NCBI RefSeq assembly: GCF_030913635.1
Contig: NZ_CP133188.1
Location: 2,852,001 to 2,916,000 of the forward strand
Length of the DNA: 64,000 bases
Source of the DNA: Sedimentibacter sp. MB35-C1
GTDB taxonomy: Bacteria > Bacillota > Clostridia > Tissierellales > Sedimentibacteraceae
Direction of reading: 5' to 3'
Shown in pieces: positions 1-64,000 of the stretch (positions within the stretch are counted from its first letter, which is position 1; every line of letters begins with the position of its first letter). Position numbers and translations under genes: made by a program. The notes under the pieces were generated by a model, which saw nothing but the letters and a program-made list of their open reading frames with translations, did no database searches and was not told where the DNA came from.

Positions 1-829
1 TTTGATCTTCCAAGTCTTTTCCTAAGCTGTTAATATCAGCGCGGTTTTCTCTGCCGGAATAATTTTGTATTTTTCCCTGCATTTCCACAAAGTGATCCGA
101 GGGCTTTGCATCCAATTCTTTTTTTATGAGGTTTAATGAATACTCATAGTGATTATATGCATTTTTTTGCTGTCCCTGTGCAAGCATTGCTTCCATTAAG
201 CTTATATGTATATTCTCCTCGTAAGGTTCAACAAGAATAGCTTCTTCGCATAATGTAGTGATTTTTTCATTATCATTTTTTTCTTTTAGCAAATCTATCA
301 GCTTGTACAGTGTTTTTAAATAAAGGCGTTGGTAGTAGTTCCTTGTAGGCACAAGCCAGACTTCATATGCATTATCTGACAAGTACAGTCCACTATACAT
401 TGAAATTGCTTTTTCATATAATTCAACTGACCTGCTGGCATTAGATTCGTATTCATCATCAGCATGCTTAATAAGGCTTTCAAATTCTTCAATATCAATA
501 ACTGTCTCGTCTCCCACTTCCATGCAATAGTATCCGCTCGTGAAACTGATTGTCAAATAGCCTGTTTCCTTTGTCTCTTCAGGCAACATTAGCTTTATTG
601 CTTTTCTCAGTCTGAATATTTGAGTCCGCAACATGTTTTTAGGGTCGTCAGATTCACTATCAAAAAATAAGTTATCAATAATTGTCTCGGGCAACAGTTT
701 TTTATTTCTGAATGTGAGAAAATATTCAAATAATTTGTTCAGCTTGTAGGTACGGCTTGATTTCTTAAGAATAGATTTGCCATTCATTTTCAAATCAAAC
801 CCGCCCAATGTATTTACGCAAAGTTTCAT
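1..829 (-). CDS. BTAD/SARP-type transcriptional regulator, C-terminus outside window
   Basis: The reading frame begins at ATG 829 and runs out of the window, leaving about 276 residues. The start is supported by a GGGGG ribosome site seven bases upstream. The first ~100 residues look like a winged-helix DNA-binding domain (begins MKLCVNTLGGFDLKMNGKS, then a section rich in Arg and Leu around MLRTQIFRLRKAIKLML). This is followed by alpha-helical TPR-like repeats (YEKAISMYSGLYL, LCEEAILVEPYEENIHISLMEAMLAQ) typical of the bacterial transcriptional activator domain. That order matches SARP/AfsR-like regulators, which bind direct repeats next to the -35 box of their targets. It lies 81 bp after the helicase gene on the same strand. 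The target genes cannot be told, and whether an ATPase or other domain follows is unknown. Confidence 0.75.
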   Translation of the reverse strand, partial: MKLCVNTLGGFDLKMNGKSILKKSSRTYKLNKLFEYFLTFRNKKLLPETIIDNLFFDSESDDPKNMLRTQIFRLRKAIKLMLPEETKETGYLTISFTSGYYCMEVGDETVIDIEEFESLIKHADDEYESNASRSVELYEKAISMYSGLYLSDNAYEVWLVPTRNYYQRLYLKTLYKLIDLLKEKNDNEKITTLCEEAILVEPYEENIHISLMEAMLAQGQQKNAYNHYEYSLNLIKKELDAKPSDHFVEMQGKIQNYSGRENRADINSLGKDLEDQ

Positions 830-910
830 ATTGTTCCCCCATGTGCAACTTTTACATTTTATTCCATTATAAATGTTATTTTTATATTTTTCAACAAAAA
901 AGATAAAATT

Positions 911-2788
911 TTAGGTATAATTTTTCTTATTACATTTTATTAATTCATTTACAAACAAGGACGGTTTTCCCGGCACAAGAATATTTAATTTCTTTTTAGC
1001 TCTTGTCATTGCAACATAAAATACACGCCGTTCCTCCTCCAGCATCTTTTCATATTCTTCAACCGGCATACTGCGTTTTTCGGAAGGAAATTCTCCTTCA
1101 ATATTGTCAATTATATATACGATATCATATTCCAGCCCTTTTGCACTGTGGATTGTTGACAATGTAACGTTCGAGCCTTCATTTTCCGAAGCCTCTTTTA
1201 TTACGCTCTGTAAATTATAGATTTTTTCTGTAAATTCTTTGATGTTTGAACAGTACGAGCCTATTTCTTCGAGTATTTCTATTATGTGCAGTGAATTTGC
1301 CATATTGTTTCTACCTTCATCCTGCATTCTTTCAATATATTTGATGTATTCTAGATCCAGCTTAATAAACCTTACAGCATCATCCGGCCTTAATTTATTT
1401 ATATAGTTAATATCATTTTTAAATTGACTAATTTTATCGTATACATAATAATCAAAGTACTTGTAATTATCTAAAATATCAAACACAGTAAGATCGTCTC
1501 TGTCACTTTCCATAACAATTTTGCACATACCTTTTGTAAAATATGTATAACTCTTATAGTAAATTCTTGCAAAGGACTCTCTGTCCTTGGGATTAAGTGA
1601 CAGTTTCAAAAATGCAATGATATCATGCAGCACAGGGCTGCTAAAAAATTTAGTTCTGTCTTCTTTTATATAAAAGTCCGTTTTACTTTCATTAAAATTA
1701 ATAGCAAGAGTCATTGATGACATATTGTATCTATACAGTATTCCCACTGACTCGCTTTTCATCTCCGACAACTCATCTGCTATAAGCTTAGCCTGTTCTG
1801 CTCTCGAACTTACTTTTATAATATTTATTTCATTTATTCTCTCGTTGTTGGTATCTATAGTCTTCCTGTATCTTCCTTTGTTTTTTTCAATAAAGTTGCT
1901 GGCTCCTTCAACTATGTTTTTATCCGATCTGTAATTTTTATCCAGATAAAATATTTGACCATCCTTGTACATGTCTTTGAAATTAAGCATAAAATCAGGA
2001 TAACTTCCTCTGAATGAATATATTGCCTGGTCGTCATCACCAACCATAAATAGGTTGTTATTTGAAATCAATTTTATGATTTCGTGCTGAATTTTGGAAG
2101 TATCCTGCATTTCATCTATCTGAATATACTGAAATGTATTTTTTATATATTCTCTGAAATATTCAGAGTTCAAAATAATCTTGTACGCATACAGCAGCAT
2201 GTCATCAAAATCAATCAACGCCTTTTTGGATTTATATGTTTTGTACGCTTCGTAAATTTTATCAAAACCTTTTATTTCTATTCCATAATCCTTGTGCTCA
2301 GCAGGATTAATCATCATGTTATCCACATAACTTATTGTTGATGCAAGATTTTCTATTTCTTCATCGTTGACAAAGTTAAAATAGGATTTTGAATAATGAT
2401 GCTTCAGGATTTCTCCCAGTACTTGGTAATTATTTGTCAACAAATCAAAATCAATGCCCTTTCTTTTATAAAAACTTCTCACAATTTTATAAGAAAAGGC
2501 ATGAATTGTTGAAAATTCGGTTCTTGATTTATATCTACCTCCAAAAAAATCCTGAAACCTTTCTTTCATGTCATTAGCGGCCATCTTTGAAAATGTTATG
2601 GTAAGAATTTTTTTGTGACATCTGTTTTCATAAAGCAGTTTCCCAGCTCTGGCAATAGCAACAGTCGTCTTTCCTGATCCTGCAGTTGAAAGAACCAGAG
2701 CATTGCCTCTGTCAAAGGATACAGCCTCAATCTGCTGATTGTTTAATTTTACTCCGTTAATAGTATTCAAAAAATCAAAGTAATCCAT
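911..2788 (-). CDS. UvrD/PcrA-like superfamily 1 DNA helicase
   Basis: A 625-residue ATP-dependent 3'-5' DNA helicase of the UvrD/PcrA/Rep group. Motif I is TAGSGKTT at residues 35-42; motif Ia is ITFSKMAANDMKER; motif II is DEMQDTS around 225-231, with Met where most members have Tyr or Phe; motif III is VGDDDQAIYSFRGS; motif V contains TIHSAKGLEYDIVYI; motif VI is RRVFYVAMTRAKKKL. It is shorter than PcrA (about 720 residues) because it stops soon after motif VI and lacks the long C-terminal tail that binds RNA polymerase, so it is probably a divergent PcrA-like helicase rather than the main PcrA. A GGGAGC ribosome site precedes ATG 2788. Its role would be in DNA repair, recombination or displacement of bound proteins. 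Confidence 0.88.
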   Translation of the reverse strand: MDYFDFLNTINGVKLNNQQIEAVSFDRGNALVLSTAGSGKTTVAIARAGKLLYENRCHKKILTITFSKMAANDMKERFQDFFGGRYKSRTEFSTIHAFSYKIVRSFYKRKGIDFDLLTNNYQVLGEILKHHYSKSYFNFVNDEEIENLASTISYVDNMMINPAEHKDYGIEIKGFDKIYEAYKTYKSKKALIDFDDMLLYAYKIILNSEYFREYIKNTFQYIQIDEMQDTSKIQHEIIKLISNNNLFMVGDDDQAIYSFRGSYPDFMLNFKDMYKDGQIFYLDKNYRSDKNIVEGASNFIEKNKGRYRKTIDTNNERINEINIIKVSSRAEQAKLIADELSEMKSESVGILYRYNMSSMTLAINFNESKTDFYIKEDRTKFFSSPVLHDIIAFLKLSLNPKDRESFARIYYKSYTYFTKGMCKIVMESDRDDLTVFDILDNYKYFDYYVYDKISQFKNDINYINKLRPDDAVRFIKLDLEYIKYIERMQDEGRNNMANSLHIIEILEEIGSYCSNIKEFTEKIYNLQSVIKEASENEGSNVTLSTIHSAKGLEYDIVYIIDNIEGEFPSEKRSMPVEEYEKMLEEERRVFYVAMTRAKKKLNILVPGKPSLFVNELIKCNKKNYT

Positions 2789-2847
2789 ATAGCTCCCGTT
2801 TTTATCTCAATTACACCTCATAAAGTGCTGTAAGTTCTATTGTCAGT

Positions 2848-3279
2848 TCATTCTTCAAATTTTCTTACTAATTCATCAAATAGTTCTGCAGTTTTTATCT
2901 TTACCGGATAGCAACCTTCAGTTTCACTTCTGTGGTGAGCCTTTATGCATGTGCATTCCAGGGAACCAAATTCTTTTTCAAAATCCTGAACAAAAGACTT
3001 AATTACTTCTTTCATTGTATCGTTCGTTGATGGTTTATCTTCTGTAAACATAACTCCCAGTGCAGCAACAGCTCCCAAAAGTGCTCCGCAAGTCTTCTCT
3101 GACTGCAACCCTCCGCCAAATGGACATACGGCCTTTATAATTTTCTCATCAAGCTCCAGCTTGTACCTTTCATTTGCAGCCATCATAATAATTTCAGCAC
3201 AATTATTATGATAAAATGGTCTTTGTTCCTCGGGATAAGCAAGCTCAAGCTTATTTAATTTGTCTACTGTTTTCTTCAT
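2848..3279 (-). CDS. C-GCAxxG-C-C family putative redox protein
   Basis: A 143-residue soluble protein with the spaced cysteine pattern that defines the C-GCAxxG-C-C family: Cys near residue 27 (NNCAEII), Cys in AVCPFGGG, the core CGALLGAVAALG, Cys in ECTCIKAHHR and Cys in EGCYPVK. Family members are small, common in anaerobes, and presumed to bind a metal or take part in redox chemistry; no reaction is established. The gene follows a 36-codon membrane peptide gene by 8 bp, and the GAGG ribosome site lies in that gap, so the two are probably cotranscribed. The identification is secure at family level; the function is unknown. Confidence 0.8.
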   Translation of the reverse strand: MKKTVDKLNKLELAYPEEQRPFYHNNCAEIIMMAANERYKLELDEKIIKAVCPFGGGLQSEKTCGALLGAVAALGVMFTEDKPSTNDTMKEVIKSFVQDFEKEFGSLECTCIKAHHRSETEGCYPVKIKTAELFDELVRKFEE

Positions 3280-3287
3280 ACATACCT

Positions 3288-3398
3288 CTACATAAGATAT
3301 ATCAGCATGCTCATAAATGCTGTTATAATCATTCCTCCCGCCAATACAAGGCAGACAATTCTCATAAATGTATTTGATCTTTTACTATACTTGTTCAT
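3288..3398 (-). CDS. 36-residue single-pass membrane peptide
   Basis: A short frame beginning MNKYSKRSNTFMRIVCLVLA and ending MSMLIYLM. It has a basic N-terminus followed by one hydrophobic segment of about 22 residues. A strong ribosome site (GGAGGG, seven bases before ATG 3398) and tight spacing to the next gene argue that it is translated. It resembles the small single-helix membrane proteins of Firmicutes such as the Prli42/DUF4044 type only in size and layout; I cannot assign it to either. It may be a membrane-associated regulator or a subunit of an unidentified complex. Confidence 0.55.
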   Translation of the reverse strand: MNKYSKRSNTFMRIVCLVLAGGMIITAFMSMLIYLM

Positions 3399-3509
3399 TT
3401 TATCCCTCCATAATTTTTACATATTAATGATATATATTTTATCATATTAATTTTAATTTTAATAGGTTGAAGTTTAATTAATTTTATTTGTAATTTATTT
3501 TTGTTAGTG

Positions 3510-3575
3510 TATAATTGTTAGTATACAGTCTGAACCTGTTGAAGGGAAGCCCTCAGCAGAGCATATTCGAGGTTA
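3510..3575 (+). promoter_or_regulatory. Promoter and structured leader that may hide the ribosome site
   Basis: A TATAAT -10 box lies at 3510-3515; the -35 region is weak. The predicted short leader folds into a stem at 3536-3559 (CTGTTGA(A)GGG against CCCTCAGCAG, loop AAG). This is enclosed by a short stem, AACC at 3533-3536 with GGTT at 3571-3574. The second strand of the outer stem is the Shine-Dalgarno region (GAGGTT) of the next gene. It does not match a riboswitch class that I know. Confidence 0.4.
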
Positions 3576-3582
3576 ATATATT

Positions 3583-4455
3583 ATGATATATAATAAAATA
3601 AAGAAGTCAAAACGTAAAAAAACAACAGCAGCTTTAATCGTAGTTATTGCGATATTTATTATCATCTCGGTAATGGAAGCAATAATCGAACCTGAAGGAT
3701 ATGTAAGACCGGACTATCCTGAAACTGATATTTCATCAATATTAGAAAAGGATAGCTTAACCCAGGAGGACTACAAGAAACTGTTCTACCAAACAGGGCT
3801 TGGAAAAACTGCCGTAGATGAAATACTAAAATCTGAAGGTGGAAAATTAAAATTAATTAAATTTCAGCAGAATTTTTTTAATAATATTAATGTATTATGT
3901 GAAAAAATAGGAATAATAACCAGTCAGGAATCTATTGTTAATGATGAGGGCAATCCGGCTTACGGCTTTGACCTGGCTCCGTTTAAAAATGGATATGTGC
4001 TTATAACAAAAGCCACCCACTCCATAGGTTGGCGTCATGGACACGCAGCCATAGTAACAGATGCAGAAAACAATGAAACCTTGGAAGCTGTAATCCTTGG
4101 AAGCAATACAAGGTTTCAAAATATAAACAAATGGAGAGTGTATCCGTCATTTATAATGCTTAAATTGAAAGATACATCTCAAGATTCTCTAAATGAAATA
4201 GCTGAATTCGCAAAGAAAAATTTAAATAATATTACTTACGGCCTCACTATAGGGCTAACCAGCAAAAAAAATCCCAGTCCTAAAGATATAAGTTCAACAC
4301 AGTGCTCACACCTTGTGTGGTACCCTTTCATGCAATTTGGATATGATACCGACTCTGACGGATCATGGCTGGTAACACCTAAAGATATTGCAAACAGTGA
4401 CTTGTTTGAAGTTGTGCAAATATACGGTGTCGATCCCAAAGAGATTTGGCCTTAA
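3583..4455 (+). CDS. YiiX/YebB-like NlpC/P60 family cysteine hydrolase, membrane-anchored
   Basis: A 290-residue protein with a basic N-terminus and one hydrophobic segment at residues 16-33, which probably anchors it outside the membrane or acts as an uncleaved signal. The catalytic part resembles the circularly permuted NlpC/P60 (YiiX-like) fold: the histidine comes first in GWRHGHAAIVTD (His154) and the nucleophile comes later in STQCSHLVW (Cys241). That reversed order distinguishes this group from ordinary NlpC/P60 peptidases. Members act on peptidoglycan peptides or on acylated substrates; the substrate here is not known. It is transcribed alone, opposite to both neighbours, and ends at a bidirectional terminator. 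Confidence 0.75.
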   Translation: MIYNKIKKSKRKKTTAALIVVIAIFIIISVMEAIIEPEGYVRPDYPETDISSILEKDSLTQEDYKKLFYQTGLGKTAVDEILKSEGGKLKLIKFQQNFFNNINVLCEKIGIITSQESIVNDEGNPAYGFDLAPFKNGYVLITKATHSIGWRHGHAAIVTDAENNETLEAVILGSNTRFQNINKWRVYPSFIMLKLKDTSQDSLNEIAEFAKKNLNNITYGLTIGLTSKKNPSPKDISSTQCSHLVWYPFMQFGYDTDSDGSWLVTPKDIANSDLFEVVQIYGVDPKEIWP

Positions 4456-4501
4456 ACGATTTAACCTTCAAATTATTTACAGCATTATGCAGCTACTGTA
4501 A

Positions 4502-4545
4502 AGCATAAAAAAAGCACTTCATAAAGAAATGCCTTTTTTTATGCT
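4502..4545. terminator. Bidirectional terminator between converging genes
   Basis: A long inverted repeat (AGCATAAAAAAAG... against ...CTTTTTTTATGCT) with A/T tracts on both sides. It serves the rightward YiiX-like gene and the leftward efp/CD1247-domain unit, whose stop codon is at 4549. Confidence 0.75.
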
Positions 4546-4548
4546 ATA

Positions 4549-4899
4549 TTAATCTTCTTTTTCTGTTGTGTCCATACTTTCAAAGTCATCGTAATCATCA
4601 TATTCATCATCAAAATCAAAATCATAGTCATCATCGTAGTCTTGATAATCGTCATCTTCTTCTCCGATTTCAAGGTCACCGAACAATTCTTCTTCTACAG
4701 TTGATAAATCTTCATCCAATAAATCTAAGTACTCGTTAACTTCATCTTGTTCTTCAACTATGTCACTCATTGCATCGGCAATTTCTTCAACTACATCCAT
4801 CATAGCATTGAATAATTTGCCTTCCTTTGTGTCAGCCTTAACATCCAATCCATCAGCCAACCCTCTTAAATAAGAAATCTTTTCATACAAAAAATCCAT
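4549..4899 (-). CDS. CD1247 N-terminal-domain acidic protein
   Basis: A 116-residue protein whose first ~60 residues (MDFLYEKISYLRGLADGLDV, then a helical VVEEIADAMSDIVEEQDEVNEYL) match the clostridial CD1247 N-terminal domain as I remember it. The last ~45 residues are an extremely acidic, low-complexity tail of Asp, Glu and Tyr. It lies 11 bp behind efp, an arrangement that recurs in Clostridia, so a link to translation is possible but unproven. The tail suggests a disordered region that contacts basic partners such as ribosomal proteins or RNA-binding proteins; that is inference. Confidence 0.7.
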   Translation of the reverse strand: MDFLYEKISYLRGLADGLDVKADTKEGKLFNAMMDVVEEIADAMSDIVEEQDEVNEYLDLLDEDLSTVEEELFGDLEIGEEDDDYQDYDDDYDFDFDDEYDDYDDFESMDTTEKED

Positions 4900-4910
4900 G
4901 ACTTACCTCC

Positions 4911-5468
4911 TTAAACTCTTGATAGATATTCACCTGTTCTGGTGTCAATCTTGATTTTATCACCTATCTCAACAAACAGAGGTACGTTTATTTTTGCCCC
5001 TGTTTCGACTATAGCAGGTTTGTTGGCACCGGTAGCTGTATCTCCCTTGAAGCCAGGTTCTGTTTCCTTTACTTCAAGCTCAACAAAGTTTGGTGCTGTT
5101 ACTTCAAATGGCTTGCCTTCATAGAACCTCATCTGGGCAAAATCATTCTCTTTGATATATATAACAGCTTCCGCAACCTGATCATGATTTAATGGGATTT
5201 GTTCAAATGATTCAGGGTCCATAAAATAATATAATTCTCCGTCATTGTACAAATATTGCATATCCTTTGTTTCTATACGTGCTAGCGGGAATTTTTCAGT
5301 TGGGTTGAATGTTTCTTCTCTTATAGCTCCTGTTATAATATTTTTTAATTTAGTTCTGACAAAAGCTGCGCCTTTACCAGGTTTAACATGCTGAAAGTCT
5401 ACTATTTGCCACAACCCATTATTCCAAGATATAGTAATACCCTTTTTAAAATCACTTGCTGTAATCAT
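4911..5468 (-). CDS. efp: Translation elongation factor P
   Basis: A 185-residue protein, the usual length. EF-P binds between the P and E sites of stalled ribosomes and promotes peptide-bond formation at consecutive prolines. The start [20 protein letters not shown] and the KOW-like first domain are typical. The loop that is modified in many bacteria reads [14 protein letters not shown], with Lys32 at the tip. The C-terminal OB domain ends in [14 protein letters not shown], the expected signature. ATG 5468 follows a clear GGAGGAG ribosome site. It is transcribed with the downstream CD1247-domain gene. Confidence 0.97.
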
Positions 5469-5512
5469 TAGTTGTCTCCTCCTTATGTATATTATAACCA
5501 GCAGTTTGCTGC

Positions 5513-5938
5513 TTATTCCAGTATAATCGTTCTTCCCGTAGCGGGAACAATGGTAACACTTTTCGAATCGTTAGTTTTTTTATCCACTATTGTAAAAGTG
5601 CCGGGATGAACAGGTATTCCCTCTATTGTAAAATACAAAACACCTCTTCCGGTATAGCTAATCGAATATCTGTTTTTAAATGAAACAACCTTAATATCCG
5701 AAGAACTCTTCCTTAAATAATATTTTCCATTATCAGAATCCACCAGCAAACTATATTGCGGAACAGGGCGCTTCATTGCTTCCATTTGAATGAAACGAAC
5801 ATCAGACAAAAATTCCCCCGACATTTTGTCCATATAACCAAAATCTGCAGCTATATGCGGAACACAAAACGCCAGAATAATGCCAATCAGAGAAAGCACT
5901 GTAATTACTTCGAAAAGAGTAAAGCCATAATTTTTCAC
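5513..5938 (-). CDS. GspH/FimT-like minor pseudopilin (second T4P unit)
   Basis: A 141-residue protein with a short basic leader (MKNYG), the prepilin peptidase site G/FTLFEV with the conserved Glu at position +5, and a hydrophobic alpha-1 segment containing the unusual pair CVP. The C-terminal half is beta-rich ([47 protein letters not shown]), as in GspH/FimT minor pilins that help start pilus assembly. It is the last gene of the second T4P unit, about 100 bp behind the preceding gene, and lies just upstream of efp. A counterpart of this gene is missing from the first T4P unit. Confidence 0.8.
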
Positions 5939-6044
5939 AGTTCATCCTTCAAAGGATATAATTACATATCCCATTTTATAAATTAATTCAATATTTGTCA
6001 ATCTTTTAATTCTTCAATATGGTATATTTTAAAAAATATCTTAT

Positions 6045-6572
6045 CTAGCTATTTCTCATATAAATAATCTGGTCTGCTTCATACGACTGATTACCTTTTC
6101 TCAGCCTTATAGTTATTCTTAACGCTCTAGCCTCTGCGAATGTCTTTCCTTGGGGATACGGAGCAGCTTTCATCTCTGTTATATATCTACCCAGCTCAAC
6201 AGTTGCTGCATCATGCGAGTTTCCATTGCCATAATATATTCTATTATTTTTCACCACAAAGATATAACATAAATTCAATTGATCGTTATATAACAACGCC
6301 ATTTTTGAAATACTAAATTCTCTCTTTGAATTAATTACGCTTGCAGCCCCTTCTATTCGAATAAGTTCAATTTTTACTGACTCCATTATCCTTGTGGAAA
6401 TAAAATTTAATATATACTGTGATTGAAATTGAAGCTCAGATTCATTTGAGATTATCTCGAAATTACTTACGTTAGCATTAAACAGAGCCATAGCAAGAAT
6501 AATGACCACAAACATAATACCCATAGATATCAATAGCTCTATTAATGTATATCCTCTGTTATATCCAAGCAT
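6045..6572 (-). CDS. PilJ/GspJ-like minor prepilin (second unit)
   Basis: A 175-residue prepilin with leader MLGYNRG, cleavage site G/YTLIELL and a long hydrophobic N-terminal helix. After the helix comes FEIISNESELQFQSQYILNF, closely similar to the equivalent segment of the first-unit protein at 9872-10324 (YETINAESEVQYQSQYIINY). Both proteins end in QIIYMRNS or QVVYMRNS. They are therefore paralogues, and the second unit arose at least partly by duplication. It probably sits in the pilus tip or initiation complex. Tyr replaces the usual Phe at position +1, which prepilin methyltransferases usually tolerate. Confidence 0.8.
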   Translation of the reverse strand: MLGYNRGYTLIELLISMGIMFVVIILAMALFNANVSNFEIISNESELQFQSQYILNFISTRIMESVKIELIRIEGAASVINSKREFSISKMALLYNDQLNLCYIFVVKNNRIYYGNGNSHDAATVELGRYITEMKAAPYPQGKTFAEARALRITIRLRKGNQSYEADQIIYMRNS

Positions 6573-6584
6573 TTATACCTCTAA

Positions 6585-7148
6585 TTACATATCAAAATTT
6601 GTTATGTGAAGCAAATCAGAAATATCGGCAGTATTAGAAATAATGTCTAAATAATCAGGAACATATACAATAATATCCGCCGATGTTATTTTTATAATAC
6701 CTGATTCCGAAATATATTTTGAACTTACTCTAGCAATAAGCTCATCATTTACAAACATAAGTCTGCTTCCATTTAAAACAGATATTTGTGCATTAAAACA
6801 ATTCTCAACTTCATGCACTATCCTGCAGTCAACAACTTGCTTAAAATTATTTTTAAATACATCCGAAGCTCCATAAATATCGCCTGGTTCCGCCAAAAGA
6901 TATTCATCAGATTTGCTGATAGAATCCTCTACCGCTGAACAAATCAAATCATAAATCTCTTCATATGCATAATCCAAGCCGCCTTCAGATTTATAGAGTG
7001 CTCGTTTGTGTTCGCTGTTACTTTTCCTTATCCTGAATTGGCCCATTGATATGCTCAGACATGTTAATCCAAGCGTCGTTATAACTGCTGTTACAATAAT
7101 TATCAGCACTAACGCAGAGCCTCTGTTTTCAATTACTTTATTTTTCAT
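6585..7148 (-). CDS. PilX-like minor pilin (second unit)
   Basis: A 187-residue membrane-tethered protein. Its N-terminus, MKNKVIENRGSALVLIIIV, keeps a Gly-Ser-Ala-Leu-Val start of the hydrophobic helix instead of the classical GFTLIE, as in PilX/GspK-type minor pilins that lack Glu5. Residues around 30-55 (SMGQFRIRKSNSEHKRALYKSEGGLDYAYEEI) match the first-unit paralogue at 12934-15009 (KTNSDMKYSFYMSESGLDRAYAEAY). The latter is more than three times longer, so this copy is the minimal form. It overlaps no neighbour and lies 12 bp upstream of the pilJ-like gene. Confidence 0.7.
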   Translation of the reverse strand: MKNKVIENRGSALVLIIIVTAVITTLGLTCLSISMGQFRIRKSNSEHKRALYKSEGGLDYAYEEIYDLICSAVEDSISKSDEYLLAEPGDIYGASDVFKNNFKQVVDCRIVHEVENCFNAQISVLNGSRLMFVNDELIARVSSKYISESGIIKITSADIIVYVPDYLDIISNTADISDLLHITNFDM

Positions 7149-7155
7149 AATCTTG

Positions 7156-7548
7156 TCAATAATAAATAAGCTTGCTCCCTATTAATGAATTTACGACTTC
7201 TCCCTCATAAGTTATATAGACCTCTATTGAATATAAAAAATCTCTTTCTGGTTCAATTATTATAACAGCACCGTAGTCTTCGCCAGATTGAGCTACAATC
7301 CGTTTATAACAACCATCGTCAGAATCATATATATATCCCGAAAGTTCAATTTCATCCATTGCTTTTATCTCTTCCATATATTTTTGAGCCGCCAAAAATG
7401 ATTTATATTCCCTGCTGCTTTCTATGTTCAATCTTGCTGACATCACAAACAATGTCATTATAGGCGCTATCACCATACCAAGCACAGCAATAGATATAAT
7501 GACCTCAGCTAACGTAAATCCACAAGCTTTTAATAAACACTTTCTCAT
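7156..7548 (-). CDS. PilV/GspI-like minor prepilin (second unit)
   Basis: A 130-residue prepilin with leader MRKCLLKACG, cleavage site G/FTLAEVI and a hydrophobic helix. It is followed by SREYKSFLAAQKYMEEIKAM, which parallels SETKYKAIQLAQKYMEDIKS in the first-unit paralogue at 15030-15710. Two starts are possible: a GTG at 7563 that overlaps the preceding pilO-like gene, or ATG at 7548. I prefer the ATG because it gives a leader of ordinary length; no strong ribosome site separates the two, so translation is probably coupled to pilO. It is probably part of the initiating minor-pilin complex. Confidence 0.75.
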   Translation of the reverse strand: MRKCLLKACGFTLAEVIISIAVLGMVIAPIMTLFVMSARLNIESSREYKSFLAAQKYMEEIKAMDEIELSGYIYDSDDGCYKRIVAQSGEDYGAVIIIEPERDFLYSIEVYITYEGEVVNSLIGSKLIYY

Positions 7549-7553
7549 TTTAC

Positions 7554-8126
7554 TTAATTCCACAAAACAGCATAGAAATTTAGATTCATAGTACCGTGAA
7601 CATTATCACCAGTCCATGACAATAAATTTATATCTGTTATAGCAATATTTTTATTATTGTTAGAAATGTTATCTATAAATTCAATTAAACTGTCGCAATG
7701 ACCGGTGAACTCAATCATAGCACCTATTTTTAACGCAGAATTCTCTGTTTTTTCTTCGATAATTTCGTCTGTACTCTGATTATCCAATGAAACAGGCATA
7801 GATTCTGAAAAGACAATCTTGGAAACATCTATTTTGCTCTTTTGTGCATACAAGGATAAGTCGGAAATTATTTCTTCAGGATAAATTTCTGCTGGTATCT
7901 CTATTTTTTCCATCTCATTCTTAAGAAACACTTTCTTTTCAACCAAAGAATCTACAACATCAAAATTTTCCTTCATATTGAAATATTCTTCGCTTATTCT
8001 TTCGAAAGCCTCTTTCTTTGAATATAAACTTATAAATTGTTTGTGCGGAAAAAATCCATAAAATATAACTACAGCAATTATAAATGCTAAAACTATTAAT
8101 AAGACTTTGAATTTCTTACTTTTCAT
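7554..8126 (-). CDS. pilO: PilO-like T4P assembly protein (second unit)
   Basis: A 190-residue bitopic inner-membrane protein: a short basic N-terminus, one transmembrane helix (VLLIVLAFIIAVVIFYGFF), a coiled-coil stretch (FERISEEYFNMKENFDVVDSLVEKKVFLKNEMEKI) and a small ferredoxin-like C-terminal domain ending MNLNFYAVLWN. The equivalent end in the first-unit PilO is MTMNFYEVPKP. PilO pairs with PilN and transmits force from the cytoplasmic motor to the growing pilus. It overlaps the stop of pilMN by 11 bp. Confidence 0.75.
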   Translation of the reverse strand: MKSKKFKVLLIVLAFIIAVVIFYGFFPHKQFISLYSKKEAFERISEEYFNMKENFDVVDSLVEKKVFLKNEMEKIEIPAEIYPEEIISDLSLYAQKSKIDVSKIVFSESMPVSLDNQSTDEIIEEKTENSALKIGAMIEFTGHCDSLIEFIDNISNNNKNIAITDINLLSWTGDNVHGTMNLNFYAVLWN

Positions 8127-9657
8127 TTTTATCTAGATCCTTTAATCTACACATAACAGAAAATGAGTAGCTTCCTTCTTCATTTTTAACATCAATACCT
8201 GAAAAATATATATCCTCTATAAAATCAAGTTGTCTGAGATTTTGTATAAACAAAGTTACTTCGCCAATAGTTTTCGAAACGCAACTAATCTGCGTACTAT
8301 TTCTATTTACGGACATGGAAACCAGCCTAGTATTATTAGGAACAGATTCAAAAAATTCACTGATAATAATTGAATTAACGGTATTTTCATTTCTAATCAC
8401 ACCTTTAAGTTTGGAGACTTTTTCAATATAGGCCTCCCTTAAGCCGATTTCTTTCTTTAGATCTTCTATCCCTGTATTTATTTCAGCCTTTTCTTCATCA
8501 TAAATGTAAAGCTTCATGCCCTGTATGTTTGTTTCAAGCATAGCATTATAATTTTTCCATGTAATAGCTGCCAAAATTGCAGCCAGCGATGCTGCCGAAA
8601 TGGCTGCAGCAAAAAATTTGTAATTTGGTCTAAAATCTGAGCTGCTATCATATGAAAGCCACATATTAGTTTTATTGTTTAGAAGAGATAAAAGGCAAAT
8701 AAAATATTTTTCTACTATGTACGGAGTATCTAGCTTTGCATTTAGCTTGATACATGGGATATGTTCAATTATCTCTGTTTCAATACCCAAATTACTTGCC
8801 AAAAAAACACCGATATTTCTATGAGGAATATCTCCATAAATAAATATCTTATTAATAACATTTGCACTATACATTGAATAATAATACCTTATATATCTAT
8901 TTAACTCATCCATCAGTTTATCCACAAACGGTGTTAAACCAATGAATTTTGTAGTGTTATAAGGAGCGCATTCCTCCGCAGCTTTTTCAATTATAACCAT
9001 ATCTTCATTCAACAAAGAAATCCTTGAAAACTCGGTTACACCATTTTTTAAAACACAAAATGAAATATGGTTATTATTTATTTCTAAAAAAGCATATATA
9101 GAGTCGTTTTTAATAGCATGTGAATTAATTTCAGCTTCGTACTTACTTATTTTGTTCAGGCAGTTAAAAGATACATCTATTGATGCAAGCTTTAACTTCA
9201 ATATTTTTGCCAATTCTTTGCAGTCTTTATAAATATCACATGGGAGACAATAAATGACGTAAAAAGCATATTTTACGTCATTATCATTAACTATATCAGT
9301 AATATCATATATTATTTTATATTGGTTTAAATCAACCGGCATAAGCTGTTCTAGCTCGTTTCTTATCATTGACAATATCTCCCGCTTTTTATCAAGCATA
9401 GGGAGCTTTATTCTTCTGCTTATCACGCTGGCAGAGTTAACTGTAAATACAGCTCTTCTTGTGTTGATACCATTCTTTGCAATCATGTTTTTTATCAATA
9501 CTGCCACAGCATTTACATCAACAATTCTTCCGTTCTCAATTATATCTGTACCCGTCAACTCATCACACTTCATTACGGTCACCGAATCGCTTTTTCTTAA
9601 TGCTTCAACAATCTTAATACCTTCATCATAAATTTCCAACGATAAAAACAAACACAT
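8116..9657 (-). CDS. pilMN: PilM-PilN fusion protein (second unit)
   Basis: A 513-residue fusion. Residues 1 to about 330 are an actin/FtsA-like PilM domain (SLEIYDEGIKIVEALRK; LPMLDKKREILSMIRNELEQ; MPVDLNQYKIIYDI). The remainder is PilN: a transmembrane helix (FFAAAISAASLAAILAAI), a coiled coil and a small alpha/beta domain (ISEFFESVPNNTRLVSMSVN). PilM is cytoplasmic and links to the motor; PilN spans the membrane and pairs with PilO. Fusion of the two is known in C. difficile. I moved the start to ATG 9657, where a GAAAGGATT ribosome site fits and the protein aligns with the first-unit paralogue. It is the first gene behind a consensus promoter. Confidence 0.85.
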   Translation of the reverse strand: MCLFLSLEIYDEGIKIVEALRKSDSVTVMKCDELTGTDIIENGRIVDVNAVAVLIKNMIAKNGINTRRAVFTVNSASVISRRIKLPMLDKKREILSMIRNELEQLMPVDLNQYKIIYDITDIVNDNDVKYAFYVIYCLPCDIYKDCKELAKILKLKLASIDVSFNCLNKISKYEAEINSHAIKNDSIYAFLEINNNHISFCVLKNGVTEFSRISLLNEDMVIIEKAAEECAPYNTTKFIGLTPFVDKLMDELNRYIRYYYSMYSANVINKIFIYGDIPHRNIGVFLASNLGIETEIIEHIPCIKLNAKLDTPYIVEKYFICLLSLLNNKTNMWLSYDSSSDFRPNYKFFAAAISAASLAAILAAITWKNYNAMLETNIQGMKLYIYDEEKAEINTGIEDLKKEIGLREAYIEKVSKLKGVIRNENTVNSIIISEFFESVPNNTRLVSMSVNRNSTQISCVSKTIGEVTLFIQNLRQLDFIEDIYFSGIDVKNEEGSYSFSVMCRLKDLDKNEK

Positions 9658-9712
9658 AATAATCCTTTCAATTTTTCCTATTCGGATCATTTACATAATT
9701 TGGTATAAAATC

Positions 9713-9741
9713 ATTATATAAAATATGTAAAATTATGTCAA
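9713..9741 (-). promoter_or_regulatory. Consensus sigma-A promoter of the second T4P unit
   Basis: On the minus strand TTGACA (9741-9736) and TATAAT (9718-9713) are separated by exactly 17 bases. Both boxes match the consensus fully. This shows that the second minor-pilin set is a transcription unit of its own. Confidence 0.85.
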
Positions 9742-9831
9742 AATATTTATTGTTAAGAAAATATCATCGTTTATTTTTTTGTTTTAATAAAATTGTTAAG
9801 AATAGTTAAGGTTTATTTTCTCTATTTGAAA

Positions 9832-9866
9832 ACAGAGACTGACTTTACGCCAATCTCTATCTCTGT
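9832..9866 (-). terminator. Likely terminator of the first T4P unit
   Basis: Arms ACAGAGA/TCTCTGT enclose a partly paired interior and are followed on the minus strand by TTTTC. It lies just after the stop of the first-unit pilJ-like gene and before the promoter of the second unit. Confidence 0.5.
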
Positions 9867-9871
9867 ATCTT

Positions 9872-10324
9872 CTAATTTTGTGAGTTTCTCATATACACAA
9901 CCTGTTCGGCAGGATATGGCACGCTTCCATTTTTTAATAACACAAGTGTAATTCTCACTTCATTCGTACCGTTTGTTTCAATTTTCAAATTATCTACATA
10001 ATTACCTATATAAACGGATTCCTTATCAGTAGTAGTCCCGTATGTATATTTTATCTTTTCATCATATTTCTCAAAAGAAGCAAAGCTTCCGTCAACATAC
10101 TCAAACTCATTAGCTGACTCGTCATATGATTTTGCTTCCAAAATTTTATTTGTCATATAGTTAATAATATACTGGCTTTGATATTGCACCTCAGACTCAG
10201 CATTTATGGTTTCATAACTTTTGTAGTTTGCTATAAAAAATGACATAACAACAGACATAACTATTCCTGCCAAAGCAAGTACCATTATTATTTCAATTAA
10301 TGTAAACCCTTTTTTATTTATCAT
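9872..10324 (-). CDS. PilJ/GspJ-like minor prepilin (first unit)
   Basis: A 150-residue prepilin with leader MINKKG, site G/FTLIEIIM and Glu+5. The helix is followed by YETINAESEVQYQSQYIINY, and the protein ends EQVVYMRNSQN. It is the shorter paralogue of the protein at 6045-6572. It is the last gene of the first T4P unit, directly behind the VWA-domain gene, so it may help hold the VWA protein at the pilus tip; that is inference from gene order. Confidence 0.82.
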   Translation of the reverse strand: MINKKGFTLIEIIMVLALAGIVMSVVMSFFIANYKSYETINAESEVQYQSQYIINYMTNKILEAKSYDESANEFEYVDGSFASFEKYDEKIKYTYGTTTDKESVYIGNYVDNLKIETNGTNEVRITLVLLKNGSVPYPAEQVVYMRNSQN

Positions 10325-10398
10325 ATTTACCCTCGCACCATTAAGAAAAATTTGAGCTTAAAAATTCAAGCTCAAATTCAAGCAAAAACGCTTTGTAT

Positions 10399-12921
10399 TT
10401 ATTCCAATTCAAACGTCTTAATTGAATTAATCTCTAATTGCTGAACTACATTATCATTTTGCTTAACAACATTATCAATCAAAACATTTAGAACAGAATT
10501 TGACGCAACCGGCTTCACATTATAGGTTAAAGTATAAATATTATTTGCGCTTGTCAAAGAATCAAGGCTATTAAAGTCATTAAACGGCCCTCCGACTAAG
10601 TTGTCTTCTTGATCATACAGCATGAAGTCTGACAATATAAAGTCATCTGCATCTCCTGTAAATGATACACTGATTTTATCTACATTCTGTCCGTTCTGAA
10701 ACTTAAATCCAAATCTATATTTTATCCCCATAACAACCTCAAAAGGCTGTAAACTGTTACCTATAGGCTTTAATTCGTTTTGTGCGTACATTGAGTTTTT
10801 TTGTAATATATTATCAAAAACTATGCTGCTGTCTCTTTCATAATAAAAATTGATAGTTACGTTGTTGCTTCCTGCCTGCCCAGTCAGTCTTCTCCCTACT
10901 TTGAGCGGATTTATAATGCCTTCATAGCTAATATCAATCAAATTATACCCGGTTAATGATGGAGCAATTTCATCAATAAAACCATTATTCGGTAAATATT
11001 TATTAATTGATGTAGCTCCGTTTATCGATAATGCTCTATTCTTGTCGTCAAGGGTTTCGTAGTAATTTATCGTTAGTTTAACATCTGGTTTAGGATTGAC
11101 AATCACATTAACCTTTTTTTCGATTATCTGAGAAGTACCCTCAATTATATTTTTTGGATCAGTGTTACTGCTTATTGTAAAATATACAATATAGCTAAAT
11201 TTGTCTTCAGCATAATCATGAGGTTGCGGAACATAAGTAATTTCAGTATTATCAGAATTAGCTGTTGCAGTGCTGTTAGGCTTAACTGGTTTTTCATCAA
11301 CTTTAATTTTTAAATCACTTATTTGATAATCAGATCCTGCATCATTTGCAAATATCAAGTCCGGCGGAGTAATAACAATGCTTTCTCCTTCGGTTGTATA
11401 ATAAACATATTCAGCTATATTTGGAGCAACTATGGCAAGCGGATTTTCAAATTTTTCTTCTGTAATCACATTTGGAGTTAAAACATGTTTATATTCAATT
11501 TGAGCATCTTCATTTGCATACTTAATTCCATAGTTTTCACCTACATACCTAATTCTGACTGTTTTCAATGATTCTGATGCAGTTATTGATCCAAGTTCAC
11601 ATGACATAACACCTTCTTCAGACACCGTTACCCCTTCTGGTAAAGATTCTTGTACAAATTCAAAACTTTCCGGCAATATATCAGTAATAACTGAATTAGT
11701 AGCTATAGTGTCAATTATAGTATCTGCGATTATATCATATATGTTAGTTAAATCATTTGCAGTTGTCGCATGATAGTAAGCCTCTTGGTAAGTATTTTCT
11801 GACGGGTTTAACAACGCCTGCATGTCAGATGTATTGGTTGAAGCAAATCCAACAGTATATATTTTAACTCCACTTCCACCATAGTTCTTTAATAAATTTG
11901 CTTCAGAAATGGCTGCATCTTTGGCATTTATATCATATGAATTACCCTTGCCATCAACTTCACCGTTTATATTGTAATACTGAGTTGGCACACCATCGGT
12001 CATATATATAACATACCTTTCGGCTCCCATTCTGAAAGATGTACCAAATAATTCTCTTGCCTTTATGAAGCCGGCCTCACTATTCGTTCCTCCGCTAACC
12101 ATATCTTCAAAGTTCTTATACGCATTCTTGGCAGCAGTTTTATCAGTTGTAAATGCCTGCTTAATCTGCGCTTCATCAGAATATGTAACTATTGCAACTC
12201 TGTTGTTACCCGATTGGTTAGTTGCAAGAACCGCATCTATAAATCTGTTCGCCGCTTCCTCGAGAACATCTGCTTTTGATTCCCTGCCACTAATATTATC
12301 CTCCATACTTCCTGATTTATCCAGCACAAGTATTATATCGGCATCTTTACCTTTTGTAATAGCCTCACCTTGTACAGAGAATTTCAAATCAAATTCATTT
12401 GGCTTACCATTTACAGGTTCAACTGTTTTATTAAACTCAATATCACCGCCGCTCGTATTTGTATTAACATAACCTAAATCGTTATGTTTTTCTTCTACAA
12501 ATATTTTCAATGTCTTTGTTGTACTGCTCAGCAGTTGAATATTAAGAGTGTTAAGACTGGAAGTAGTGCTTGTATCAATCTCCTTGCTGCTTCCTTTCCA
12601 TAACTCAATACGATTCAAATTATAGCTGCTTTCTAACGTAAGTGAGGAATCTCCAGGCTGACTGCTGTAAGAAATTACTGTTTCTTCAACATATTGACTT
12701 TCTACATACTCGCCTTCGTTATTTTTTATATATGTTTTTATTAGTAATTTATAATTGCCATTTGAATTTCTTTCTTTATTTGTTCTAAGCACCCAAATGT
12801 TTGAATACGTATCGTATTCTTTGTCTGATGTTCCGGCCTCGGCCTCAAAATTAAGCAGTGCCGGAGCTATTATAATCATTGCTGCCAGCAAGAAGAATAC
12901 TTTTAAAAATATTTTTTTCAT
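10399..12921 (-). CDS. Secreted VWA-domain protein, candidate pilus-tip adhesin
   Basis: An 840-residue exported protein. Residues 1-28 form a signal peptide (MKKIFLKVFFLLAAMIIIAP, then ALLNFEAEA). A von Willebrand A domain spans roughly 192-390 with a complete metal-ion-dependent adhesion site: DKSGS at 201-205, Thr279 in GGTNSEAGF and Asp309 in YMTDGVPT. A beta-rich region follows (around 390-600, DUF11/Ig-like in feel), then a MucBP-like segment (LTINYYETLDDKNRALS ... VTINFYYERDSS) and a further beta domain. There is no LPxTG motif and no transmembrane tail. Position between a giant PilX-like pilin and a PilJ-like pilin suggests a tip-located adhesin carried by minor pilins, comparable in role to PilY1 or to VWA pilins of Gram-positive T4P. 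Its ligand is unknown. Confidence 0.8.
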   Translation of the reverse strand: MKKIFLKVFFLLAAMIIIAPALLNFEAEAGTSDKEYDTYSNIWVLRTNKERNSNGNYKLLIKTYIKNNEGEYVESQYVEETVISYSSQPGDSSLTLESSYNLNRIELWKGSSKEIDTSTTSSLNTLNIQLLSSTTKTLKIFVEEKHNDLGYVNTNTSGGDIEFNKTVEPVNGKPNEFDLKFSVQGEAITKGKDADIILVLDKSGSMEDNISGRESKADVLEEAANRFIDAVLATNQSGNNRVAIVTYSDEAQIKQAFTTDKTAAKNAYKNFEDMVSGGTNSEAGFIKARELFGTSFRMGAERYVIYMTDGVPTQYYNINGEVDGKGNSYDINAKDAAISEANLLKNYGGSGVKIYTVGFASTNTSDMQALLNPSENTYQEAYYHATTANDLTNIYDIIADTIIDTIATNSVITDILPESFEFVQESLPEGVTVSEEGVMSCELGSITASESLKTVRIRYVGENYGIKYANEDAQIEYKHVLTPNVITEEKFENPLAIVAPNIAEYVYYTTEGESIVITPPDLIFANDAGSDYQISDLKIKVDEKPVKPNSTATANSDNTEITYVPQPHDYAEDKFSYIVYFTISSNTDPKNIIEGTSQIIEKKVNVIVNPKPDVKLTINYYETLDDKNRALSINGATSINKYLPNNGFIDEIAPSLTGYNLIDISYEGIINPLKVGRRLTGQAGSNNVTINFYYERDSSIVFDNILQKNSMYAQNELKPIGNSLQPFEVVMGIKYRFGFKFQNGQNVDKISVSFTGDADDFILSDFMLYDQEDNLVGGPFNDFNSLDSLTSANNIYTLTYNVKPVASNSVLNVLIDNVVKQNDNVVQQLEINSIKTFELE

Positions 12922-12933
12922 TATAACCCTCCC

Positions 12934-15009
12934 TTATTTTATTTTCCAGTTACTAAATTTTAATAGTGGATTAAAGTCCACATTCACTTCATCGTTTCCT
13001 GAACCGAAGGTTGTTATGCTTACTGAACCGACATTTGTAGTATTTTTGAATACAACCTCCTGCAGGCCATTTTCAGCAATTATTTTAGAAACTACACCTT
13101 TATTATAATTAAATGTCTTATCCGCTCCGTCATCCAAAATATTTATATCTCCTGCGCAAATAATAACACCTGTAAAATCAACTGTTCCTGAAATTTCCAC
13201 ATCCTCATTTGTTATTATTAATCCGCTTTTGACATCTGATCCAAGAGAATATTTTTTATTGTCTCCATAGGTTCTAGATACCTTATTTACATATAGCAGC
13301 TCACTGCCATTCATTATTTCTGTGTTAAAGTTCAAAGGTATGTTATCAAATATTTCATTAATTGAATACTCATCATTTCCATTAGAGGAATGCTCATATC
13401 CGAGTTTTTTTACCTTCGTATTAAAAGTTTTCCCAATACCTGCTTTCAATGCCGGCCAATCCTCCAAAGGTGCATGTGATGTTATAATACTCTCACCGTT
13501 TATATAAGCTCCAAGAGTATATACATCACTGTTATTAATTTTAATCTTACCTCCCAACAGCTCTAGCGAACTCCCTCCTAGCTGCTGATACTTTTTTATA
13601 TATTCTGCTTTTTCATAAGCAGTTATTTCAGTTTTCACTCCGCTTTCTCCAACAAACCATTCGACAAGCTGCGGAAAATAAGGTAAGTAGTCATCGTAAT
13701 TAAATATAACATTCCCAAAGTCGTACTTTCCCGCTGCACCTCCTTCAGTATAATTGAGAGCCTTTGTGTATGCTACGTAATTGCCTCTAACAGATAACGA
13801 CTCGCCGGTAGCGTAAGGTGATATACCTTTGATATACGATGTACCAAGCAAGTATAAATTGCCTCTGTCAAAATTGCCTTTGTTGATTGTGATACCCTTA
13901 ATGTTATTATTGTTTATAATTATCGAACTGTTCAATGTATTATCTTTTGCTCCACCACCATATCCAAATCCATAATATGAGCCATTTATTGTTATTTCTT
14001 GACCGGCTGCATTCATCTCTAAATCATCCTGTACTACTACGCCTTCATAATCAACTGTATTATCATTTTTTGTGGTAGCTGTGAATTTTGCATTTTCACC
14101 ATTCATAAGTATGTTACTGGTATACACATTACCAGAAATCATTTCCTTGTCGCCAAATATACTGATATTGCTTTTTACAGCTAGGTCCTGCATAAATAGC
14201 ACGGTTCCGCTTCCTTCGAGATTCAGATTATTATTAATAAATACCTCACCGTTAAATATTGTTTCTCCTTGTTTATCGATATTAATATTTTCTGCGGTCA
14301 TAACTTTTGACCAAAACGGATTCAATTCAAGATTGACAGTCTCAACTGTATATGATTCATTATAATCAGGAACCTCAACAATAAGATCAACATCTGTAGT
14401 TCTTATAATTCCTTCTTTCTTTTTGGTATATTCAGAGCTTATGCTCAATTCCATAGGTGTATCCATATCAAAATCATCAAATGTCTTTTTAATTACATAT
14501 AATTTGAGCTTTTCCTCTTCATCATCAACAAGAATGCCATTTGAAACTGATCCGTCGGGATCAACACCCATTAGGGCTTTATACATATCTTGCTTAACTA
14601 TATCTATGTACTTTTCTTCAAATACTTTTTTTGACAATGCCTTAATTGCATCCTGCTTATATTCATAGACTCCGTCTCCATCATAATCCTCAATAATGTC
14701 GGAATACAAATCAGGACTTAAAGAAAGCTCAGTAAGTTTAACAATATCGAATTCATTAATCTTATTCTTTGCAGCATTATTTGCCTCGCTTACAGCCTCA
14801 AGAACAACCGAATATGCCTCTGCATACGCCCTATCAAGCCCCGATTCAGACATATAAAATGAATATTTCATATCTGAATTTGTTTTTTTAATTTTATAAT
14901 TCATCATTGTAACACCTAAAATTGATGTTCCAAGCAATGAAATTACCGCAACTGTCATAACTAGCAATACAAGAGTTGAACCATTGTTATTTTTCATTTT
15001 TTTAAACAT
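12934..15009 (-). CDS. Giant PilX-like minor pilin with long beta-rich domain
   Basis: A 691-residue protein with a PilX-like N-terminus: a short basic leader (MFKKMKNNNG), then STLVLLVMTVAVISLLGTSI, and the post-helix motif SDMKYSFYMSESGLDRAYAEAY. The rest (about 240-680) is repetitive and rich in Asn, Gly, Ile and beta-strand patterns (NINIDKQGETIFNGEVFINN, NLNLEGSGTVLFMQDLAVKS, LIITNEDVEISGTVDFTGVI). This suggests a beta-helix or beta-solenoid such as those in bactofilin-like or polymer-type domains. PilX proteins are normally under 250 residues; this one is more than 680. It directly precedes the VWA gene by 12 bp, so the two probably interact at the pilus tip. Glu5 is absent, as in the shorter paralogue. 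Confidence 0.72.
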   Translation of the reverse strand: MFKKMKNNNGSTLVLLVMTVAVISLLGTSILGVTMMNYKIKKTNSDMKYSFYMSESGLDRAYAEAYSVVLEAVSEANNAAKNKINEFDIVKLTELSLSPDLYSDIIEDYDGDGVYEYKQDAIKALSKKVFEEKYIDIVKQDMYKALMGVDPDGSVSNGILVDDEEEKLKLYVIKKTFDDFDMDTPMELSISSEYTKKKEGIIRTTDVDLIVEVPDYNESYTVETVNLELNPFWSKVMTAENINIDKQGETIFNGEVFINNNLNLEGSGTVLFMQDLAVKSNISIFGDKEMISGNVYTSNILMNGENAKFTATTKNDNTVDYEGVVVQDDLEMNAAGQEITINGSYYGFGYGGGAKDNTLNSSIIINNNNIKGITINKGNFDRGNLYLLGTSYIKGISPYATGESLSVRGNYVAYTKALNYTEGGAAGKYDFGNVIFNYDDYLPYFPQLVEWFVGESGVKTEITAYEKAEYIKKYQQLGGSSLELLGGKIKINNSDVYTLGAYINGESIITSHAPLEDWPALKAGIGKTFNTKVKKLGYEHSSNGNDEYSINEIFDNIPLNFNTEIMNGSELLYVNKVSRTYGDNKKYSLGSDVKSGLIITNEDVEISGTVDFTGVIICAGDINILDDGADKTFNYNKGVVSKIIAENGLQEVVFKNTTNVGSVSITTFGSGNDEVNVDFNPLLKFSNWKIK

Positions 15010-15029
15010 AATATCACCCTTTTCGTTGA

Positions 15030-15710
15030 CTAATCTGTTATGATGCTGTTAAAAACTTTTGAACCTTTAACTGTTTCAATAAGCCTGCTACCATCGAATA
15101 CCTTTATTGTTATGTAGTATAATATATTGTCCGGCATTTCCATATCTTCCTGAACTTCAATTAAAGTAGCACTGCCCGATATTGTATATCTAAAGCTATC
15201 CTCGGCCTTAAACAAATATAGCTTAACTCCAGAATAAGAGTTGCTTACCTTAATCTTACCATTATCAACAGAGAGAATCACTTTTATACTTTCATCATTC
15301 TTTATAGTATTAATCTCTGTTTCAGTACCTGAATCAATATTTACAATCAAATCATAGTCCTCATCTCCAGGAATTTTCACTGCAGTTATATCACCATCCA
15401 GTTCTACTACGTCATTTTCTTTCAGGTTTATTTCAAGTCTATACCCATCATCGTCGCTTATAGTCTTAGAATAGTTACCGTCTTCACCAGAATAACCGCT
15501 AAATGTAAGATCCAAAATATTTTCAGACTTAATATCTTCCATGTATTTTTGAGCAAGCTGAATCGCCTTATATTTTGTCTCGCTTTCACGGTTTATCCTT
15601 TGAGAGGTTATAAACATTGACATTAACGGTGTAACAACAGCTCCCAATATAGCTAGAGTAATTATAATTTCAATTAGCGTCAATCCTTTAGTACTTAATT
15701 TTCTTTTCAT
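15030..15710 (-). CDS. pilV: PilV/GspI-like minor prepilin (first unit)
   Basis: A 226-residue prepilin with leader MKRKLSTKG, site G/LTLIEIII and a hydrophobic helix ending LGAVVTPLMSMFI. The motif RINRESETKYKAIQLAQKYM is shared with the second-unit copy. The C-terminal part is about 90 residues longer than in that copy and beta-rich. I moved the start to ATG 15710, which has GAGGTGG upstream and gives a normal leader; an earlier in-frame codon at 15731 lacks a ribosome site. It is probably part of the minor-pilin initiation complex. Confidence 0.82.
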   Translation of the reverse strand: MKRKLSTKGLTLIEIIITLAILGAVVTPLMSMFITSQRINRESETKYKAIQLAQKYMEDIKSENILDLTFSGYSGEDGNYSKTISDDDGYRLEINLKENDVVELDGDITAVKIPGDEDYDLIVNIDSGTETEINTIKNDESIKVILSVDNGKIKVSNSYSGVKLYLFKAEDSFRYTISGSATLIEVQEDMEMPDNILYYITIKVFDGSRLIETVKGSKVFNSIITD

Positions 15711-15747
15711 GCTTCCACCTCTATAAAGCAACTTAACCTCATATTAA

Positions 15748-16968
15748 CTACTTTCTGGTTACAATTGCAGATTTAGCATCCTTTAAAGTAACCCTTGGAT
15801 TTGTGCTGCTGTCATTTTCAACTTCAAAATAAACCTTCAGACCTGAAGTATTTGTCACCCCGATAATAGCACCTACAGAATCTGTTTTTAAATTTCTATC
15901 GCTTGAATACACTTTAATTTTTATTTTCCCTTCTTCAGAAGGTGAAAATTCTTGCCATGTTCCAGATTTTGGATATGTATTGTTTTTTGTATTATAGCTA
16001 TAATAGTATTTGTTATTTTCTAATTTAAAACTGAACTTGATATTTTCAACAGTATTGGTATTTTCAGAAATATATGTACTTCTTGCTATATCCTCTGTTT
16101 TTCCTACTAATATTGTTGGCAAATCTGAGCTTTCCGGCTCTAAATTAACAAAGAAATCGAATTTAGTATTTAAGCTTCCGATTGTTTCCCACGCTCCGCC
16201 AATGGAAAACGGGTTAGCTTTTCCCGATTCGGCAAGATCATTCCATAACCATTCATCATTGTTTTCCTTAAATCCAACAGGCTTTGGAACTTCATAGAAA
16301 TTCATGGTCATTGTTCCCTGCAGCGTGCCTACTTCGGAAGCAACGGTACTTATATTGGTAATTGATATATCTACAGGATTGGCTTGCACTAAATCAATGA
16401 ATTTGATCATATCATTGTATGAAGCCAAAAACTCTATGTTCACAGATATTGACTCAGCTGACATGGAGGGTTGCTCTTCTTTATCAGCTTCTTCAGTGTT
16501 TACAGCCACAGCTTGTTCATCGTCTTCGTTTTCATCGGCATAGACATAGATATTGTCTATATCGTACATCAATAAGTCCATAGAACTCTTTGCTTTTTCT
16601 GCTGGCTGTGAAACAACGATACTCATCGGAACAGCAGCTGCATCAGTGAAGGTTATATTGCTTGCGTCGATGTTATTGTCTGCAAGGTATTTATTCAAAA
16701 AAACTATGAGCTTTTCCTGCTGCAGGTCGGATATTACAGGCAGATTATTTATTTGTTCTATTAGTGTCAGAGCATCTTCCTCATACTTGTTTTTGAGCGT
16801 AATGTTCTGTGACATAGTTGCGTATTCAAGTGTTTTCCGACTGTGCTCCGCTCTCAGCTCATCAAGGTTAAACATACCTGATGATGGAATAAACATATAT
16901 CCGGCATACACCGCTAGGGCTATAACTAATATTACTATTAATACTTTCTCTCTTCTACTCAGCTTCAT
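15748..16968 (-). CDS. pilO: PilO-like T4P assembly protein with C-terminal extension (first unit)
   Basis: A 406-residue protein. Residues 8-27 form the single transmembrane helix (VLIVILVIALAVYAGYMFIP), then a coiled coil (LDELRAEHSRKTLEYATMSQ) and the PilO ferredoxin-like domain ending near 235 (TLQGTMTMNFYEVPKPVGF). An acidic low-complexity insert (ADENEDDEQAVAVNTEEADK) lies inside that domain. Residues from about 240 to 406 form an extra beta-rich domain not found in ordinary PilO (about 200 residues) and absent from the second-unit copy. It overlaps the end of pilMN by 14 bp. The extension would lie outside the membrane, where it might contact the thick wall or the minor pilins. Confidence 0.78.
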   Translation of the reverse strand: MKLSRREKVLIVILVIALAVYAGYMFIPSSGMFNLDELRAEHSRKTLEYATMSQNITLKNKYEEDALTLIEQINNLPVISDLQQEKLIVFLNKYLADNNIDASNITFTDAAAVPMSIVVSQPAEKAKSSMDLLMYDIDNIYVYADENEDDEQAVAVNTEEADKEEQPSMSAESISVNIEFLASYNDMIKFIDLVQANPVDISITNISTVASEVGTLQGTMTMNFYEVPKPVGFKENNDEWLWNDLAESGKANPFSIGGAWETIGSLNTKFDFFVNLEPESSDLPTILVGKTEDIARSTYISENTNTVENIKFSFKLENNKYYYSYNTKNNTYPKSGTWQEFSPSEEGKIKIKVYSSDRNLKTDSVGAIIGVTNTSGLKVYFEVENDSSTNPRVTLKDAKSAIVTRK

Positions 16969-18574
16969 TTGTTATCACATCCTTTATGCTACATACTAAC
17001 GAATAAGTGCAGCTAATGCTGCCGCCATCTGCTGAATCTACTACCGCCGGCACATATACATTATCTATAAATTCAACCTGCTTTAAATTTCTTTCAAACT
17101 GTGCAGCTTCCTGCCTTGATGCGGATGTACACTGCAACTGTATACTTTCCTTGTCTACAGACATTGCATTAATCCTTGTGCCGTGAGGAATTGCCAATGA
17201 AACCTGCTCAAAGATAACCGTATTAACTGCATCTTCTATTTTTATTGCCGTTTTTAATTTATCGGCCTCCGACAAATATTTTTCCATCAAGGATACCTTT
17301 TTTTTCATTGTCAGCACTTCATCATTAAGCTTTATATTCTCCTGATTTTCCAGATAAGCATCCAGTGTTTCTATATCCCTTTCAAGGGCAATTTTCTCCA
17401 CAATATATGAATACGCATAAAAGGATACGAGCAATACTGCTGACAGGCCTGCTGCCATGAGGAACACTCCAGTTCTGAACTTATTGCTGTGCTCCTTCCT
17501 TCTGTCTGAAAGAAAGTTAATATCCTTTTTATCTATGTACAATGAGAGAATGTTGTTCAAATATGATTTTACTTCAACAACTTCGCCAGATTTTGACACC
17601 ACATTTGAAATTTCGTTTATTCTTTCCGTGCTTACGCTTAAGCTTGACTCTATAAACTGTTCCAGGCCGTTGATGTTTGCAAAGCTGCCATAAATATATA
17701 TATTTTCTATCTGTCTGTCCTTGTTGTTTGAATTGTAGTATCTGATAAATCTGTAAAATTCATCTGTCCACATATTTACATTGTTTTCAAGAATGTTTAA
17801 TTTAGATATATATGATGTATCATCAGTGTATTCGGCGAGAGATAAGCGTTCTATTTCCTCTAATGCCTCTTCCCGTGTTAAATTAAATGCCGCCTCAAAA
17901 TTTTTGACTATATCGTTCAACCCATTTGAGGAAATTCTTGAAAAAACCTCCTTACCGTTGTTAACAATGCTGAATAAAGTATTTGTGAAACCTATGTCTA
18001 TAAATGCAACTGACGTTCCAGGGCTTAAATGTTTTTTATTTATCGTTAGTTTCTTTAATGCTATTTTATCCAGGCAGCTTGAAGTCAGATCTATTGCTAC
18101 AAGCTCAAAATTAAGCCTTTCCGCAAGCTCTATGTACTGCTCATAAATAGATGCAGGAAGACCATATGCAATATATGTTCCCTTTTCTGATTTATCAGAT
18201 TTTATGCTGTCGATTTTTTTGTACACTATTTTGTACTGATCGATATCTACCGGCAGCATCTGATCCAACTCGCTTTTTATCATGGAAAATGTCTCTGAAT
18301 TTTTCTTAAGAACAGGAAGTTCCATGTTTCTTGTTATTGTTGCATTTGTATTGATGATAAAAATTGCTTTTTTTGATTTAATGTTGTTGCTTTTCAGTGC
18401 CATTTCTATATTTGCTGCAACTAAATCCATATCGATTATTTTTCCATCATCAACGCTTCCGGATTCAATGTCTAAAAACAAGCTCTTGTATACAGCTATG
18501 GATGACCCGCTTCTGGAGCCTTCAAGTATTTTAATATTTCGATTGTTGATCTCTACAGATAAAATTCTCCCCAT
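16955..18574 (-). CDS. pilMN: PilM-PilN fusion protein (first unit)
   Basis: A 539-residue fusion and paralogue of the protein at 8116-9657. The PilM domain starts MGRILSVEINNRNIKILEG and contains LPVLKKNSETFSMIKSELDQ and MLPVDIDQYKIVYKK. The phosphate-binding type segment VAFIDIGFTNTLFSIVNNGK is better preserved than in the second copy, where it reads YAFLEINNNHISFCVLKN. PilN follows with a transmembrane helix (GVFLMAAGLSAVLLVSFYAY), a coiled coil and the alpha/beta domain. Loss of the nucleotide-site glycine and aspartate in the second copy suggests that only this one binds ATP in the usual way. Confidence 0.88.
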   Translation of the reverse strand: MGRILSVEINNRNIKILEGSRSGSSIAVYKSLFLDIESGSVDDGKIIDMDLVAANIEMALKSNNIKSKKAIFIINTNATITRNMELPVLKKNSETFSMIKSELDQMLPVDIDQYKIVYKKIDSIKSDKSEKGTYIAYGLPASIYEQYIELAERLNFELVAIDLTSSCLDKIALKKLTINKKHLSPGTSVAFIDIGFTNTLFSIVNNGKEVFSRISSNGLNDIVKNFEAAFNLTREEALEEIERLSLAEYTDDTSYISKLNILENNVNMWTDEFYRFIRYYNSNNKDRQIENIYIYGSFANINGLEQFIESSLSVSTERINEISNVVSKSGEVVEVKSYLNNILSLYIDKKDINFLSDRRKEHSNKFRTGVFLMAAGLSAVLLVSFYAYSYIVEKIALERDIETLDAYLENQENIKLNDEVLTMKKKVSLMEKYLSEADKLKTAIKIEDAVNTVIFEQVSLAIPHGTRINAMSVDKESIQLQCTSASRQEAAQFERNLKQVEFIDNVYVPAVVDSADGGSISCTYSLVCSIKDVITNEAE

Positions 18575-18634
18575 GTCTCTTACCTTTCTGAATATATTTG
18601 CGATTATGATTACTAAATATTGAAGCTGGTTGTA

Positions 18635-19369
18635 TTACATGAATAAAGAAAGATAGCTTCTTATAATTTCAAAGCCAAAAAATATATATATTAAAGCAGA
18701 TAAGGATATGAACGGACCGAAAGGTATTTCGTCCTTTCTGCCTTTAATGTTCAATGCTATTAAAAATACTGACACCACGGCTCCGATGACGAAGGAAAAC
18801 AATGTTATAAACAATGTTCCCTTTAAGCCGAACATCAGCCCCAAAGCAGCCATAAGTTTTATATCTCCACCACCCATGGCATTAGTTAAAATTGCAATTG
18901 CAGCAAAAAGTCCGAATCCAGTCAGTGCTCCTATAATTCCTGTTAAATATGTTTTATTTACTAAGATAAATATAATTCCTGCCATTGCCCCGGCAATATT
19001 GAGACTGTCGGGAATAATTTTGTACTTCATGTCAATCATGCTTACGGTTATTAGTATACTTATCATTGCGCAACACAAAATCGAATTGACTGTTAAGCCG
19101 AATTTTAAGTATGTCAATGCATACAGCAATCCGTTCAAAAGTTCTATCACGGGATACTGTATTGAGTAACTGGCACCGCAGTACCTGCACCTGCCTCTGT
19201 TAATTATGTAGTTAAAAACAGGTATCATGTCTATGTAATTAAGTCTGTGACCGCAGCTCCCGCAGGATGACGGCGGTTTCACTATTGAGATTCCTGAAGG
19301 TATGCGAAAAATGCATACATTCAGGAATGAGCCTATGAATAGGCCGTAGATTAAAAATATTAGTGTCAT
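18635..19369 (-). CDS. pilD: Prepilin peptidase / N-methyltransferase (A24 family)
   Basis: A 244-residue polytopic membrane enzyme that cleaves prepilin leaders after Gly and methylates the new N-terminus. The methyltransferase half carries the zinc-binding cysteines CGSCGHRL and CRYCG. The peptidase aspartates are visible in SMIDMKYKIIPDSL and GGGDIKLMAALG. I place the start at ATG 19369 (MTLIFLIYGLFIGSFLNVCI), just after the end of pilA; the longer frame from 19432 would overlap pilA by 40 bp and adds a non-homologous leader. No strong ribosome site is visible, so translation may be coupled to pilA. It is the only prepilin peptidase in the window and probably serves all three pilin sets. 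Confidence 0.92.
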   Translation of the reverse strand: MTLIFLIYGLFIGSFLNVCIFRIPSGISIVKPPSSCGSCGHRLNYIDMIPVFNYIINRGRCRYCGASYSIQYPVIELLNGLLYALTYLKFGLTVNSILCCAMISILITVSMIDMKYKIIPDSLNIAGAMAGIIFILVNKTYLTGIIGALTGFGLFAAIAILTNAMGGGDIKLMAALGLMFGLKGTLFITLFSFVIGAVVSVFLIALNIKGRKDEIPFGPFISLSALIYIFFGFEIIRSYLSLFM

Positions 19370-19391
19370 TATTTTAGTTGTAATATTTTTT

Positions 19392-19754
19392 CTACCAATC
19401 AACACTAATCGATTGACTTGTCGATGTAACACTAACTGTTATATCTACTGCTTCGACTTCAGCAGCTGTATCATAGTTTGAATCTGCTTGCAATGTAAAT
19501 GGCTCCATGTATCCATTATCAATTAAACTTTTAATCGTAAAAGATGTTGAATTAGTAGCATAGTAATATAATTCTGCTGCTTTAGCAACTTGTTCTTTAG
19601 TAGAATTATCAGCTTTTACCTTAGCATTCTCCTGAACTCCCAAAAACCTCGGCACAGCAATCGCCATAATAATAGCCAGCACTGCCAATACAACAATCAA
19701 TTCAATTAATGTAAACCCCTTCTTGTTTTTTAAATTGTTAATTAATCTAAACAT
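19392..19754 (-). CDS. pilA: Major type IV pilin
   Basis: A 120-residue prepilin with a basic leader of 13 residues ending KKKG, the site G/FTLIELIVVL and a classical hydrophobic alpha-1 helix (LAVLAIIMAIAVPRFLGVQE) containing Pro22-like and Glu5 residues. The small globular domain (about 65 residues) resembles short clostridial type IVa pilins and has no cysteines. Ribosome site AGGAG lies upstream of ATG 19754. It is probably the main subunit because of its canonical leader and its place between the motor genes and pilD. A stretch of 143 bp upstream may hold a promoter, but no strong box pair stands out. Confidence 0.92.
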   Translation of the reverse strand: MFRLINNLKNKKGFTLIELIVVLAVLAIIMAIAVPRFLGVQENAKVKADNSTKEQVAKAAELYYYATNSTSFTIKSLIDNGYMEPFTLQADSNYDTAAEVEAVDITVSVTSTSQSISVDW

Positions 19755-19897
19755 TTTTTTCTCCTCTTCTCTTATTTTTTTATTTAACCCTTCTATAGCC
19801 GGTTTTAATTATAAATCAAATCTTTTAACATTCCATATACCTGCTATTGAAGATTAAAACACTTATTTACTCACCCTTAGCTTACTAATAAGAATTT

Positions 19898-21103
19898 CTA
19901 TTGCACGGTCTTAACCATATCAAACATCGGTGTTACCATTGATATTACTATGAACCCTATTATTACTGCCATAAACACTATCATTACGGGCTCCAGCATT
20001 GTTGTGAGCCTTGTTACGGCTGTATCCACTTCTTCATCGTAAAAATCTGCCGTCTTGTCTAAAATTTCTTCTATGGAACCTGAGTCCTCTCCTATTTTAA
20101 TCATTGAATGAACCATGGGTGGAAATACCCCCTGCTGCCTAAGCGGCTGTGAAAGAGCCAACCCTCGTCTTACATCCTCCCTAGCCTCCATGATTTTACT
20201 TCCTATGTATGTATTGCCCGTTACTCCCGCTACAGTTTCAAGCGCCTGTAAAAGAGGCACTCCGCTTCCCATTAGAGTCGAGAGAGTTCTTGTAAACCTG
20301 GAAGTTGCTACCTTAAGCACAAGGTTTTTTACAACAGGTATCTGAAGCTTATAATAGTCTTCTTTTAGCTTTATATTTGAGTTTTTGTTCATTGCAGATA
20401 CAGCAAATGCTAAACCCACTGCAACCATAACAATTATGTACCAATAAGATTTAAGCGCCTCGCTGATTGCAATCATTATCTGTGTTATCTTTGGAAGTTC
20501 TACTCCGGAACTGGAATACATCTCAACGAATGTAGGCATTATTGTTGTAAGCAGAAATATAACCACTGCCACACATACCACAGCAAGAATTATAGGATAT
20601 GTCATCGCACCTTTTACCTTGTTTTCTATCTTATATTCTTTCTCGAAGTGATTTGCGAGCCTGTTCATTATAATATCAATGTTTCCGCTCAATTCTCCCG
20701 CCTCAACCATGCTAATAAAAATCGCAGGGAAGGTATCCTTGTGATGTGATAACGCCTCGGAAAAGGTATTCCCTTTCTGCAGATCATCATACATCTGTGA
20801 AATTATTTTTGAAAGCCGCTTGTTTTCTGTCTGCTGCTTCAGGATGTCCAGGCTGTTGACTATAGTCACACCTGCCTTCAGCATTGCATACAGCTGCTTG
20901 CAGAATACCGCAAGATCCTTTGACTTGATTCGTTTGCCGGAAATACTGCTCAGATCAACCGAACCTGCCGACTGTTTGATATCTATTATTACATAATTGT
21001 TTTGCTTCAGGTAGTCAATCATTTCCGCCTTTGTTGACGCATCCTTGTTGATTCTCTGCCTTTTCCCCGATTGATCCACCACACTGCATTTATATACTGC
21101 CAT
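19898..21103 (-). CDS. pilC: T4P platform protein PilC (GspF family)
   Basis: A 401-residue polytopic inner-membrane protein, the usual length. It has two T2SF domains, each with a cytoplasmic four-helix part and membrane segments: KDLAVFCKQLYAMLKAGVTI ... MVEAGELSGN in the first, and SRFTRTLSTLMGSGVPLLQA ... MIKIGEDSGSIEEIL in the second. It ends with the transmembrane helix VFMAVIIGFIVISMVTPMF. The N-terminal 60 residues form the short ARM-like domain. PilC is turned by PilB and PilT and is the platform on which pilin is added or removed. Confidence 0.95.
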   Translation of the reverse strand: MAVYKCSVVDQSGKRQRINKDASTKAEMIDYLKQNNYVIIDIKQSAGSVDLSSISGKRIKSKDLAVFCKQLYAMLKAGVTIVNSLDILKQQTENKRLSKIISQMYDDLQKGNTFSEALSHHKDTFPAIFISMVEAGELSGNIDIIMNRLANHFEKEYKIENKVKGAMTYPIILAVVCVAVVIFLLTTIMPTFVEMYSSSGVELPKITQIMIAISEALKSYWYIIVMVAVGLAFAVSAMNKNSNIKLKEDYYKLQIPVVKNLVLKVATSRFTRTLSTLMGSGVPLLQALETVAGVTGNTYIGSKIMEAREDVRRGLALSQPLRQQGVFPPMVHSMIKIGEDSGSIEEILDKTADFYDEEVDTAVTRLTTMLEPVMIVFMAVIIGFIVISMVTPMFDMVKTVQ

Positions 21104-21151
21104 GTCTGCCTTCCTTTTTATAAAAATGTAATTATATAGCTGCTTCAGCCG

Positions 21152-22201
21152 TTATATCTGCTTCATAACATATTCTAAATCCACTGCTGATTTTAATAAT
21201 GTCTGCCTTGATATTTTTTTGTCCGCATACATGTTTAAAAGACTTGAATCCATCGTCTGCATACCAAATTTTGATCCGGTTTGAATCTGGTTCTGAATCT
21301 GGTGAGTTTTCTTTTCCCTTATAAGATTTCTGATAGCCGGTGTAGAAACCAAAATTTCAACCGCCGCCATTCTCTTTTTTTCGTCTATTTCCAGTACCAA
21401 TTGCTGGGATATTACTCCCTCCAACACATTGGCAAGCTGTATAACCACCTGTTGCTGCTGGTGAGGAGGAAATACGTCTATTATTCGGTCTATGGTCTTT
21501 GCTGCTCCTGTCGTGTGCAGAGTGGAAAAAACAAGATGACCGGTCTCTGCTGCAGTAAGTGCTATTTCCATAGTTTCCAAATCTCTCATTTCTCCCAGAA
21601 GTATTACATCCGGATCCTGTCTCAGGCATGAGCGCAGTCCTCCGGCGAAGGATTTGAAATCACTTCTGTACTCTCTCTGATTTACAATGCTTTTATTGTG
21701 TTTGTGCAGATACTCGATAGGATCCTCAAGTGTTATTATGTGACACTTTCTTTCATTGTTTATTATGTTTACCATCGATGCCAGAGTTGTAGATTTTCCA
21801 CTGCCTGTAGGCCCTGTTACAAGAACAAGCCCCCTTTGTCTTTGAGTAAAATCATATAAAATTTCAGGCATATTAATTTCTCTTAGTGTGGGTATGTTCA
21901 TCTGCACAGCTCGAACAGCTATGGAGTAGCTTCCCCTCTGCTTGAATATGTTTATCCTGAAACGTCCGAGATTGGGTATAGCATAGGACATATCAAAATC
22001 TCCTATCTCATTTATTTCTCTCAACTGCTCTTCATTAGTTACCTGCTTAGTCAGCTTTTCCGTATCATCAGGCGTCAGCTTTTCATTTCCGGTGCTTATC
22101 AGCATGCCGTTCACTCTGTAAATGGGTGCACATCCTACAGATATATGTAAATCTGATCCTTTTACTTCCATTAATTTGCTCAGCATTTCATTTATATTCA
22201 T
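21152..22201 (-). CDS. pilT: Pilus retraction ATPase
   Basis: A 349-residue hexameric ATPase. Walker A is GPTGSGKST at 130-138, the Asp box and Walker B are in QDPDVILLGEMRDLETMEIA, and the His box is HLVFSTLHTTGAAKTIDRI. The C-terminal AIRNLIREKK motif, which is needed for retraction in PilT proteins, is present and separates it from assembly ATPases. ATG 22201 lies 12 bp after pilB stops, with GGGG upstream. This protein gives twitching motility or DNA uptake by depolymerising the pilus. Confidence 0.95.
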   Translation of the reverse strand: MNINEMLSKLMEVKGSDLHISVGCAPIYRVNGMLISTGNEKLTPDDTEKLTKQVTNEEQLREINEIGDFDMSYAIPNLGRFRINIFKQRGSYSIAVRAVQMNIPTLREINMPEILYDFTQRQRGLVLVTGPTGSGKSTTLASMVNIINNERKCHIITLEDPIEYLHKHNKSIVNQREYRSDFKSFAGGLRSCLRQDPDVILLGEMRDLETMEIALTAAETGHLVFSTLHTTGAAKTIDRIIDVFPPHQQQQVVIQLANVLEGVISQQLVLEIDEKKRMAAVEILVSTPAIRNLIREKKTHQIQNQIQTGSKFGMQTMDSSLLNMYADKKISRQTLLKSAVDLEYVMKQI

Positions 22202-22213
22202 TTCTTCCCCCCG

Positions 22214-23902
22214 CTAATCCATTTTATATATTATCTGTGAGTATTCTTCAACCGTTGTTATGCCCGATAATACCAATTCTCTGCAGTTATCCTTCAGTGT
22301 CTTCATTCCGCCCTTTTCAGCAGCCTGTGTTATTTCATCAATACTCTTGCCGCCCTGAACGGCTTCCCTAACAGCCTTATCCACCTTCAGTATTTCATGT
22401 ATTGCAATTCTTCCGCTGTATCCTGTATTGTAGCACTTTGGACATCCCATGCCCTTTCGAAGTGTAATTTTACCTTCTGCTTCAAGCAGAATTTTTTCCA
22501 TATCACTTGCCTGATATTCAATCATACAGTTGGTGCAAACTCTTTTCACAAGTCTTTGAGCCACAACTCCTCTCAATGAAGCAGCAATCAAAAACGGCTT
22601 AACACCCATATCCTGCAGTCTCATTATTGTGGATGGAGCATCGTTTGTATGTATTGTAGATATGACAAGATGTCCTGTAATAGCTGCTCTTACAGCTATT
22701 TCTGCCGTTTCTTCATCTCTTATTTCACCGACCATTATTATGTCCGGATCCTGTCTCAGTATGGACCTCAAACCTGTTGAAAAGTGAAGTCCTGCCTTAT
22801 TATTTACCTGAACTTGGTTTATTCCCTCTATTTTATACTCCACTGGATCTTCAACTGTTATTATGTTTTTATCTATTTTATTTAACTCGTTCAGCGCCGC
22901 ATATAATGTAGTCGTCTTTCCGCTTCCCGTAGGACCTGTAACTAGAATAACTCCATTTGGAGAGTTTAATATTTCTTCAAACATAAAGAGATTTTCTCTT
23001 GTAAAACCAAGCTCGCTCTTTTCTTTCAAAAAATTTCCTCTGTCCAGCAAACGCATTACAATTTTTTCACCATGAACAGTCGGCAGTACGGAAATACGTA
23101 AATCAACCTCTGAATCATCAACTTTTATTTCAATTCTGCCATCCTGAGGTATTCTCTTTTCTGCAATATTCATACCCGACATTATTTTTACTCTCGTTAC
23201 AATAGCGGACAACGTATGCTTGGACGGCGTAAGAATTTCTTGTAAATCTCCGTCTATTCTTGCTCTTACCCTTATTCTGTTTTCCAGCGGTTCTATATGT
23301 ATATCGCTTGCACCCATCTTCAGTGCCTGCCTGATAAGGGAGTTAATAAGCCTTACGACAGGTGAATTGCTAACATTTATATCGGTTTCTTCATTCAATG
23401 CATCAAAATCATCATAAAACAAATTTTCTTTGTTAAAATCTTCTACTGCTTTCTCTGCGCTTCTCCGGCTCATGTACTTTTCTATTGCACTTGTTATTTG
23501 AGATCTGTACGCCAGTACAATTTCCGCTTTTTTGCCGGATTCCATCTCAATATCTTCTATATCAAAAATATTAAGCGGCTCGCTCATAGCTACAATCATT
23601 TTATCGCCGAATATTTTTAACGGTATGGCATTGGTTCTTTTGGCAAGTTTTTCTGATATAAGCTTTGTTGCCTCAAGGCTAATATGATAATTGTCTAAAT
23701 TTACTATATCCAGTCCCAGCTGCTCAGACAGTGTATTCATTACTGATTTCTGAGTTACAAATCCCTTTTCAATCAGTATTTCACCTAATTTTTTGCCGCT
23801 TCCTGCCTGTGATTTCAGTGCTTCATTCAGCTGTTCCTGTGTTATTTCCTTTTTTTGCAGAAGAATATCTCCAAGCCTTGCAGTCTTGCTGTATTTGTTC
23901 AT
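22214..23902 (-). CDS. pilB: Pilus assembly ATPase (GspE/PilB family)
   Basis: A 562-residue motor ATPase. The N-terminal MshEN-type region (residues 1-150) is typical; in some PilB proteins this domain binds c-di-GMP. Walker A is GPTGSGKTT at 323-331, Walker B is in QDPDIIMVGEIRDEETAEIA, and the C-terminal zinc motif has Cys pairs CTNC and CPKC. The N-terminal segment repeats the pattern RLGDILLQKKEITQEQLNEA and KKLGEILIEKGFVTQKSVMN, as in MshEN tandem motifs. It is the first gene of the first T4P unit, with AAAGGAG upstream of ATG 23902. It is the only assembly motor in the window. Confidence 0.95.
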   Translation of the reverse strand: MNKYSKTARLGDILLQKKEITQEQLNEALKSQAGSGKKLGEILIEKGFVTQKSVMNTLSEQLGLDIVNLDNYHISLEATKLISEKLAKRTNAIPLKIFGDKMIVAMSEPLNIFDIEDIEMESGKKAEIVLAYRSQITSAIEKYMSRRSAEKAVEDFNKENLFYDDFDALNEETDINVSNSPVVRLINSLIRQALKMGASDIHIEPLENRIRVRARIDGDLQEILTPSKHTLSAIVTRVKIMSGMNIAEKRIPQDGRIEIKVDDSEVDLRISVLPTVHGEKIVMRLLDRGNFLKEKSELGFTRENLFMFEEILNSPNGVILVTGPTGSGKTTTLYAALNELNKIDKNIITVEDPVEYKIEGINQVQVNNKAGLHFSTGLRSILRQDPDIIMVGEIRDEETAEIAVRAAITGHLVISTIHTNDAPSTIMRLQDMGVKPFLIAASLRGVVAQRLVKRVCTNCMIEYQASDMEKILLEAEGKITLRKGMGCPKCYNTGYSGRIAIHEILKVDKAVREAVQGGKSIDEITQAAEKGGMKTLKDNCRELVLSGITTVEEYSQIIYKMD

Positions 23903-23958
23903 GTTTTCTCCTTTGCTGTATAAAATAACACTAACTTAAAAATATTTGTAATTTAGTA

Positions 23959-23988
23959 ATTATGTTAAAAAGAAAATGTCATCGTCAA
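23959..23988 (-). promoter_or_regulatory. Probable promoter of the pilB operon
   Basis: On the minus strand TTGACG (23988-23983) and CATAAT (23964-23959) are 18 bases apart, upstream of pilB. The rest of the ~300 bp gap to the kal-like gene is AT-rich with no recognisable riboswitch; its far end holds the kal terminator. Confidence 0.5.
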
Positions 23989-24147
23989 CTTATTATATTT
24001 AAAGCCTGTAACTTTAAAGTAAATATTAAAAATATAAAAATAATATTATATTTTGCAATGCCGCTGCATAAGAATTCACTTACATTATACTATTTACTCA
24101 TTTAATTATAATTTTATTTTAATTACACTTTAATTACATAAAATAAA

Positions 24148-24179
24148 ATAAGAACAGATATTTAAGCATCTGTTCTTAT
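24148..24179. terminator. Terminator after the kal-like gene
   Basis: Perfect 12-bp arms ATAAGAACAGAT and ATCTGTTCTTAT around an eight-base loop, downstream of the stop codon at 24202. The U-run is short, so efficiency is uncertain. Confidence 0.6.
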
Positions 24180-24201
24180 CATAATATTTATATTTATTTA
24201 A

Positions 24202-24588
24202 TTATTTATTTTTTCTTTGTTTATCCTTAGTTACCACGCATGTTCCGCTCGCTTTGCACACAATTATAGGTTCATCAAGAAAATCGCATGCGGAGTCATT
24301 TATATCCTTCCTCGGTACTATAACCTTTCTTGCCTCGAACTTCATCTTTCTGGATGAATTTCCCACAGAAGTAATTTCTCCCTCTGCTTCAATATAATCA
24401 CCTGCATAAACAGGTGCCAAGAACTCAACGTCATCATACGCTACAAACAACCCTTCATCTCCGTCATTTCTAATAAGAAGTTCTGTAGCCACATCTCCAA
24501 AAAGTCCCAGCATTCTTGCCCCGTCAACCAAATCTCCGCCATAATGCGCATCGTGCGCACTCATTCTCATTCTGATTAATGATTTCAT
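24202..24588 (-). CDS. kal: 3-aminobutyryl-CoA ammonia-lyase-like hotdog protein
   Basis: A 128-residue hotdog-fold protein. The N-terminus [20 protein letters not shown], with [20 protein letters not shown] and [20 protein letters not shown], fits the ammonia-lyase Kal of lysine fermentation (which removes ammonia from L-3-aminobutyryl-CoA to give crotonyl-CoA) and the related beta-alanyl-CoA ammonia-lyase. I set the start at ATG 24588 with GGAGG upstream; a longer frame from 24675 lacks support. The usual partners (kamA, kamDE, kdd, kce) are not nearby and the gene has its own promoter, so either the pathway is split or the enzyme serves another CoA substrate. Confidence 0.75.
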
Positions 24589-24640
24589 TACTACCTCCGA
24601 ATTTTTTGCTTTCCTCTGTCGTTCGCCCTGTGACAAGCCT

Positions 24641-24669
24641 ATTCTAGCACTGATTTGCAAAATTGTCAA
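24641..24669 (-). promoter_or_regulatory. Promoter of the kal-like gene
   Basis: On the minus strand TTGACA (24669-24664), 17 bases, TAGAAT (24646-24641). The -35 box is perfect and the -10 box matches five of six positions. Confidence 0.7.
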
Positions 24670-24764
24670 TTTCAATCATTTTATTGACGGCTATGCCGAG
24701 ACCGAGCATAACTTCTTCCAGTTAAAGTCCAACAATTTTGCCTTGCATTAGTATGTAGTACAAA

Positions 24765-24789
24765 AAAGACGCCCTATCAAAGGCGTCTC
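24765..24789 (-). terminator. Terminator of the hrcA-dnaJ operon
   Basis: On the minus strand the arms AGACGCC and GGCGTCT enclose a short loop and are followed by TTTTTTG. It lies about 60 bp after the dnaJ stop codon. Confidence 0.8.
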
Positions 24790-24845
24790 ATACTGCAATA
24801 AACTTGCTATCTTGTTGGTTTTGTCATCAAAATTCTGTTATACTA

Positions 24846-25991
24846 TTAGTCTTTAAAAGCATCTTTCATCTTTCCGAAAAAGCCTTTTTTATCATCCTTA
24901 TCGTTATGTTCTCCCATTTCTTGGGCAAACTCCTGAAGTATTGCTTTTTGTTTTTCAGTAAGTTTCTTAGGAACCTCAACTTTTACTCTTACGTATTGGT
25001 CACCCTTACCTGCTCCTCGTAAATTCTTTATTCCTTTATTTTTAAGTCTGAATACCGTTCCTGTCTGTGTTCCTTCTGGAACATCATATTTAACCTTGCC
25101 CTCTATAGTCGGAACCTGGATGGAACCGCCCAATGTAGCTTTTGCAAATGAAACGGGGATTTCACACCAGACATCATTTCCGTCTCTCTCAAATATTTCA
25201 TGAGGCAGTACATTTATATATACGTATAAATCTCCTGACGGGCCGCCCTGCTCACCGTGATTTCCTTCACCCCTCAAAGGAATTACCGAGCCTGTATCCA
25301 CCCCTGCAGGGATGTTGATAGAAAGTTTTCTTGATTTTTTTTCCTTGCCTGTTCCTCCACATGATGTACATGGTTCTTCCACGATCTCGCCTGTACCACC
25401 GCATGTTGAACATAATTTTGTACTTGCAAATTGACCGAACGGAGTTCTTTGAACCGTTCTTACGCTTCCTGATCCATGACACGTAGGACATGTTTTCTTG
25501 CTGGTTCCTTTCTTGGCTCCCGAACCGTCGCATACATGACATTTTTCGACACGATTTATTTTTATTTCCTTCTTAGTACCAAAAGCTGCATCTTCAAATG
25601 ATATATCCAGCTTAATCTTAAGATCCGACCCTGCTTTCGGACCTGATCTTTGTGCTCTTGCACCAGCACCGCCAAAACCGCCGCCGAAGAAATCGCCAAA
25701 TATGTCTCCAAATATATCTCCAAAGTCGCTGAAACCGGCACCGCCTCCACCGAATCCAGCATTTTGATCAAACGCAGCATGACCGAATTGATCATATTTT
25801 GCTTTCTTTTCAGGGTTGCTTAACACTTCATAAGCTTCATTTATTTCCTTAAACTTTGCTTCCGCCTCTTTATTGTCAGGATTTAAGTCAGGATGGTATT
25901 GTTTTGCCAGCTTTCTGAATGCCGATTTAATTGTTTTATCGTCAGCATCTTTACTTACTCCCAATATTTCATAATAATCTCGCTTTGCCAC
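24846..25991 (-). CDS. dnaJ: Chaperone DnaJ (Hsp40)
   Basis: A 381-residue type I DnaJ. The J domain (residues 1-70) contains the HPD motif in YHPDLNPDN, which stimulates DnaK ATPase. A Gly/Phe-rich linker follows ([20 protein letters not shown]). The zinc domain has all four CxxCxGxG repeats ([40 protein letters not shown]). The C-terminal substrate-binding domains are complete. It is the last gene of hrcA-grpE-dnaK-dnaJ and is separated from dnaK by an unusual 240-bp gap with two strong hairpins. Confidence 0.98.
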
Positions 25992-26089
25992 TCTTTCACC
26001 ACCTTGTTACATTATATGTTCGCAGCCTATTTCTACATTTATTTGCTTGCCACTGCTCAGCAAATTATAGACCACTTGCGAAATACCTG

Positions 26090-26113
26090 CCGCTGTTCAT
26101 GAAAAACAGCGGT
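26090..26113. repeat. Short perfect hairpin in the dnaK-dnaJ gap
   Basis: The arms CCGCTGTT and AACAGCGG enclose a CATGAAA loop. No U-run follows on the minus strand, so it is not an ordinary terminator. It may be a processing or stabilising stem in the operon mRNA. Confidence 0.55.
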
Positions 26114-26124
26114 ATGGCTTCCTA

Positions 26125-26173
26125 TACGTTAACCAAGCTAAACCCCAACAGGATTTAGCTTGGACTTAACGTA
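26125..26173. repeat. Long inverted repeat in the dnaK-dnaJ gap
   Basis: The arm TACGTTAACCAAGCTAAA pairs with TTTAGCTTGGACTTAACGTA through a two-base bulge, giving about 18 base pairs around an eleven-base loop. There is no U-run after it on the minus strand. The position between dnaK and dnaJ suggests RNA processing, attenuation or a small palindromic element. Confidence 0.6.
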
Positions 26174-26231
26174 GCTATTATATATTTTATTCAATGCTTT
26201 TTCAAGATTTTTCAAAATTTCCCGGCAAAAT

Positions 26232-28115
<1,884 letters not shown>

Positions 28116-28118
28116 TTA

Positions 28119-28718
28119 TTATTTACGGCAAATTCTTACCATTGCAGGTCTTATACATTTGTCGTTAACAGTATAACCTTTTTGGAGCACATCGATAACT
28201 GTTCCATCTTCATGCTCATCACTCGCTTCAAATCCCACACCATAGTGGAAATTATGATCAAATGGTTTATTAAGAGCATCAATTTCCTTTAAGCTCTTTT
28301 TATCAAGTATTCCCATTAATTGAGTGTAAACCATTTGAATTCCTTCTTTATAGGAAGTGCTGTCTCCGCAGTCTGATGCCAGTGCCCTATCAAAATTGTC
28401 TATAACCGGCAGCAAATCCAACATAAAATCTGAAATAGCATTTCCGTATGCAGATACTCTTTCCTTTTCAGTCCTAGTCTTGTAGTTCAGAAAATCCGCT
28501 TGAAGCCTAAGTAACCTATCATTAAGGCTGTTAATTTCCATTTGTAAATCATCTTGTTCTTTTGTATCTTCTGATTTGTCCGCTTCATTTTCCTTTGAAT
28601 TATCTTGTTGAACCTTTTTATTAGACTCTTTTGAAGCATCCATCTCTTTTTCTTCCTCTTTCAGCTTAAGCTCTTCTTCCTTCAGTTTTTCTTCATCATG
28701 TTTTTTTGCCTTAGCCAT
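28119..28718 (-). CDS. grpE: Nucleotide exchange factor GrpE
   Basis: A 199-residue GrpE. The first ~70 residues are highly charged (Lys/Glu-rich, probably disordered). A long coiled coil follows (QMEINSLNDRLLRLQADFLN, YKTRTEKERV), then the beta-domain with VGFEASDEHEDGTVIDVLQK and GYTVNDKCIRPAMVRICRK, the family's ending. It releases ADP from DnaK. ATG 28718 has AAGGAGTG upstream, so I prefer it over a longer frame beginning at 28745 that would overlap hrcA. Confidence 0.97.
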   Translation of the reverse strand: MAKAKKHDEEKLKEEELKLKEEEKEMDASKESNKKVQQDNSKENEADKSEDTKEQDDLQMEINSLNDRLLRLQADFLNYKTRTEKERVSAYGNAISDFMLDLLPVIDNFDRALASDCGDSTSYKEGIQMVYTQLMGILDKKSLKEIDALNKPFDHNFHYGVGFEASDEHEDGTVIDVLQKGYTVNDKCIRPAMVRICRK

Positions 28719-28722
28719 TTCT

Positions 28723-29787
28723 TCACTCCTTATTTTCATCGTCAAAGTTCCGACTTATTATTTCATTCACTGCTTCCGACATTGACTTAACCGTTGAAAT
28801 AACCTTGCTGTAATCCATTCTCATGGGACCTATAACACCAATCTTCCCAATCAATTTACCGTTAAGCCTATATGTTGCTGTTACTAAGCTGCAATCCCTA
28901 AGCTCTTCGTATTCATTTTCACGGCCAATACATATGTCAAAATCATTTTCGCCGGTATATTGGAACAGCTTTGCCATGCTGTCCTTATCTTCAACAAATG
29001 AAATAAACTCCCTTGCTTTGACAACGTCATTATATTCAGGCAAATCAAGAATACTTGTCAAACCGTCTGAGTAGACGTTGAAATCTTCTAATTTGCTTAT
29101 TTGATCAACCAAGAACGGTAATAGCTCTAACAATGAGTCGCTGCTACTTTCTTTTAAATGATAAAGCTGCTCTATTAAGCTATCCTTAATTGTTTCAATA
29201 TCTTCAAGCTTGTAGCCATTTAATTTTTCTGATAGCGATACTGATATTTTATCCATCTGATCTAAAGGTATAGAACTGTTAAGCCTCAAGACAACCTGCT
29301 TTACAATATTGCTCTGCAATATTAAAACAAGAAGGATTTTTCTATCGGTTATAGGGACCAGCTGAATTCTCTTAATTTCAGATTGCTTCAGATGAGGTGA
29401 CACTATAAACGATGTGTACTTTGTAAATTGAGACAAAATTCTGACGGAATTTTTAAATACAGAATCCATCTCACTTGCTTTATCTTCAATTATACTTCTC
29501 AATTCATTTATATTTGCATTTGAATTTGCAGAGCCCATGACTTTTTTCCAAAGGCCGTCAACATAATATCTGTATGCCTTATCCGTAGGTATTCTTCCTG
29601 CTGAAGCATGGGGCTGAATTAAAAAGCCCATTTCTTCCAGATCAGACATTTCGTTTCTAATTGTAGCCGGGCTTACGCCAAGCTCATATTTTTTTGAAAT
29701 TGTCCTTGAGCCGACTGCTTCCGCATTATCAATATAGCTTGAGATAATAGCTTTTAAAATTTTTACTTTTCTCTTATCCAAAGACAT
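28723..29787 (-). CDS. hrcA: Heat-inducible repressor HrcA
   Basis: A 354-residue repressor that binds CIRCE operators and is itself stabilised by the GroE chaperonin in known systems. The N-terminal winged helix has KVKILKAIISSYIDNAEAVG and SRTISKKYELGVSPATIRNE, followed by LEEMGFLIQPHASAGRIPTD. The C-terminal part has the expected GAF-like fold with IGVIGPMRMDYSKVISTVKS near the end. ATG 29787 has GAGGTGA upstream. It is the first gene of the heat-shock operon, behind a perfect CIRCE, so it represses itself. A second CIRCE precedes htpG at 59686. Confidence 0.97.
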   Translation of the reverse strand: MSLDKRKVKILKAIISSYIDNAEAVGSRTISKKYELGVSPATIRNEMSDLEEMGFLIQPHASAGRIPTDKAYRYYVDGLWKKVMGSANSNANINELRSIIEDKASEMDSVFKNSVRILSQFTKYTSFIVSPHLKQSEIKRIQLVPITDRKILLVLILQSNIVKQVVLRLNSSIPLDQMDKISVSLSEKLNGYKLEDIETIKDSLIEQLYHLKESSSDSLLELLPFLVDQISKLEDFNVYSDGLTSILDLPEYNDVVKAREFISFVEDKDSMAKLFQYTGENDFDICIGRENEYEELRDCSLVTATYRLNGKLIGKIGVIGPMRMDYSKVISTVKSMSEAVNEIISRNFDDENKE

Positions 29788-29803
29788 TTCGTTCACCTCT
29801 TTG

Positions 29804-29830
29804 TTAGCACTCTCTTTGATTGAGTGCTAA
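29804..29830 (-). promoter_or_regulatory. Perfect CIRCE operator upstream of hrcA
   Basis: TTAGCACTC, nine bases, GAGTGCTAA: a full match to the CIRCE consensus bound by HrcA. It lies 16 bp upstream of the hrcA start codon and downstream of the promoter, where it would block transcription. Confidence 0.97.
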
Positions 29831-29842
29831 ATCTATAGATAT

Positions 29843-29871
29843 AATTTACTACTTTAAATTTACTTTGTCAA
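29843..29871 (-). promoter_or_regulatory. Promoter of hrcA-grpE-dnaK-dnaJ
   Basis: On the minus strand TTGACA (29871-29866), 17 bases, TAAATT (29848-29843). The predicted start of transcription falls just before the CIRCE element, which is the normal arrangement. Confidence 0.65.
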
Positions 29872-29992
29872 TAGATATTATTAAAAAAATTATAACACAA
29901 ATTCCTACAGTGTGATCTATGTCACACAGCAGCGCAAAATTACTCTTGTTTTTACATCGAAATCTTTTATGTCCAAACCTTACAATCTTTAT

Positions 29993-31132
29993 TTACGGTA
30001 AAAATTCTTCTATCACATAGTTTGAAATATCCATTCCCTTTTCTGTAAGCCGTACATTTCTTCCGCTGTATTCCATTAATAGATTATTTATCATTCTCTC
30101 TATCTGAACTTTAAAAGCTTTTTCAAAGCTTATACCAAACTTATTGTTAAATTCATCTAAATTTAAACCTTCCGTTAATCTCAACCTAAGCATGATATAT
30201 TCAAACATCCGATCCTGATCACTTAATTTTTCGTGAATTATTCTTTCATAATTATTTGAAAGTCCGTTTTCACAATATGATTTCAAATCTGGAGGATTGC
30301 TGTACCTTATACTATTAATAAATGAATGAGCAGACGGTCCAAAACCTACATATTCCTCCTGTTCCCAGTATTTTAGGTTGTGCCTGCATTCATAACCTCT
30401 ATTGGAAAAATTAGAAATTTCATATTGAAACATATTATTGCTTTCCATAATTTTTCTTCCTGCATAATACATTTCACGCTCTGATTCCTCATCAGGCATT
30501 ATAATTTTATTTATTTTTTCCATGTTGTACATAGGTGTACCTTTTTCAAGTTTTAGAGAATAAAATGAGATATGCTTCACACCTCTGTTTATTATTTTTG
30601 TGATAGTTTCTTCTATGTCACAAACATTCTGACCAGGAATATTGAACATAACATCAGCATTTATGTTTTCAAATCCGCTTTCTAACGCTCTATCAATAGC
30701 ATCCAATGCCTCTGCACTGTTATGTATTCTTCCTATTTGTCTTAAAATTTCATCGTTCAACGACTGAATTCCAATGCTAAGCCTGTTTATCCCCATGTCC
30801 CTATATGCATTGAGATTCTCCAATGTCAAGGTGTTGGGATTTGCTTCTATGCTGATTTCTGCGCATTTGTCAATTTCCATTGTTTCACAAATGCTATCAA
30901 TTATTTCTTTTATATTTTCATGCTTAATAATAGTAGGCGTTCCACCTCCAAAATAAATAGTGTTCGCAATATAGTTATCTTTTAATTCCTTGCCTTGAGT
31001 TTTTATTTCATTAGTTAACGCCTTTATATATTTCTTTTCTGACTCATCGTTCCATTTCATAGAGTAAAAATCGCAATAATTGCATTTTTGCCTACAAAAC
31101 GGAATATGTATATATATTCCTAGTTTTTTCAT
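29993..31132 (-). CDS. hemW: Radical SAM heme chaperone HemW (oxygen-independent coproporphyrinogen oxidase-like)
   Basis: A 379-residue radical SAM protein. The iron-sulphur motif CRQKCNYCDF (CxxxCxxC) lies near residue 14-21, and the SAM-binding GGGTPT is in TIYFGGGTPTIIKHENI. The sections GIQSLNDEILRQIGRIHNSA and HNLKYWEQEEYVGFGPSAHS are typical of the HemW/YggW group. HemW inserts heme into target proteins; the true coproporphyrinogen dehydrogenase HemN has an extra N-terminal region that this protein lacks. It sits upstream of hrcA, a common clostridial order, but the gap of about 200 bp with the CIRCE promoter makes it a separate unit. Confidence 0.93.
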   Translation of the reverse strand: MKKLGIYIHIPFCRQKCNYCDFYSMKWNDESEKKYIKALTNEIKTQGKELKDNYIANTIYFGGGTPTIIKHENIKEIIDSICETMEIDKCAEISIEANPNTLTLENLNAYRDMGINRLSIGIQSLNDEILRQIGRIHNSAEALDAIDRALESGFENINADVMFNIPGQNVCDIEETITKIINRGVKHISFYSLKLEKGTPMYNMEKINKIIMPDEESEREMYYAGRKIMESNNMFQYEISNFSNRGYECRHNLKYWEQEEYVGFGPSAHSFINSIRYSNPPDLKSYCENGLSNNYERIIHEKLSDQDRMFEYIMLRLRLTEGLNLDEFNNKFGISFEKAFKVQIERMINNLLMEYSGRNVRLTEKGMDISNYVIEEFLP

Positions 31133-31178
31133 ACTGCCTCATATCATAATTTTTTTGCACCTGTTATAAAAATATAAA

Positions 31179-31196
31179 GGAGCTGTTTCCAGCTCC
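31179..31196 (-). terminator. Terminator of the symporter gene
   Basis: On the minus strand GGAGCTG, loop GAAA, CAGCTCC, then TTTATATTTTT. It lies about 45 bp after the stop at 31242 and before hemW. Confidence 0.8.
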
Positions 31197-31241
31197 GATT
31201 ATATCATTATTTACGCATTTGTTCAATTTTTTTGATATTGG

Positions 31242-32465
31242 TTATTTACTTGCAACGACTTCCTTGTTCAATTCTCCTTCTGTTGAAGCAATAACTACCG
31301 AACATGCAGCATCACCTGTAACGTTAATCATTGTTCTCATCATATCGAGAATTCTGTCAACTCCTGCTATCAACGCAACTCCTTCGATAGGGAGCCCAAC
31401 AGATTGAAGAACCATGCCAAGCATTATCATACCTGCTCCTGGAACTCCGGCTGTTCCTATTGATGCAAGTGTGGCTGTTAAAATTATTGTAAGCTGGGCG
31501 CTGATTGACAAATCAAGCCCATAAATATTTGCTATAAAAATTGCACATATACCTTGGTATATAGCTGTTCCATCCATATTAATGGTAGCTCCCAAAGGCA
31601 GAACAAAGCTTGATATTGACTTTGAAACGCCAAGATTTTCTTCTACAGACTTCATCGTAATTGGAAGAGTTCCCGAGCTGCTGGCAGTTGAATAAGAAAA
31701 CATCATCGCAGGAGCAGCTCCCTTGAAAAATTTCAGAGGACTAATTTTTGCAAAAATACTTACCACCGATGAATATGTAAGCAGTGCATGCAAAGCACAT
31801 CCAATATATACAGCAATAATCAGCTTAAGAAGCGGAAGCAATACTGCAGGTCCGTTTTCAGCAACTACGGGAGTAATAAGCGCAAAAACTCCTATAGGAG
31901 CAAACTCCATTATTTTGCCAATTATTTTGTACATTACTTCAGCAAATGCATCAAAGAAATTAAATAAAATCTTACCCTTTTCGCCAATACCTATGATTCC
32001 TGCCCCAATAATCAATGCAAACGCTATAATTTGAAGCATCTTTCCTTCTACTAAAGCATTTAAAGGATTTGAAGGAATAATGTTCAATAATGTTTCAGTA
32101 ATACTTGGAGCTGCAGAAATTTCAAACTCCAGATCTGCCGGTATGCTAAAATCTCCGCCTACGTTCGAAATATTTGCTAAAATAAGTCCGATTGTAACAG
32201 CAAACGCGGTGGTTAACATATAAAATGCCACAGTCTTTCCGCCTATTCTCCCAAGCTTTCTGACATCATCCATACTGCATGCACCAACTACAAGCGAAGA
32301 AAATACCAGCGGTACTATTGAAAGTTTAATAAGGTTTAAAAATAATGTACCGAAAGGCTTGATGTATGACTTAGCAATTTCGGGATTTGATTGAAAAATA
32401 ATTCCTGCAAGTATACCCAAAGCCAAGCCAATGAAAATTTTGGTTGTTAATTGCATTTTTTTCAT
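31242..32465 (-). CDS. Dicarboxylate/amino acid:cation symporter (DAACS family)
   Basis: A 407-residue polytopic transporter that couples uptake of glutamate, aspartate or C4-dicarboxylates to Na+ or H+. The family signatures are present: the serine-rich hairpin SYSTASSSGTLPITM, the NMDGT motif in LPLGATINMDGTAIYQG, and the second hairpin TLASIGTAGVPGAGMIMLGM. Eight transmembrane helices fit the pattern. It has AGGAGG upstream and its own terminator. The substrate cannot be told from sequence alone; the organism's amino-acid fermentation makes glutamate or aspartate plausible. Confidence 0.9.
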   Translation of the reverse strand: MKKMQLTTKIFIGLALGILAGIIFQSNPEIAKSYIKPFGTLFLNLIKLSIVPLVFSSLVVGACSMDDVRKLGRIGGKTVAFYMLTTAFAVTIGLILANISNVGGDFSIPADLEFEISAAPSITETLLNIIPSNPLNALVEGKMLQIIAFALIIGAGIIGIGEKGKILFNFFDAFAEVMYKIIGKIMEFAPIGVFALITPVVAENGPAVLLPLLKLIIAVYIGCALHALLTYSSVVSIFAKISPLKFFKGAAPAMMFSYSTASSSGTLPITMKSVEENLGVSKSISSFVLPLGATINMDGTAIYQGICAIFIANIYGLDLSISAQLTIILTATLASIGTAGVPGAGMIMLGMVLQSVGLPIEGVALIAGVDRILDMMRTMINVTGDAACSVVIASTEGELNKEVVASK

Positions 32466-32498
32466 TCTAAATTCCTCCTTTTAATAAAATGTATTTAT

Positions 32499-32527
32499 AT
32501 TATACATTAGTTTCTTCGTTTTGTCTC
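32499..32527 (-). promoter_or_regulatory. Possible promoter of the symporter gene
   Basis: On the minus strand GAGACA (32527-32522), 17 bases, TATAAT (32504-32499). The -10 box is perfect and the -35 box matches four of six positions. Confidence 0.5.
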
Positions 32528-32666
32528 TCTGTATTTTTAACAAATACATGTTTTTTTCTTTGTATTACATATATATACCATACTTAATATTAAATGCGTT
32601 ATACTTTTAATCGAATCCCATTTACCAGTAAAAATTTTCCCTAATTCTCCTAATTCTATTAAAAAA

Positions 32667-32686
32667 AGCTGCCTGTGATGGCAGCT
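32667..32686 (-). terminator. Terminator overlapping the rsmE stop codon
   Basis: On the minus strand AGCTGCC, loop ATCACA, GGCAGCT, then TTTTTTT. The 5' arm begins within the stop codon of rsmE. Confidence 0.85.
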
Positions 32687-33422
32687 AAGACATTTCATTA
32701 CATGCATACATTATAACTGAAGCGGTAACAATTCCTGCGGTTTCTGTTCTCAGTATTCTTTTTCCAAGAGTAACTATATGCGCACCAGCTTCCTTGAACA
32801 TTTCTATTTCCTTAATATCAAATCCCCCTTCAGGCCCTATTATTATGTAATAATTTTCTTTAGGCACAGACAATACATCCTTCAATAGTTTCATGTCTTC
32901 AAGCTCATATGGAACAATTATCTCAGCATTTTCTTCTTTTAACCTTTCAAGCAGCTCCTTGACATTAACTATATCTTCTACTGTAGGAATTATATTGCGC
33001 TTGCTCTGCTTAGAAGACTCTTTGGCAATTTTTCGCCATCTTTCAAGCTTTTTTTGTTCCCTATCTTTGTCATTAAGTTTTACCACTGTTCTTTCAGTCA
33101 TCAAAGGTATGAAACTTTTCACTCCCAATTCAACATTCTGCTGAATAATATCTTCCATTTTGGTTTGCTTTGGTATCCCCTGGCACAAAGTAACATTTAT
33201 TTTTGTTTCATTATTTGTATTTTTTTCTTCTATAATCTCGCAAATTATGTTTTCCTGATTAATTTCAATTATTTTCGCATCATACTCACTGCTTTCAGTA
33301 ACTAAGGATATATTATCCCCTTCTTTTGCACGAAGTATGGTTTTTAAATGTCTTGCATCTCCGCCTGTTACTTTGACAGTATTATTTTTTATATTGTCAT
33401 CAGCACAAAAATATCTGAACAT
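32685..33422 (-). CDS. rsmE: 16S rRNA m3U1498 methyltransferase
   Basis: A 245-residue SPOUT methyltransferase that adds the methyl group to U1498 of 16S rRNA. An N-terminal PUA-like part (MFRYFCADDNIKNNTVKVTG, DARHLKTILRAKEGDNISLV) is followed by the SPOUT domain with the knot motifs IIIGPEGGFDIKEIEMFKEA and LGKRILRTETAGIVTASVIM. It lies 10 bp behind prmA, the usual partner in Firmicutes, although here the pair is not next to dnaJ. Confidence 0.95.
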   Translation of the reverse strand: MFRYFCADDNIKNNTVKVTGGDARHLKTILRAKEGDNISLVTESSEYDAKIIEINQENIICEIIEEKNTNNETKINVTLCQGIPKQTKMEDIIQQNVELGVKSFIPLMTERTVVKLNDKDREQKKLERWRKIAKESSKQSKRNIIPTVEDIVNVKELLERLKEENAEIIVPYELEDMKLLKDVLSVPKENYYIIIGPEGGFDIKEIEMFKEAGAHIVTLGKRILRTETAGIVTASVIMYACNEMS

Positions 33423-33432
33423 ATTTACCTCA

Positions 33433-34407
33433 CTATCTTAGTTGAGCTGTTACACATACCCATTCTTCGCTATCATTTATCTCTAGTATTTGAAATCCTA
33501 AAGATTTAAAGTTTTCTACAACATCACCAACATATTTTTTTATAATACCAGATGCTATTACAAGTCCTCCTTTTTTCAAAAATTTTGGGAATGTGAAACT
33601 CATACCCATTATAATCTGAGCAATAATATTTATTTCAAGAATATCATACTTGTTGTATCCTATTGCATCCTGCAGATTTTTATCATCGGTTACATCACCG
33701 CAAAGAACATCAAACCTGTCTTCATAAATGTTATTTAATTCGGCATTTTCTTTAGCAATTCTAACTGCATTTTCATCTATATCCACACCTGTTGCCTTAA
33801 CAGCTCCAAGAAGCAAAGATGCTATGGAAAGTATTCCGCTTCCGCATCCCATATCCAGCACTTCATCGCCATCATTAAGATGCTTAATTATCTGCTCAAT
33901 ACAAAGCCTTGTAGTATGATGCTGACCTGTCCCAAAACTCATGCCTGGATCAATATTAAGAACAATTTTTTCTTCTGCAGATTCGTCAAGTTTTTCCCAT
34001 GAAGGCTTTATGATTATTTTATTTGAAACAGAAAAAGGTTTAAAATACTGTTTCCAGTTGTTAGCCCAGTCCTCATCATTTAAAATCCTTGTAGCTATTT
34101 CCAGTCTGCCCATATCAATTTCATTGCTTTCTTTCTTTAAATCTTCAATGTATTTTTCTACTTTTCTAAAAAGTTCCATTCCCTGACTATTATCCGCTAA
34201 ATATACCTTTATACAGCTTTCACAATTTTTCATTTCAGCAAGCTCTTCATCATAATAGTCCCAATTCAATGTGTCATTATTTAAAAAATCTTCAAAAACT
34301 CCAGCATCTTCTATAACCGCATCATTTATTCCTAATTTTATCAAAGCGCCATTTATTATTTCTATTCCATTTGTTGTTGTATATATGGAAACCTCAGTCC
34401 AGTTCAT
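33433..34407 (-). CDS. prmA: Ribosomal protein L11 methyltransferase
   Basis: A 324-residue class I methyltransferase that modifies ribosomal protein L11. The N-terminal substrate-recognition domain opens MNWTEVSIYTTTNGIEIING. The SAM site is VLDMGCGSGILSIASLLLGA, followed by ATGVDIDENAVRIAKENAEL. FDVLCGDVT and YDILEINIIAQIIM provide the later motifs. The start is ATG 34407, seven bases after GGGAGG; a TTG at 34419 in the same frame contains that ribosome site and is unlikely. It is transcribed with rsmE. Confidence 0.94.
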   Translation of the reverse strand: MNWTEVSIYTTTNGIEIINGALIKLGINDAVIEDAGVFEDFLNNDTLNWDYYDEELAEMKNCESCIKVYLADNSQGMELFRKVEKYIEDLKKESNEIDMGRLEIATRILNDEDWANNWKQYFKPFSVSNKIIIKPSWEKLDESAEEKIVLNIDPGMSFGTGQHHTTRLCIEQIIKHLNDGDEVLDMGCGSGILSIASLLLGAVKATGVDIDENAVRIAKENAELNNIYEDRFDVLCGDVTDDKNLQDAIGYNKYDILEINIIAQIIMGMSFTFPKFLKKGGLVIASGIIKKYVGDVVENFKSLGFQILEINDSEEWVCVTAQLR

Positions 34408-34478
34408 TATTCCTCCCAAATAAACAAAATTTTACAGCATTATTTATTATAATCTAATTATAGTATTTTATCAATGAA

Positions 34479-34507
34479 AAAGCACCGTTGAACAGATACA
34501 GTGCTTT
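34479..34507 (-). terminator. Terminator of the OsmC-family gene
   Basis: On the minus strand AAAGCAC, a partly paired loop, GTGCTTT, then TTCATTG. It lies after the stop codon at 34540. Confidence 0.65.
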
Positions 34508-34539
34508 ACAATTACTTATGTGGTGACATAAATATTCTA

Positions 34540-34959
34540 TTACTCAATAATTTGTATTTCATATGAAATAGGAACAGCCTTTTCAAGCATTGCTGCAACC
34601 CCGCAATATTTTTCAAGTGAAAGTTTAACAGCTCTTTCAAGTTTTTTATATTCGAGATTGGTTCCTATAAATTTATAAATAATTTTAATATAATTATATA
34701 TTTTCGGATCCTCATCTCTAGATTCAGCCTCAATTTCAACATGAACATCCTTAACATCGAGCCTCATTTTTTTAACAATAGTCATTATATCTATTCCTGA
34801 ACATCCAATAAGACCCGCCAATAACAATGCCTTTGGACTGGGGCCTAAATTATTTCCTCCGTTTTCAAAGACCGTATCCGTTATTACAGTATGGCCGTTT
34901 ATCTTCATTTCAAAAGCCATGTTTCCTTTTAGATTAGCATTTATTTTCGTCTTTTCCAT
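34540..34959 (-). CDS. OsmC/Ohr family peroxiredoxin-like protein
   Basis: A 139-residue OsmC-fold protein. The two redox-active cysteines are visible: Cys in LAGLIGCSGIDIMTIVKKMR and Cys in LSLEKYCGVAAMLEKAVPIS. The Arg or Glu partner that activates the first cysteine is probably in the N-terminal strand. Members reduce organic hydroperoxides with thiols. This sequence belongs to the YhfA/OsmC-like group rather than to Ohr. It is monocistronic, with its own terminator. Confidence 0.88.
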   Translation of the reverse strand: MEKTKINANLKGNMAFEMKINGHTVITDTVFENGGNNLGPSPKALLLAGLIGCSGIDIMTIVKKMRLDVKDVHVEIEAESRDEDPKIYNYIKIIYKFIGTNLEYKKLERAVKLSLEKYCGVAAMLEKAVPISYEIQIIE

Positions 34960-35082
34960 TTAAATCTCCTAAATTTTGTAATTGTCTTAATTATATAGCA
35001 TTAAAATTCTTTTTTAAAATTAATTTTCTTAAAGTATAAATGTCAGCACCTTTGATTTAAAATAATCCTCTTAGTTTTTATT

Positions 35083-35853
35083 TTATATATTTTGATGTAT
35101 AATGCTAATAACTGTATGTAGCTGATCTGCAGGTATCTGCCCTGGAGCTGATGTCTCTCCTACAGCTCCAAATGTAAATGCAGAACCGAAAATTTCTCCT
35201 GCCAGTCTGCTCATCATTCCTAAGGCTCCCATTGACATAGTTATTATGGGTTTATTTGTATATTTTTGTCTCATTTCGTATGTAGCAGACATCAAAGTCA
35301 GCAAATCCTCCGGACTTTGAGGCATTACAGCAATTTTTAGTATATCAGCACCAACATCCTGCATTTTACACATTCGTGAAATTATGTCATCCTTATCAGG
35401 TGTCTTGTAAAAGTCATGATTTGAAGCAACCACAAGTACATTGCAGGAGTGAATATTATTTATGTTTCTTTCAGCTTCTTCATATCCTATGAAAATTTCC
35501 ACATCTATTATATCTGCATCACCTGTCTCAGCCACAGCCTTATTTAGTGCGCAGTAATTTTCAACAGATATTTCTTTGTTCCCTCCTTCCTTTTTCGTCC
35601 TATATGTAAAAAATACAATTTTATCTGGTATCAAATTTCTTATTTCGCTCAGTACTTCTGTTACTTTTTCAAAATTGAGAACCTCATCAAAAAAATCCGC
35701 TCTCCACTCAACAGCGTCATATTTTAATTCCTTAAAACTTTTTAACTTTTGAATTATTTCCGTTTCGGTACTTTCAACCAATGGTATTATTATTTTAGGC
35801 ATTCCTTCACCTATTTTTACACCTCTAATTTCTATGTTTTTCAATAAGTTCAT
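35083..35853 (-). CDS. aroD: Type I 3-dehydroquinate dehydratase
   Basis: A 256-residue class I enzyme that forms a Schiff base with 3-dehydroquinate and removes water to give 3-dehydroshikimate. The sequence has YDAVEWRADFFDEVLNFEKV (substrate-binding Glu-Arg-Asp), VFFTYRTKKEGG, VVASNHDFYKTPD (general-base His) and ADILKIAVMPQS (Schiff-base Lys). The later MSRLAGEIFGSAFTFGAVGETSAPGQ supplies the second substrate Arg and the Gln. It is the last gene of tctC-tctB-tctA-aroD and lies 32 bp after tctA, so it may belong to a catabolic or salvage route rather than to a full shikimate operon. Confidence 0.94.
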   Translation of the reverse strand: MNLLKNIEIRGVKIGEGMPKIIIPLVESTETEIIQKLKSFKELKYDAVEWRADFFDEVLNFEKVTEVLSEIRNLIPDKIVFFTYRTKKEGGNKEISVENYCALNKAVAETGDADIIDVEIFIGYEEAERNINNIHSCNVLVVASNHDFYKTPDKDDIISRMCKMQDVGADILKIAVMPQSPEDLLTLMSATYEMRQKYTNKPIITMSMGALGMMSRLAGEIFGSAFTFGAVGETSAPGQIPADQLHTVISIIHQNI

Positions 35854-35885
35854 CTCCTTTACTTTTTGGGTTCTCGTTTAGTTTG

Positions 35886-37361
35886 CTACTGCATAAATTG
35901 CTTTGTTTGAACAATAAACGATAAAACAATTATTGCCAGCAGAAACATTGAAATCGGACTTGTAAATATACTTCCAATAAGACCAATAATAGAACCTGAG
36001 GATATAACAGCTCTTCTATAATTCGTTTCAATTAAGTCAGCCAGTATAATTCCAAGTACCGTAGGAGCAACCGGAAAGTCATACATTTTAAAGAAATATC
36101 CCATAACACCAAATGCTGTCATCCAAAATATATCATATAGATTGTTATTAACCGCATATGAACCTACAATCGACAGAATTATTATGATAGGAAGAAGTAT
36201 TCCTTTAGGTATTTCAACTATTTTTGTAAATATTTTTACCCCTGTTAAACCGAATATTAATAAAAATATATTTGATATAAGCAAAAAGCTTACGATTATA
36301 TAAAATAAATCCGGCGTTTCTGTCATAAGCATGGGCCCTGGCCTTAGTCCATGAATGTATAAAGCTCCAAGTATTACGGCAGTAACCGCATCACCAGGTA
36401 TTCCCATTGTAAGCATTGGTATAAATGCCCCGCTTATTGCTGCGTTATTTGCAGATTCCGGAGCAACTATACCTTCTACTGCCCCTTCTCCAAAAGGAAC
36501 CTCCGTATTCTTAACGGTTCTTTTTGCCTGATCGTAAGCAACTAACGCTGCAATATCTCCGCCAGCGCCGGGAAGCGCTCCGACAATAACTCCCACGATT
36601 GATGACCTTACTGTTAATGGCAGATACTTTTTAATTGAAAAAAATGATGGTAATATCCTATCAACCCTCTGCTTTATAATCGGAGTGTCTTTTTGTCTTA
36701 TTTGTACAAACACCTCAGATATTCCAAAAAGACCTATCATTGCAGTAATATAATTCACTCCAGCAAGCAGATAAGTATTTCCAAATGTGAACCTGTGCTG
36801 TGCACTTATCGGGTCCATTCCAATTGTACCCAACAGCACTCCAACTGCAGCGGCAACAATTCCTCTGGATAAAGTCTTTGATCCAAGACTTCCAACCAGC
36901 ATCATTCCCATGAATGCAAGAAGCATATAATCTCTAGGAGCAAATATTAACACAAAATCTGATACAATTGGCGCAAAAAATACTAAAACTATTATTCCTA
37001 CTATTCCTCCAAGAACCGACTGTACTGTAGCAACACCCATGGCCTGACCTGCCAAGCCCTTTTTTGCAAGCGGATAGCCGTCAAAGCTTGTCGCAACAGC
37101 TGCAGGAGCCCCAGGGATATTCAATAGTATTGCTGATCTGGAGCCTCCATATACTGCTCCTGTGAATATTCCAATCATAAGTGCTAATGCGCTTTTTGTT
37201 TCCCATCCGAAAGTAAAAGATACAAGAAGGGAGACCGCCATAGTTCCTGACAATCCAGGTATAGAACCTATGTAGATACCTAAAAAAACACCGACTGCCA
37301 CAAGCGCTGTAAGAATTGGATCCTCAAAAGGCGCCAACATATAAATTACATTTGAATCCAT
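35886..37361 (-). CDS. tctA: Tripartite tricarboxylate transporter, large membrane subunit TctA
   Basis: A 491-residue permease with about twelve transmembrane segments. Family signatures are GVFLGIYIGSIPGLSGTMAV near the N-terminus and GVIVGALPGAGGDIAALVAYDQA later, the two substrate-facing loops of the TctA fold, plus ISGAFIPMLTMGIPGDAVTA. It works with TctB and the lipoprotein TctC as a secondary, ion-driven importer. It lies between tctB and aroD. Confidence 0.93.
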   Translation of the reverse strand: MDSNVIYMLAPFEDPILTALVAVGVFLGIYIGSIPGLSGTMAVSLLVSFTFGWETKSALALMIGIFTGAVYGGSRSAILLNIPGAPAAVATSFDGYPLAKKGLAGQAMGVATVQSVLGGIVGIIVLVFFAPIVSDFVLIFAPRDYMLLAFMGMMLVGSLGSKTLSRGIVAAAVGVLLGTIGMDPISAQHRFTFGNTYLLAGVNYITAMIGLFGISEVFVQIRQKDTPIIKQRVDRILPSFFSIKKYLPLTVRSSIVGVIVGALPGAGGDIAALVAYDQAKRTVKNTEVPFGEGAVEGIVAPESANNAAISGAFIPMLTMGIPGDAVTAVILGALYIHGLRPGPMLMTETPDLFYIIVSFLLISNIFLLIFGLTGVKIFTKIVEIPKGILLPIIIILSIVGSYAVNNNLYDIFWMTAFGVMGYFFKMYDFPVAPTVLGIILADLIETNYRRAVISSGSIIGLIGSIFTSPISMFLLAIIVLSFIVQTKQFMQ

Positions 37362-37373
37362 ATCTTATCCTCC

Positions 37374-37850
37374 TTATGGCAGAATAACCTGAAAAATTGT
37401 ATTGAATATAATAAGAATGAAAGCCATTACAACAACTGTAAAAATAAGGCTTTGTAAATACTTGCCATTCATTAAGTAACTCATCGATGTAAATAAAAAT
37501 ATCGGAGTTACAAGTTCAAATCCGACTCCTAAAACAAGCAGCAGACAATAGCCTATAAGCATCAATAACATTAACAATATATCTTTGGTGAAAATATATT
37601 CGACAGCAAGCTTAAATTTCTCTTTCAGAACAAAATTCTCACTTTCAGAAACTGTTTTATTAGATTCAAAAAAAATTATTTTTATCATAAATAAAACTAT
37701 TATACTGCTTAAAAACAAAGGCAGTGCTCCATATGATGAAGGAGCAGGATCATTCATATACATGTTTATAGACTCAATAAATGCACCTGTCCCTATTCCT
37801 AACAGCATAAACAAAAAAACTGTTTCCCCCGGTTTAATCTTACTTGACAT
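37374..37850 (-). CDS. tctB: Tripartite tricarboxylate transporter, small membrane subunit TctB
   Basis: A 158-residue membrane protein with four hydrophobic segments (FLFMLLGIGTGAFI, LPLFLSSIIVLFMIKI, DILLMLLMLIGYCLLLVLGV, SLIFTVVVMAFILIIFNTIF). Size and position between tctC and tctA identify it as TctB, the poorly conserved small subunit. Confidence 0.82.
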   Translation of the reverse strand: MSSKIKPGETVFLFMLLGIGTGAFIESINMYMNDPAPSSYGALPLFLSSIIVLFMIKIIFFESNKTVSESENFVLKEKFKLAVEYIFTKDILLMLLMLIGYCLLLVLGVGFELVTPIFLFTSMSYLMNGKYLQSLIFTVVVMAFILIIFNTIFQVILP

Positions 37851-37899
37851 TAACTCACATCCTTAATATATTGAAAATCATACGAGGATCGATTGAAAT

Positions 37900-38940
37900 C
37901 TAATTTATTCCAAGTTCTCCCGGAGATTTATCTATTGTTCCACTCTTATAAAATGCTTCCGCAGTATCTTTTTGCCATCTCTCAAGATATTCTTTTGCTT
38001 CATCACCTGTCAACCCTAATGGGCTTATGTTTAATTCTTCCATCAGGTTTACGTACTCTAAATCATTAAACGCTTCCGAAAATGCAGCACTTAATACATC
38101 AATTTTCTCTTGAGGAGTCCCATTATTAACAAATATACCATAGAAAGGCCCCCATGGTAAATAATCAGAAAAATCCGGATATTCTTCGGTTACTAATGGA
38201 ACTTCAGGAAGAACGCCTACACTTTCAGTCGATAATAATGTCAGATATTCGATATACCCTGCCTTATATGATTCTATACCCGATTGTACTTTACAAATTG
38301 TAAAATCTGCATGACCTCCTAGAACTGCTGCCAATGCTGACGCATCGCTATCAAATGGTATCTGATTAAACTCTGCTCCTGTTATAGCCGTAATAAATGC
38401 ACTTACAGACCATGGCATACCTCCCACACCGGTTGTTGCAATATTTATCTTACCCGGGTTAGCTAAAGCATCATCTATGAGCTCTGTAAATGTTAAATAT
38501 TTTGAACCTTTCTTTACAATAATTCCAACCTTTTCATCACCAATAACAAATACCGGCTCAAAATCTGCGTATGTAAGTTCCGATATACCCAATATTGTAT
38601 AAAGCTGAGGATTTTCAGCTCCCATCAGCAGTGTATATCCATCGCTTTTTTGTTCGTATACATACTGTGTTGCAATAGCTCCTGTTGCTCCTGGCTTGTT
38701 CTGAACTACAATGCTTTTACCAAGTATCTTTTCTGCAATGGAAGCAAGAGGTCTCATCAATGAATCTGTTCCTCCCCCTGCACCCCACTGAACAACGCCT
38801 TTTATATCATGTTCAGGAAAAGCAGGAGTATCTTCTTCCTCACATGGAGCAAGTTGCTCATTATTTGGTTCATGCATACATCCTGTCAGTAATAAAAGCA
38901 TCATGATAATAATTAACAATTCCGCTAATATTTTTTTCAT
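37900..38940 (-). CDS. tctC: TctC-family extracytoplasmic substrate-binding lipoprotein
   Basis: A 346-residue binding protein. The signal peptide has a lipobox, LLLLTGCM, so the mature protein is a lipoprotein at Cys21. The body follows the TctC/Bug pattern: VVQWGAGGGTDSLMRPLASI, IVVQNKPGATGAIATQYVYE and DFTICKVQSGIESYKAGYIE. The start is ATG 38940 with GGAGG upstream. The substrate is a carboxylate; tricarboxylates, dicarboxylates and aromatic or alicyclic acids are all known for this family. Linkage to aroD raises the possibility of quinate, dehydroquinate or shikimate. Confidence 0.92.
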   Translation of the reverse strand: MKKILAELLIIIMMLLLLTGCMHEPNNEQLAPCEEEDTPAFPEHDIKGVVQWGAGGGTDSLMRPLASIAEKILGKSIVVQNKPGATGAIATQYVYEQKSDGYTLLMGAENPQLYTILGISELTYADFEPVFVIGDEKVGIIVKKGSKYLTFTELIDDALANPGKINIATTGVGGMPWSVSAFITAITGAEFNQIPFDSDASALAAVLGGHADFTICKVQSGIESYKAGYIEYLTLLSTESVGVLPEVPLVTEEYPDFSDYLPWGPFYGIFVNNGTPQEKIDVLSAAFSEAFNDLEYVNLMEELNISPLGLTGDEAKEYLERWQKDTAEAFYKSGTIDKSPGELGIN

Positions 38941-39066
38941 ATTTCCTCCAATTACTCTGTATAAATTTATAGTTATAAAAAGCATATCATATGGTACAGA
39001 TGGGATAAATATGACTGTTTAATCGAAAGCCCTTAAGGACAGTTTTATTAAAAAAATAGCAAATCT

Positions 39067-39093
39067 AGAAAATCTGCCTTTTGACAGATTCTC
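39067..39093 (-). terminator. Probable terminator after the DUF1858 gene
   Basis: On the minus strand GAGAATCTGTC, loop AAAA, GGCAGATTTTC, followed further on by a T-run (TATTTTTTT). It separates this unit from tctC. Confidence 0.5.
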
Positions 39094-39107
39094 ATTGTTA
39101 TAATTAT

Positions 39108-39308
39108 TTATTTAAAATCTGCACTATTCAATCTGTCTAACATTTCCGCCAAATTCAATTCATAATTCGCAGCAATAACTTCAACAGTATCAAACAAGTT
39201 GTTGCAAAGCAGGCATTTTCCAGTAATCTCGTCATATTCATGAAAAATTTTTTCTGTTTTCGGATACTTTTCAACTATATCCAACGTTGTCATATCTTTG
39301 GTAATCAT
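39108..39308 (-). CDS. DUF1858-domain protein
   Basis: A 66-residue protein that opens MITKDMTTLDIVEKYPKTEK and continues KIFHEYDEITGKCLLCNNLF. The N-terminal part has the DUF1858 pattern (a small helical domain often found with iron-sulphur or redox proteins), with a CxxC pair (CLLC) after it. It lies 21 bp behind a small ferredoxin gene. The function is unknown. Confidence 0.75.
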   Translation of the reverse strand: MITKDMTTLDIVEKYPKTEKIFHEYDEITGKCLLCNNLFDTVEVIAANYELNLAEMLDRLNSADFK

Positions 39309-39329
39309 TTATACAGCCTCCTAGTAATT

Positions 39330-39509
39330 TTATTTTCCTTCATCAATCATAATAATTGCATTAGCTGGACATAAGTTATAGCACATCCCACATCCATTGC
39401 ATTTGTCTGAATCAATAATAACTTTTTCTTCAAATTTCAGCGCCTTGCATCTTGTTCTGAAGCACATCCTGCACATTTTACATTTTTCTGTATTTATCTT
39501 ATATTTCAT
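39330..39509 (-). CDS. Small 4Fe-4S ferredoxin-like protein
   Basis: A 59-residue protein with two cysteine groups: CKMCRMCFRTRC and CNGCGMCYNLCP. The second is a standard CxxCxxCxxxCP site for a 4Fe-4S cluster. The first has CxxCxxC followed by four residues and Cys without the proline, so it departs slightly from the standard motif but should also bind a cluster. I chose ATG 39509 over a GTG four codons upstream, since GTGGAG reads as the ribosome site. It would carry electrons in the cytoplasm; the partner enzyme is not known. Confidence 0.85.
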   Translation of the reverse strand: MKYKINTEKCKMCRMCFRTRCKALKFEEKVIIDSDKCNGCGMCYNLCPANAIIMIDEGK

Positions 39510-39551
39510 AAAAATCTCCACTGTGGTATCCGATATTTAACTGTATCCAAA

Positions 39552-40442
39552 CTAAATGTTTATTTTACCTGTTGCAAGGATAACGGCTGAGCCTCCTACT
39601 CTTATCTTTTCATTCCCATTTTCCAATATGATCTGAGTAACTATTCTTGAAGGTCTTTCAAGCTTTTCTCCTTGAACAATGTTATTTAAACTATCTAATC
39701 TGATAATACCATAATCATATAAATAATAGGTCAATGCTCCATTTGATGTCCCGGTTGCAGCTTCTTCATCTATTCCATACAATGGTGCAAAATTTCTTGA
39801 ATGAATTTTTCCATCATCAGAGTTAACTGTAAACGCGTGGACTCCGACCACCTTATGCTTTTCAGACAACGAGGTAAGAGATTCCAAATCAGGATTAATC
39901 TTTTCAAGTTCATTTTCATTTTTTACAGGCAGCATAATATCTATTAGTCCTGTAGATACCTTTTTAGGAATCAATTCAATATCAGAATATTTACTACATA
40001 TTCCCTGTGCCCTTGAATCAAGTCCCATAACGCTGTAAAGCTCATTTATATCTTCTTCGGAGAAAATTGTATCAAATATCTTAGGATATGCCATATCCAT
40101 CAATATTAAGTCGTTATCTGCCATAATTTCCAATTCCCCTGCCAAAGTTATATTTATATATTTACCCGGTTTGATTATTCCTTGATTGAGTAATGCATGA
40201 AAGGAAGCTATTGTAGCATGACCGCATAAATCAACTTCCGACACAGGCGTAAAATACCTTATATTAAATGTTTCATTTCCCAATTTTTTAATAAATGCCG
40301 TTTCTGAATATCTAAGTTCCGCCGCTGTCTTAATCATAATTTCATCTGAAGGAAAATCCGCTCCATCCGGAAGCATCACAATTCCTGCAGGATTTCCCCC
40401 GAACAGCCTGTCTGTAAATGCATCAACAATACTAAATTTCAT
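39552..40442 (-). CDS. PhzF family isomerase
   Basis: A 296-residue protein of the PhzF/YddE family (diaminopimelate epimerase-like fold). It opens MKFSIVDAFTDRLFGGNPAG, with the catalytic Glu in LRYSETAFI, the substrate motif EVDLCGHATIASFHAL and the second-half equivalents YGIDEEAATGTSNGALTYYL and RPSRI. Most members have unknown substrates. It lies upstream of the ferredoxin and DUF1858 genes on the same strand, 40 bp away, so a shared transcript is possible. Confidence 0.9.
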   Translation of the reverse strand: MKFSIVDAFTDRLFGGNPAGIVMLPDGADFPSDEIMIKTAAELRYSETAFIKKLGNETFNIRYFTPVSEVDLCGHATIASFHALLNQGIIKPGKYINITLAGELEIMADNDLILMDMAYPKIFDTIFSEEDINELYSVMGLDSRAQGICSKYSDIELIPKKVSTGLIDIMLPVKNENELEKINPDLESLTSLSEKHKVVGVHAFTVNSDDGKIHSRNFAPLYGIDEEAATGTSNGALTYYLYDYGIIRLDSLNNIVQGEKLERPSRIVTQIILENGNEKIRVGGSAVILATGKINI

Positions 40443-40574
40443 TTAAATCATCCTTTCCGCATAGATAATCTTAAAATATTATGTAGTCAATAATTTTATT
40501 ATACCATGATTTAATATTTGTTTCACCATTATTTTCCTCACAAACTTTTATGTCGGTAATATTTTAAATAAAAA

Positions 40575-40599
40575 AATCCTATCAGCATAAGATAGGATT
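40575..40599 (-). terminator. Terminator of the rRNA-tRNA operon
   Basis: On the minus strand AATCCTATC, loop TTATGCT, GATAGGATT, then TTTTTATTT. It lies about 22 bp after tRNA-Arg, the last tRNA of the cluster. Confidence 0.88.
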
Positions 40600-40621
40600 A
40601 CTTTTATTTGCTAAAATCAAA

Positions 40622-40695
40622 TGCACCGTGAGGGATTCGAACCCACGACCTTTCGGTTCGTAGCCGAACACTCTATCCAACTGAGCTAACGGTGC
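40622..40695 (-). tRNA. tRNA-Arg (ACG)
   Basis: Acceptor GCACCGT/ACGGTGC, anticodon loop CTACGAA, T-loop TTCGAAT. CCA is not encoded. The first base of the anticodon is expected to be deaminated to inosine. It is the last tRNA in the operon. Confidence 0.97.
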
Positions 40696-40704
40696 AAGAT
40701 ATTT

Positions 40705-40778
40705 TGGAGGCGCCATCCAGATTTGAACTGGAGATCTAGGTGTTGCAGACCTGTGCCTTACCACTTGGCTATAGCGCC
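40705..40778 (-). tRNA. tRNA-Cys (GCA)
   Basis: Acceptor GGCGCTA/TGGCGCC with discriminator T (U), the expected identity base, and anticodon GCA. CCA is encoded. Confidence 0.97.
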
Positions 40779-40793
40779 TTAATATTAAGTTTT

Positions 40794-40871
40794 TGGGGTG
40801 AATAGTGGGATTCGAACCCACGACCTCCAGAGCCACAATCTGGCGCCCTAACCAACTAGGCCATATCCACC
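40794..40871 (-). tRNA. tRNA-His (GTG)
   Basis: Acceptor GTGGATA/TATTCAC, anticodon GTG, discriminator C and an encoded G at position -1, both identity features of tRNA-His. CCA is encoded. Confidence 0.97.
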
Positions 40872-40882
40872 AAAATATAATT

Positions 40883-40956
40883 TGGAGCGGGTGAAGGGAA
40901 TCGGACCCTCGCGACCAGCTTGGAAGGCTGGGGCTCTACCATTGAGCTACACCCGC
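40883..40956 (-). tRNA. tRNA-Gly (TCC)
   Basis: Acceptor GCGGGTG with its complement, anticodon loop CTTCCAA, encoded CCA. It reads GGA and GGG. Confidence 0.96.
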
Positions 40957-40971
40957 AAAATAAATTTATAT

Positions 40972-41046
40972 TGGAGCGGAAGACGAGATTCGAACTCGCG
41001 ACCCTCGCCTTGGCAAGGCGATGCTCTACCACTGAGCCACTTCCGC
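40972..41046 (-). tRNA. tRNA-Gly (GCC)
   Basis: Acceptor GCGGAAG with its complement, anticodon loop TTGCCAA, encoded CCA. It reads GGC and GGU. Confidence 0.96.
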
Positions 41047-41048
41047 AA

Positions 41049-41133
41049 TGGTGGAAGAGATTGGATTCGAACCAATGAAGGCGGTGCCAACGGATTTACA
41101 GTCCGTCCCCTTTAGCCACTCGGGAACTCTTCC
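41049..41133 (-). tRNA. tRNA-Tyr (GTA)
   Basis: A class II tRNA with a long variable arm, acceptor GGAAGAG, anticodon GTA and encoded CCA. Only two bases separate it from the following tRNA-Gly. Confidence 0.96.
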
Positions 41134-41151
41134 TTATTTTTAATGTTACAA

Positions 41152-41224
<73 letters not shown>

Positions 41225-41281
41225 ATATATAATTATATTACGCCAATAATTTACCTCTTCGGCTATACTTCTTTTTTAAAA

Positions 41282-41358
41282 TGGCGACCTGGAAGGGGCT
41301 CGAACCCTCGACCTCCAGCGTGACAGGCTGGCATTCTAACCAACTGAACTACCAGGCC
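41282..41358 (-). tRNA. tRNA-Asp (GTC)
   Basis: Acceptor GGCCTGG/CCAGGTC, anticodon loop TGTCACG, discriminator G, encoded CCA. Confidence 0.96.
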
Positions 41359-41435
41359 GCTTTTGCAGTTAATCACTGCATTTGACCTACCAAACATTCT
41401 TCAGAAAACTCTGATTAATGAAGTTAGGACTTAAG

Positions 41436-41508
41436 TGGAAACTATAGGGCTCGAACCTATGACCCCCTGCTTGTAAGGCAGATGCTCTCCCAACTGAGCT
41501 AAGCTTCC
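41436..41508 (-). tRNA. tRNA-Val (TAC)
   Basis: Acceptor GGAAGCT/AGTTTCC, anticodon loop CTTACAA, discriminator A. CCA is not encoded. Confidence 0.95.
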
Positions 41509-41515
41509 ATATTTA

Positions 41516-41587
41516 TGACCCTACCGGGACTCGAACCCGGGTTATCGCCGTGAAAGGGCGGTGTCTTAACCGCTTGACCATAGGGCC
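41516..41587 (-). tRNA. tRNA-Glu (TTC)
   Basis: Acceptor GGCCCTA/TAGGGTC, anticodon loop CTTTCAC. CCA is not encoded. Confidence 0.96.
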
Positions 41588-41598
41588 ATCATATTTTT

Positions 41599-41674
41599 TG
41601 GTAGCGGGAGCTGGATTCGAACCAACGGCCTCCGGGTTATGAGCCCGACGAGCTTCCAACTGCTCTATCCCGCG
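41599..41674 (-). tRNA. Initiator tRNA-Met (CAT)
   Basis: Anticodon CAT in loop CTCATAA flanked by GGG and CCC at the base of the stem, and an unpaired first base (C1 opposite U72). Both are marks of the initiator. CCA is encoded. Confidence 0.95.
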
Positions 41675-41729
41675 ACGATAATTCTTGCCAAAGCTTCATA
41701 TATGGCCCTATTATCATGCTTATTACTGA

Positions 41730-41801
41730 CTCCGAGGGTGGGGCTCGAACCCACGACCTACCGGTTAACAGCCGGTTGCTCCACCATTGAGCTACCTCGG
41801 A
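41730..41801 (-). tRNA. tRNA-Asn (GTT)
   Basis: Acceptor TCCGAGG/CCTCGGA, anticodon GTT, discriminator G. CCA is not encoded. It is the first tRNA, four bases behind 5S rRNA. Confidence 0.96.
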
Positions 41802-41805
41802 ATAA

Positions 41806-41922
41806 CCCGGCGACGTCTTACTTTCCCAGGCAGTTGCCCGCCAAGTATCATCAGCGCTGAAGAGCTTAACTTCCGTGTTCGAGATGGGTACGGGTGTGTC
41901 CTCTTCGCTATTGTCACCAGAT
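41806..41922 (-). rRNA. rrf: 5S rRNA
   Basis: About 117 nt. The ends CTGGTGAC and GTCGCCGG pair, and the core CCCATCTCGAACACGG and the loop GGGCAACTGCC region are typical. It lies between 23S and tRNA-Asn; ends are set by pairing and may be off by a few bases. Confidence 0.95.
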
Positions 41923-41938
41923 ATATAAAAGTTCTTTC

Positions 41939-41960
41939 AGAACTTTCAAAATCGCATAGG
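41939..41960 (-). other. 3' arm of the 23S processing stem
   Basis: On the minus strand CCTATGCGATTTTGAAAGTTCT pairs with AGAACTTTGAAAATTGCATAGG at 45263-45284 (20 of 22 positions). The two lie on either side of 23S, as expected for an RNase III or Mini-III processing stalk. Confidence 0.75.
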
Positions 41961-42105
41961 AATTTTTAGATTAGACATTTTTGCGCAGTCTCATTCACCA
42001 ATTTACTTGCTCCTTGCGTCGCATAAATTGGGAATTCGTTGCGAATGACCTACCTTCAATTTTTTTCTCCTTTTAGTCGAAAAAATTGGGTTAGGGCATC
42101 TTTGA

Positions 42106-45163
<3,058 letters not shown>

Positions 45164-45262
45164 TGTTTGTCATTGTTATGTCTTCATAACATTTTGTTTT
45201 GGTTAAATTGTATTTGTTTTATTTAAAATTTGAATTTAACTAATGTCTTCTCTTTTCATTTT

Positions 45263-45284
45263 CCTATGCAATTTTCAAAGTTCT
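45263..45284 (-). other. 5' arm of the 23S processing stem
   Basis: It lies in the 16S-23S spacer and pairs with 41939-41960 in the 23S-5S spacer. The 207-bp spacer holds no tRNA. Confidence 0.75.
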
Positions 45285-45335
45285 GTGGTTTTATACTGTA
45301 TCCTTCAGTCTTGCTTTACTTTTATTTAAAGCAAG

Positions 45336-45352
45336 CAATAAAACAGCATAAG
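45336..45352 (-). other. 3' arm of the 16S processing stem
   Basis: CAATAAAACAGCATAAG on the plus strand is the exact 17-base complement of the arm at 47109-47125. The two would form the stalk that brackets the 16S precursor. Confidence 0.8.
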
Positions 45353-45360
45353 TCCTTTAG

Positions 45361-47018
<1,658 letters not shown>

Positions 47019-47108
47019 TATTCTTGCTCAAGATAGCGCTTAGCTTATCTTTGTCTTTCTTTACTTTGGTTCTTTAGTTCTTTTTTTCTTTGAACTCTCA
47101 AAGGTTTC

Positions 47109-47125
47109 TTATGCTGTTTTATTGT
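47109..47125 (-). other. 5' arm of the 16S processing stem
   Basis: In the leader, about 90 nt before 16S; exact complement of 45336-45352. Confidence 0.8.
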
Positions 47126-47160
47126 CTAGGTTCTTCGCTGTTTTTTGCGACAGCTTAAGT

Positions 47161-47424
47161 AGTTTATCACATCTCATCAATGTTGTCAACTGTTTTTTTA
47201 TTTCCAAATCTTTATAAACCGGAATGAAATCTTATCATATTTAACAACTAATGTCAAGTATGTTTTTCATTTTGTTTGCCGTCCTCATCGACAGCTTTGT
47301 TAGTTTAGCATAACTCGAATTCGATGTCAACTGTTTTTTCTATATTTTTTTATCTTATATTCAGTCTATGTGTTCCAAATTCGAAGTGCTTAATAATTGT
47401 AGCTTACTTGATTGCCTTTGTCAA
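47161..47424 (-). promoter_or_regulatory. Four tandem rRNA promoters
   Basis: On the minus strand, four perfect TTGACA boxes each stand 17 bases from a -10 box: 47424-47419 with TACAAT at 47401-47396; 47330-47325 with TAAACT at 47307-47302; 47257-47252 with TAAGAT at 47234-47229; 47189-47184 with TAAACT at 47166-47161. Spacing between them is about 68-94 bp. The ~650 bp between 16S and the rightward pilC-like gene holds these, the leader and the opposing promoter; no gene is seen. Confidence 0.85.
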
Positions 47425-47604
47425 TCCCCTTTTTATCTTTTTAGTTTTCCTTTTATATTTGGACTTTTGTAGCTTAATTGTTAGCGAACAAATCTATTAT
47501 ATGAAGTCACCGGCTAATGTTTCATTCAAAACATATGCTTATCATTATAAATTTCAATATTTATGAGAATTTTAACGAATTATGTAAAATTATAGATAAT
47601 ATTG

Positions 47605-47633
47605 TTGAGTTTAAAACCTAATTATAATATAAT
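47605..47633 (+). promoter_or_regulatory. Promoter of the third T4P-like locus
   Basis: TTGAGT (47605-47610), 17 bases, TATAAT (47628-47633), 37 bp before the pilC-like start codon. Confidence 0.65.
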
Positions 47634-47670
47634 TATTTAAATGCTACAAATTATACAGGATGGTGGATAT

Positions 47671-48720
47671 ATGAAAAACGCATCAGTTAATAATCTTTCT
47701 TCATCTGAATTATCTTATTTTTGTACTCAGGTTGCAATGATATTGAAATCGGGAATGCTGATTTCTGACGGTATCAACTGGATGTACACTGACATGGAAG
47801 ATGGAAATATTAAGCAGGTTCTTGGCTTGTTAAGATCCGAACTTTCTGGCAAGGTTCCTTTGTATAAGGCAATGGAAAATTCCGGTTGCTTTCCTCCATA
47901 TATAATAAATATGTGTCAGATAGGAAGTATGACAGGGCGGTTGGATGATGTATTAAACGCTTTAGCAGAATACTATGATAGAGAATCGTATTTAAAATCA
48001 AAGATACGAAATTCTGTATTTTATCCCTTAATGCTGTTTATTATGATGTCTTTTGTAATTATTATTCTTGTCACAAAAATATTTCCAATATTTGAAAGCA
48101 TGATCCAAGAGCTAGGATATACTAAAAACTCGTTTGCAATATCTTTTTCAACAGGTGTCATTATAGGTAAGGTTGTCTTAATTACTGTGCTCGCATCAAT
48201 GATATTAATTGCTGTTGCATACATACTCTCCCGTACAGACAGCGGAAAAACAATTTTAAATAAACTTTTAAATAATTTTGTCTTTTCAAAATCAATAATG
48301 AAAAAAATTACTGCTTACAGATTTGCTTCAAGCATGTCTTTGCTGTTATCAAGCGGAATGAATGTTGAAAATTCAATTAACACACTTCTCGACATAGTAC
48401 AAGAACTCGAACTAAAAAGCAAAATCAAAAAATGCAGTGATTATTTAAGTTCGGGAAATGACTTTGTTGAATCAGTTTCAAAATTATCATTGTTTTCGAG
48501 CATGCATTTACAAATGCTCAATATGGGTCAGCGAACAGGAGAAATGGACGTTGTAATGAGAAAACTTACAAACATATACGAATCTGAAGCAGATCAATCT
48601 ATAAATAGAGCGGTTTCGTTGATAGAACCAGTTCTTGTAGGTACCTTGTGCATTGTAATCGGATTTATATTGATTTCTGTCATGCTTCCTTTAATGAATA
48701 TAATGTCTTCAATTGCTTAA
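47671..48720 (+). CDS. PilC/GspF-like platform protein (third locus)
   Basis: A 349-residue polytopic protein with two T2SF domains: SELSYFCTQVAMILKSGMLI ... MCQIGSMTGRLDDVL, then TAYRFASSMSLLLSSGMNVE ... MLNMGQRTGEMDVVM, and a final transmembrane helix. It is about 50 residues shorter than PilC at 19898, because the N-terminal ARM-like domain is missing. I place the start at ATG 47671, which has GGTGG upstream; the codon at 47641 lacks a ribosome site. It starts a six-gene rightward unit. Confidence 0.88.
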   Translation: MKNASVNNLSSSELSYFCTQVAMILKSGMLISDGINWMYTDMEDGNIKQVLGLLRSELSGKVPLYKAMENSGCFPPYIINMCQIGSMTGRLDDVLNALAEYYDRESYLKSKIRNSVFYPLMLFIMMSFVIIILVTKIFPIFESMIQELGYTKNSFAISFSTGVIIGKVVLITVLASMILIAVAYILSRTDSGKTILNKLLNNFVFSKSIMKKITAYRFASSMSLLLSSGMNVENSINTLLDIVQELELKSKIKKCSDYLSSGNDFVESVSKLSLFSSMHLQMLNMGQRTGEMDVVMRKLTNIYESEADQSINRAVSLIEPVLVGTLCIVIGFILISVMLPLMNIMSSIA

Positions 48721-48732
48721 GAAAGGATTTCT

Positions 48733-49032
48733 ATGTTGAAAAATATTAAATTAAAAATCTTTACAATAATTTTTATTATTTTTTTTATCTGCTATTTTTA
48801 TAATTCTGTTGAAAATGTTCATAGTTCAGCTGAAAAGGAAAAGTACGACATATTAGCAGATGCGATTAAGAGAAGTGCTGTTCAGTGTTACGCAATTGAA
48901 GGATTTTATCCACCTGATATTACGTATCTGGAAAATGAATACGGATTAATTATTGATCATAACAAGTATGTAATAAGCTACTCTATTTTTGCTTCAAATA
49001 TAATGCCTGATATAGAAATATATTTAAAATAA
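48733..49032 (+). CDS. Small membrane-anchored pseudopilin-like protein (third locus)
   Basis: A 99-residue protein with a basic N-terminus, one hydrophobic helix (IFTIIFIIFFICYFYNSV) and a small domain containing IKRSAVQCYAIEGFYPPDIT and YLENEYGLIIDHNKYVISYS. The latter resembles the GspG/pilin pattern in which a helix is followed by a Tyr-Pro-rich loop and strands. It lacks a prepilin cleavage site, so it may be a permanently anchored pilin-like subunit. The same motif recurs beside DUF4860 genes in Clostridia as far as I recall. Confidence 0.6.
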   Translation: MLKNIKLKIFTIIFIIFFICYFYNSVENVHSSAEKEKYDILADAIKRSAVQCYAIEGFYPPDITYLENEYGLIIDHNKYVISYSIFASNIMPDIEIYLK

Positions 49033-49043
49033 GGAAGAGCTAA

Positions 49044-49526
49044 ATGATTAAAGAAAAAAATTCAAATAAATTTTCGTTTCAATTTGTTTTTATTATGCTT
49101 CTTTTCCTGATGATTGTTATTTTATCAGTAATGATTATATTGCTTGGAAAAGATGTATACTTGGGTATTAATTGCAATAGGAACTCTAATTATACAAAAA
49201 GAGTTTCTTTGTCATATGTTTCAAATAAAATACGTCAAAATGACGAGAACGGCAATATCCGTATTGAAGATATAAATGGCAATAATGCAATAGTCATAAC
49301 TGAAACATATGATACAGAAAATTACGAAACATGGATTTATTATTATGATAACAGCATTTACGAAATGTTTACAGATGCAGGCATGAAATTTAATCCTGAT
49401 GACGGAATGAGGATAATGGATGTAGAAAACTTCGAAATAGAAAAACTTTCTAGTGATTTGTACAAGTTTACTACATCTGAAAATGATAAAACTTCTGAAC
49501 TTATAATAAATTTATATTCTGAATAA
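49044..49526 (+). CDS. DUF4860-type membrane protein (third locus)
   Basis: A 160-residue protein with one N-terminal transmembrane helix (FVFIMLLFLMIVILSVMIIL) and a beta-rich outer domain (ITETYDTENYETWIYYYDNS, IYEMFTDAGMKFNPDDGMRI). The sequence fits DUF4860, a family found in small clostridial T4P-like loci. The helix region is not a classical prepilin leader. Function unknown; position suggests a minor-pilin or assembly role. Confidence 0.65.
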   Translation: MIKEKNSNKFSFQFVFIMLLFLMIVILSVMIILLGKDVYLGINCNRNSNYTKRVSLSYVSNKIRQNDENGNIRIEDINGNNAIVITETYDTENYETWIYYYDNSIYEMFTDAGMKFNPDDGMRIMDVENFEIEKLSSDLYKFTTSENDKTSELIINLYSE

Positions 49527-49535
49527 GAGGTTAAA

Positions 49536-50033
49536 ATGAAAAACAAGGTCTCTATAAACTTAGAATTATCTCTGGTTGAAATAATTATATCCATATTAAT
49601 ATTCGCCGTATCCGGAGTAATAATCTTAAACTGCTTTGCAGCAGCAAAATTTACCCAATTAAAAGCAAATGATATGGTTACAGCCGGTAATATAATACAA
49701 TCAACTGCAGAAATTATTAAGTCTTCTAATAACATAGATGAAATGAACGATTATATGGATAGTAACTTCAATGCAATTAAATCAAATGGCAATAACATAA
49801 GTTATATAAACTATTTAAGTAATACCTGGACTGCATGTTCAGAGCATGACAGTGAATACAGCATAATGATTGAAATCAGCAGTTCACACAGAAGCTCGGG
49901 AATTCTAAAAGATATTGTAATAACCGCTCTAAAATCAAAACCATATCCATTTATTGACAGGGAGCACAATAGTACAGTCGTATATAAAATCGAAACCAAG
50001 AAATTCTTCCCGCTTAACGATGTAAGGAGGTAG
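49536..50033 (+). CDS. Prepilin-like protein with degenerate leader (third locus)
   Basis: A 165-residue protein. Its N-terminus MKNKVSINLELSLVEIIISI keeps the Glu+5-type residue (LSLVEI) and the hydrophobic helix (IIISILIFAVSGVIILNCFA), but the residue before the would-be cleavage site is Glu or Leu instead of Gly. It may escape normal processing by PilD or have a different cleavage point. The C-terminal domain is mixed alpha/beta. It ends three bases before the start of the next gene. Confidence 0.65.
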   Translation: MKNKVSINLELSLVEIIISILIFAVSGVIILNCFAAAKFTQLKANDMVTAGNIIQSTAEIIKSSNNIDEMNDYMDSNFNAIKSNGNNISYINYLSNTWTACSEHDSEYSIMIEISSSHRSSGILKDIVITALKSKPYPFIDREHNSTVVYKIETKKFFPLNDVRR

Positions 50034-50035
50034 CT

Positions 50036-50533
50036 GTGGAAAACAGAAAACATAAATCTTCCAGTGTATCAATTGGTATGGGAGGATCTCTCATAGTAAT
50101 TATATTTGTCTCTTTATGCCTTACAATTTTTTCCGTATTATCATTTACAACTGCTTATTCTGATTTAAAATTGTCAAAAAAAACAGCTGAAATGAACTTT
50201 GATTACTATAAGGTTCACGGAAATGCTGAGGAAAAGCTGGCTGAAATATATGATACGCTTATTTCAGATAAAGACATAGAGAATATATCTGATGCTGTAC
50301 TTTTACTTGATCAAGTTAATAACATCTCAATAGTTGATCAAACTAATGATTCAGCGAGAATTTATTATGAATCAATTGGTGAAAAAAATCAAAAAATCTG
50401 TGTAACATTAGTCATTAGCTTCGATGAAAGCACTCAGCAGCCAAATTATTATATTGAAAAATGGAAATTATCATCAATTGAGCTGCCGGCTTACGAAGAA
50501 GAAAACTACAACCTATGGGAAGGATTTGAATAA
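50036..50533 (+). CDS. PilX-like membrane protein (third locus)
   Basis: A 165-residue protein that starts at GTG 50036, six bases behind GGAGG. The segment GMGGSLIVIIFVSLCLTIFS, followed by TAYSDLKLSKKTAEMNFDYY and KVHGNAEEKLAEIYDTL, has the layout of PilX-like minor pilins (a helix without Glu5, then a Tyr-rich amphipathic helix). It probably interacts with the upstream prepilin-like protein. Confidence 0.6.
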   Translation: MENRKHKSSSVSIGMGGSLIVIIFVSLCLTIFSVLSFTTAYSDLKLSKKTAEMNFDYYKVHGNAEEKLAEIYDTLISDKDIENISDAVLLLDQVNNISIVDQTNDSARIYYESIGEKNQKICVTLVISFDESTQQPNYYIEKWKLSSIELPAYEEENYNLWEGFE

Positions 50534-50535
50534 AC

Positions 50536-51597
50536 ATGAAGAAAATTATAGATATTTTTAAATATGCTATTGAAAAAAAAGCTTCGGATATTTTTATTAT
50601 AGCAGGAATACCTCTTTCTTATAAAATAATGGGAGAAATTGTTTCGGCTGATGATATTCCTCTGACTGCAGAAGATACTTATGTAATTATTTATGAAGTC
50701 TTTAAAATAGCAAAAAAAGATAACATTGATGAATTATATAATATCGGAGATGCTGATTTTTCATTTTCTGTACCAAAGCTCGGAAGATTCAGAGTAAGTG
50801 CATACATGCAGAGAAATTCATATGCAGCTGTTATACGGTCTGTTTTTTTTGATCTTCCTGATCCAAAAAAATTAGGTATACCTGATGATGTAATGAACTT
50901 ATACACAAAGACCAAAGGACTGATTTTAATAACAGGGCCGGCAGGCAGCGGTAAATCTACTACTCTTGCATGCATAATCGACAAAATAAACAGTGAACGC
51001 AACTGCCACATAATGACATTTGAAGATCCAATTGAATTTATACATAAGCACAAAAAATCTATAGTAAGTCAAAGGGAAATAACTACAGACTCTAAAGACT
51101 ATGTATCCGCCCTTCGCTCTGCACTTCGGCAAGCCCCTGATGTAATGCTTATCGGTGAAATGCGAGATCTGCAGACTATAGAAATTGCTCTTACAGCAGC
51201 TGAAACAGGGCACCTTGTTCTTTCAACCCTTCACACAACAGGAGCCGCAAATACTATGGATAGAATAATAGACGTATTCCCTTCTAACCAACAGCAGCAA
51301 ATACGAATACAACTGTCAATGCAGCTAAGAGCTGTAATATCCCAGCACTTGATTCCTTCTCCTGTTTTAGGCAGAGCTGCTGCATTTGAAGTTATGGTAG
51401 TTAATAATGCTGTTTCAAATTTAATTAGAGACTCTAAAGTGCATCAACTAAACAGTGTCATTTATTCTTTGGACGGAAAAGGAATGAAATCTATGGATAC
51501 AAGTATTTTAGAGTTATATAGAAGCGGAATGATAACAAAGGAGAATGCCTTGCTCTATGCCATGGATCCAGATGCAATGGCAAGAAAATTAATATAA
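50536..51597 (+). CDS. PilT-like ATPase (third locus)
   Basis: A 353-residue PilT-family ATPase. Walker A is GPAGSGKST at 134-142, Walker B and the Asp box are in QAPDVMLIGEMRDLQTIEIA, and the His box is HLVLSTLHTTGAANTMDRII. The retraction motif AIRNLIREKK of true PilT is changed to AVSNLIRDSK. The usual Gln-Asp-Pro-Asp before Walker B is Gln-Ala-Pro-Asp. It is the only motor ATPase in this locus. It may power retraction, or may act as an assembly motor in a reduced system; the sequence does not decide this. Confidence 0.87.
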   Translation: MKKIIDIFKYAIEKKASDIFIIAGIPLSYKIMGEIVSADDIPLTAEDTYVIIYEVFKIAKKDNIDELYNIGDADFSFSVPKLGRFRVSAYMQRNSYAAVIRSVFFDLPDPKKLGIPDDVMNLYTKTKGLILITGPAGSGKSTTLACIIDKINSERNCHIMTFEDPIEFIHKHKKSIVSQREITTDSKDYVSALRSALRQAPDVMLIGEMRDLQTIEIALTAAETGHLVLSTLHTTGAANTMDRIIDVFPSNQQQQIRIQLSMQLRAVISQHLIPSPVLGRAAAFEVMVVNNAVSNLIRDSKVHQLNSVIYSLDGKGMKSMDTSILELYRSGMITKENALLYAMDPDAMARKLI

Positions 51598-51604
51598 AAA
51601 TTCA

Positions 51605-51624
51605 GGGAGGGCTTACGCCCTCCC
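51605..51624. terminator. Terminator between converging genes
   Basis: GGGAGGGC, loop TTAC, GCCCTCCC: an 8-bp GC-rich stem. A T-rich run follows on the minus strand only, so it chiefly ends the transglutaminase-like gene. Confidence 0.6.
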
Positions 51625-51630
51625 ATGCAT

Positions 51631-52500
51631 TTAATATTCATATTTTTTTGTGTAATATTTTGAATCTATTAGTTTGTTCGTCTGTTCTATAACCCTAGGA
51701 CTATTGGATTGTTTCGCTGTCGAAGCAATTGTCGAATCCATAAGCTTCCAATGTTCTCCGTCAAAATACATCTCATTTAAGGTTATCCACCCTGTTTCTT
51801 CTGTATAAACTTCATTCCAAGCGTGGTATGCGCTTAAATTTGACGAATACCCAGTTACAAGCTTTGTAGGAATTGATTGTGATCGAAGCATGGCTGCCAT
51901 TACAGACGAATAATCAAAGCATATACCCTTATTACTTTTAAGTATCTCATCCGGAACAGGAAGATACCCGCTCTTTACTGTCTTTGCCTTATCGTTGTCG
52001 TATACAATGTTTGAAATTACATAATCATATATAACATCTACTTTTTCTATATCTGTTGCTTTCCCTTCAGTAAGCTCCTCTGCTTTTTTTGCAGTGTCAG
52101 ATTCGTCTGAATAATTCACCATTTGATTTGATACTAAATATGGAGCATTTGGATCAGTTAACTTAACATCAATACTTATGGTCTGTTTCGTAGCATATTT
52201 GTTTGAACTAATGTTTTCAAACACTTTGATCTTATACTTTCCGTCTCCCATCTGAAGTGGAAATGTATCATATTCTCCTTTATTGTTTAAGTCATATGTA
52301 TATTGCTCAGATTCTTTTTCAATTATTACCTTAAGCTTTTTTGTAGTTTCATCTAAATATCTTACTTTTATATAGCCATCAGCAGAATCCGATACATCAA
52401 TTTCCGATTTTGATCCTTTGTACAAATCTTCACCATATGCAGCAGATGAAAAAGCAATTATCATAATCAATGAAATAATCAATATTCTTAATATTTTCAT
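51631..52500 (-). CDS. Secreted transglutaminase-like cysteine protease/transferase
   Basis: A 289-residue exported protein. A signal peptide (MKILRILIISLIMIIAFSSA) ends near Tyr22-Gly23. An N-terminal beta domain (about 30-120) precedes the transglutaminase-like core. The catalytic triad is clear: Cys194 in NKGICFDYSSVMAAML, His226 in AYHAWNEVYTEE and Asp255 in WKLMDSTIAS. Such proteins may act as proteases, amidases or cross-linking enzymes at the cell surface. Its leader carries a class I c-di-GMP riboswitch, so expression depends on that second messenger. It is a single-gene unit. Confidence 0.9.
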   Translation of the reverse strand: MKILRILIISLIMIIAFSSAAYGEDLYKGSKSEIDVSDSADGYIKVRYLDETTKKLKVIIEKESEQYTYDLNNKGEYDTFPLQMGDGKYKIKVFENISSNKYATKQTISIDVKLTDPNAPYLVSNQMVNYSDESDTAKKAEELTEGKATDIEKVDVIYDYVISNIVYDNDKAKTVKSGYLPVPDEILKSNKGICFDYSSVMAAMLRSQSIPTKLVTGYSSNLSAYHAWNEVYTEETGWITLNEMYFDGEHWKLMDSTIASTAKQSNSPRVIEQTNKLIDSKYYTKKYEY

Positions 52501-52551
52501 AGCTCGTCAACTCCTGTATGTAGGCCTTTTCATATTCAATGGCATAGAAAA

Positions 52552-52575
52552 AGCTTTGCTGGAGACAGCAAAGCT
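52552..52575 (-). terminator. Riboswitch-controlled terminator
   Basis: On the minus strand AGCTTTGCTG, loop TCTC, CAGCAAAGCT, then TTTTTC. The first arm (extended to TAGCTTTGC) can also pair with GCAAAGCTA in the aptamer core at 52641-52649, which would give an alternative antiterminator. Confidence 0.85.
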
Positions 52576-52599
52576 AACAATCATAAATGTACCAACGTA

Positions 52600-52676
52600 C
52601 AGCAACTGGCTGTCATACCATTTTCATGGGTTAGACCCTATAGCTTTGCGCCATTTCCTTTAGAAAATTTTGCCTA
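52600..52676 (-). ncRNA. Cyclic-di-GMP-I (GEMM-I) riboswitch aptamer
   Basis: Read on the minus strand the sequence has, in order, GGCAAA, a hairpin ATTTTC-TAAA-GGAAAT, the core GGCGCAAAGC, the segment TATAGGGTCTAA, a hairpin CCAT-GAAA-ATGG, and ACAGCCAGTTGC. These are the conserved blocks of the GEMM-I class in the correct order. The core has GGCGCAAAGC where GACGCAAAGC is most common. A tight terminator lies downstream and a TTGACA/TACTAT promoter upstream. Confidence 0.88.
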
Positions 52677-52689
52677 TTTAATTAAGTTA

Positions 52690-52718
52690 ATAGTATCATA
52701 CCCTCATATGTTTGTCAA
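52690..52718 (-). promoter_or_regulatory. Promoter of the riboswitch and transglutaminase-like gene
   Basis: On the minus strand TTGACA (52718-52713), 17 bases, TACTAT (52695-52690). The start of transcription would fall about 8-10 nt before the aptamer. Confidence 0.75.
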
Positions 52719-52749
52719 CAAAATAGTTGAATATATGACGTTATATTTA

Positions 52750-53256
52750 CTATTCTCTTTTTATGCTATAAAACGCAGCCTCTGTTCCATTATAATAGCC
52801 GTACTTCTTAAGTTGCATGCCCATATTTATCAGTGATTTTATGGCTCCTACATTATTTATATCCGTTACCGCCGTAATTTCATCAATTCCCAATTCATAT
52901 AATCCATAATCAACAATTGCTCTGCTTAATTCAGATGCATATCCCTTATTCCAGTATTCTGGTAGAATTTTTGTTCCCAGTTCGACTCCTTTTATTTTAT
53001 TTGAATATATTAAACGTGTTATACCAATTATTTCACCTGTTTCTTTTATTGCTACCGCCCAGCTGTTCAATTTGTTTTTTTTATATTCATTTATATATTT
53101 CTTTATCTGCCTTCGGCATTCTTTTTCATTACTTAATTTAACCCACGGTAAAAATTCAATAATTTTCTTATCACTTTCTATTTTATAAAGGCTTGGAACA
53201 TCTGCTTCCTCAAATTCTTTTATAATTAACCTGTCAGTTTCCACAACAATATTCAT
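52750..53256 (-). CDS. GNAT family N-acetyltransferase (RimJ/RimL type)
   Basis: A 168-residue acetyltransferase. It opens MNIVVETDRLIIKEFEEADV as RimJ/RimL-like proteins do. The acetyl-CoA site is in GVELGTKILPEYWNKGYASE (Q/RxxGxA/G pattern) and the C-terminal part has DINNVGAIKSLINMGMQLKK. It may modify a ribosomal protein N-terminus or a small molecule. It is a single-gene unit. Confidence 0.88.
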   Translation of the reverse strand: MNIVVETDRLIIKEFEEADVPSLYKIESDKKIIEFLPWVKLSNEKECRRQIKKYINEYKKNKLNSWAVAIKETGEIIGITRLIYSNKIKGVELGTKILPEYWNKGYASELSRAIVDYGLYELGIDEITAVTDINNVGAIKSLINMGMQLKKYGYYNGTEAAFYSIKRE

Positions 53257-53400
53257 TTCTTACCTCACTCCATAATTTATTTCTTGTAATATATTATGTT
53301 AACAGGAGTTGATTGTGTTATTCTTTTGAATGGCTGTTTTTTATGACTTAATATTCAAATAATTTTGTGAGGTTTTTGTACGATTTAGAGTAAAAAAATA

Positions 53401-53423
53401 AACCTACCATAATTTGATAGGTT
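53401..53423 (-). terminator. Terminator after tRNA-Leu
   Basis: On the minus strand AACCTATC... pairs with ...GGTAGGTT, then TATTTTTTT. It lies 10 bp after tRNA-Leu. Confidence 0.75.
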
Positions 53424-53433
53424 CATCTGTTAG

Positions 53434-53513
53434 TGCGGATGAAGGGACTCGAACCCCCACGGTATCCCGCTAGATCCTAAGTCTAGTGCGTCTGCCAATT
53501 CCGCCACATCCGC
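53434..53513 (-). tRNA. tRNA-Leu (TAG)
   Basis: A class II tRNA with acceptor GCGGATG/CATCCGC, anticodon loop CTTAGGA and a short variable stem CGG-GATA-CCG. CCA is not encoded. It is a single tRNA, separate from the rRNA cluster, and it lies 35 bp after the dprA-like gene. Confidence 0.96.
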
Positions 53514-53547
53514 GAAGTCGCTTTCGTCAGCAACAAAATTGATTATA

Positions 53548-54441
53548 CTACTGCGCTGCTACTTTGTCAAGATTTTTTTTACACGATTTTTTTTTAAAAT
53601 TTACAAGTTTTTCAAAGCTATCTATTATCTCAATATTATTGCTGAATATTGATGTTTGTTTTGCAAATGAAAAGCTCGTTGTATACGCAACAGGCTTGTT
53701 ATAAGCGTTCGCAAATTTAACAGTATGCGAAGTTCCTCCTCTCTGTCCTCCTTCTATCACAATTATTCCGTCAGAGAGAGCAGCAACAATCCTATTTCTA
53801 TCTATAAAGGCATGTTTTTCTGTCTTTGCGTTTGGAGGCAGCTCTGATACTATTGCGCCGCCGTTTATAATTATCATATTATACAAAACTTTGTTATTCT
53901 TAATTACATGAAGATGCCCTGAAGGTATAACTGCTATTGTTTTTCCTCTGGCTTGTAGACATCCATTATGAGCAGACTCGTCACAACCTGATGCAAAACC
54001 ACTTACTATGCAGCACTGCTCCTCTGTAAGTCTCTCTGCAAAGATTGAACTGACTTCGTATCCCTCCTGTGAAGGATTCCTTGATCCTACTATAGCGATG
54101 ATGTTTTCCTGATTAAGTAAATTCTGATCACCATCTACATAAAGAATTAATGGTTTATCTTCTATAGTCTTAAGCCTCTTCGGATATCTTTCATCATATA
54201 TGCCTATAATTTTAATCTTATTTTTTTTACAGCATTCAAAAATTTCCAATGCATCTCTTTCTATTTTTTCCAGGTCAATTTTAAGCCTCTTAACTCCCAT
54301 ATCCTTCAACAGCTTTACTATATCGTGAAAGTTATTTAACTTTATTTTCTTGTTTTCAATGTATCTTAAAATTTTAGTTATTGTTTTTCTTCCTAAACCA
54401 TTAACCAGCTGTAATCTGATTATATCTTCGTTGCTTACCAT
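53548..54441 (-). CDS. dprA: DprA/Smf-like DNA-processing protein
   Basis: A 297-residue protein of the DprA family, which loads RecA on incoming single-stranded DNA. An N-terminal helix-hairpin-helix-like part (LQLVNGLGRKTITKILRYIE) is followed by the Rossmann-like domain: IAIVGSRNPSQEGYEVSSIF, IVSGFASGCDESAHNGCLQA and FIDRNRIVAALSDGIIVIEG. The standard Gly-Ser-Arg and SGxAxGID motifs are present, with Cys-Asp in place of Ile-Asp. It lacks the C-terminal winged helix and is somewhat shorter than most DprA proteins. It stands alone rather than with topA, and T4P in the window could support DNA uptake, but com genes are not seen. Confidence 0.82.
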   Translation of the reverse strand: MVSNEDIIRLQLVNGLGRKTITKILRYIENKKIKLNNFHDIVKLLKDMGVKRLKIDLEKIERDALEIFECCKKNKIKIIGIYDERYPKRLKTIEDKPLILYVDGDQNLLNQENIIAIVGSRNPSQEGYEVSSIFAERLTEEQCCIVSGFASGCDESAHNGCLQARGKTIAVIPSGHLHVIKNNKVLYNMIIINGGAIVSELPPNAKTEKHAFIDRNRIVAALSDGIIVIEGGQRGGTSHTVKFANAYNKPVAYTTSFSFAKQTSIFSNNIEIIDSFEKLVNFKKKSCKKNLDKVAAQ

Positions 54442-54532
54442 CTCATTCCCCTTATTTCAATAATGTAAGGTCTATCCCTAATCCCTAGCATAGTCATGTT
54501 TCTACATTTTATCACATATTACTTCAAAAAAA

Positions 54533-54557
54533 AACTCTTCTTTTTAAAAGAAGAGTT
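54533..54557 (-). terminator. Terminator of the carboxyltransferase operon
   Basis: On the minus strand AACTCTTC, a U/A loop, GAAGAGTT, then TTTTTTT. It lies 17 bp after the biotin carrier gene, so no further subunit gene follows in the operon. Confidence 0.85.
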
Positions 54558-54573
54558 AAGAAAATTTAATTAT

Positions 54574-54978
54574 TTATCCTATTGTTACCAGTGAATCTCC
54601 TGTGCTAACCGTTGCTGATTTAGAAATATAAATTTTATTTATTACTCCGTCCTTAGGAGATACTATCTCATTTTCCATTTTCATTGCCTCAAGTATAAAT
54701 AAAATATCTCCGGATTTAACGCTTTGGCCTTCTGACACTTTAACATCTAGTATAGTGCCCGGCATTGGAGCTGATATCGTTTCACCTTCTGTACTATCAG
54801 ATTGTACTTTTTTTACAGGTGCTACCTGCGGCGCAGGTTCAACCCTGCTGGCAGGTTCTTTCTCAACCTGTACAGGCTGCTGTACAGGTTGATATGTAAA
54901 TGCCCCTTGATTTGCACCAACCTCCTCAACTTCTACTGCATATGCTTTTCCGTTTACAGTTACATTAAATTTTTTCAT
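54574..54978 (-). CDS. Biotin carboxyl carrier subunit
   Basis: A 134-residue protein. Residues 1-60 include an N-terminal strand region and a Pro/Gln/Val/Ala-rich linker (YQPVQQPVQVEKEPASRVEP). The biotinyl domain at the end has the EAMKMEN motif, with the biotinylated Lys in the middle, and begins ISAPMPGTILDVKVSEGQSV. This is the gamma-type subunit of sodium-pumping acyl-CoA decarboxylases (glutaconyl-CoA or methylmalonyl-CoA). It lies 11 bp behind the small acidic-helical subunit. Confidence 0.93.
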   Translation of the reverse strand: MKKFNVTVNGKAYAVEVEEVGANQGAFTYQPVQQPVQVEKEPASRVEPAPQVAPVKKVQSDSTEGETISAPMPGTILDVKVSEGQSVKSGDILFILEAMKMENEIVSPKDGVINKIYISKSATVSTGDSLVTIG

Positions 54979-54989
54979 TTTATCCTCCG

Positions 54990-55262
54990 TTATCTCATTA
55001 ACTTAATTCTTCCGCTTAATGCCCATATAGAGTCAATTTCAGAAGTTCTCTTTATATTTTTTACAATAAAATCATCAGTGCTCTTACCTAACATACATGC
55101 AATGGCAGCAGTTATGGCAGCAACAACCTCTTCTTCTTCGTCCATTAATGATAATGCTGCAGCTATTGCTGCTGTTATTTCATCTTCTTCTGCAGCAGTA
55201 TGGTCATTAATTTCAAACTTTTCGTCATTTTTATTTTTAAATAATTTATTTAAAAAACTCAT
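54990..55262 (-). CDS. Small OadG/MmdD-like subunit lacking a transmembrane segment
   Basis: A 90-residue protein. It has an Ala-rich stretch with two similar blocks, EITAAIAAALSLMDEEEEVV and VVAAITAAIACMLGKSTDDF. The C-terminal end, IWALSGRIKLMR, fits the delta/epsilon subunits of sodium-pumping decarboxylases that bind the alpha subunit. The usual N-terminal transmembrane helix is missing; instead the start is charged (MSFLNKLFKNKNDEKFEIND). It would be a soluble assembly subunit that does not reach the membrane. Confidence 0.65.
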   Translation of the reverse strand: MSFLNKLFKNKNDEKFEINDHTAAEEDEITAAIAAALSLMDEEEEVVAAITAAIACMLGKSTDDFIVKNIKRTSEIDSIWALSGRIKLMR

Positions 55263-55275
55263 CTATTTTACCTCT

Positions 55276-56823
55276 CTACAGGGGAATATTGCCATGCTTC
55301 TTTTCTGGCTTTAAAACTCTTTTACCTGTTAACATGTCAAATGAACTTATTATTCTTTTCCTTGTCTGTGAGGGTTCAATGACTGCATCAACATATCCTC
55401 TTGCTGCAGCAATATAAGGATTTGCAACGGTATTTCTATATTCCTCTATTTTATTTCTGCGCGTTTCATCTTTATCTTCTGAAATTTCTATATCCTTTTT
55501 AAATATTATGTTTGCAGCACCTTCAGGTCCCATTACTGCTATCTCCGCTGTCGGCCACGCCAATACCATATCTGCACCTAATTCTTTATTGCACATTGCT
55601 ATATAAGAACCGCCGTATGCTTTCCTTGTAATTATGGTAACTTTGGGAACTGTTGCTTCTGAATATGCATACAGCATCTTTGCCCCGTGTCGGATAATCC
55701 CTCCGTACTCTTGGTGAGTGCCTGGTAAAAATCCAGGAACATCCATTAATGTAAGAAGAGGAATATTGAAAGCATCACAGGTTCTTATAAATCTTGCCGC
55801 CTTGTCAGATGCGTTAATATCAAGACATCCTGCCAATGCTTTTGGCTGGCTTGCAATTACTCCTATACTTCTTCCGTTTAATCTCATAAAACCCGTTACT
55901 ATGTTCAAAGCGTAGCAAGGTTGATATTCCATAAATTCTTTATCATCAGCAATAGAATAAATTACATCCTTCATATCATATGCTTTATTTGGATTTTCAG
56001 GTATTATATCATTCAAGGATTCATCTATTCTGTTTAAATCATCGTTAACTTCCTTAGCAGGTGCTGTTTCCAAATTATTTTGCGGTAAAAAGCTCAATAA
56101 CTTTCTTATATGTCTCATACATTCTTCCTCTGAATCATCAACAAAATGAGCAACACCGCTTATTGAATTGTGAGTCATTGCGCCTCCCAATTTTTCACCG
56201 GAAACAACTTCACCTGTAACAGTCTTTATTACATTCGGTCCGGTAATAAACATTTTACTTACATTTTGAACCATAAATATAAAGTCAGTCAATGCAGGAG
56301 AATAAACCGCCCCTCCAGCACACGGACCTAATATGACAGATATTTGAGGAATAACCCCAGAAGCAAGTGTATTGTTATAAAATATTTTTCCGTATCCTGA
56401 CAGAGCATCCACTCCTTCTTGAATTCTGGCTCCGCCGGAATCATTTATACCGATCAATGGAGCTCCTACTTTTATTGCCATTTCCTGAGCTTTTACTATT
56501 TTTGCTGCATGCATTTCTCCCAATGAGCCGCCTATGACAGTAAAATCCTGTGCATATATGTATACTAATCTACCGTCTATCGTTCCATAACCCGAAACGA
56601 CACCTTCACCCGGTGCAGATTTCTTTTCCATTCCAAAGTTTGCGCACCTATGCTCAACAAACGCATCTAGTTCCACAAAACTATTTTCATCAAGCAGCTT
56701 TATTATTCTTTCCCTAGCTGTAAGTTTTCCGTTTTTGTGCTGTTTATCCACAGCCATCTGACCGCCGCCAAGCATTATTTTTTTTGTTTTTTCTCTGAGT
56801 TCCGCTATTTTTTCGTTTGGCAA
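55276..56823 (-). CDS. Biotin-dependent acyl-CoA carboxyltransferase (MmdA/PccB type)
   Basis: A 515-residue carboxyltransferase with both crotonase-like halves. The first has GEGVVSGYGTIDGRLVYIYA and GAPLIGINDSGGARIQEGVD; the second has PLLTLMDVPGFLPGTHQEYG and YGGSYIAMCNKELGADMVLA. These are the motifs of MmdA, PccB and similar enzymes that move carboxylate between biotin and an acyl-CoA. I place the start at TTG 56823 (reads MPNEKIAELREKTKKIMLGG) because AGGAG lies seven bases upstream; a longer frame from 56862 has no such site. The length fits methylmalonyl-CoA decarboxylase alpha (about 510) better than glutaconyl-CoA decarboxylase alpha (about 580). Confidence 0.88.
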   Translation of the reverse strand: MPNEKIAELREKTKKIMLGGGQMAVDKQHKNGKLTARERIIKLLDENSFVELDAFVEHRCANFGMEKKSAPGEGVVSGYGTIDGRLVYIYAQDFTVIGGSLGEMHAAKIVKAQEMAIKVGAPLIGINDSGGARIQEGVDALSGYGKIFYNNTLASGVIPQISVILGPCAGGAVYSPALTDFIFMVQNVSKMFITGPNVIKTVTGEVVSGEKLGGAMTHNSISGVAHFVDDSEEECMRHIRKLLSFLPQNNLETAPAKEVNDDLNRIDESLNDIIPENPNKAYDMKDVIYSIADDKEFMEYQPCYALNIVTGFMRLNGRSIGVIASQPKALAGCLDINASDKAARFIRTCDAFNIPLLTLMDVPGFLPGTHQEYGGIIRHGAKMLYAYSEATVPKVTIITRKAYGGSYIAMCNKELGADMVLAWPTAEIAVMGPEGAANIIFKKDIEISEDKDETRRNKIEEYRNTVANPYIAAARGYVDAVIEPSQTRKRIISSFDMLTGKRVLKPEKKHGNIPL

Positions 56824-56909
56824 TTTTTTTCTCCTGCCTTTCTTTACATATATGGTTGCCAATATATAAAATAATAAATTTCAACGATAAAGTCAAACAT
56901 TAAATTTAT

Positions 56910-56928
56910 TACTTTGACTTTCAAAGTA
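56910..56928 (-). promoter_or_regulatory. Palindromic operator candidate at the carboxyltransferase promoter
   Basis: A perfect 8-bp inverted repeat, TACTTTGA and TCAAAGTA around three bases, overlaps the -10 box. A similar half site (GTTTGACTTT) lies about 15 bp downstream. The pattern resembles sites of MarR-type regulators such as FabT. Confidence 0.5.
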
Positions 56929-56953
56929 TATTATATTATAAAATTCTTGTCAA
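56925..56953 (-). promoter_or_regulatory. Promoter of the carboxyltransferase operon
   Basis: On the minus strand TTGACA (56953-56948), 17 bases, TATACT (56930-56925). It gives a leader of about 95 nt. Confidence 0.75.
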
Positions 56954-57065
56954 TATCTTTATACTCATAGAATGTTTATTTCTTTAATACTATATACAAT
57001 AAATCAATTTCCGTTGTACTGCATATATTGATAATACAAGGATTATAATAGAAAGGTGTGTTCCT

Positions 57066-57182
57066 GTGATTATTAAGAAAAATCAATATACCAAAACAAA
57101 ACCATCTAGGAATATAAATATGATTTTTAGAAAATATGGCACTCATAATAACCTTAAAAGAAAAGAACGGAAGGTGATATAA
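57066..57182 (+). CDS. Possible 38-residue basic peptide coupled to the next gene
   Basis: A GTG-started frame (reads MIIKKNQYTKTKPSRNINMI...) ends in the sequence TAATG, so its stop overlaps the next start by one base. AAAGGTG lies upstream. The peptide is rich in Lys and Arg and resembles nothing I know. It may be a leader peptide or a chance frame. Confidence 0.3.
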   Translation: MIIKKNQYTKTKPSRNINMIFRKYGTHNNLKRKERKVI

Positions 57183-58108
57183 TGGAACTTCAAGTACCCG
57201 GGTTCGTCGATAAATCAATAAATGAAGAAGCTTTTCCGGGCAGTCCATTAGTTCTTGGAGATAGTGGCCCAGCCGTCCTAAATACAAAAAATGCTTTGAA
57301 TGCTATATCTGTTAATTTTCCTTCTATTCCTAAAATATCTCCCATAACGCCTACATTTGATGAGTCAATGGAGATTGCCGTCAAACAGTTTCAGCACATA
57401 TTTAATCTACCTGTAACAGGAATAATAGACAAAATAACATGGTATGAAATAAGAAAAGTATTTTCTGCTGTAAAGAAACTTGCTCAAACAACTGCAGACA
57501 ACTCTCTGGCTGCTGAGATACTGCCAAACTTAGGGAATGGCAATGAATCTCTTGAAGTTATTCCAAAAGTTCAGCTTGTGCAGTATTTCTTAAATGTATT
57601 TTCAGCTTATCATTCATCCATACCTGCCGTAGATATAAATGGCATGTTGAATACCATGACTATAAATTCGATAACAGAATTTCAAAAAACATTTAATATT
57701 CCAGCAACCGGAGAAATCGACTGTGAAACCTGGAACAATATGTATTACAGCATGCAGGGGATACTTAACACTTTGCCGCCTACTGCTATTTCGCTTCCCG
57801 CGCTCTTATATCCGGGTGAAACATACAGCGAGGGTTCAGAAGGCTCCGAAGTTTATATTATGCAACAGTACTTAGAATTTATTTCAAATGCTATTCCTGA
57901 CATTCCTTCTATAGATCCTACTGGTATATTTGATTATATCACAACTGAATCTGTAATTGCTTTTCAAACTTTGTACGGGATAACACCTACCGGTATAATA
58001 GAACAGCAAACTTGGAATAAAATTGTGGATGTATACAGGCAGCTTAGATTTTCAGACAATAGACCGACAAGTCAATTTACAGACACTGTTCTTGAACAAA
58101 CTGAATGA
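57182..58108 (+). CDS. Protein with three peptidoglycan-binding repeats
   Basis: A 308-residue protein made almost entirely of three repeats of about 75-95 residues, each of the PG_binding_1 type. Each has the pattern LxxGxxGxxVxxxQxxLN, IPxVxxxGxFDxxT and AVxxFQxxFxLPxTGIIDxxTW. Examples are VLGDSGPAVLNTKNALNAIS, FQHIFNLPVTGIIDKITWYE and FQTLYGITPTGIIEQQTWNK. No signal peptide is present. It lies 13 bp upstream of the SpoIID-like gene and shares its repeats, so the two probably act together on peptidoglycan. AAGGTG upstream of ATG 57182 supports the start. Confidence 0.85.
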   Translation: MELQVPGFVDKSINEEAFPGSPLVLGDSGPAVLNTKNALNAISVNFPSIPKISPITPTFDESMEIAVKQFQHIFNLPVTGIIDKITWYEIRKVFSAVKKLAQTTADNSLAAEILPNLGNGNESLEVIPKVQLVQYFLNVFSAYHSSIPAVDINGMLNTMTINSITEFQKTFNIPATGEIDCETWNNMYYSMQGILNTLPPTAISLPALLYPGETYSEGSEGSEVYIMQQYLEFISNAIPDIPSIDPTGIFDYITTESVIAFQTLYGITPTGIIEQQTWNKIVDVYRQLRFSDNRPTSQFTDTVLEQTE

Positions 58109-58121
58109 AACGAGGTAATTT

Positions 58122-59531
58122 ATGAGCACACCTGAATCTAATATAATAATACCTGCACAAACTCTTCCTCATGTGATTGTTCCTTTTCCACTGGAAATAA
58201 CTGTACATCTGGGTTCACCTGATGATAAAAGTGCGTTAAATGTTACAGTGCCGTATATAGATTATATAAAAAACGTTGCTTCCAGCGAGTTGTATCCTAC
58301 CTGGCCGGAAGAAGCGCTCAGAGCAAACATTTATGCTATAATATCAACTACTATGAATAGGGTTTTTACTGAATGGTACAGATCAAGAGGCTACGATTTT
58401 GACATTACCAGTTCTCCTCAATATGATCAAGCATACGTTCCAAACAGAGGTATATTCAGCAATATTTCAGACTTAACTAATGAAATATTCGACCAATATA
58501 TTACAAGGTCCGGACACGTGGAGCCTTTATTTGCCGTATTTTGTGATGGACGACAGGTCCAATGTAATGGCCTTCTTCAATGGGGAACCGTAGACTTAGC
58601 AAATCAAGGCTACGATGCTTTAGATATTTTAAAGTACTATTATGGTAATGATATTCTTCTTGTTGAAAGCAATATTCCTACAACTACAACAGAAACATAT
58701 CCCGGTTCACAATTGAAGCTTGGCGATTCTGGAATATCAGTATTCCGAATGCAGCATTCGTTAAATAAAATTTCCGAAAACTATCCTGCTATTCCCACCG
58801 TGGATATTACCGGTTACTTTGATGAAAAAACAGAAGAAGCAGTAAAGGTATTCCAAGAAGTTTTTGGTCTTCCCGTTACAGGAATTGTTGACATGGAAAC
58901 GTGGTACTTTATCAGAAGAATCTATGTAGCTGTCGAAAGGCTGTATGAATTAAATACAGAGGGTTTATCGCAACAAGAACTGTTGGATTTGTATGCGAAT
59001 GTTATTTTAGAGGAAGGAAATCGTCCTGTTGTCGGACTGCTCCAATATTTTTTAAATGTACTTTCCTCTGTTTATCCTGCAATTCCTGCTGTAACAATTG
59101 ACTCTTATTATGGCCCCGAAACTACTGATGCTGTTAAAGTTTTTCAAGAAATAATGGGTTTGCCTCCTTCCGGTATAGTAGATCTCAGAACATGGGCTGA
59201 GATCTACAAGGCTGTTTATGCAATTTTGACAAGTGTTCCTGTAGAAGATATCTACCTTCCTCTCATCAATTTTATGGGAATGGAATATAGAGAAGGCATG
59301 AATAAAATATATCCGGGAATTCTTATATTAGACATAATGTTGAATTATCTGTCTACTAAAATACCGGAAATACCTGCCGTCAAAATAGATGGAAATTTTA
59401 GTGAAGATAAAGCTGCTTCTGTAAGAGTATTTCAAGAGCTGTATGGTTTAGAACCCACAGGGGTTGTAGATGCCCAAACATGGAACATGATAATGAATAT
59501 ATACAGAAATTTCAGATATGCTGAAACTTAA
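58122..59531 (+). CDS. SpoIID/LytB-like domain plus peptidoglycan-binding repeats
   Basis: A 469-residue protein. Residues 20-185 resemble SpoIID/LytB lytic transglycosylases: YIKNVASSELYPTWPEEALR (catalytic-type Glu56), then the helix AIISTTMNRVF, the middle segment ITSSPQYDQAYVPNRG, and LLQWGTVDLANQGYDALDIL, which parallels the GMSQWGA...GY..ILKYYY end of SpoIID. Two cysteines (141 and 148) lie where SpoIID has its zinc ligands. Three PG_binding_1 repeats fill 195-469. No signal peptide is visible, so export or a role inside the spore compartments is unclear. A paralogue lies at 61878. Confidence 0.8.
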   Translation: MSTPESNIIIPAQTLPHVIVPFPLEITVHLGSPDDKSALNVTVPYIDYIKNVASSELYPTWPEEALRANIYAIISTTMNRVFTEWYRSRGYDFDITSSPQYDQAYVPNRGIFSNISDLTNEIFDQYITRSGHVEPLFAVFCDGRQVQCNGLLQWGTVDLANQGYDALDILKYYYGNDILLVESNIPTTTTETYPGSQLKLGDSGISVFRMQHSLNKISENYPAIPTVDITGYFDEKTEEAVKVFQEVFGLPVTGIVDMETWYFIRRIYVAVERLYELNTEGLSQQELLDLYANVILEEGNRPVVGLLQYFLNVLSSVYPAIPAVTIDSYYGPETTDAVKVFQEIMGLPPSGIVDLRTWAEIYKAVYAILTSVPVEDIYLPLINFMGMEYREGMNKIYPGILILDIMLNYLSTKIPEIPAVKIDGNFSEDKAASVRVFQELYGLEPTGVVDAQTWNMIMNIYRNFRYAET

Positions 59532-59546
59532 TATTTTTCAGTAACA

Positions 59547-59569
59547 AGAGTGCTAAGCGCTCTTTTTTT
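59547..59569 (+). terminator. Terminator of the peptidoglycan-binding operon
   Basis: AGAGTGC, loop TAA, GCGCTCT, then TTTTTT, about 16 bp after the stop codon. Confidence 0.82.
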
Positions 59570-59647
59570 ATTAGAAAAGCCCCCCTATATGGCATGCGGA
59601 ATCAAAATACAAAGTTCCATGACGTAAACTTTTTTATATTGAAGCTA

Positions 59648-59675
59648 TTGACAAATATAAATCATTTGCTAAAAT
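59648..59675 (+). promoter_or_regulatory. Promoter of htpG
   Basis: TTGACA (59648-59653), 16 bases, TAAAAT (59670-59675). Transcription would start a few bases before the CIRCE element. Confidence 0.78.
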
Positions 59676-59685
59676 AATAGTGTAG

Positions 59686-59712
59686 CTGGCACTCATTTAT
59701 ATCGAGTGCTAA
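59686..59712 (+). promoter_or_regulatory. CIRCE operator upstream of htpG
   Basis: CTGGCACTC, nine bases, GAGTGCTAA. The right arm is perfect and the left arm differs from TTAGCACTC at two positions. It lies directly after the promoter, as in other CIRCE genes, and 52 bp before the htpG start codon. Confidence 0.88.
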
Positions 59713-59764
59713 CAAATGCACGATTTAATTACAAACAAGCTATAGATAAAGGAAGGGATGTATT

Positions 59765-61642
59765 ATGGCAAAAAAACAATTTAGATCTGAATCTAAAAGG
59801 CTTCTTGATCTTATGATTAATTCAATTTACACACACAAGGAAATTTTTTTGAGAGAGCTTATTTCAAATGCAAGCGATGCAATTGATAAAAGCTACTATA
59901 AATCTTTGACAGATAGCAGTATAGAATTTAATAAGGATGATTTTTACATAAGAATTTCTCTAAATGAAGATGACCGGACTCTAAAAATATCTGATTCAGG
60001 AATAGGCATGACAAAAGAAGAATTGGATTCAAACCTTGGAACAATTGCAAAAAGCGGATCTTTTGATTTCAAGTCAAACAGTGAAGCAAAAGAAGGCGTT
60101 GACATCATAGGGCAATTTGGAGTAGGATTCTATTCTGCTTTTATGGTTGCTGAAAAAGTAACCGTAATAAGCAAGGCACTAGGTTCAGAGGAAGCGTATA
60201 AATGGCAGTCTAACGGTACAGACGGCTATACGATAACTTCATGCGAAAAAGAAACAACAGGAACAGACATAATAATTACAATAAAGAAAAATACAGATGA
60301 TGAAAATTATGATGAATTTCTTGATCCGTACAATATAAAATCGCTTGTAAAAAAATATTCCAACTTCATTAAATACCCTATAAAAATGATGATGAAGAAA
60401 AGAAAATTGGAAGAAGGAACCGAGAACGAATATAAGGATTATTTTGAAGATGAAATATTAAACAGCATGGTTCCTATATGGAGAAAAAACAAAAGTGAGC
60501 TAAAACCTGAAGACTATGAAAATTTCTATATGGACAAACATTTTGGATTTGAAAAACCTTTAAAATACACTCACGTAAGCGTTGAAGGAATCACCAGCTA
60601 CAATGCATTACTGTATATTCCGTCAAGAGCCCCCTTTGACTTCTATACAAAAGAATTTGAAAAGGGTCTGGAGCTCTACTCAAACGGAGTGCTTATAATG
60701 AATAAATGCAGCGACCTTCTTCCAGATTATTTCGGATTTGTTCAAGGACTGGTGGATTCGGCTGATTTGTCTCTTAATATTTCAAGAGAAACTTTGCAGC
60801 ACGATAGGCAGCTTCAATTCATTGCCAAGAAAATAAAAGAAAAAATAAAAAGTGAGCTTCTGGCAATGCTAAAGGACGATAGAGAAAACTATCTGAAGTT
60901 TTTTGAAAACTTCGGAAGATCCTTAAAATACGGGTTGTATAGTGAATGGGGAGCAAACAAGGAAACTCTGCAAGATCTGGTTATGTTCTATTCTTCAACA
61001 GAGAAAGCACTGGTAACATTAGATGAATATGTGTCCAGAATGAAAGAAGACCAAAAATACATTTATTATGCTTCCGGAGAAAATGTAAACCTCATTGCAA
61101 AACTTCCTCAAATAGAGCTTGCAACAGACAAAGGATATGAAATACTTTTCTTCACAGATGAAATTGATGAATTCTCAATTAAGGTACTCGCAAAGTATAA
61201 AGAAAAAGAATTCAAAAATGTATCAAATGCAGATTTAGATTTAAAATCAGATGATGATAAGAAGAGTTCAGAAGAAAATACGGATATATTTAATTATATG
61301 AAGGAAGCTCTGTCAGATAAGGTTAAAGAAGTAAGAGCCTCCAAGAGATTAAAAACTCATCCCGTGTGCCTGGCCACCGAAGGCGAACTGTCGATTGAGA
61401 TGGAGAAGGTGCTAAACGCCATGCCAGACAATATGGCCGGTGATGTTCACGCGGAAAAAATACTGGAAATAAACACAGACCATCAAATGTTTGAAAAAAT
61501 CAAACAGTATTACCAAGATGACAAAGAAAAGCTGAAAGTACTGTCTAATGTATTGTATGACCAGGCACTTCTTATTGAAGGATTAGCAATTGAAGACCCT
61601 GTACAATATGCAAATAACGTATATGAGCTTATTGAAAAATAA
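59765..61642 (+). CDS. htpG: Molecular chaperone HtpG (Hsp90)
   Basis: A 625-residue Hsp90, the usual length. The N-terminal GHKL ATP-binding domain has [20 protein letters not shown] (Glu and Asn of the ATP site), [20 protein letters not shown], then [10 protein letters not shown] and [20 protein letters not shown]. The middle domain holds [20 protein letters not shown] with the catalytic Arg, and the C-terminal dimerisation domain is complete. GGAAGGG lies upstream of ATG 59765. The CIRCE operator predicts HrcA control. The gene lies between two paralogous SpoIID-like genes that it has no known connection with. Confidence 0.97.
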
Positions 61643-61661
61643 TAATCTTACATTATAAATT

Positions 61662-61692
61662 AAGAACTTAGGTTGAAGCTGACCTAGGTTCT
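61662..61692 (+). terminator. Terminator of htpG
   Basis: AAGAACTTAGGT pairs with ACCTAGGTTCTT around an eight-base loop, then TTAAATTT. Confidence 0.72.
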
Positions 61693-61877
61693 TTTAAATT
61701 TCAATCTTTTACCGTTTGCAAGACATCATTATTTTATTAATGATGTAAATGCTCTTTTTTTCTCCTGCTGAGCAATTATTAAATATCTTATTTTTTATGG
61801 ATTATTATACCAAAATAATCTCAATATTTTATTCATAACATATATTAATAGAGTAAAATAAATTTTAGAGGTAAACA

Positions 61878-63332
61878 ATGATATACAGAAATTCTGAAAT
61901 CAGTAATATAGATGTAAAATATCAAAATTTCATACCAGGCGGACCTCCTGTTAATTTTGTTATAATTCCAGAATATATAACAGTTCATCTTGGCAATCCT
62001 GATGAAGAGGCAGAAAATATAATTGTTCCTTATATTAATTATATCAAAAATGTTGCATCCTCTGAGCTTTATCCAACATGGCCTGAGGAGGCATTGAGAG
62101 CTAATATTTACGCCATAATATCTTTTACTCTTAACAAAGTGGGTCTTGAATGGTATCGTTCAAGAGGGTATGATTTTGACATTACAAATTCAACCCAGCA
62201 TGACCAGGCATATGTTGAAAACAGAGGCATCTATGACAACATAAGCAACATTACCGATGAGATATTCAATCATTATGTAGTAAAGGGCGAACAAGTTATA
62301 CCATTTTCAACTAAATATTGTGATGGCAGAATCTCACAGTGCGACGGACTATCTCAGTGGGCTACGGTTGACCTGGCAAACAACGGTTATTCCGCATTAG
62401 ATATTTTAAAATATTTTTATGGCGAAGATATTTCAATCAAAACAGACACTCCTATAGGAGGCATAGGATTGACTTTCCCAGGAAAACCTCTTATGTTAGG
62501 TGATTCAAGTATTATCGTACTAAGAGATCAATTAGCATTAAACAGAATATCTGATAATTTCCCTGCTATTCCAAAAATCCCCGTCACCAGCGGATACTTT
62601 GATGAGTATACCGAAACATCAGTCAAAGAATTCCAGAGAATATTTAATTTGCCGGTTACAGGTATCATTGACCAGGCAACATTTTATAAAATACGGGAGA
62701 TTTATGTAGCTGTTACTGAATTAGCCGAATTAACTGCGGCAGGATCAATTTATGAAGAAATTTACGGCATAACAATCGGAACTTTGCTTCAGGGCGATAT
62801 ACGCCCAAGGGCAACATATTTGCAATATTTTTTGTATGTTTTATCTTTGTATTATAATAGCATTCCGTCAATTAATCTTACCGGCATATTTGATGAACCG
62901 ACAAGACTGGGAGTAATAGAATTTCAAAAAATAGTAGGCCTTCCTGCCACAGGTATTGTAGATACAGAAACATGGAATAAACTGTACGAAGCAATCCGCG
63001 GCGTATTTAATACACTTCCTCCTGAAGAAGTTTACTTGCCATATTTCAGATACCCAAGCATTGAATTTGTTAAAGGAATGGGACTGGAACAGCCAGGTGT
63101 TTCATTTATACAGCAAATGCTGTCTTATATATCATTGACGATACCATCGATACCTCCTGTACCGGAAAACGGAATATTTGGCGAAGAAACAGAAAAAGCA
63201 GTTATAGCTTTTCAGAATCTTTTTGGTCTTGAACCAACCGGAACAGTCAATGAAGCCACTTGGAATGAATTGAGCCGAGTCTACAGAGAACAAAGATATT
63301 CGGGAATAATTGCCCCGCAAGATACGGTTTAA
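61878..63332 (+). CDS. SpoIID/LytB-like domain plus peptidoglycan-binding repeats (paralogue)
   Basis: A 484-residue paralogue of the protein at 58122-59531. The SpoIID-like domain covers about 28-195: YIKNVASSELYPTWPEEALR is identical in the two (Glu63 here), then RSRGYDFDITNSTQHDQAYV, the Cys pair in KYCDGRISQCDGLSQW and the final TVDLANNGYSALDILKYFYG. Three PG_binding_1 repeats follow. The N-terminus has 20 extra residues and no signal peptide. AGAGGT precedes ATG 61878. It is a separate unit behind htpG. Confidence 0.8.
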   Translation: MIYRNSEISNIDVKYQNFIPGGPPVNFVIIPEYITVHLGNPDEEAENIIVPYINYIKNVASSELYPTWPEEALRANIYAIISFTLNKVGLEWYRSRGYDFDITNSTQHDQAYVENRGIYDNISNITDEIFNHYVVKGEQVIPFSTKYCDGRISQCDGLSQWATVDLANNGYSALDILKYFYGEDISIKTDTPIGGIGLTFPGKPLMLGDSSIIVLRDQLALNRISDNFPAIPKIPVTSGYFDEYTETSVKEFQRIFNLPVTGIIDQATFYKIREIYVAVTELAELTAAGSIYEEIYGITIGTLLQGDIRPRATYLQYFLYVLSLYYNSIPSINLTGIFDEPTRLGVIEFQKIVGLPATGIVDTETWNKLYEAIRGVFNTLPPEEVYLPYFRYPSIEFVKGMGLEQPGVSFIQQMLSYISLTIPSIPPVPENGIFGEETEKAVIAFQNLFGLEPTGTVNEATWNELSRVYREQRYSGIIAPQDTV

Positions 63333-63488
63333 TTGTAATGCAAACGATAAGTTCTTCGAAAAACACTTATTAGCACCAATCAATAAGCTTCCGTAATTTG
63401 TTCAGTGCATAATTCAAGGCTGTTAATAATATACATGCATACATAAAAAGCTATTAAATTTTTCTACGGTAAAAAATCAAGCAAACTG

Positions 63489-63527
63489 AAAAGCAATTTT
63501 AAGCGTAAATTGCTCAAAATTGCTTTT
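63489..63527. terminator. Bidirectional terminator between converging genes
   Basis: AAAAGCAATTTT and AAAATTGCTTTT flank an interior with a second pair, GCAATTTACGC. T-runs lie on both sides. It serves the carboxypeptidase gene (stop at 63548) and the upstream rightward gene. Confidence 0.68.
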
Positions 63528-63547
63528 CTTTAATAAACTGTATATTT

Positions 63548-64000
63548 TTATTGTTCAAAAAATTCTTCAAGAGTTAGCCCTGATTCATATACATCCGTAG
63601 CCATCTCCACTCCCAAATATCTTATATGCCACGGCTCATACATATATCCGGTAATATCTTCCTTTCCTTTCGGATAACGAACTATAAATCCATAATTATG
63701 TGCATTTTCTGATACCCATTTGCCTTCGGCCGTTTCTCCGAAAGTATCATCTAAAGCAAAATTCATTGCCTCGCAAGTTATATCCATAGACAGCCCCGTC
63801 TGATGTTCGCTTTGCCCTGGTTTTGCACTAAATGTGTCCGCAGCCGCCTGACCGTGATTAGCAACATAAGAAGAATACAGCGATGATTGTGTATTGTAGG
63901 ACCTATAGCCCGAGCGTGCATATAGATCGTATCCTTCTTCCTTTGCAGCAGCAAAAAGATTCTTCAAAGCCTCATATGCAGCCTCTCTAAGCTGATTCAC
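63548..64000 (-). CDS. D-alanyl-D-alanine carboxypeptidase (VanY/M15B), N-terminus outside window
   Basis: The last 150 residues of an M15B metallopeptidase that trims D-Ala from peptidoglycan stem peptides. Zinc-binding and catalytic motifs are present: SGYRSYNTQSSLY, SEHQTGLSMDI (His and Asp ligands) and YEPWHIRYLGVEM (catalytic Glu and third ligand His). The N-terminal signal or membrane part lies beyond the window edge. It fits with the neighbouring peptidoglycan-binding genes as a wall-remodelling enzyme. Confidence 0.92.
   Translation of the reverse strand: MNQLREAAYEALKNLFAAAKEEGYDLYARSGYRSYNTQSSLYSSYVANHGQAAADTFSAKPGQSEHQTGLSMDITCEAMNFALDDTFGETAEGKWVSENAHNYGFIVRYPKGKEDITGYMYEPWHIRYLGVEMATDVYESGLTLEEFFEQ

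Follow-up and report, generated by a model that had tools for sequence, protein, structure and literature searches.

A putative c-di-GMP-I OFF riboswitch upstream of a secreted transglutaminase-like enzyme in Sedimentibacter, and its possible antagonism to adhesins under the opposite switch

To which signal and with which sign does the leader of a secreted transglutaminase-like enzyme of Sedimentibacter sp. MB35-C1 respond, and on what might that enzyme act? The gene lies in the window, the whole stretch of 64,000 nucleotides analysed here (G000:C1:2852001-2916000, from a genome of 3.62 Mb); coordinates are those of the window unless a contig is named. The promoter, aptamer, terminator and gene for an exported protein are all present on the minus strand, between 52718 and 51631, in the order that a previous sequence-only reading had given them. 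The sigma-70-type promoter (52718-52690, minus strand) has its -35 box TTGACA at 52718-52713 and its -10 box TACTAT at 52695-52690, with a 17-nt spacer; of 18 relatives' leaders compared, all 16 that extend far enough have TTGACA at the matching place. The aptamer (52684-52598) is followed by an intrinsic terminator (52575-52552), in which AGCTTTGCTG (52575-52566) and CAGCAAAGCT (52561-52552) form a 10-bp stem around the 4-nt loop TCTC, and then by a T-run. A Shine-Dalgarno AGGAG (52515-52511) precedes the open reading frame of the 289-residue enzyme (52500-51631). Beyond it, a hairpin of GGGAGGGC and GCCCTCCC followed by TGAATTTTT (51624-51605) is a likely terminator, which would make this a one-gene unit. 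The promoter, the Shine-Dalgarno and this last hairpin, all on the minus strand, were read directly from the sequence.

The assignment of the aptamer to the c-di-GMP-I (GEMM-I) class was confirmed by a covariance-model search of the 64 kb on both strands, where RF01051 matched it completely (1-87) with 78.0 bits against a cut-off of 35 (E 1.2e-13). Its alignment row carries G11, A38 and C83, the G, A and C expected at the contact bases, which we take to be the equivalents of the ligand-contacting G20, A47 and C92 of Vc2. The presumed ligand is c-di-GMP. That the RNA senses 3',3'-cGAMP in its place is highly improbable; the proposal draws on some aptamers of the order with A at the equivalent of Vc2 position 20, whereas in the window aptamer that base is G and the other two contacts are A and C. 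A class-I GEMM RNA with G20A does bind cGAMP, according to excerpts of PMC6274999. Within Sedimentibacter, A at this place is found in the aptamers L038, L040, L061, L106, L049, L064 and L105, above chemoreceptor-like and other genes. Some leaders were also matched by RF03167 (c-di-GMP-I-GGC).

The anatomy of the window leader supports a class-I c-di-GMP transcriptional OFF switch, whose sign in vivo we infer. The terminator begins 22 nt past the end of the aptamer and overlaps it by no nucleotide. As the sequence-only reading had claimed, its 5' arm is complementary to the aptamer core: the switching strand TAGCTTTGC (52576-52568, minus strand) is the complement of GCAAAGCTA (52649-52641, minus strand), with which it would form an antiterminator of 9 bp. 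Folded without the terminator 3' arm, the leader makes these 9 bp and gains 8.5 kcal/mol over the fold in which the 5' arm stays unpaired; once the 3' arm is included, the terminator wins. Only 6 of 150 shuffled 5' arms equalled the observed pairing energy. At low c-di-GMP the aptamer core would hold the 5' arm, the terminator would be blocked and the enzyme made. Ligand binding at high c-di-GMP would keep the core within the aptamer, leave the 5' arm to pair with the 3' arm and so stop transcription.

The genus at large repeats this anatomy with uneven energetics. A separate terminator is present in 20 of 20 genus leaders examined, and the exact GCTTTGC in 14 of them. In folds that lack the 3' arm, the 5' arm pairs with the core in 15 of the 20, the pairing being absent in L027, L022, L016, L023 and L015; the full-length folds of L019 and L015 contain no terminator. 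Shuffling (150 shuffles each) was applied to 19 leaders, L009 being excluded as a near copy of L001. The arm pairs with some part of the aptamer in 18 of the 19, and the observed value was reached by at most 8 of 150 shuffles in nine leaders and by 26 to 150 in the other ten. Among the relatives with weak arms the matching shuffles numbered 150 for L022, 90 for L024, 59 for L023 and 47 for both L016 and L015, and the gain in L022 (-4.5 kcal/mol) appears only once the fold is extended by 6 nt of upstream flank. Of the OFF-switch claim, the anatomy held, a separate terminator with a 5' strand able to pair with the aptamer as in Cd1, while the arm pairing proved weaker in some relatives.

The association of switch and enzyme is much more regular. 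The enzyme occurs in 20 of 25 genus genomes (E<=1e-10), as 21 proteins if a second copy in G015 is counted, and 20 of the 21 have a c-di-GMP-I aptamer directly upstream; in the exception, L026, the promoter is retained and the aptamer is an apparently decayed remnant. Outside the genus, in a search of 120 genomes of the order, the aptamer lies just upstream in 33 of 38 protein rows. The five misses are three long forms of 434-471 aa with no switch upstream (L244, L245, L249), a frame with four stops in a genome without an RF01051 match (G090) and a weak, partial match (G035:C5); omitting the last two gives 33 of 36, and G123:C9 was entered as positive despite two stops in its frame. Universality of the link in the protein family was considered and rejected. 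Among the best 80 of at least 576 confirmed stretches from wider Clostridia, c-di-GMP-I (model R1, E<=0.01) stands just upstream only in eight genus loci (L124-L131, six under the name Sedimentibacter and two under other MAG titles), which places the link in a single branch of the family; four further R1 matches in L172, L186 and L188, within the same best 80, are none of them upstream of the enzyme gene. The order-wide retention of the aptamer above the enzyme gene argues against the leader being a decayed switch without effect, or an ON switch, and so does a terminator clear of the aptamer, unlike those of the twelve ON-type adhesin leaders described below. Weak arm energetics in some relatives and the decayed leader of L026 speak for such a reading, and sequence alone is no certain readout of sign, but we hold it to be very unlikely.

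Outside Sedimentibacter the platform differs. There a few nucleotides separate the 3' end of the aptamer from the Shine-Dalgarno, and the latter is able to base-pair with the sequence immediately 5' of the aptamer. Matched flanks scored 13.75 against 11.6 (sd 0.57) for permuted flanks in 16 typed leaders (1 of 2000 permutations) and 13.0 against 10.7 (sd 0.46) in the 27 distinct of 32 leaders (0 of 2000), two sets that overlap and a statistic that ignores the kinship of the leaders. Since the helix closing the aptamer includes the Shine-Dalgarno, an OFF switch is predicted here too: the ligand-bound aptamer should close this helix and translation would be blocked. The sign of control is therefore predicted to be kept and the mechanism to have shifted, with Shine-Dalgarno sequestration in the other families and transcription termination in Sedimentibacter. 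At six of the loci examined two aptamers occur in tandem. In five of these leaders (L211, L213, L214, L218, L228) the base at the equivalent of Vc2 position 20 is A in the first aptamer and G in the second, so that their preferences among cyclic dinucleotides may differ; in the sixth, L209 (G026), both aptamers have G.

The enzyme itself fits the earlier description of a secreted transglutaminase-like protein with a Cys-His-Asp triad. It matches PF01841 (Transglut_core) with 87.7 bits against a cut-off of 23 (E 7.7e-25), begins with a signal-peptide-like N-terminus, and carries the predicted catalytic residues C194, H226 and D255, which do not vary in either of two alignments, one of 21 rows and one of 46, each including the window protein. 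The predicted structure (pLDDT 88, pTM 0.84) matches transglutaminase-like folds, the closest solved one being annotated as a putative cysteine protease; cross-linkers and isopeptidases are also found among the proteins with this fold. Two known families of adhesin-releasing enzymes were tried as homes for it and rejected. PF06035, presumably the LapG family, is absent among the three Pfam families listed at E<=1, and the relation to LapG is one of fold only. The zinc metalloprotease PPEP-1 has its zinc site in an HExxH motif, and the 289-residue sequence contains no HExxH. Among the matches listed, the nearest named records all come from Sedimentibacter: a MAG (98% identity), S. hydroxybenzoicus DSM 7310 (74%), S. 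saalensis (72%) and S. acidaminivorans (71%). The cultivable S. hydroxybenzoicus DSM 7310 has the switch as well as the enzyme.

A partner under the opposite control is found just outside the window. RF01051 matches four c-di-GMP-I aptamers in the genome, and one of them (G000:C1:2849841-2849754, minus strand), 2.2 kb past the window's left edge, precedes a surface protein of 2262 residues (G000:C1:2842814-2849602, equal to L005:2814-9602, minus strand) that starts 2.4 kb outside the window and contains VWA, GBS104-like Ig, Cna_B, InlB-like repeat and SLH domains. The terminator of this leader overlaps the 3' end of the aptamer by 10 nt (ddG -13.3); ligand should accordingly prevent termination, which would make it an ON switch. 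Homologues of the N-terminal part of this adhesin are found in 12 of 25 genus genomes, its own included, and the aptamer-terminator overlap of the ON anatomy is seen in 12 of 12 of their leaders. Contig ends truncate most homologues; SLH is present in both of those readable to the C-terminus, one from G014 and the other, spanning an assembly gap, from G009. The enzyme is present in all 12 adhesin-bearing genomes: both proteins occur in 12 genomes, the adhesin alone in none, the enzyme alone in eight and neither in five (one-sided p 0.024), a co-occurrence that is weak evidence because several of these genomes are incomplete. The two leaders are about 55 kb apart in the genome of the window. 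In G014 the pair is adjacent: an ON leader (780823-780735) precedes a VWA/SLH adhesin of 1756 residues (775234-780504, minus strand), whose stop is followed after about 100 nt by the enzyme's own OFF leader (775134-775051) and then the enzyme gene. The gene upstream of the 2262-residue adhesin encodes GGDEF and HD-GYP-like domains, as judged by eye, and in G000, G006 and G010 the adhesin leaders have a second hairpin-like element, starting with GAACTCAACT, after the riboswitch terminator.

The nearby pili and a VWA protein inside the window (10399-12921) had been suggested as the controlled partners, and this part of the proposal was abandoned: all four c-di-GMP-I aptamers of the genome are elsewhere, and an Rfam scan of the window gave no second c-di-GMP riboswitch, class II included. 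The two aptamers not yet mentioned precede a flgB-like flagellar operon and an exported protein of 130 residues (names by eye). Exported proteins of 127-165 residues stand below c-di-GMP-I at L004 (G000:C1:1254820-1254895), L071, L083, L096 and L105, and the copy in G000 has no Pfam match. At L004 the sequences on either side of the aptamer are able to pair and are followed by a T-run, which would place the aptamer in the loop of a terminator. Further ON-type leaders of the genus (L085, L100, L070, L098, L084) lie above pilC-like, pilB-like, Tad-like and polysaccharide-chain-length-like genes, again named by eye; relatives' pilC-like and pilB-like genes do, then, carry ON-type switches (L085, L100).

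Beyond the genus, the neighbourhood of the enzyme gene is often that of surface proteins. Sortase (PF04203) was searched for in 38 genomes, 6 of the genus and 32 from outside it. It was found in 24 of the 32, 20 of which hold a single one, and in 16 of the 24 no more than about 10.5 kb separates a sortase gene from that of the enzyme, against a chance estimate of about 0.2 genomes. In G045 a long-form enzyme and a sortase occur together, with no RF01051 match. A protein of more than 900 residues is next to the enzyme gene or one gene off in 14 of 35 non-genus loci, taken as 15 plus 20, the first five of the 15 having been chosen for known or suspected extra switches nearby. These large neighbours were called surface proteins by eye from their ends; of the five run against Pfam, three have SpaA (two of them also a collagen-binding domain), one has InlB-like repeats and one DUF7507/DUF11 repeats. 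Four of the 14 (L226, L227, L230, L229) have a c-di-GMP-I of their own, with ON anatomy in all, and no switch was found on the large neighbour in the other ten within the sequence fetched, where some genes run off the end. At L228 (G034) the genes for enzyme, surface protein and sortase have the same direction, with no switch between the first two, which may share a transcript. Eleven loci of family f5 (L240, L251-L260) have the enzyme gene between EF-G-like and clpC-like genes (by eye), with no large surface protein adjoining; c-di-GMP-I is upstream of the enzyme in 11 of 11.

An OFF-type sensor on the enzyme together with an ON-type one on a giant adhesin suggests a role of the enzyme in detaching cells from surfaces by cleavage. 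At low c-di-GMP the enzyme would be made and the adhesin leader terminated; at high c-di-GMP the enzyme leader would be terminated and the adhesin made. The reading to which we lean, with a little more belief than doubt, is that a class-I OFF switch controls a secreted transglutaminase-like enzyme that antagonizes, by cutting or releasing them, adhesins switched ON by c-di-GMP, the 2262-residue VWA/Cna_B/SLH protein in the first place. The aptamer, the platforms, their conservation, the opposite anatomy of the adhesin leaders and the gene neighbourhood are computed observations, and to them this reading adds a presumed ligand, a presumed sign in vivo, a presumed proteolysis and a presumed substrate. 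Release of adhesins had already been proposed from the sequence of the window; the idea gains from the ON-type switch on the giant surface protein, the adjacent pair of G014 and the sortases and large surface proteins near the gene in many relatives, and it loses the window neighbours as targets. Against it stand the arm pairing, no better than shuffles in several relatives, and the terminator-free folds of L019 and L015. The ten large neighbours without a switch found, the arrangement at L228 and the EF-G/clpC loci without a surface protein also count against it, as do the eight genus genomes that have the enzyme and lack this adhesin.

The use of the same fold by cross-linkers and isopeptidases weighs against adhesin cleavage as well. 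Two other readings give the enzyme a different activity. With the switch and its sign unchanged, the enzyme could be a true transglutaminase, cross-linking or maturing the surface layer in the motile state for another purpose. We regard this as quite unlikely, given that the opposite OFF and ON anatomy, where both are seen, points to antagonism and that the closest solved fold is annotated as a protease. It could instead cut isopeptide or wall bonds, in peptidoglycan or in sortase linkages, and leave the adhesin chain intact. This too appears unlikely: G014 has the enzyme, the switch and an SLH-bearing adhesin, yet no PF04203 match, and a sortase bond cannot then be the general target, an argument that does not extend to wall bonds.

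Adhesin release as the function of the enzyme would permit a wider proposal, tentative and in our judgement somewhat more doubtful than probable: a third, independently evolved c-di-GMP adhesin-release system, in which riboswitch-repressed proteases of transglutaminase fold strip riboswitch-induced, sortase- or SLH-anchored adhesins across this order of Clostridia, the sign being kept and the mechanism differing. If true, the rule of C. difficile, adhesin ON and releasing enzyme OFF through c-di-GMP riboswitches, would be a general design implemented by enzymes of unrelated families, and secreted transglutaminase-like proteins, a large group so far unassigned, would gain a testable role. The order-wide conservation of the predicted sign with a change of platform would in that case be a clean example of riboswitch evolution under selection for sign.

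The association of the riboswitch with COG1305 is already in print: one table row of a 2025 survey, in the excerpts available, reports tandem c-di-GMP-I upstream of COG1305 in Bacillota with p 1.08E-34 (PMC12452182). The same broad gene family is thus found under c-di-GMP-I; the row as excerpted gives no sign, mechanism, partner adhesin or function (PMC12452182), and the window has a single aptamer. A full-text search of open-licence papers found, in the passages it returned, nothing on the function of the enzyme or on its pairing with an adhesin. For the leader, the nearest precedent is Cd1, from the flgB leader of C. difficile, a proven OFF switch in which a terminator T+H competes with an antiterminator T+A (excerpts of PMC9262584). 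The class-I OFF anatomy is the same, with a separate terminator whose 5' strand pairs with the aptamer, whereas the switching strand of the window targets the internal core GCAAAGCTA. The pilM riboswitch of Geobacter metallireducens is described in the same excerpts as an ON switch that senses cGAMP, with a terminator that includes the aptamer-stabilising strand (PMC9262584). It shares the ON anatomy of the adhesin leaders studied here but differs in being a cGAMP sensor.

For the enzyme, two systems invite comparison. LapG is a transglutaminase-like enzyme that releases LapA, and it is controlled through a c-di-GMP receptor protein, not through a riboswitch. In Pseudomonas, LapA is lost from the surface as c-di-GMP falls (excerpts of PMC3032545). 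The LapG/LapA/LapD system therefore resembles the present one in the loss of adhesin at low c-di-GMP and in a related fold, and differs in its Pfam family, in its control by a receptor protein and in its location in the Gram-negative periplasm. In C. difficile, according to excerpts of two papers, PPEP-1 (Zmp1) is secreted under a class-I OFF switch and the adhesins CD2831 and CD3246 are under ON switches, an arrangement that amounts to inverse control (PMC6366702, PMC6447587); CD2830 and CD2831 are adjacent (PMC6447587). The likeness is close, with OFF on a secreted enzyme against ON on adhesins, and with the pair in G014 adjacent like CD2830 and CD2831. However, the substrates of the zinc metalloprotease PPEP-1 are known, while the present enzyme, from an unrelated family, has a transglutaminase fold and a presumed substrate, and the C. 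difficile adhesins use class II, whereas in Sedimentibacter both signs are built on class-I aptamers.
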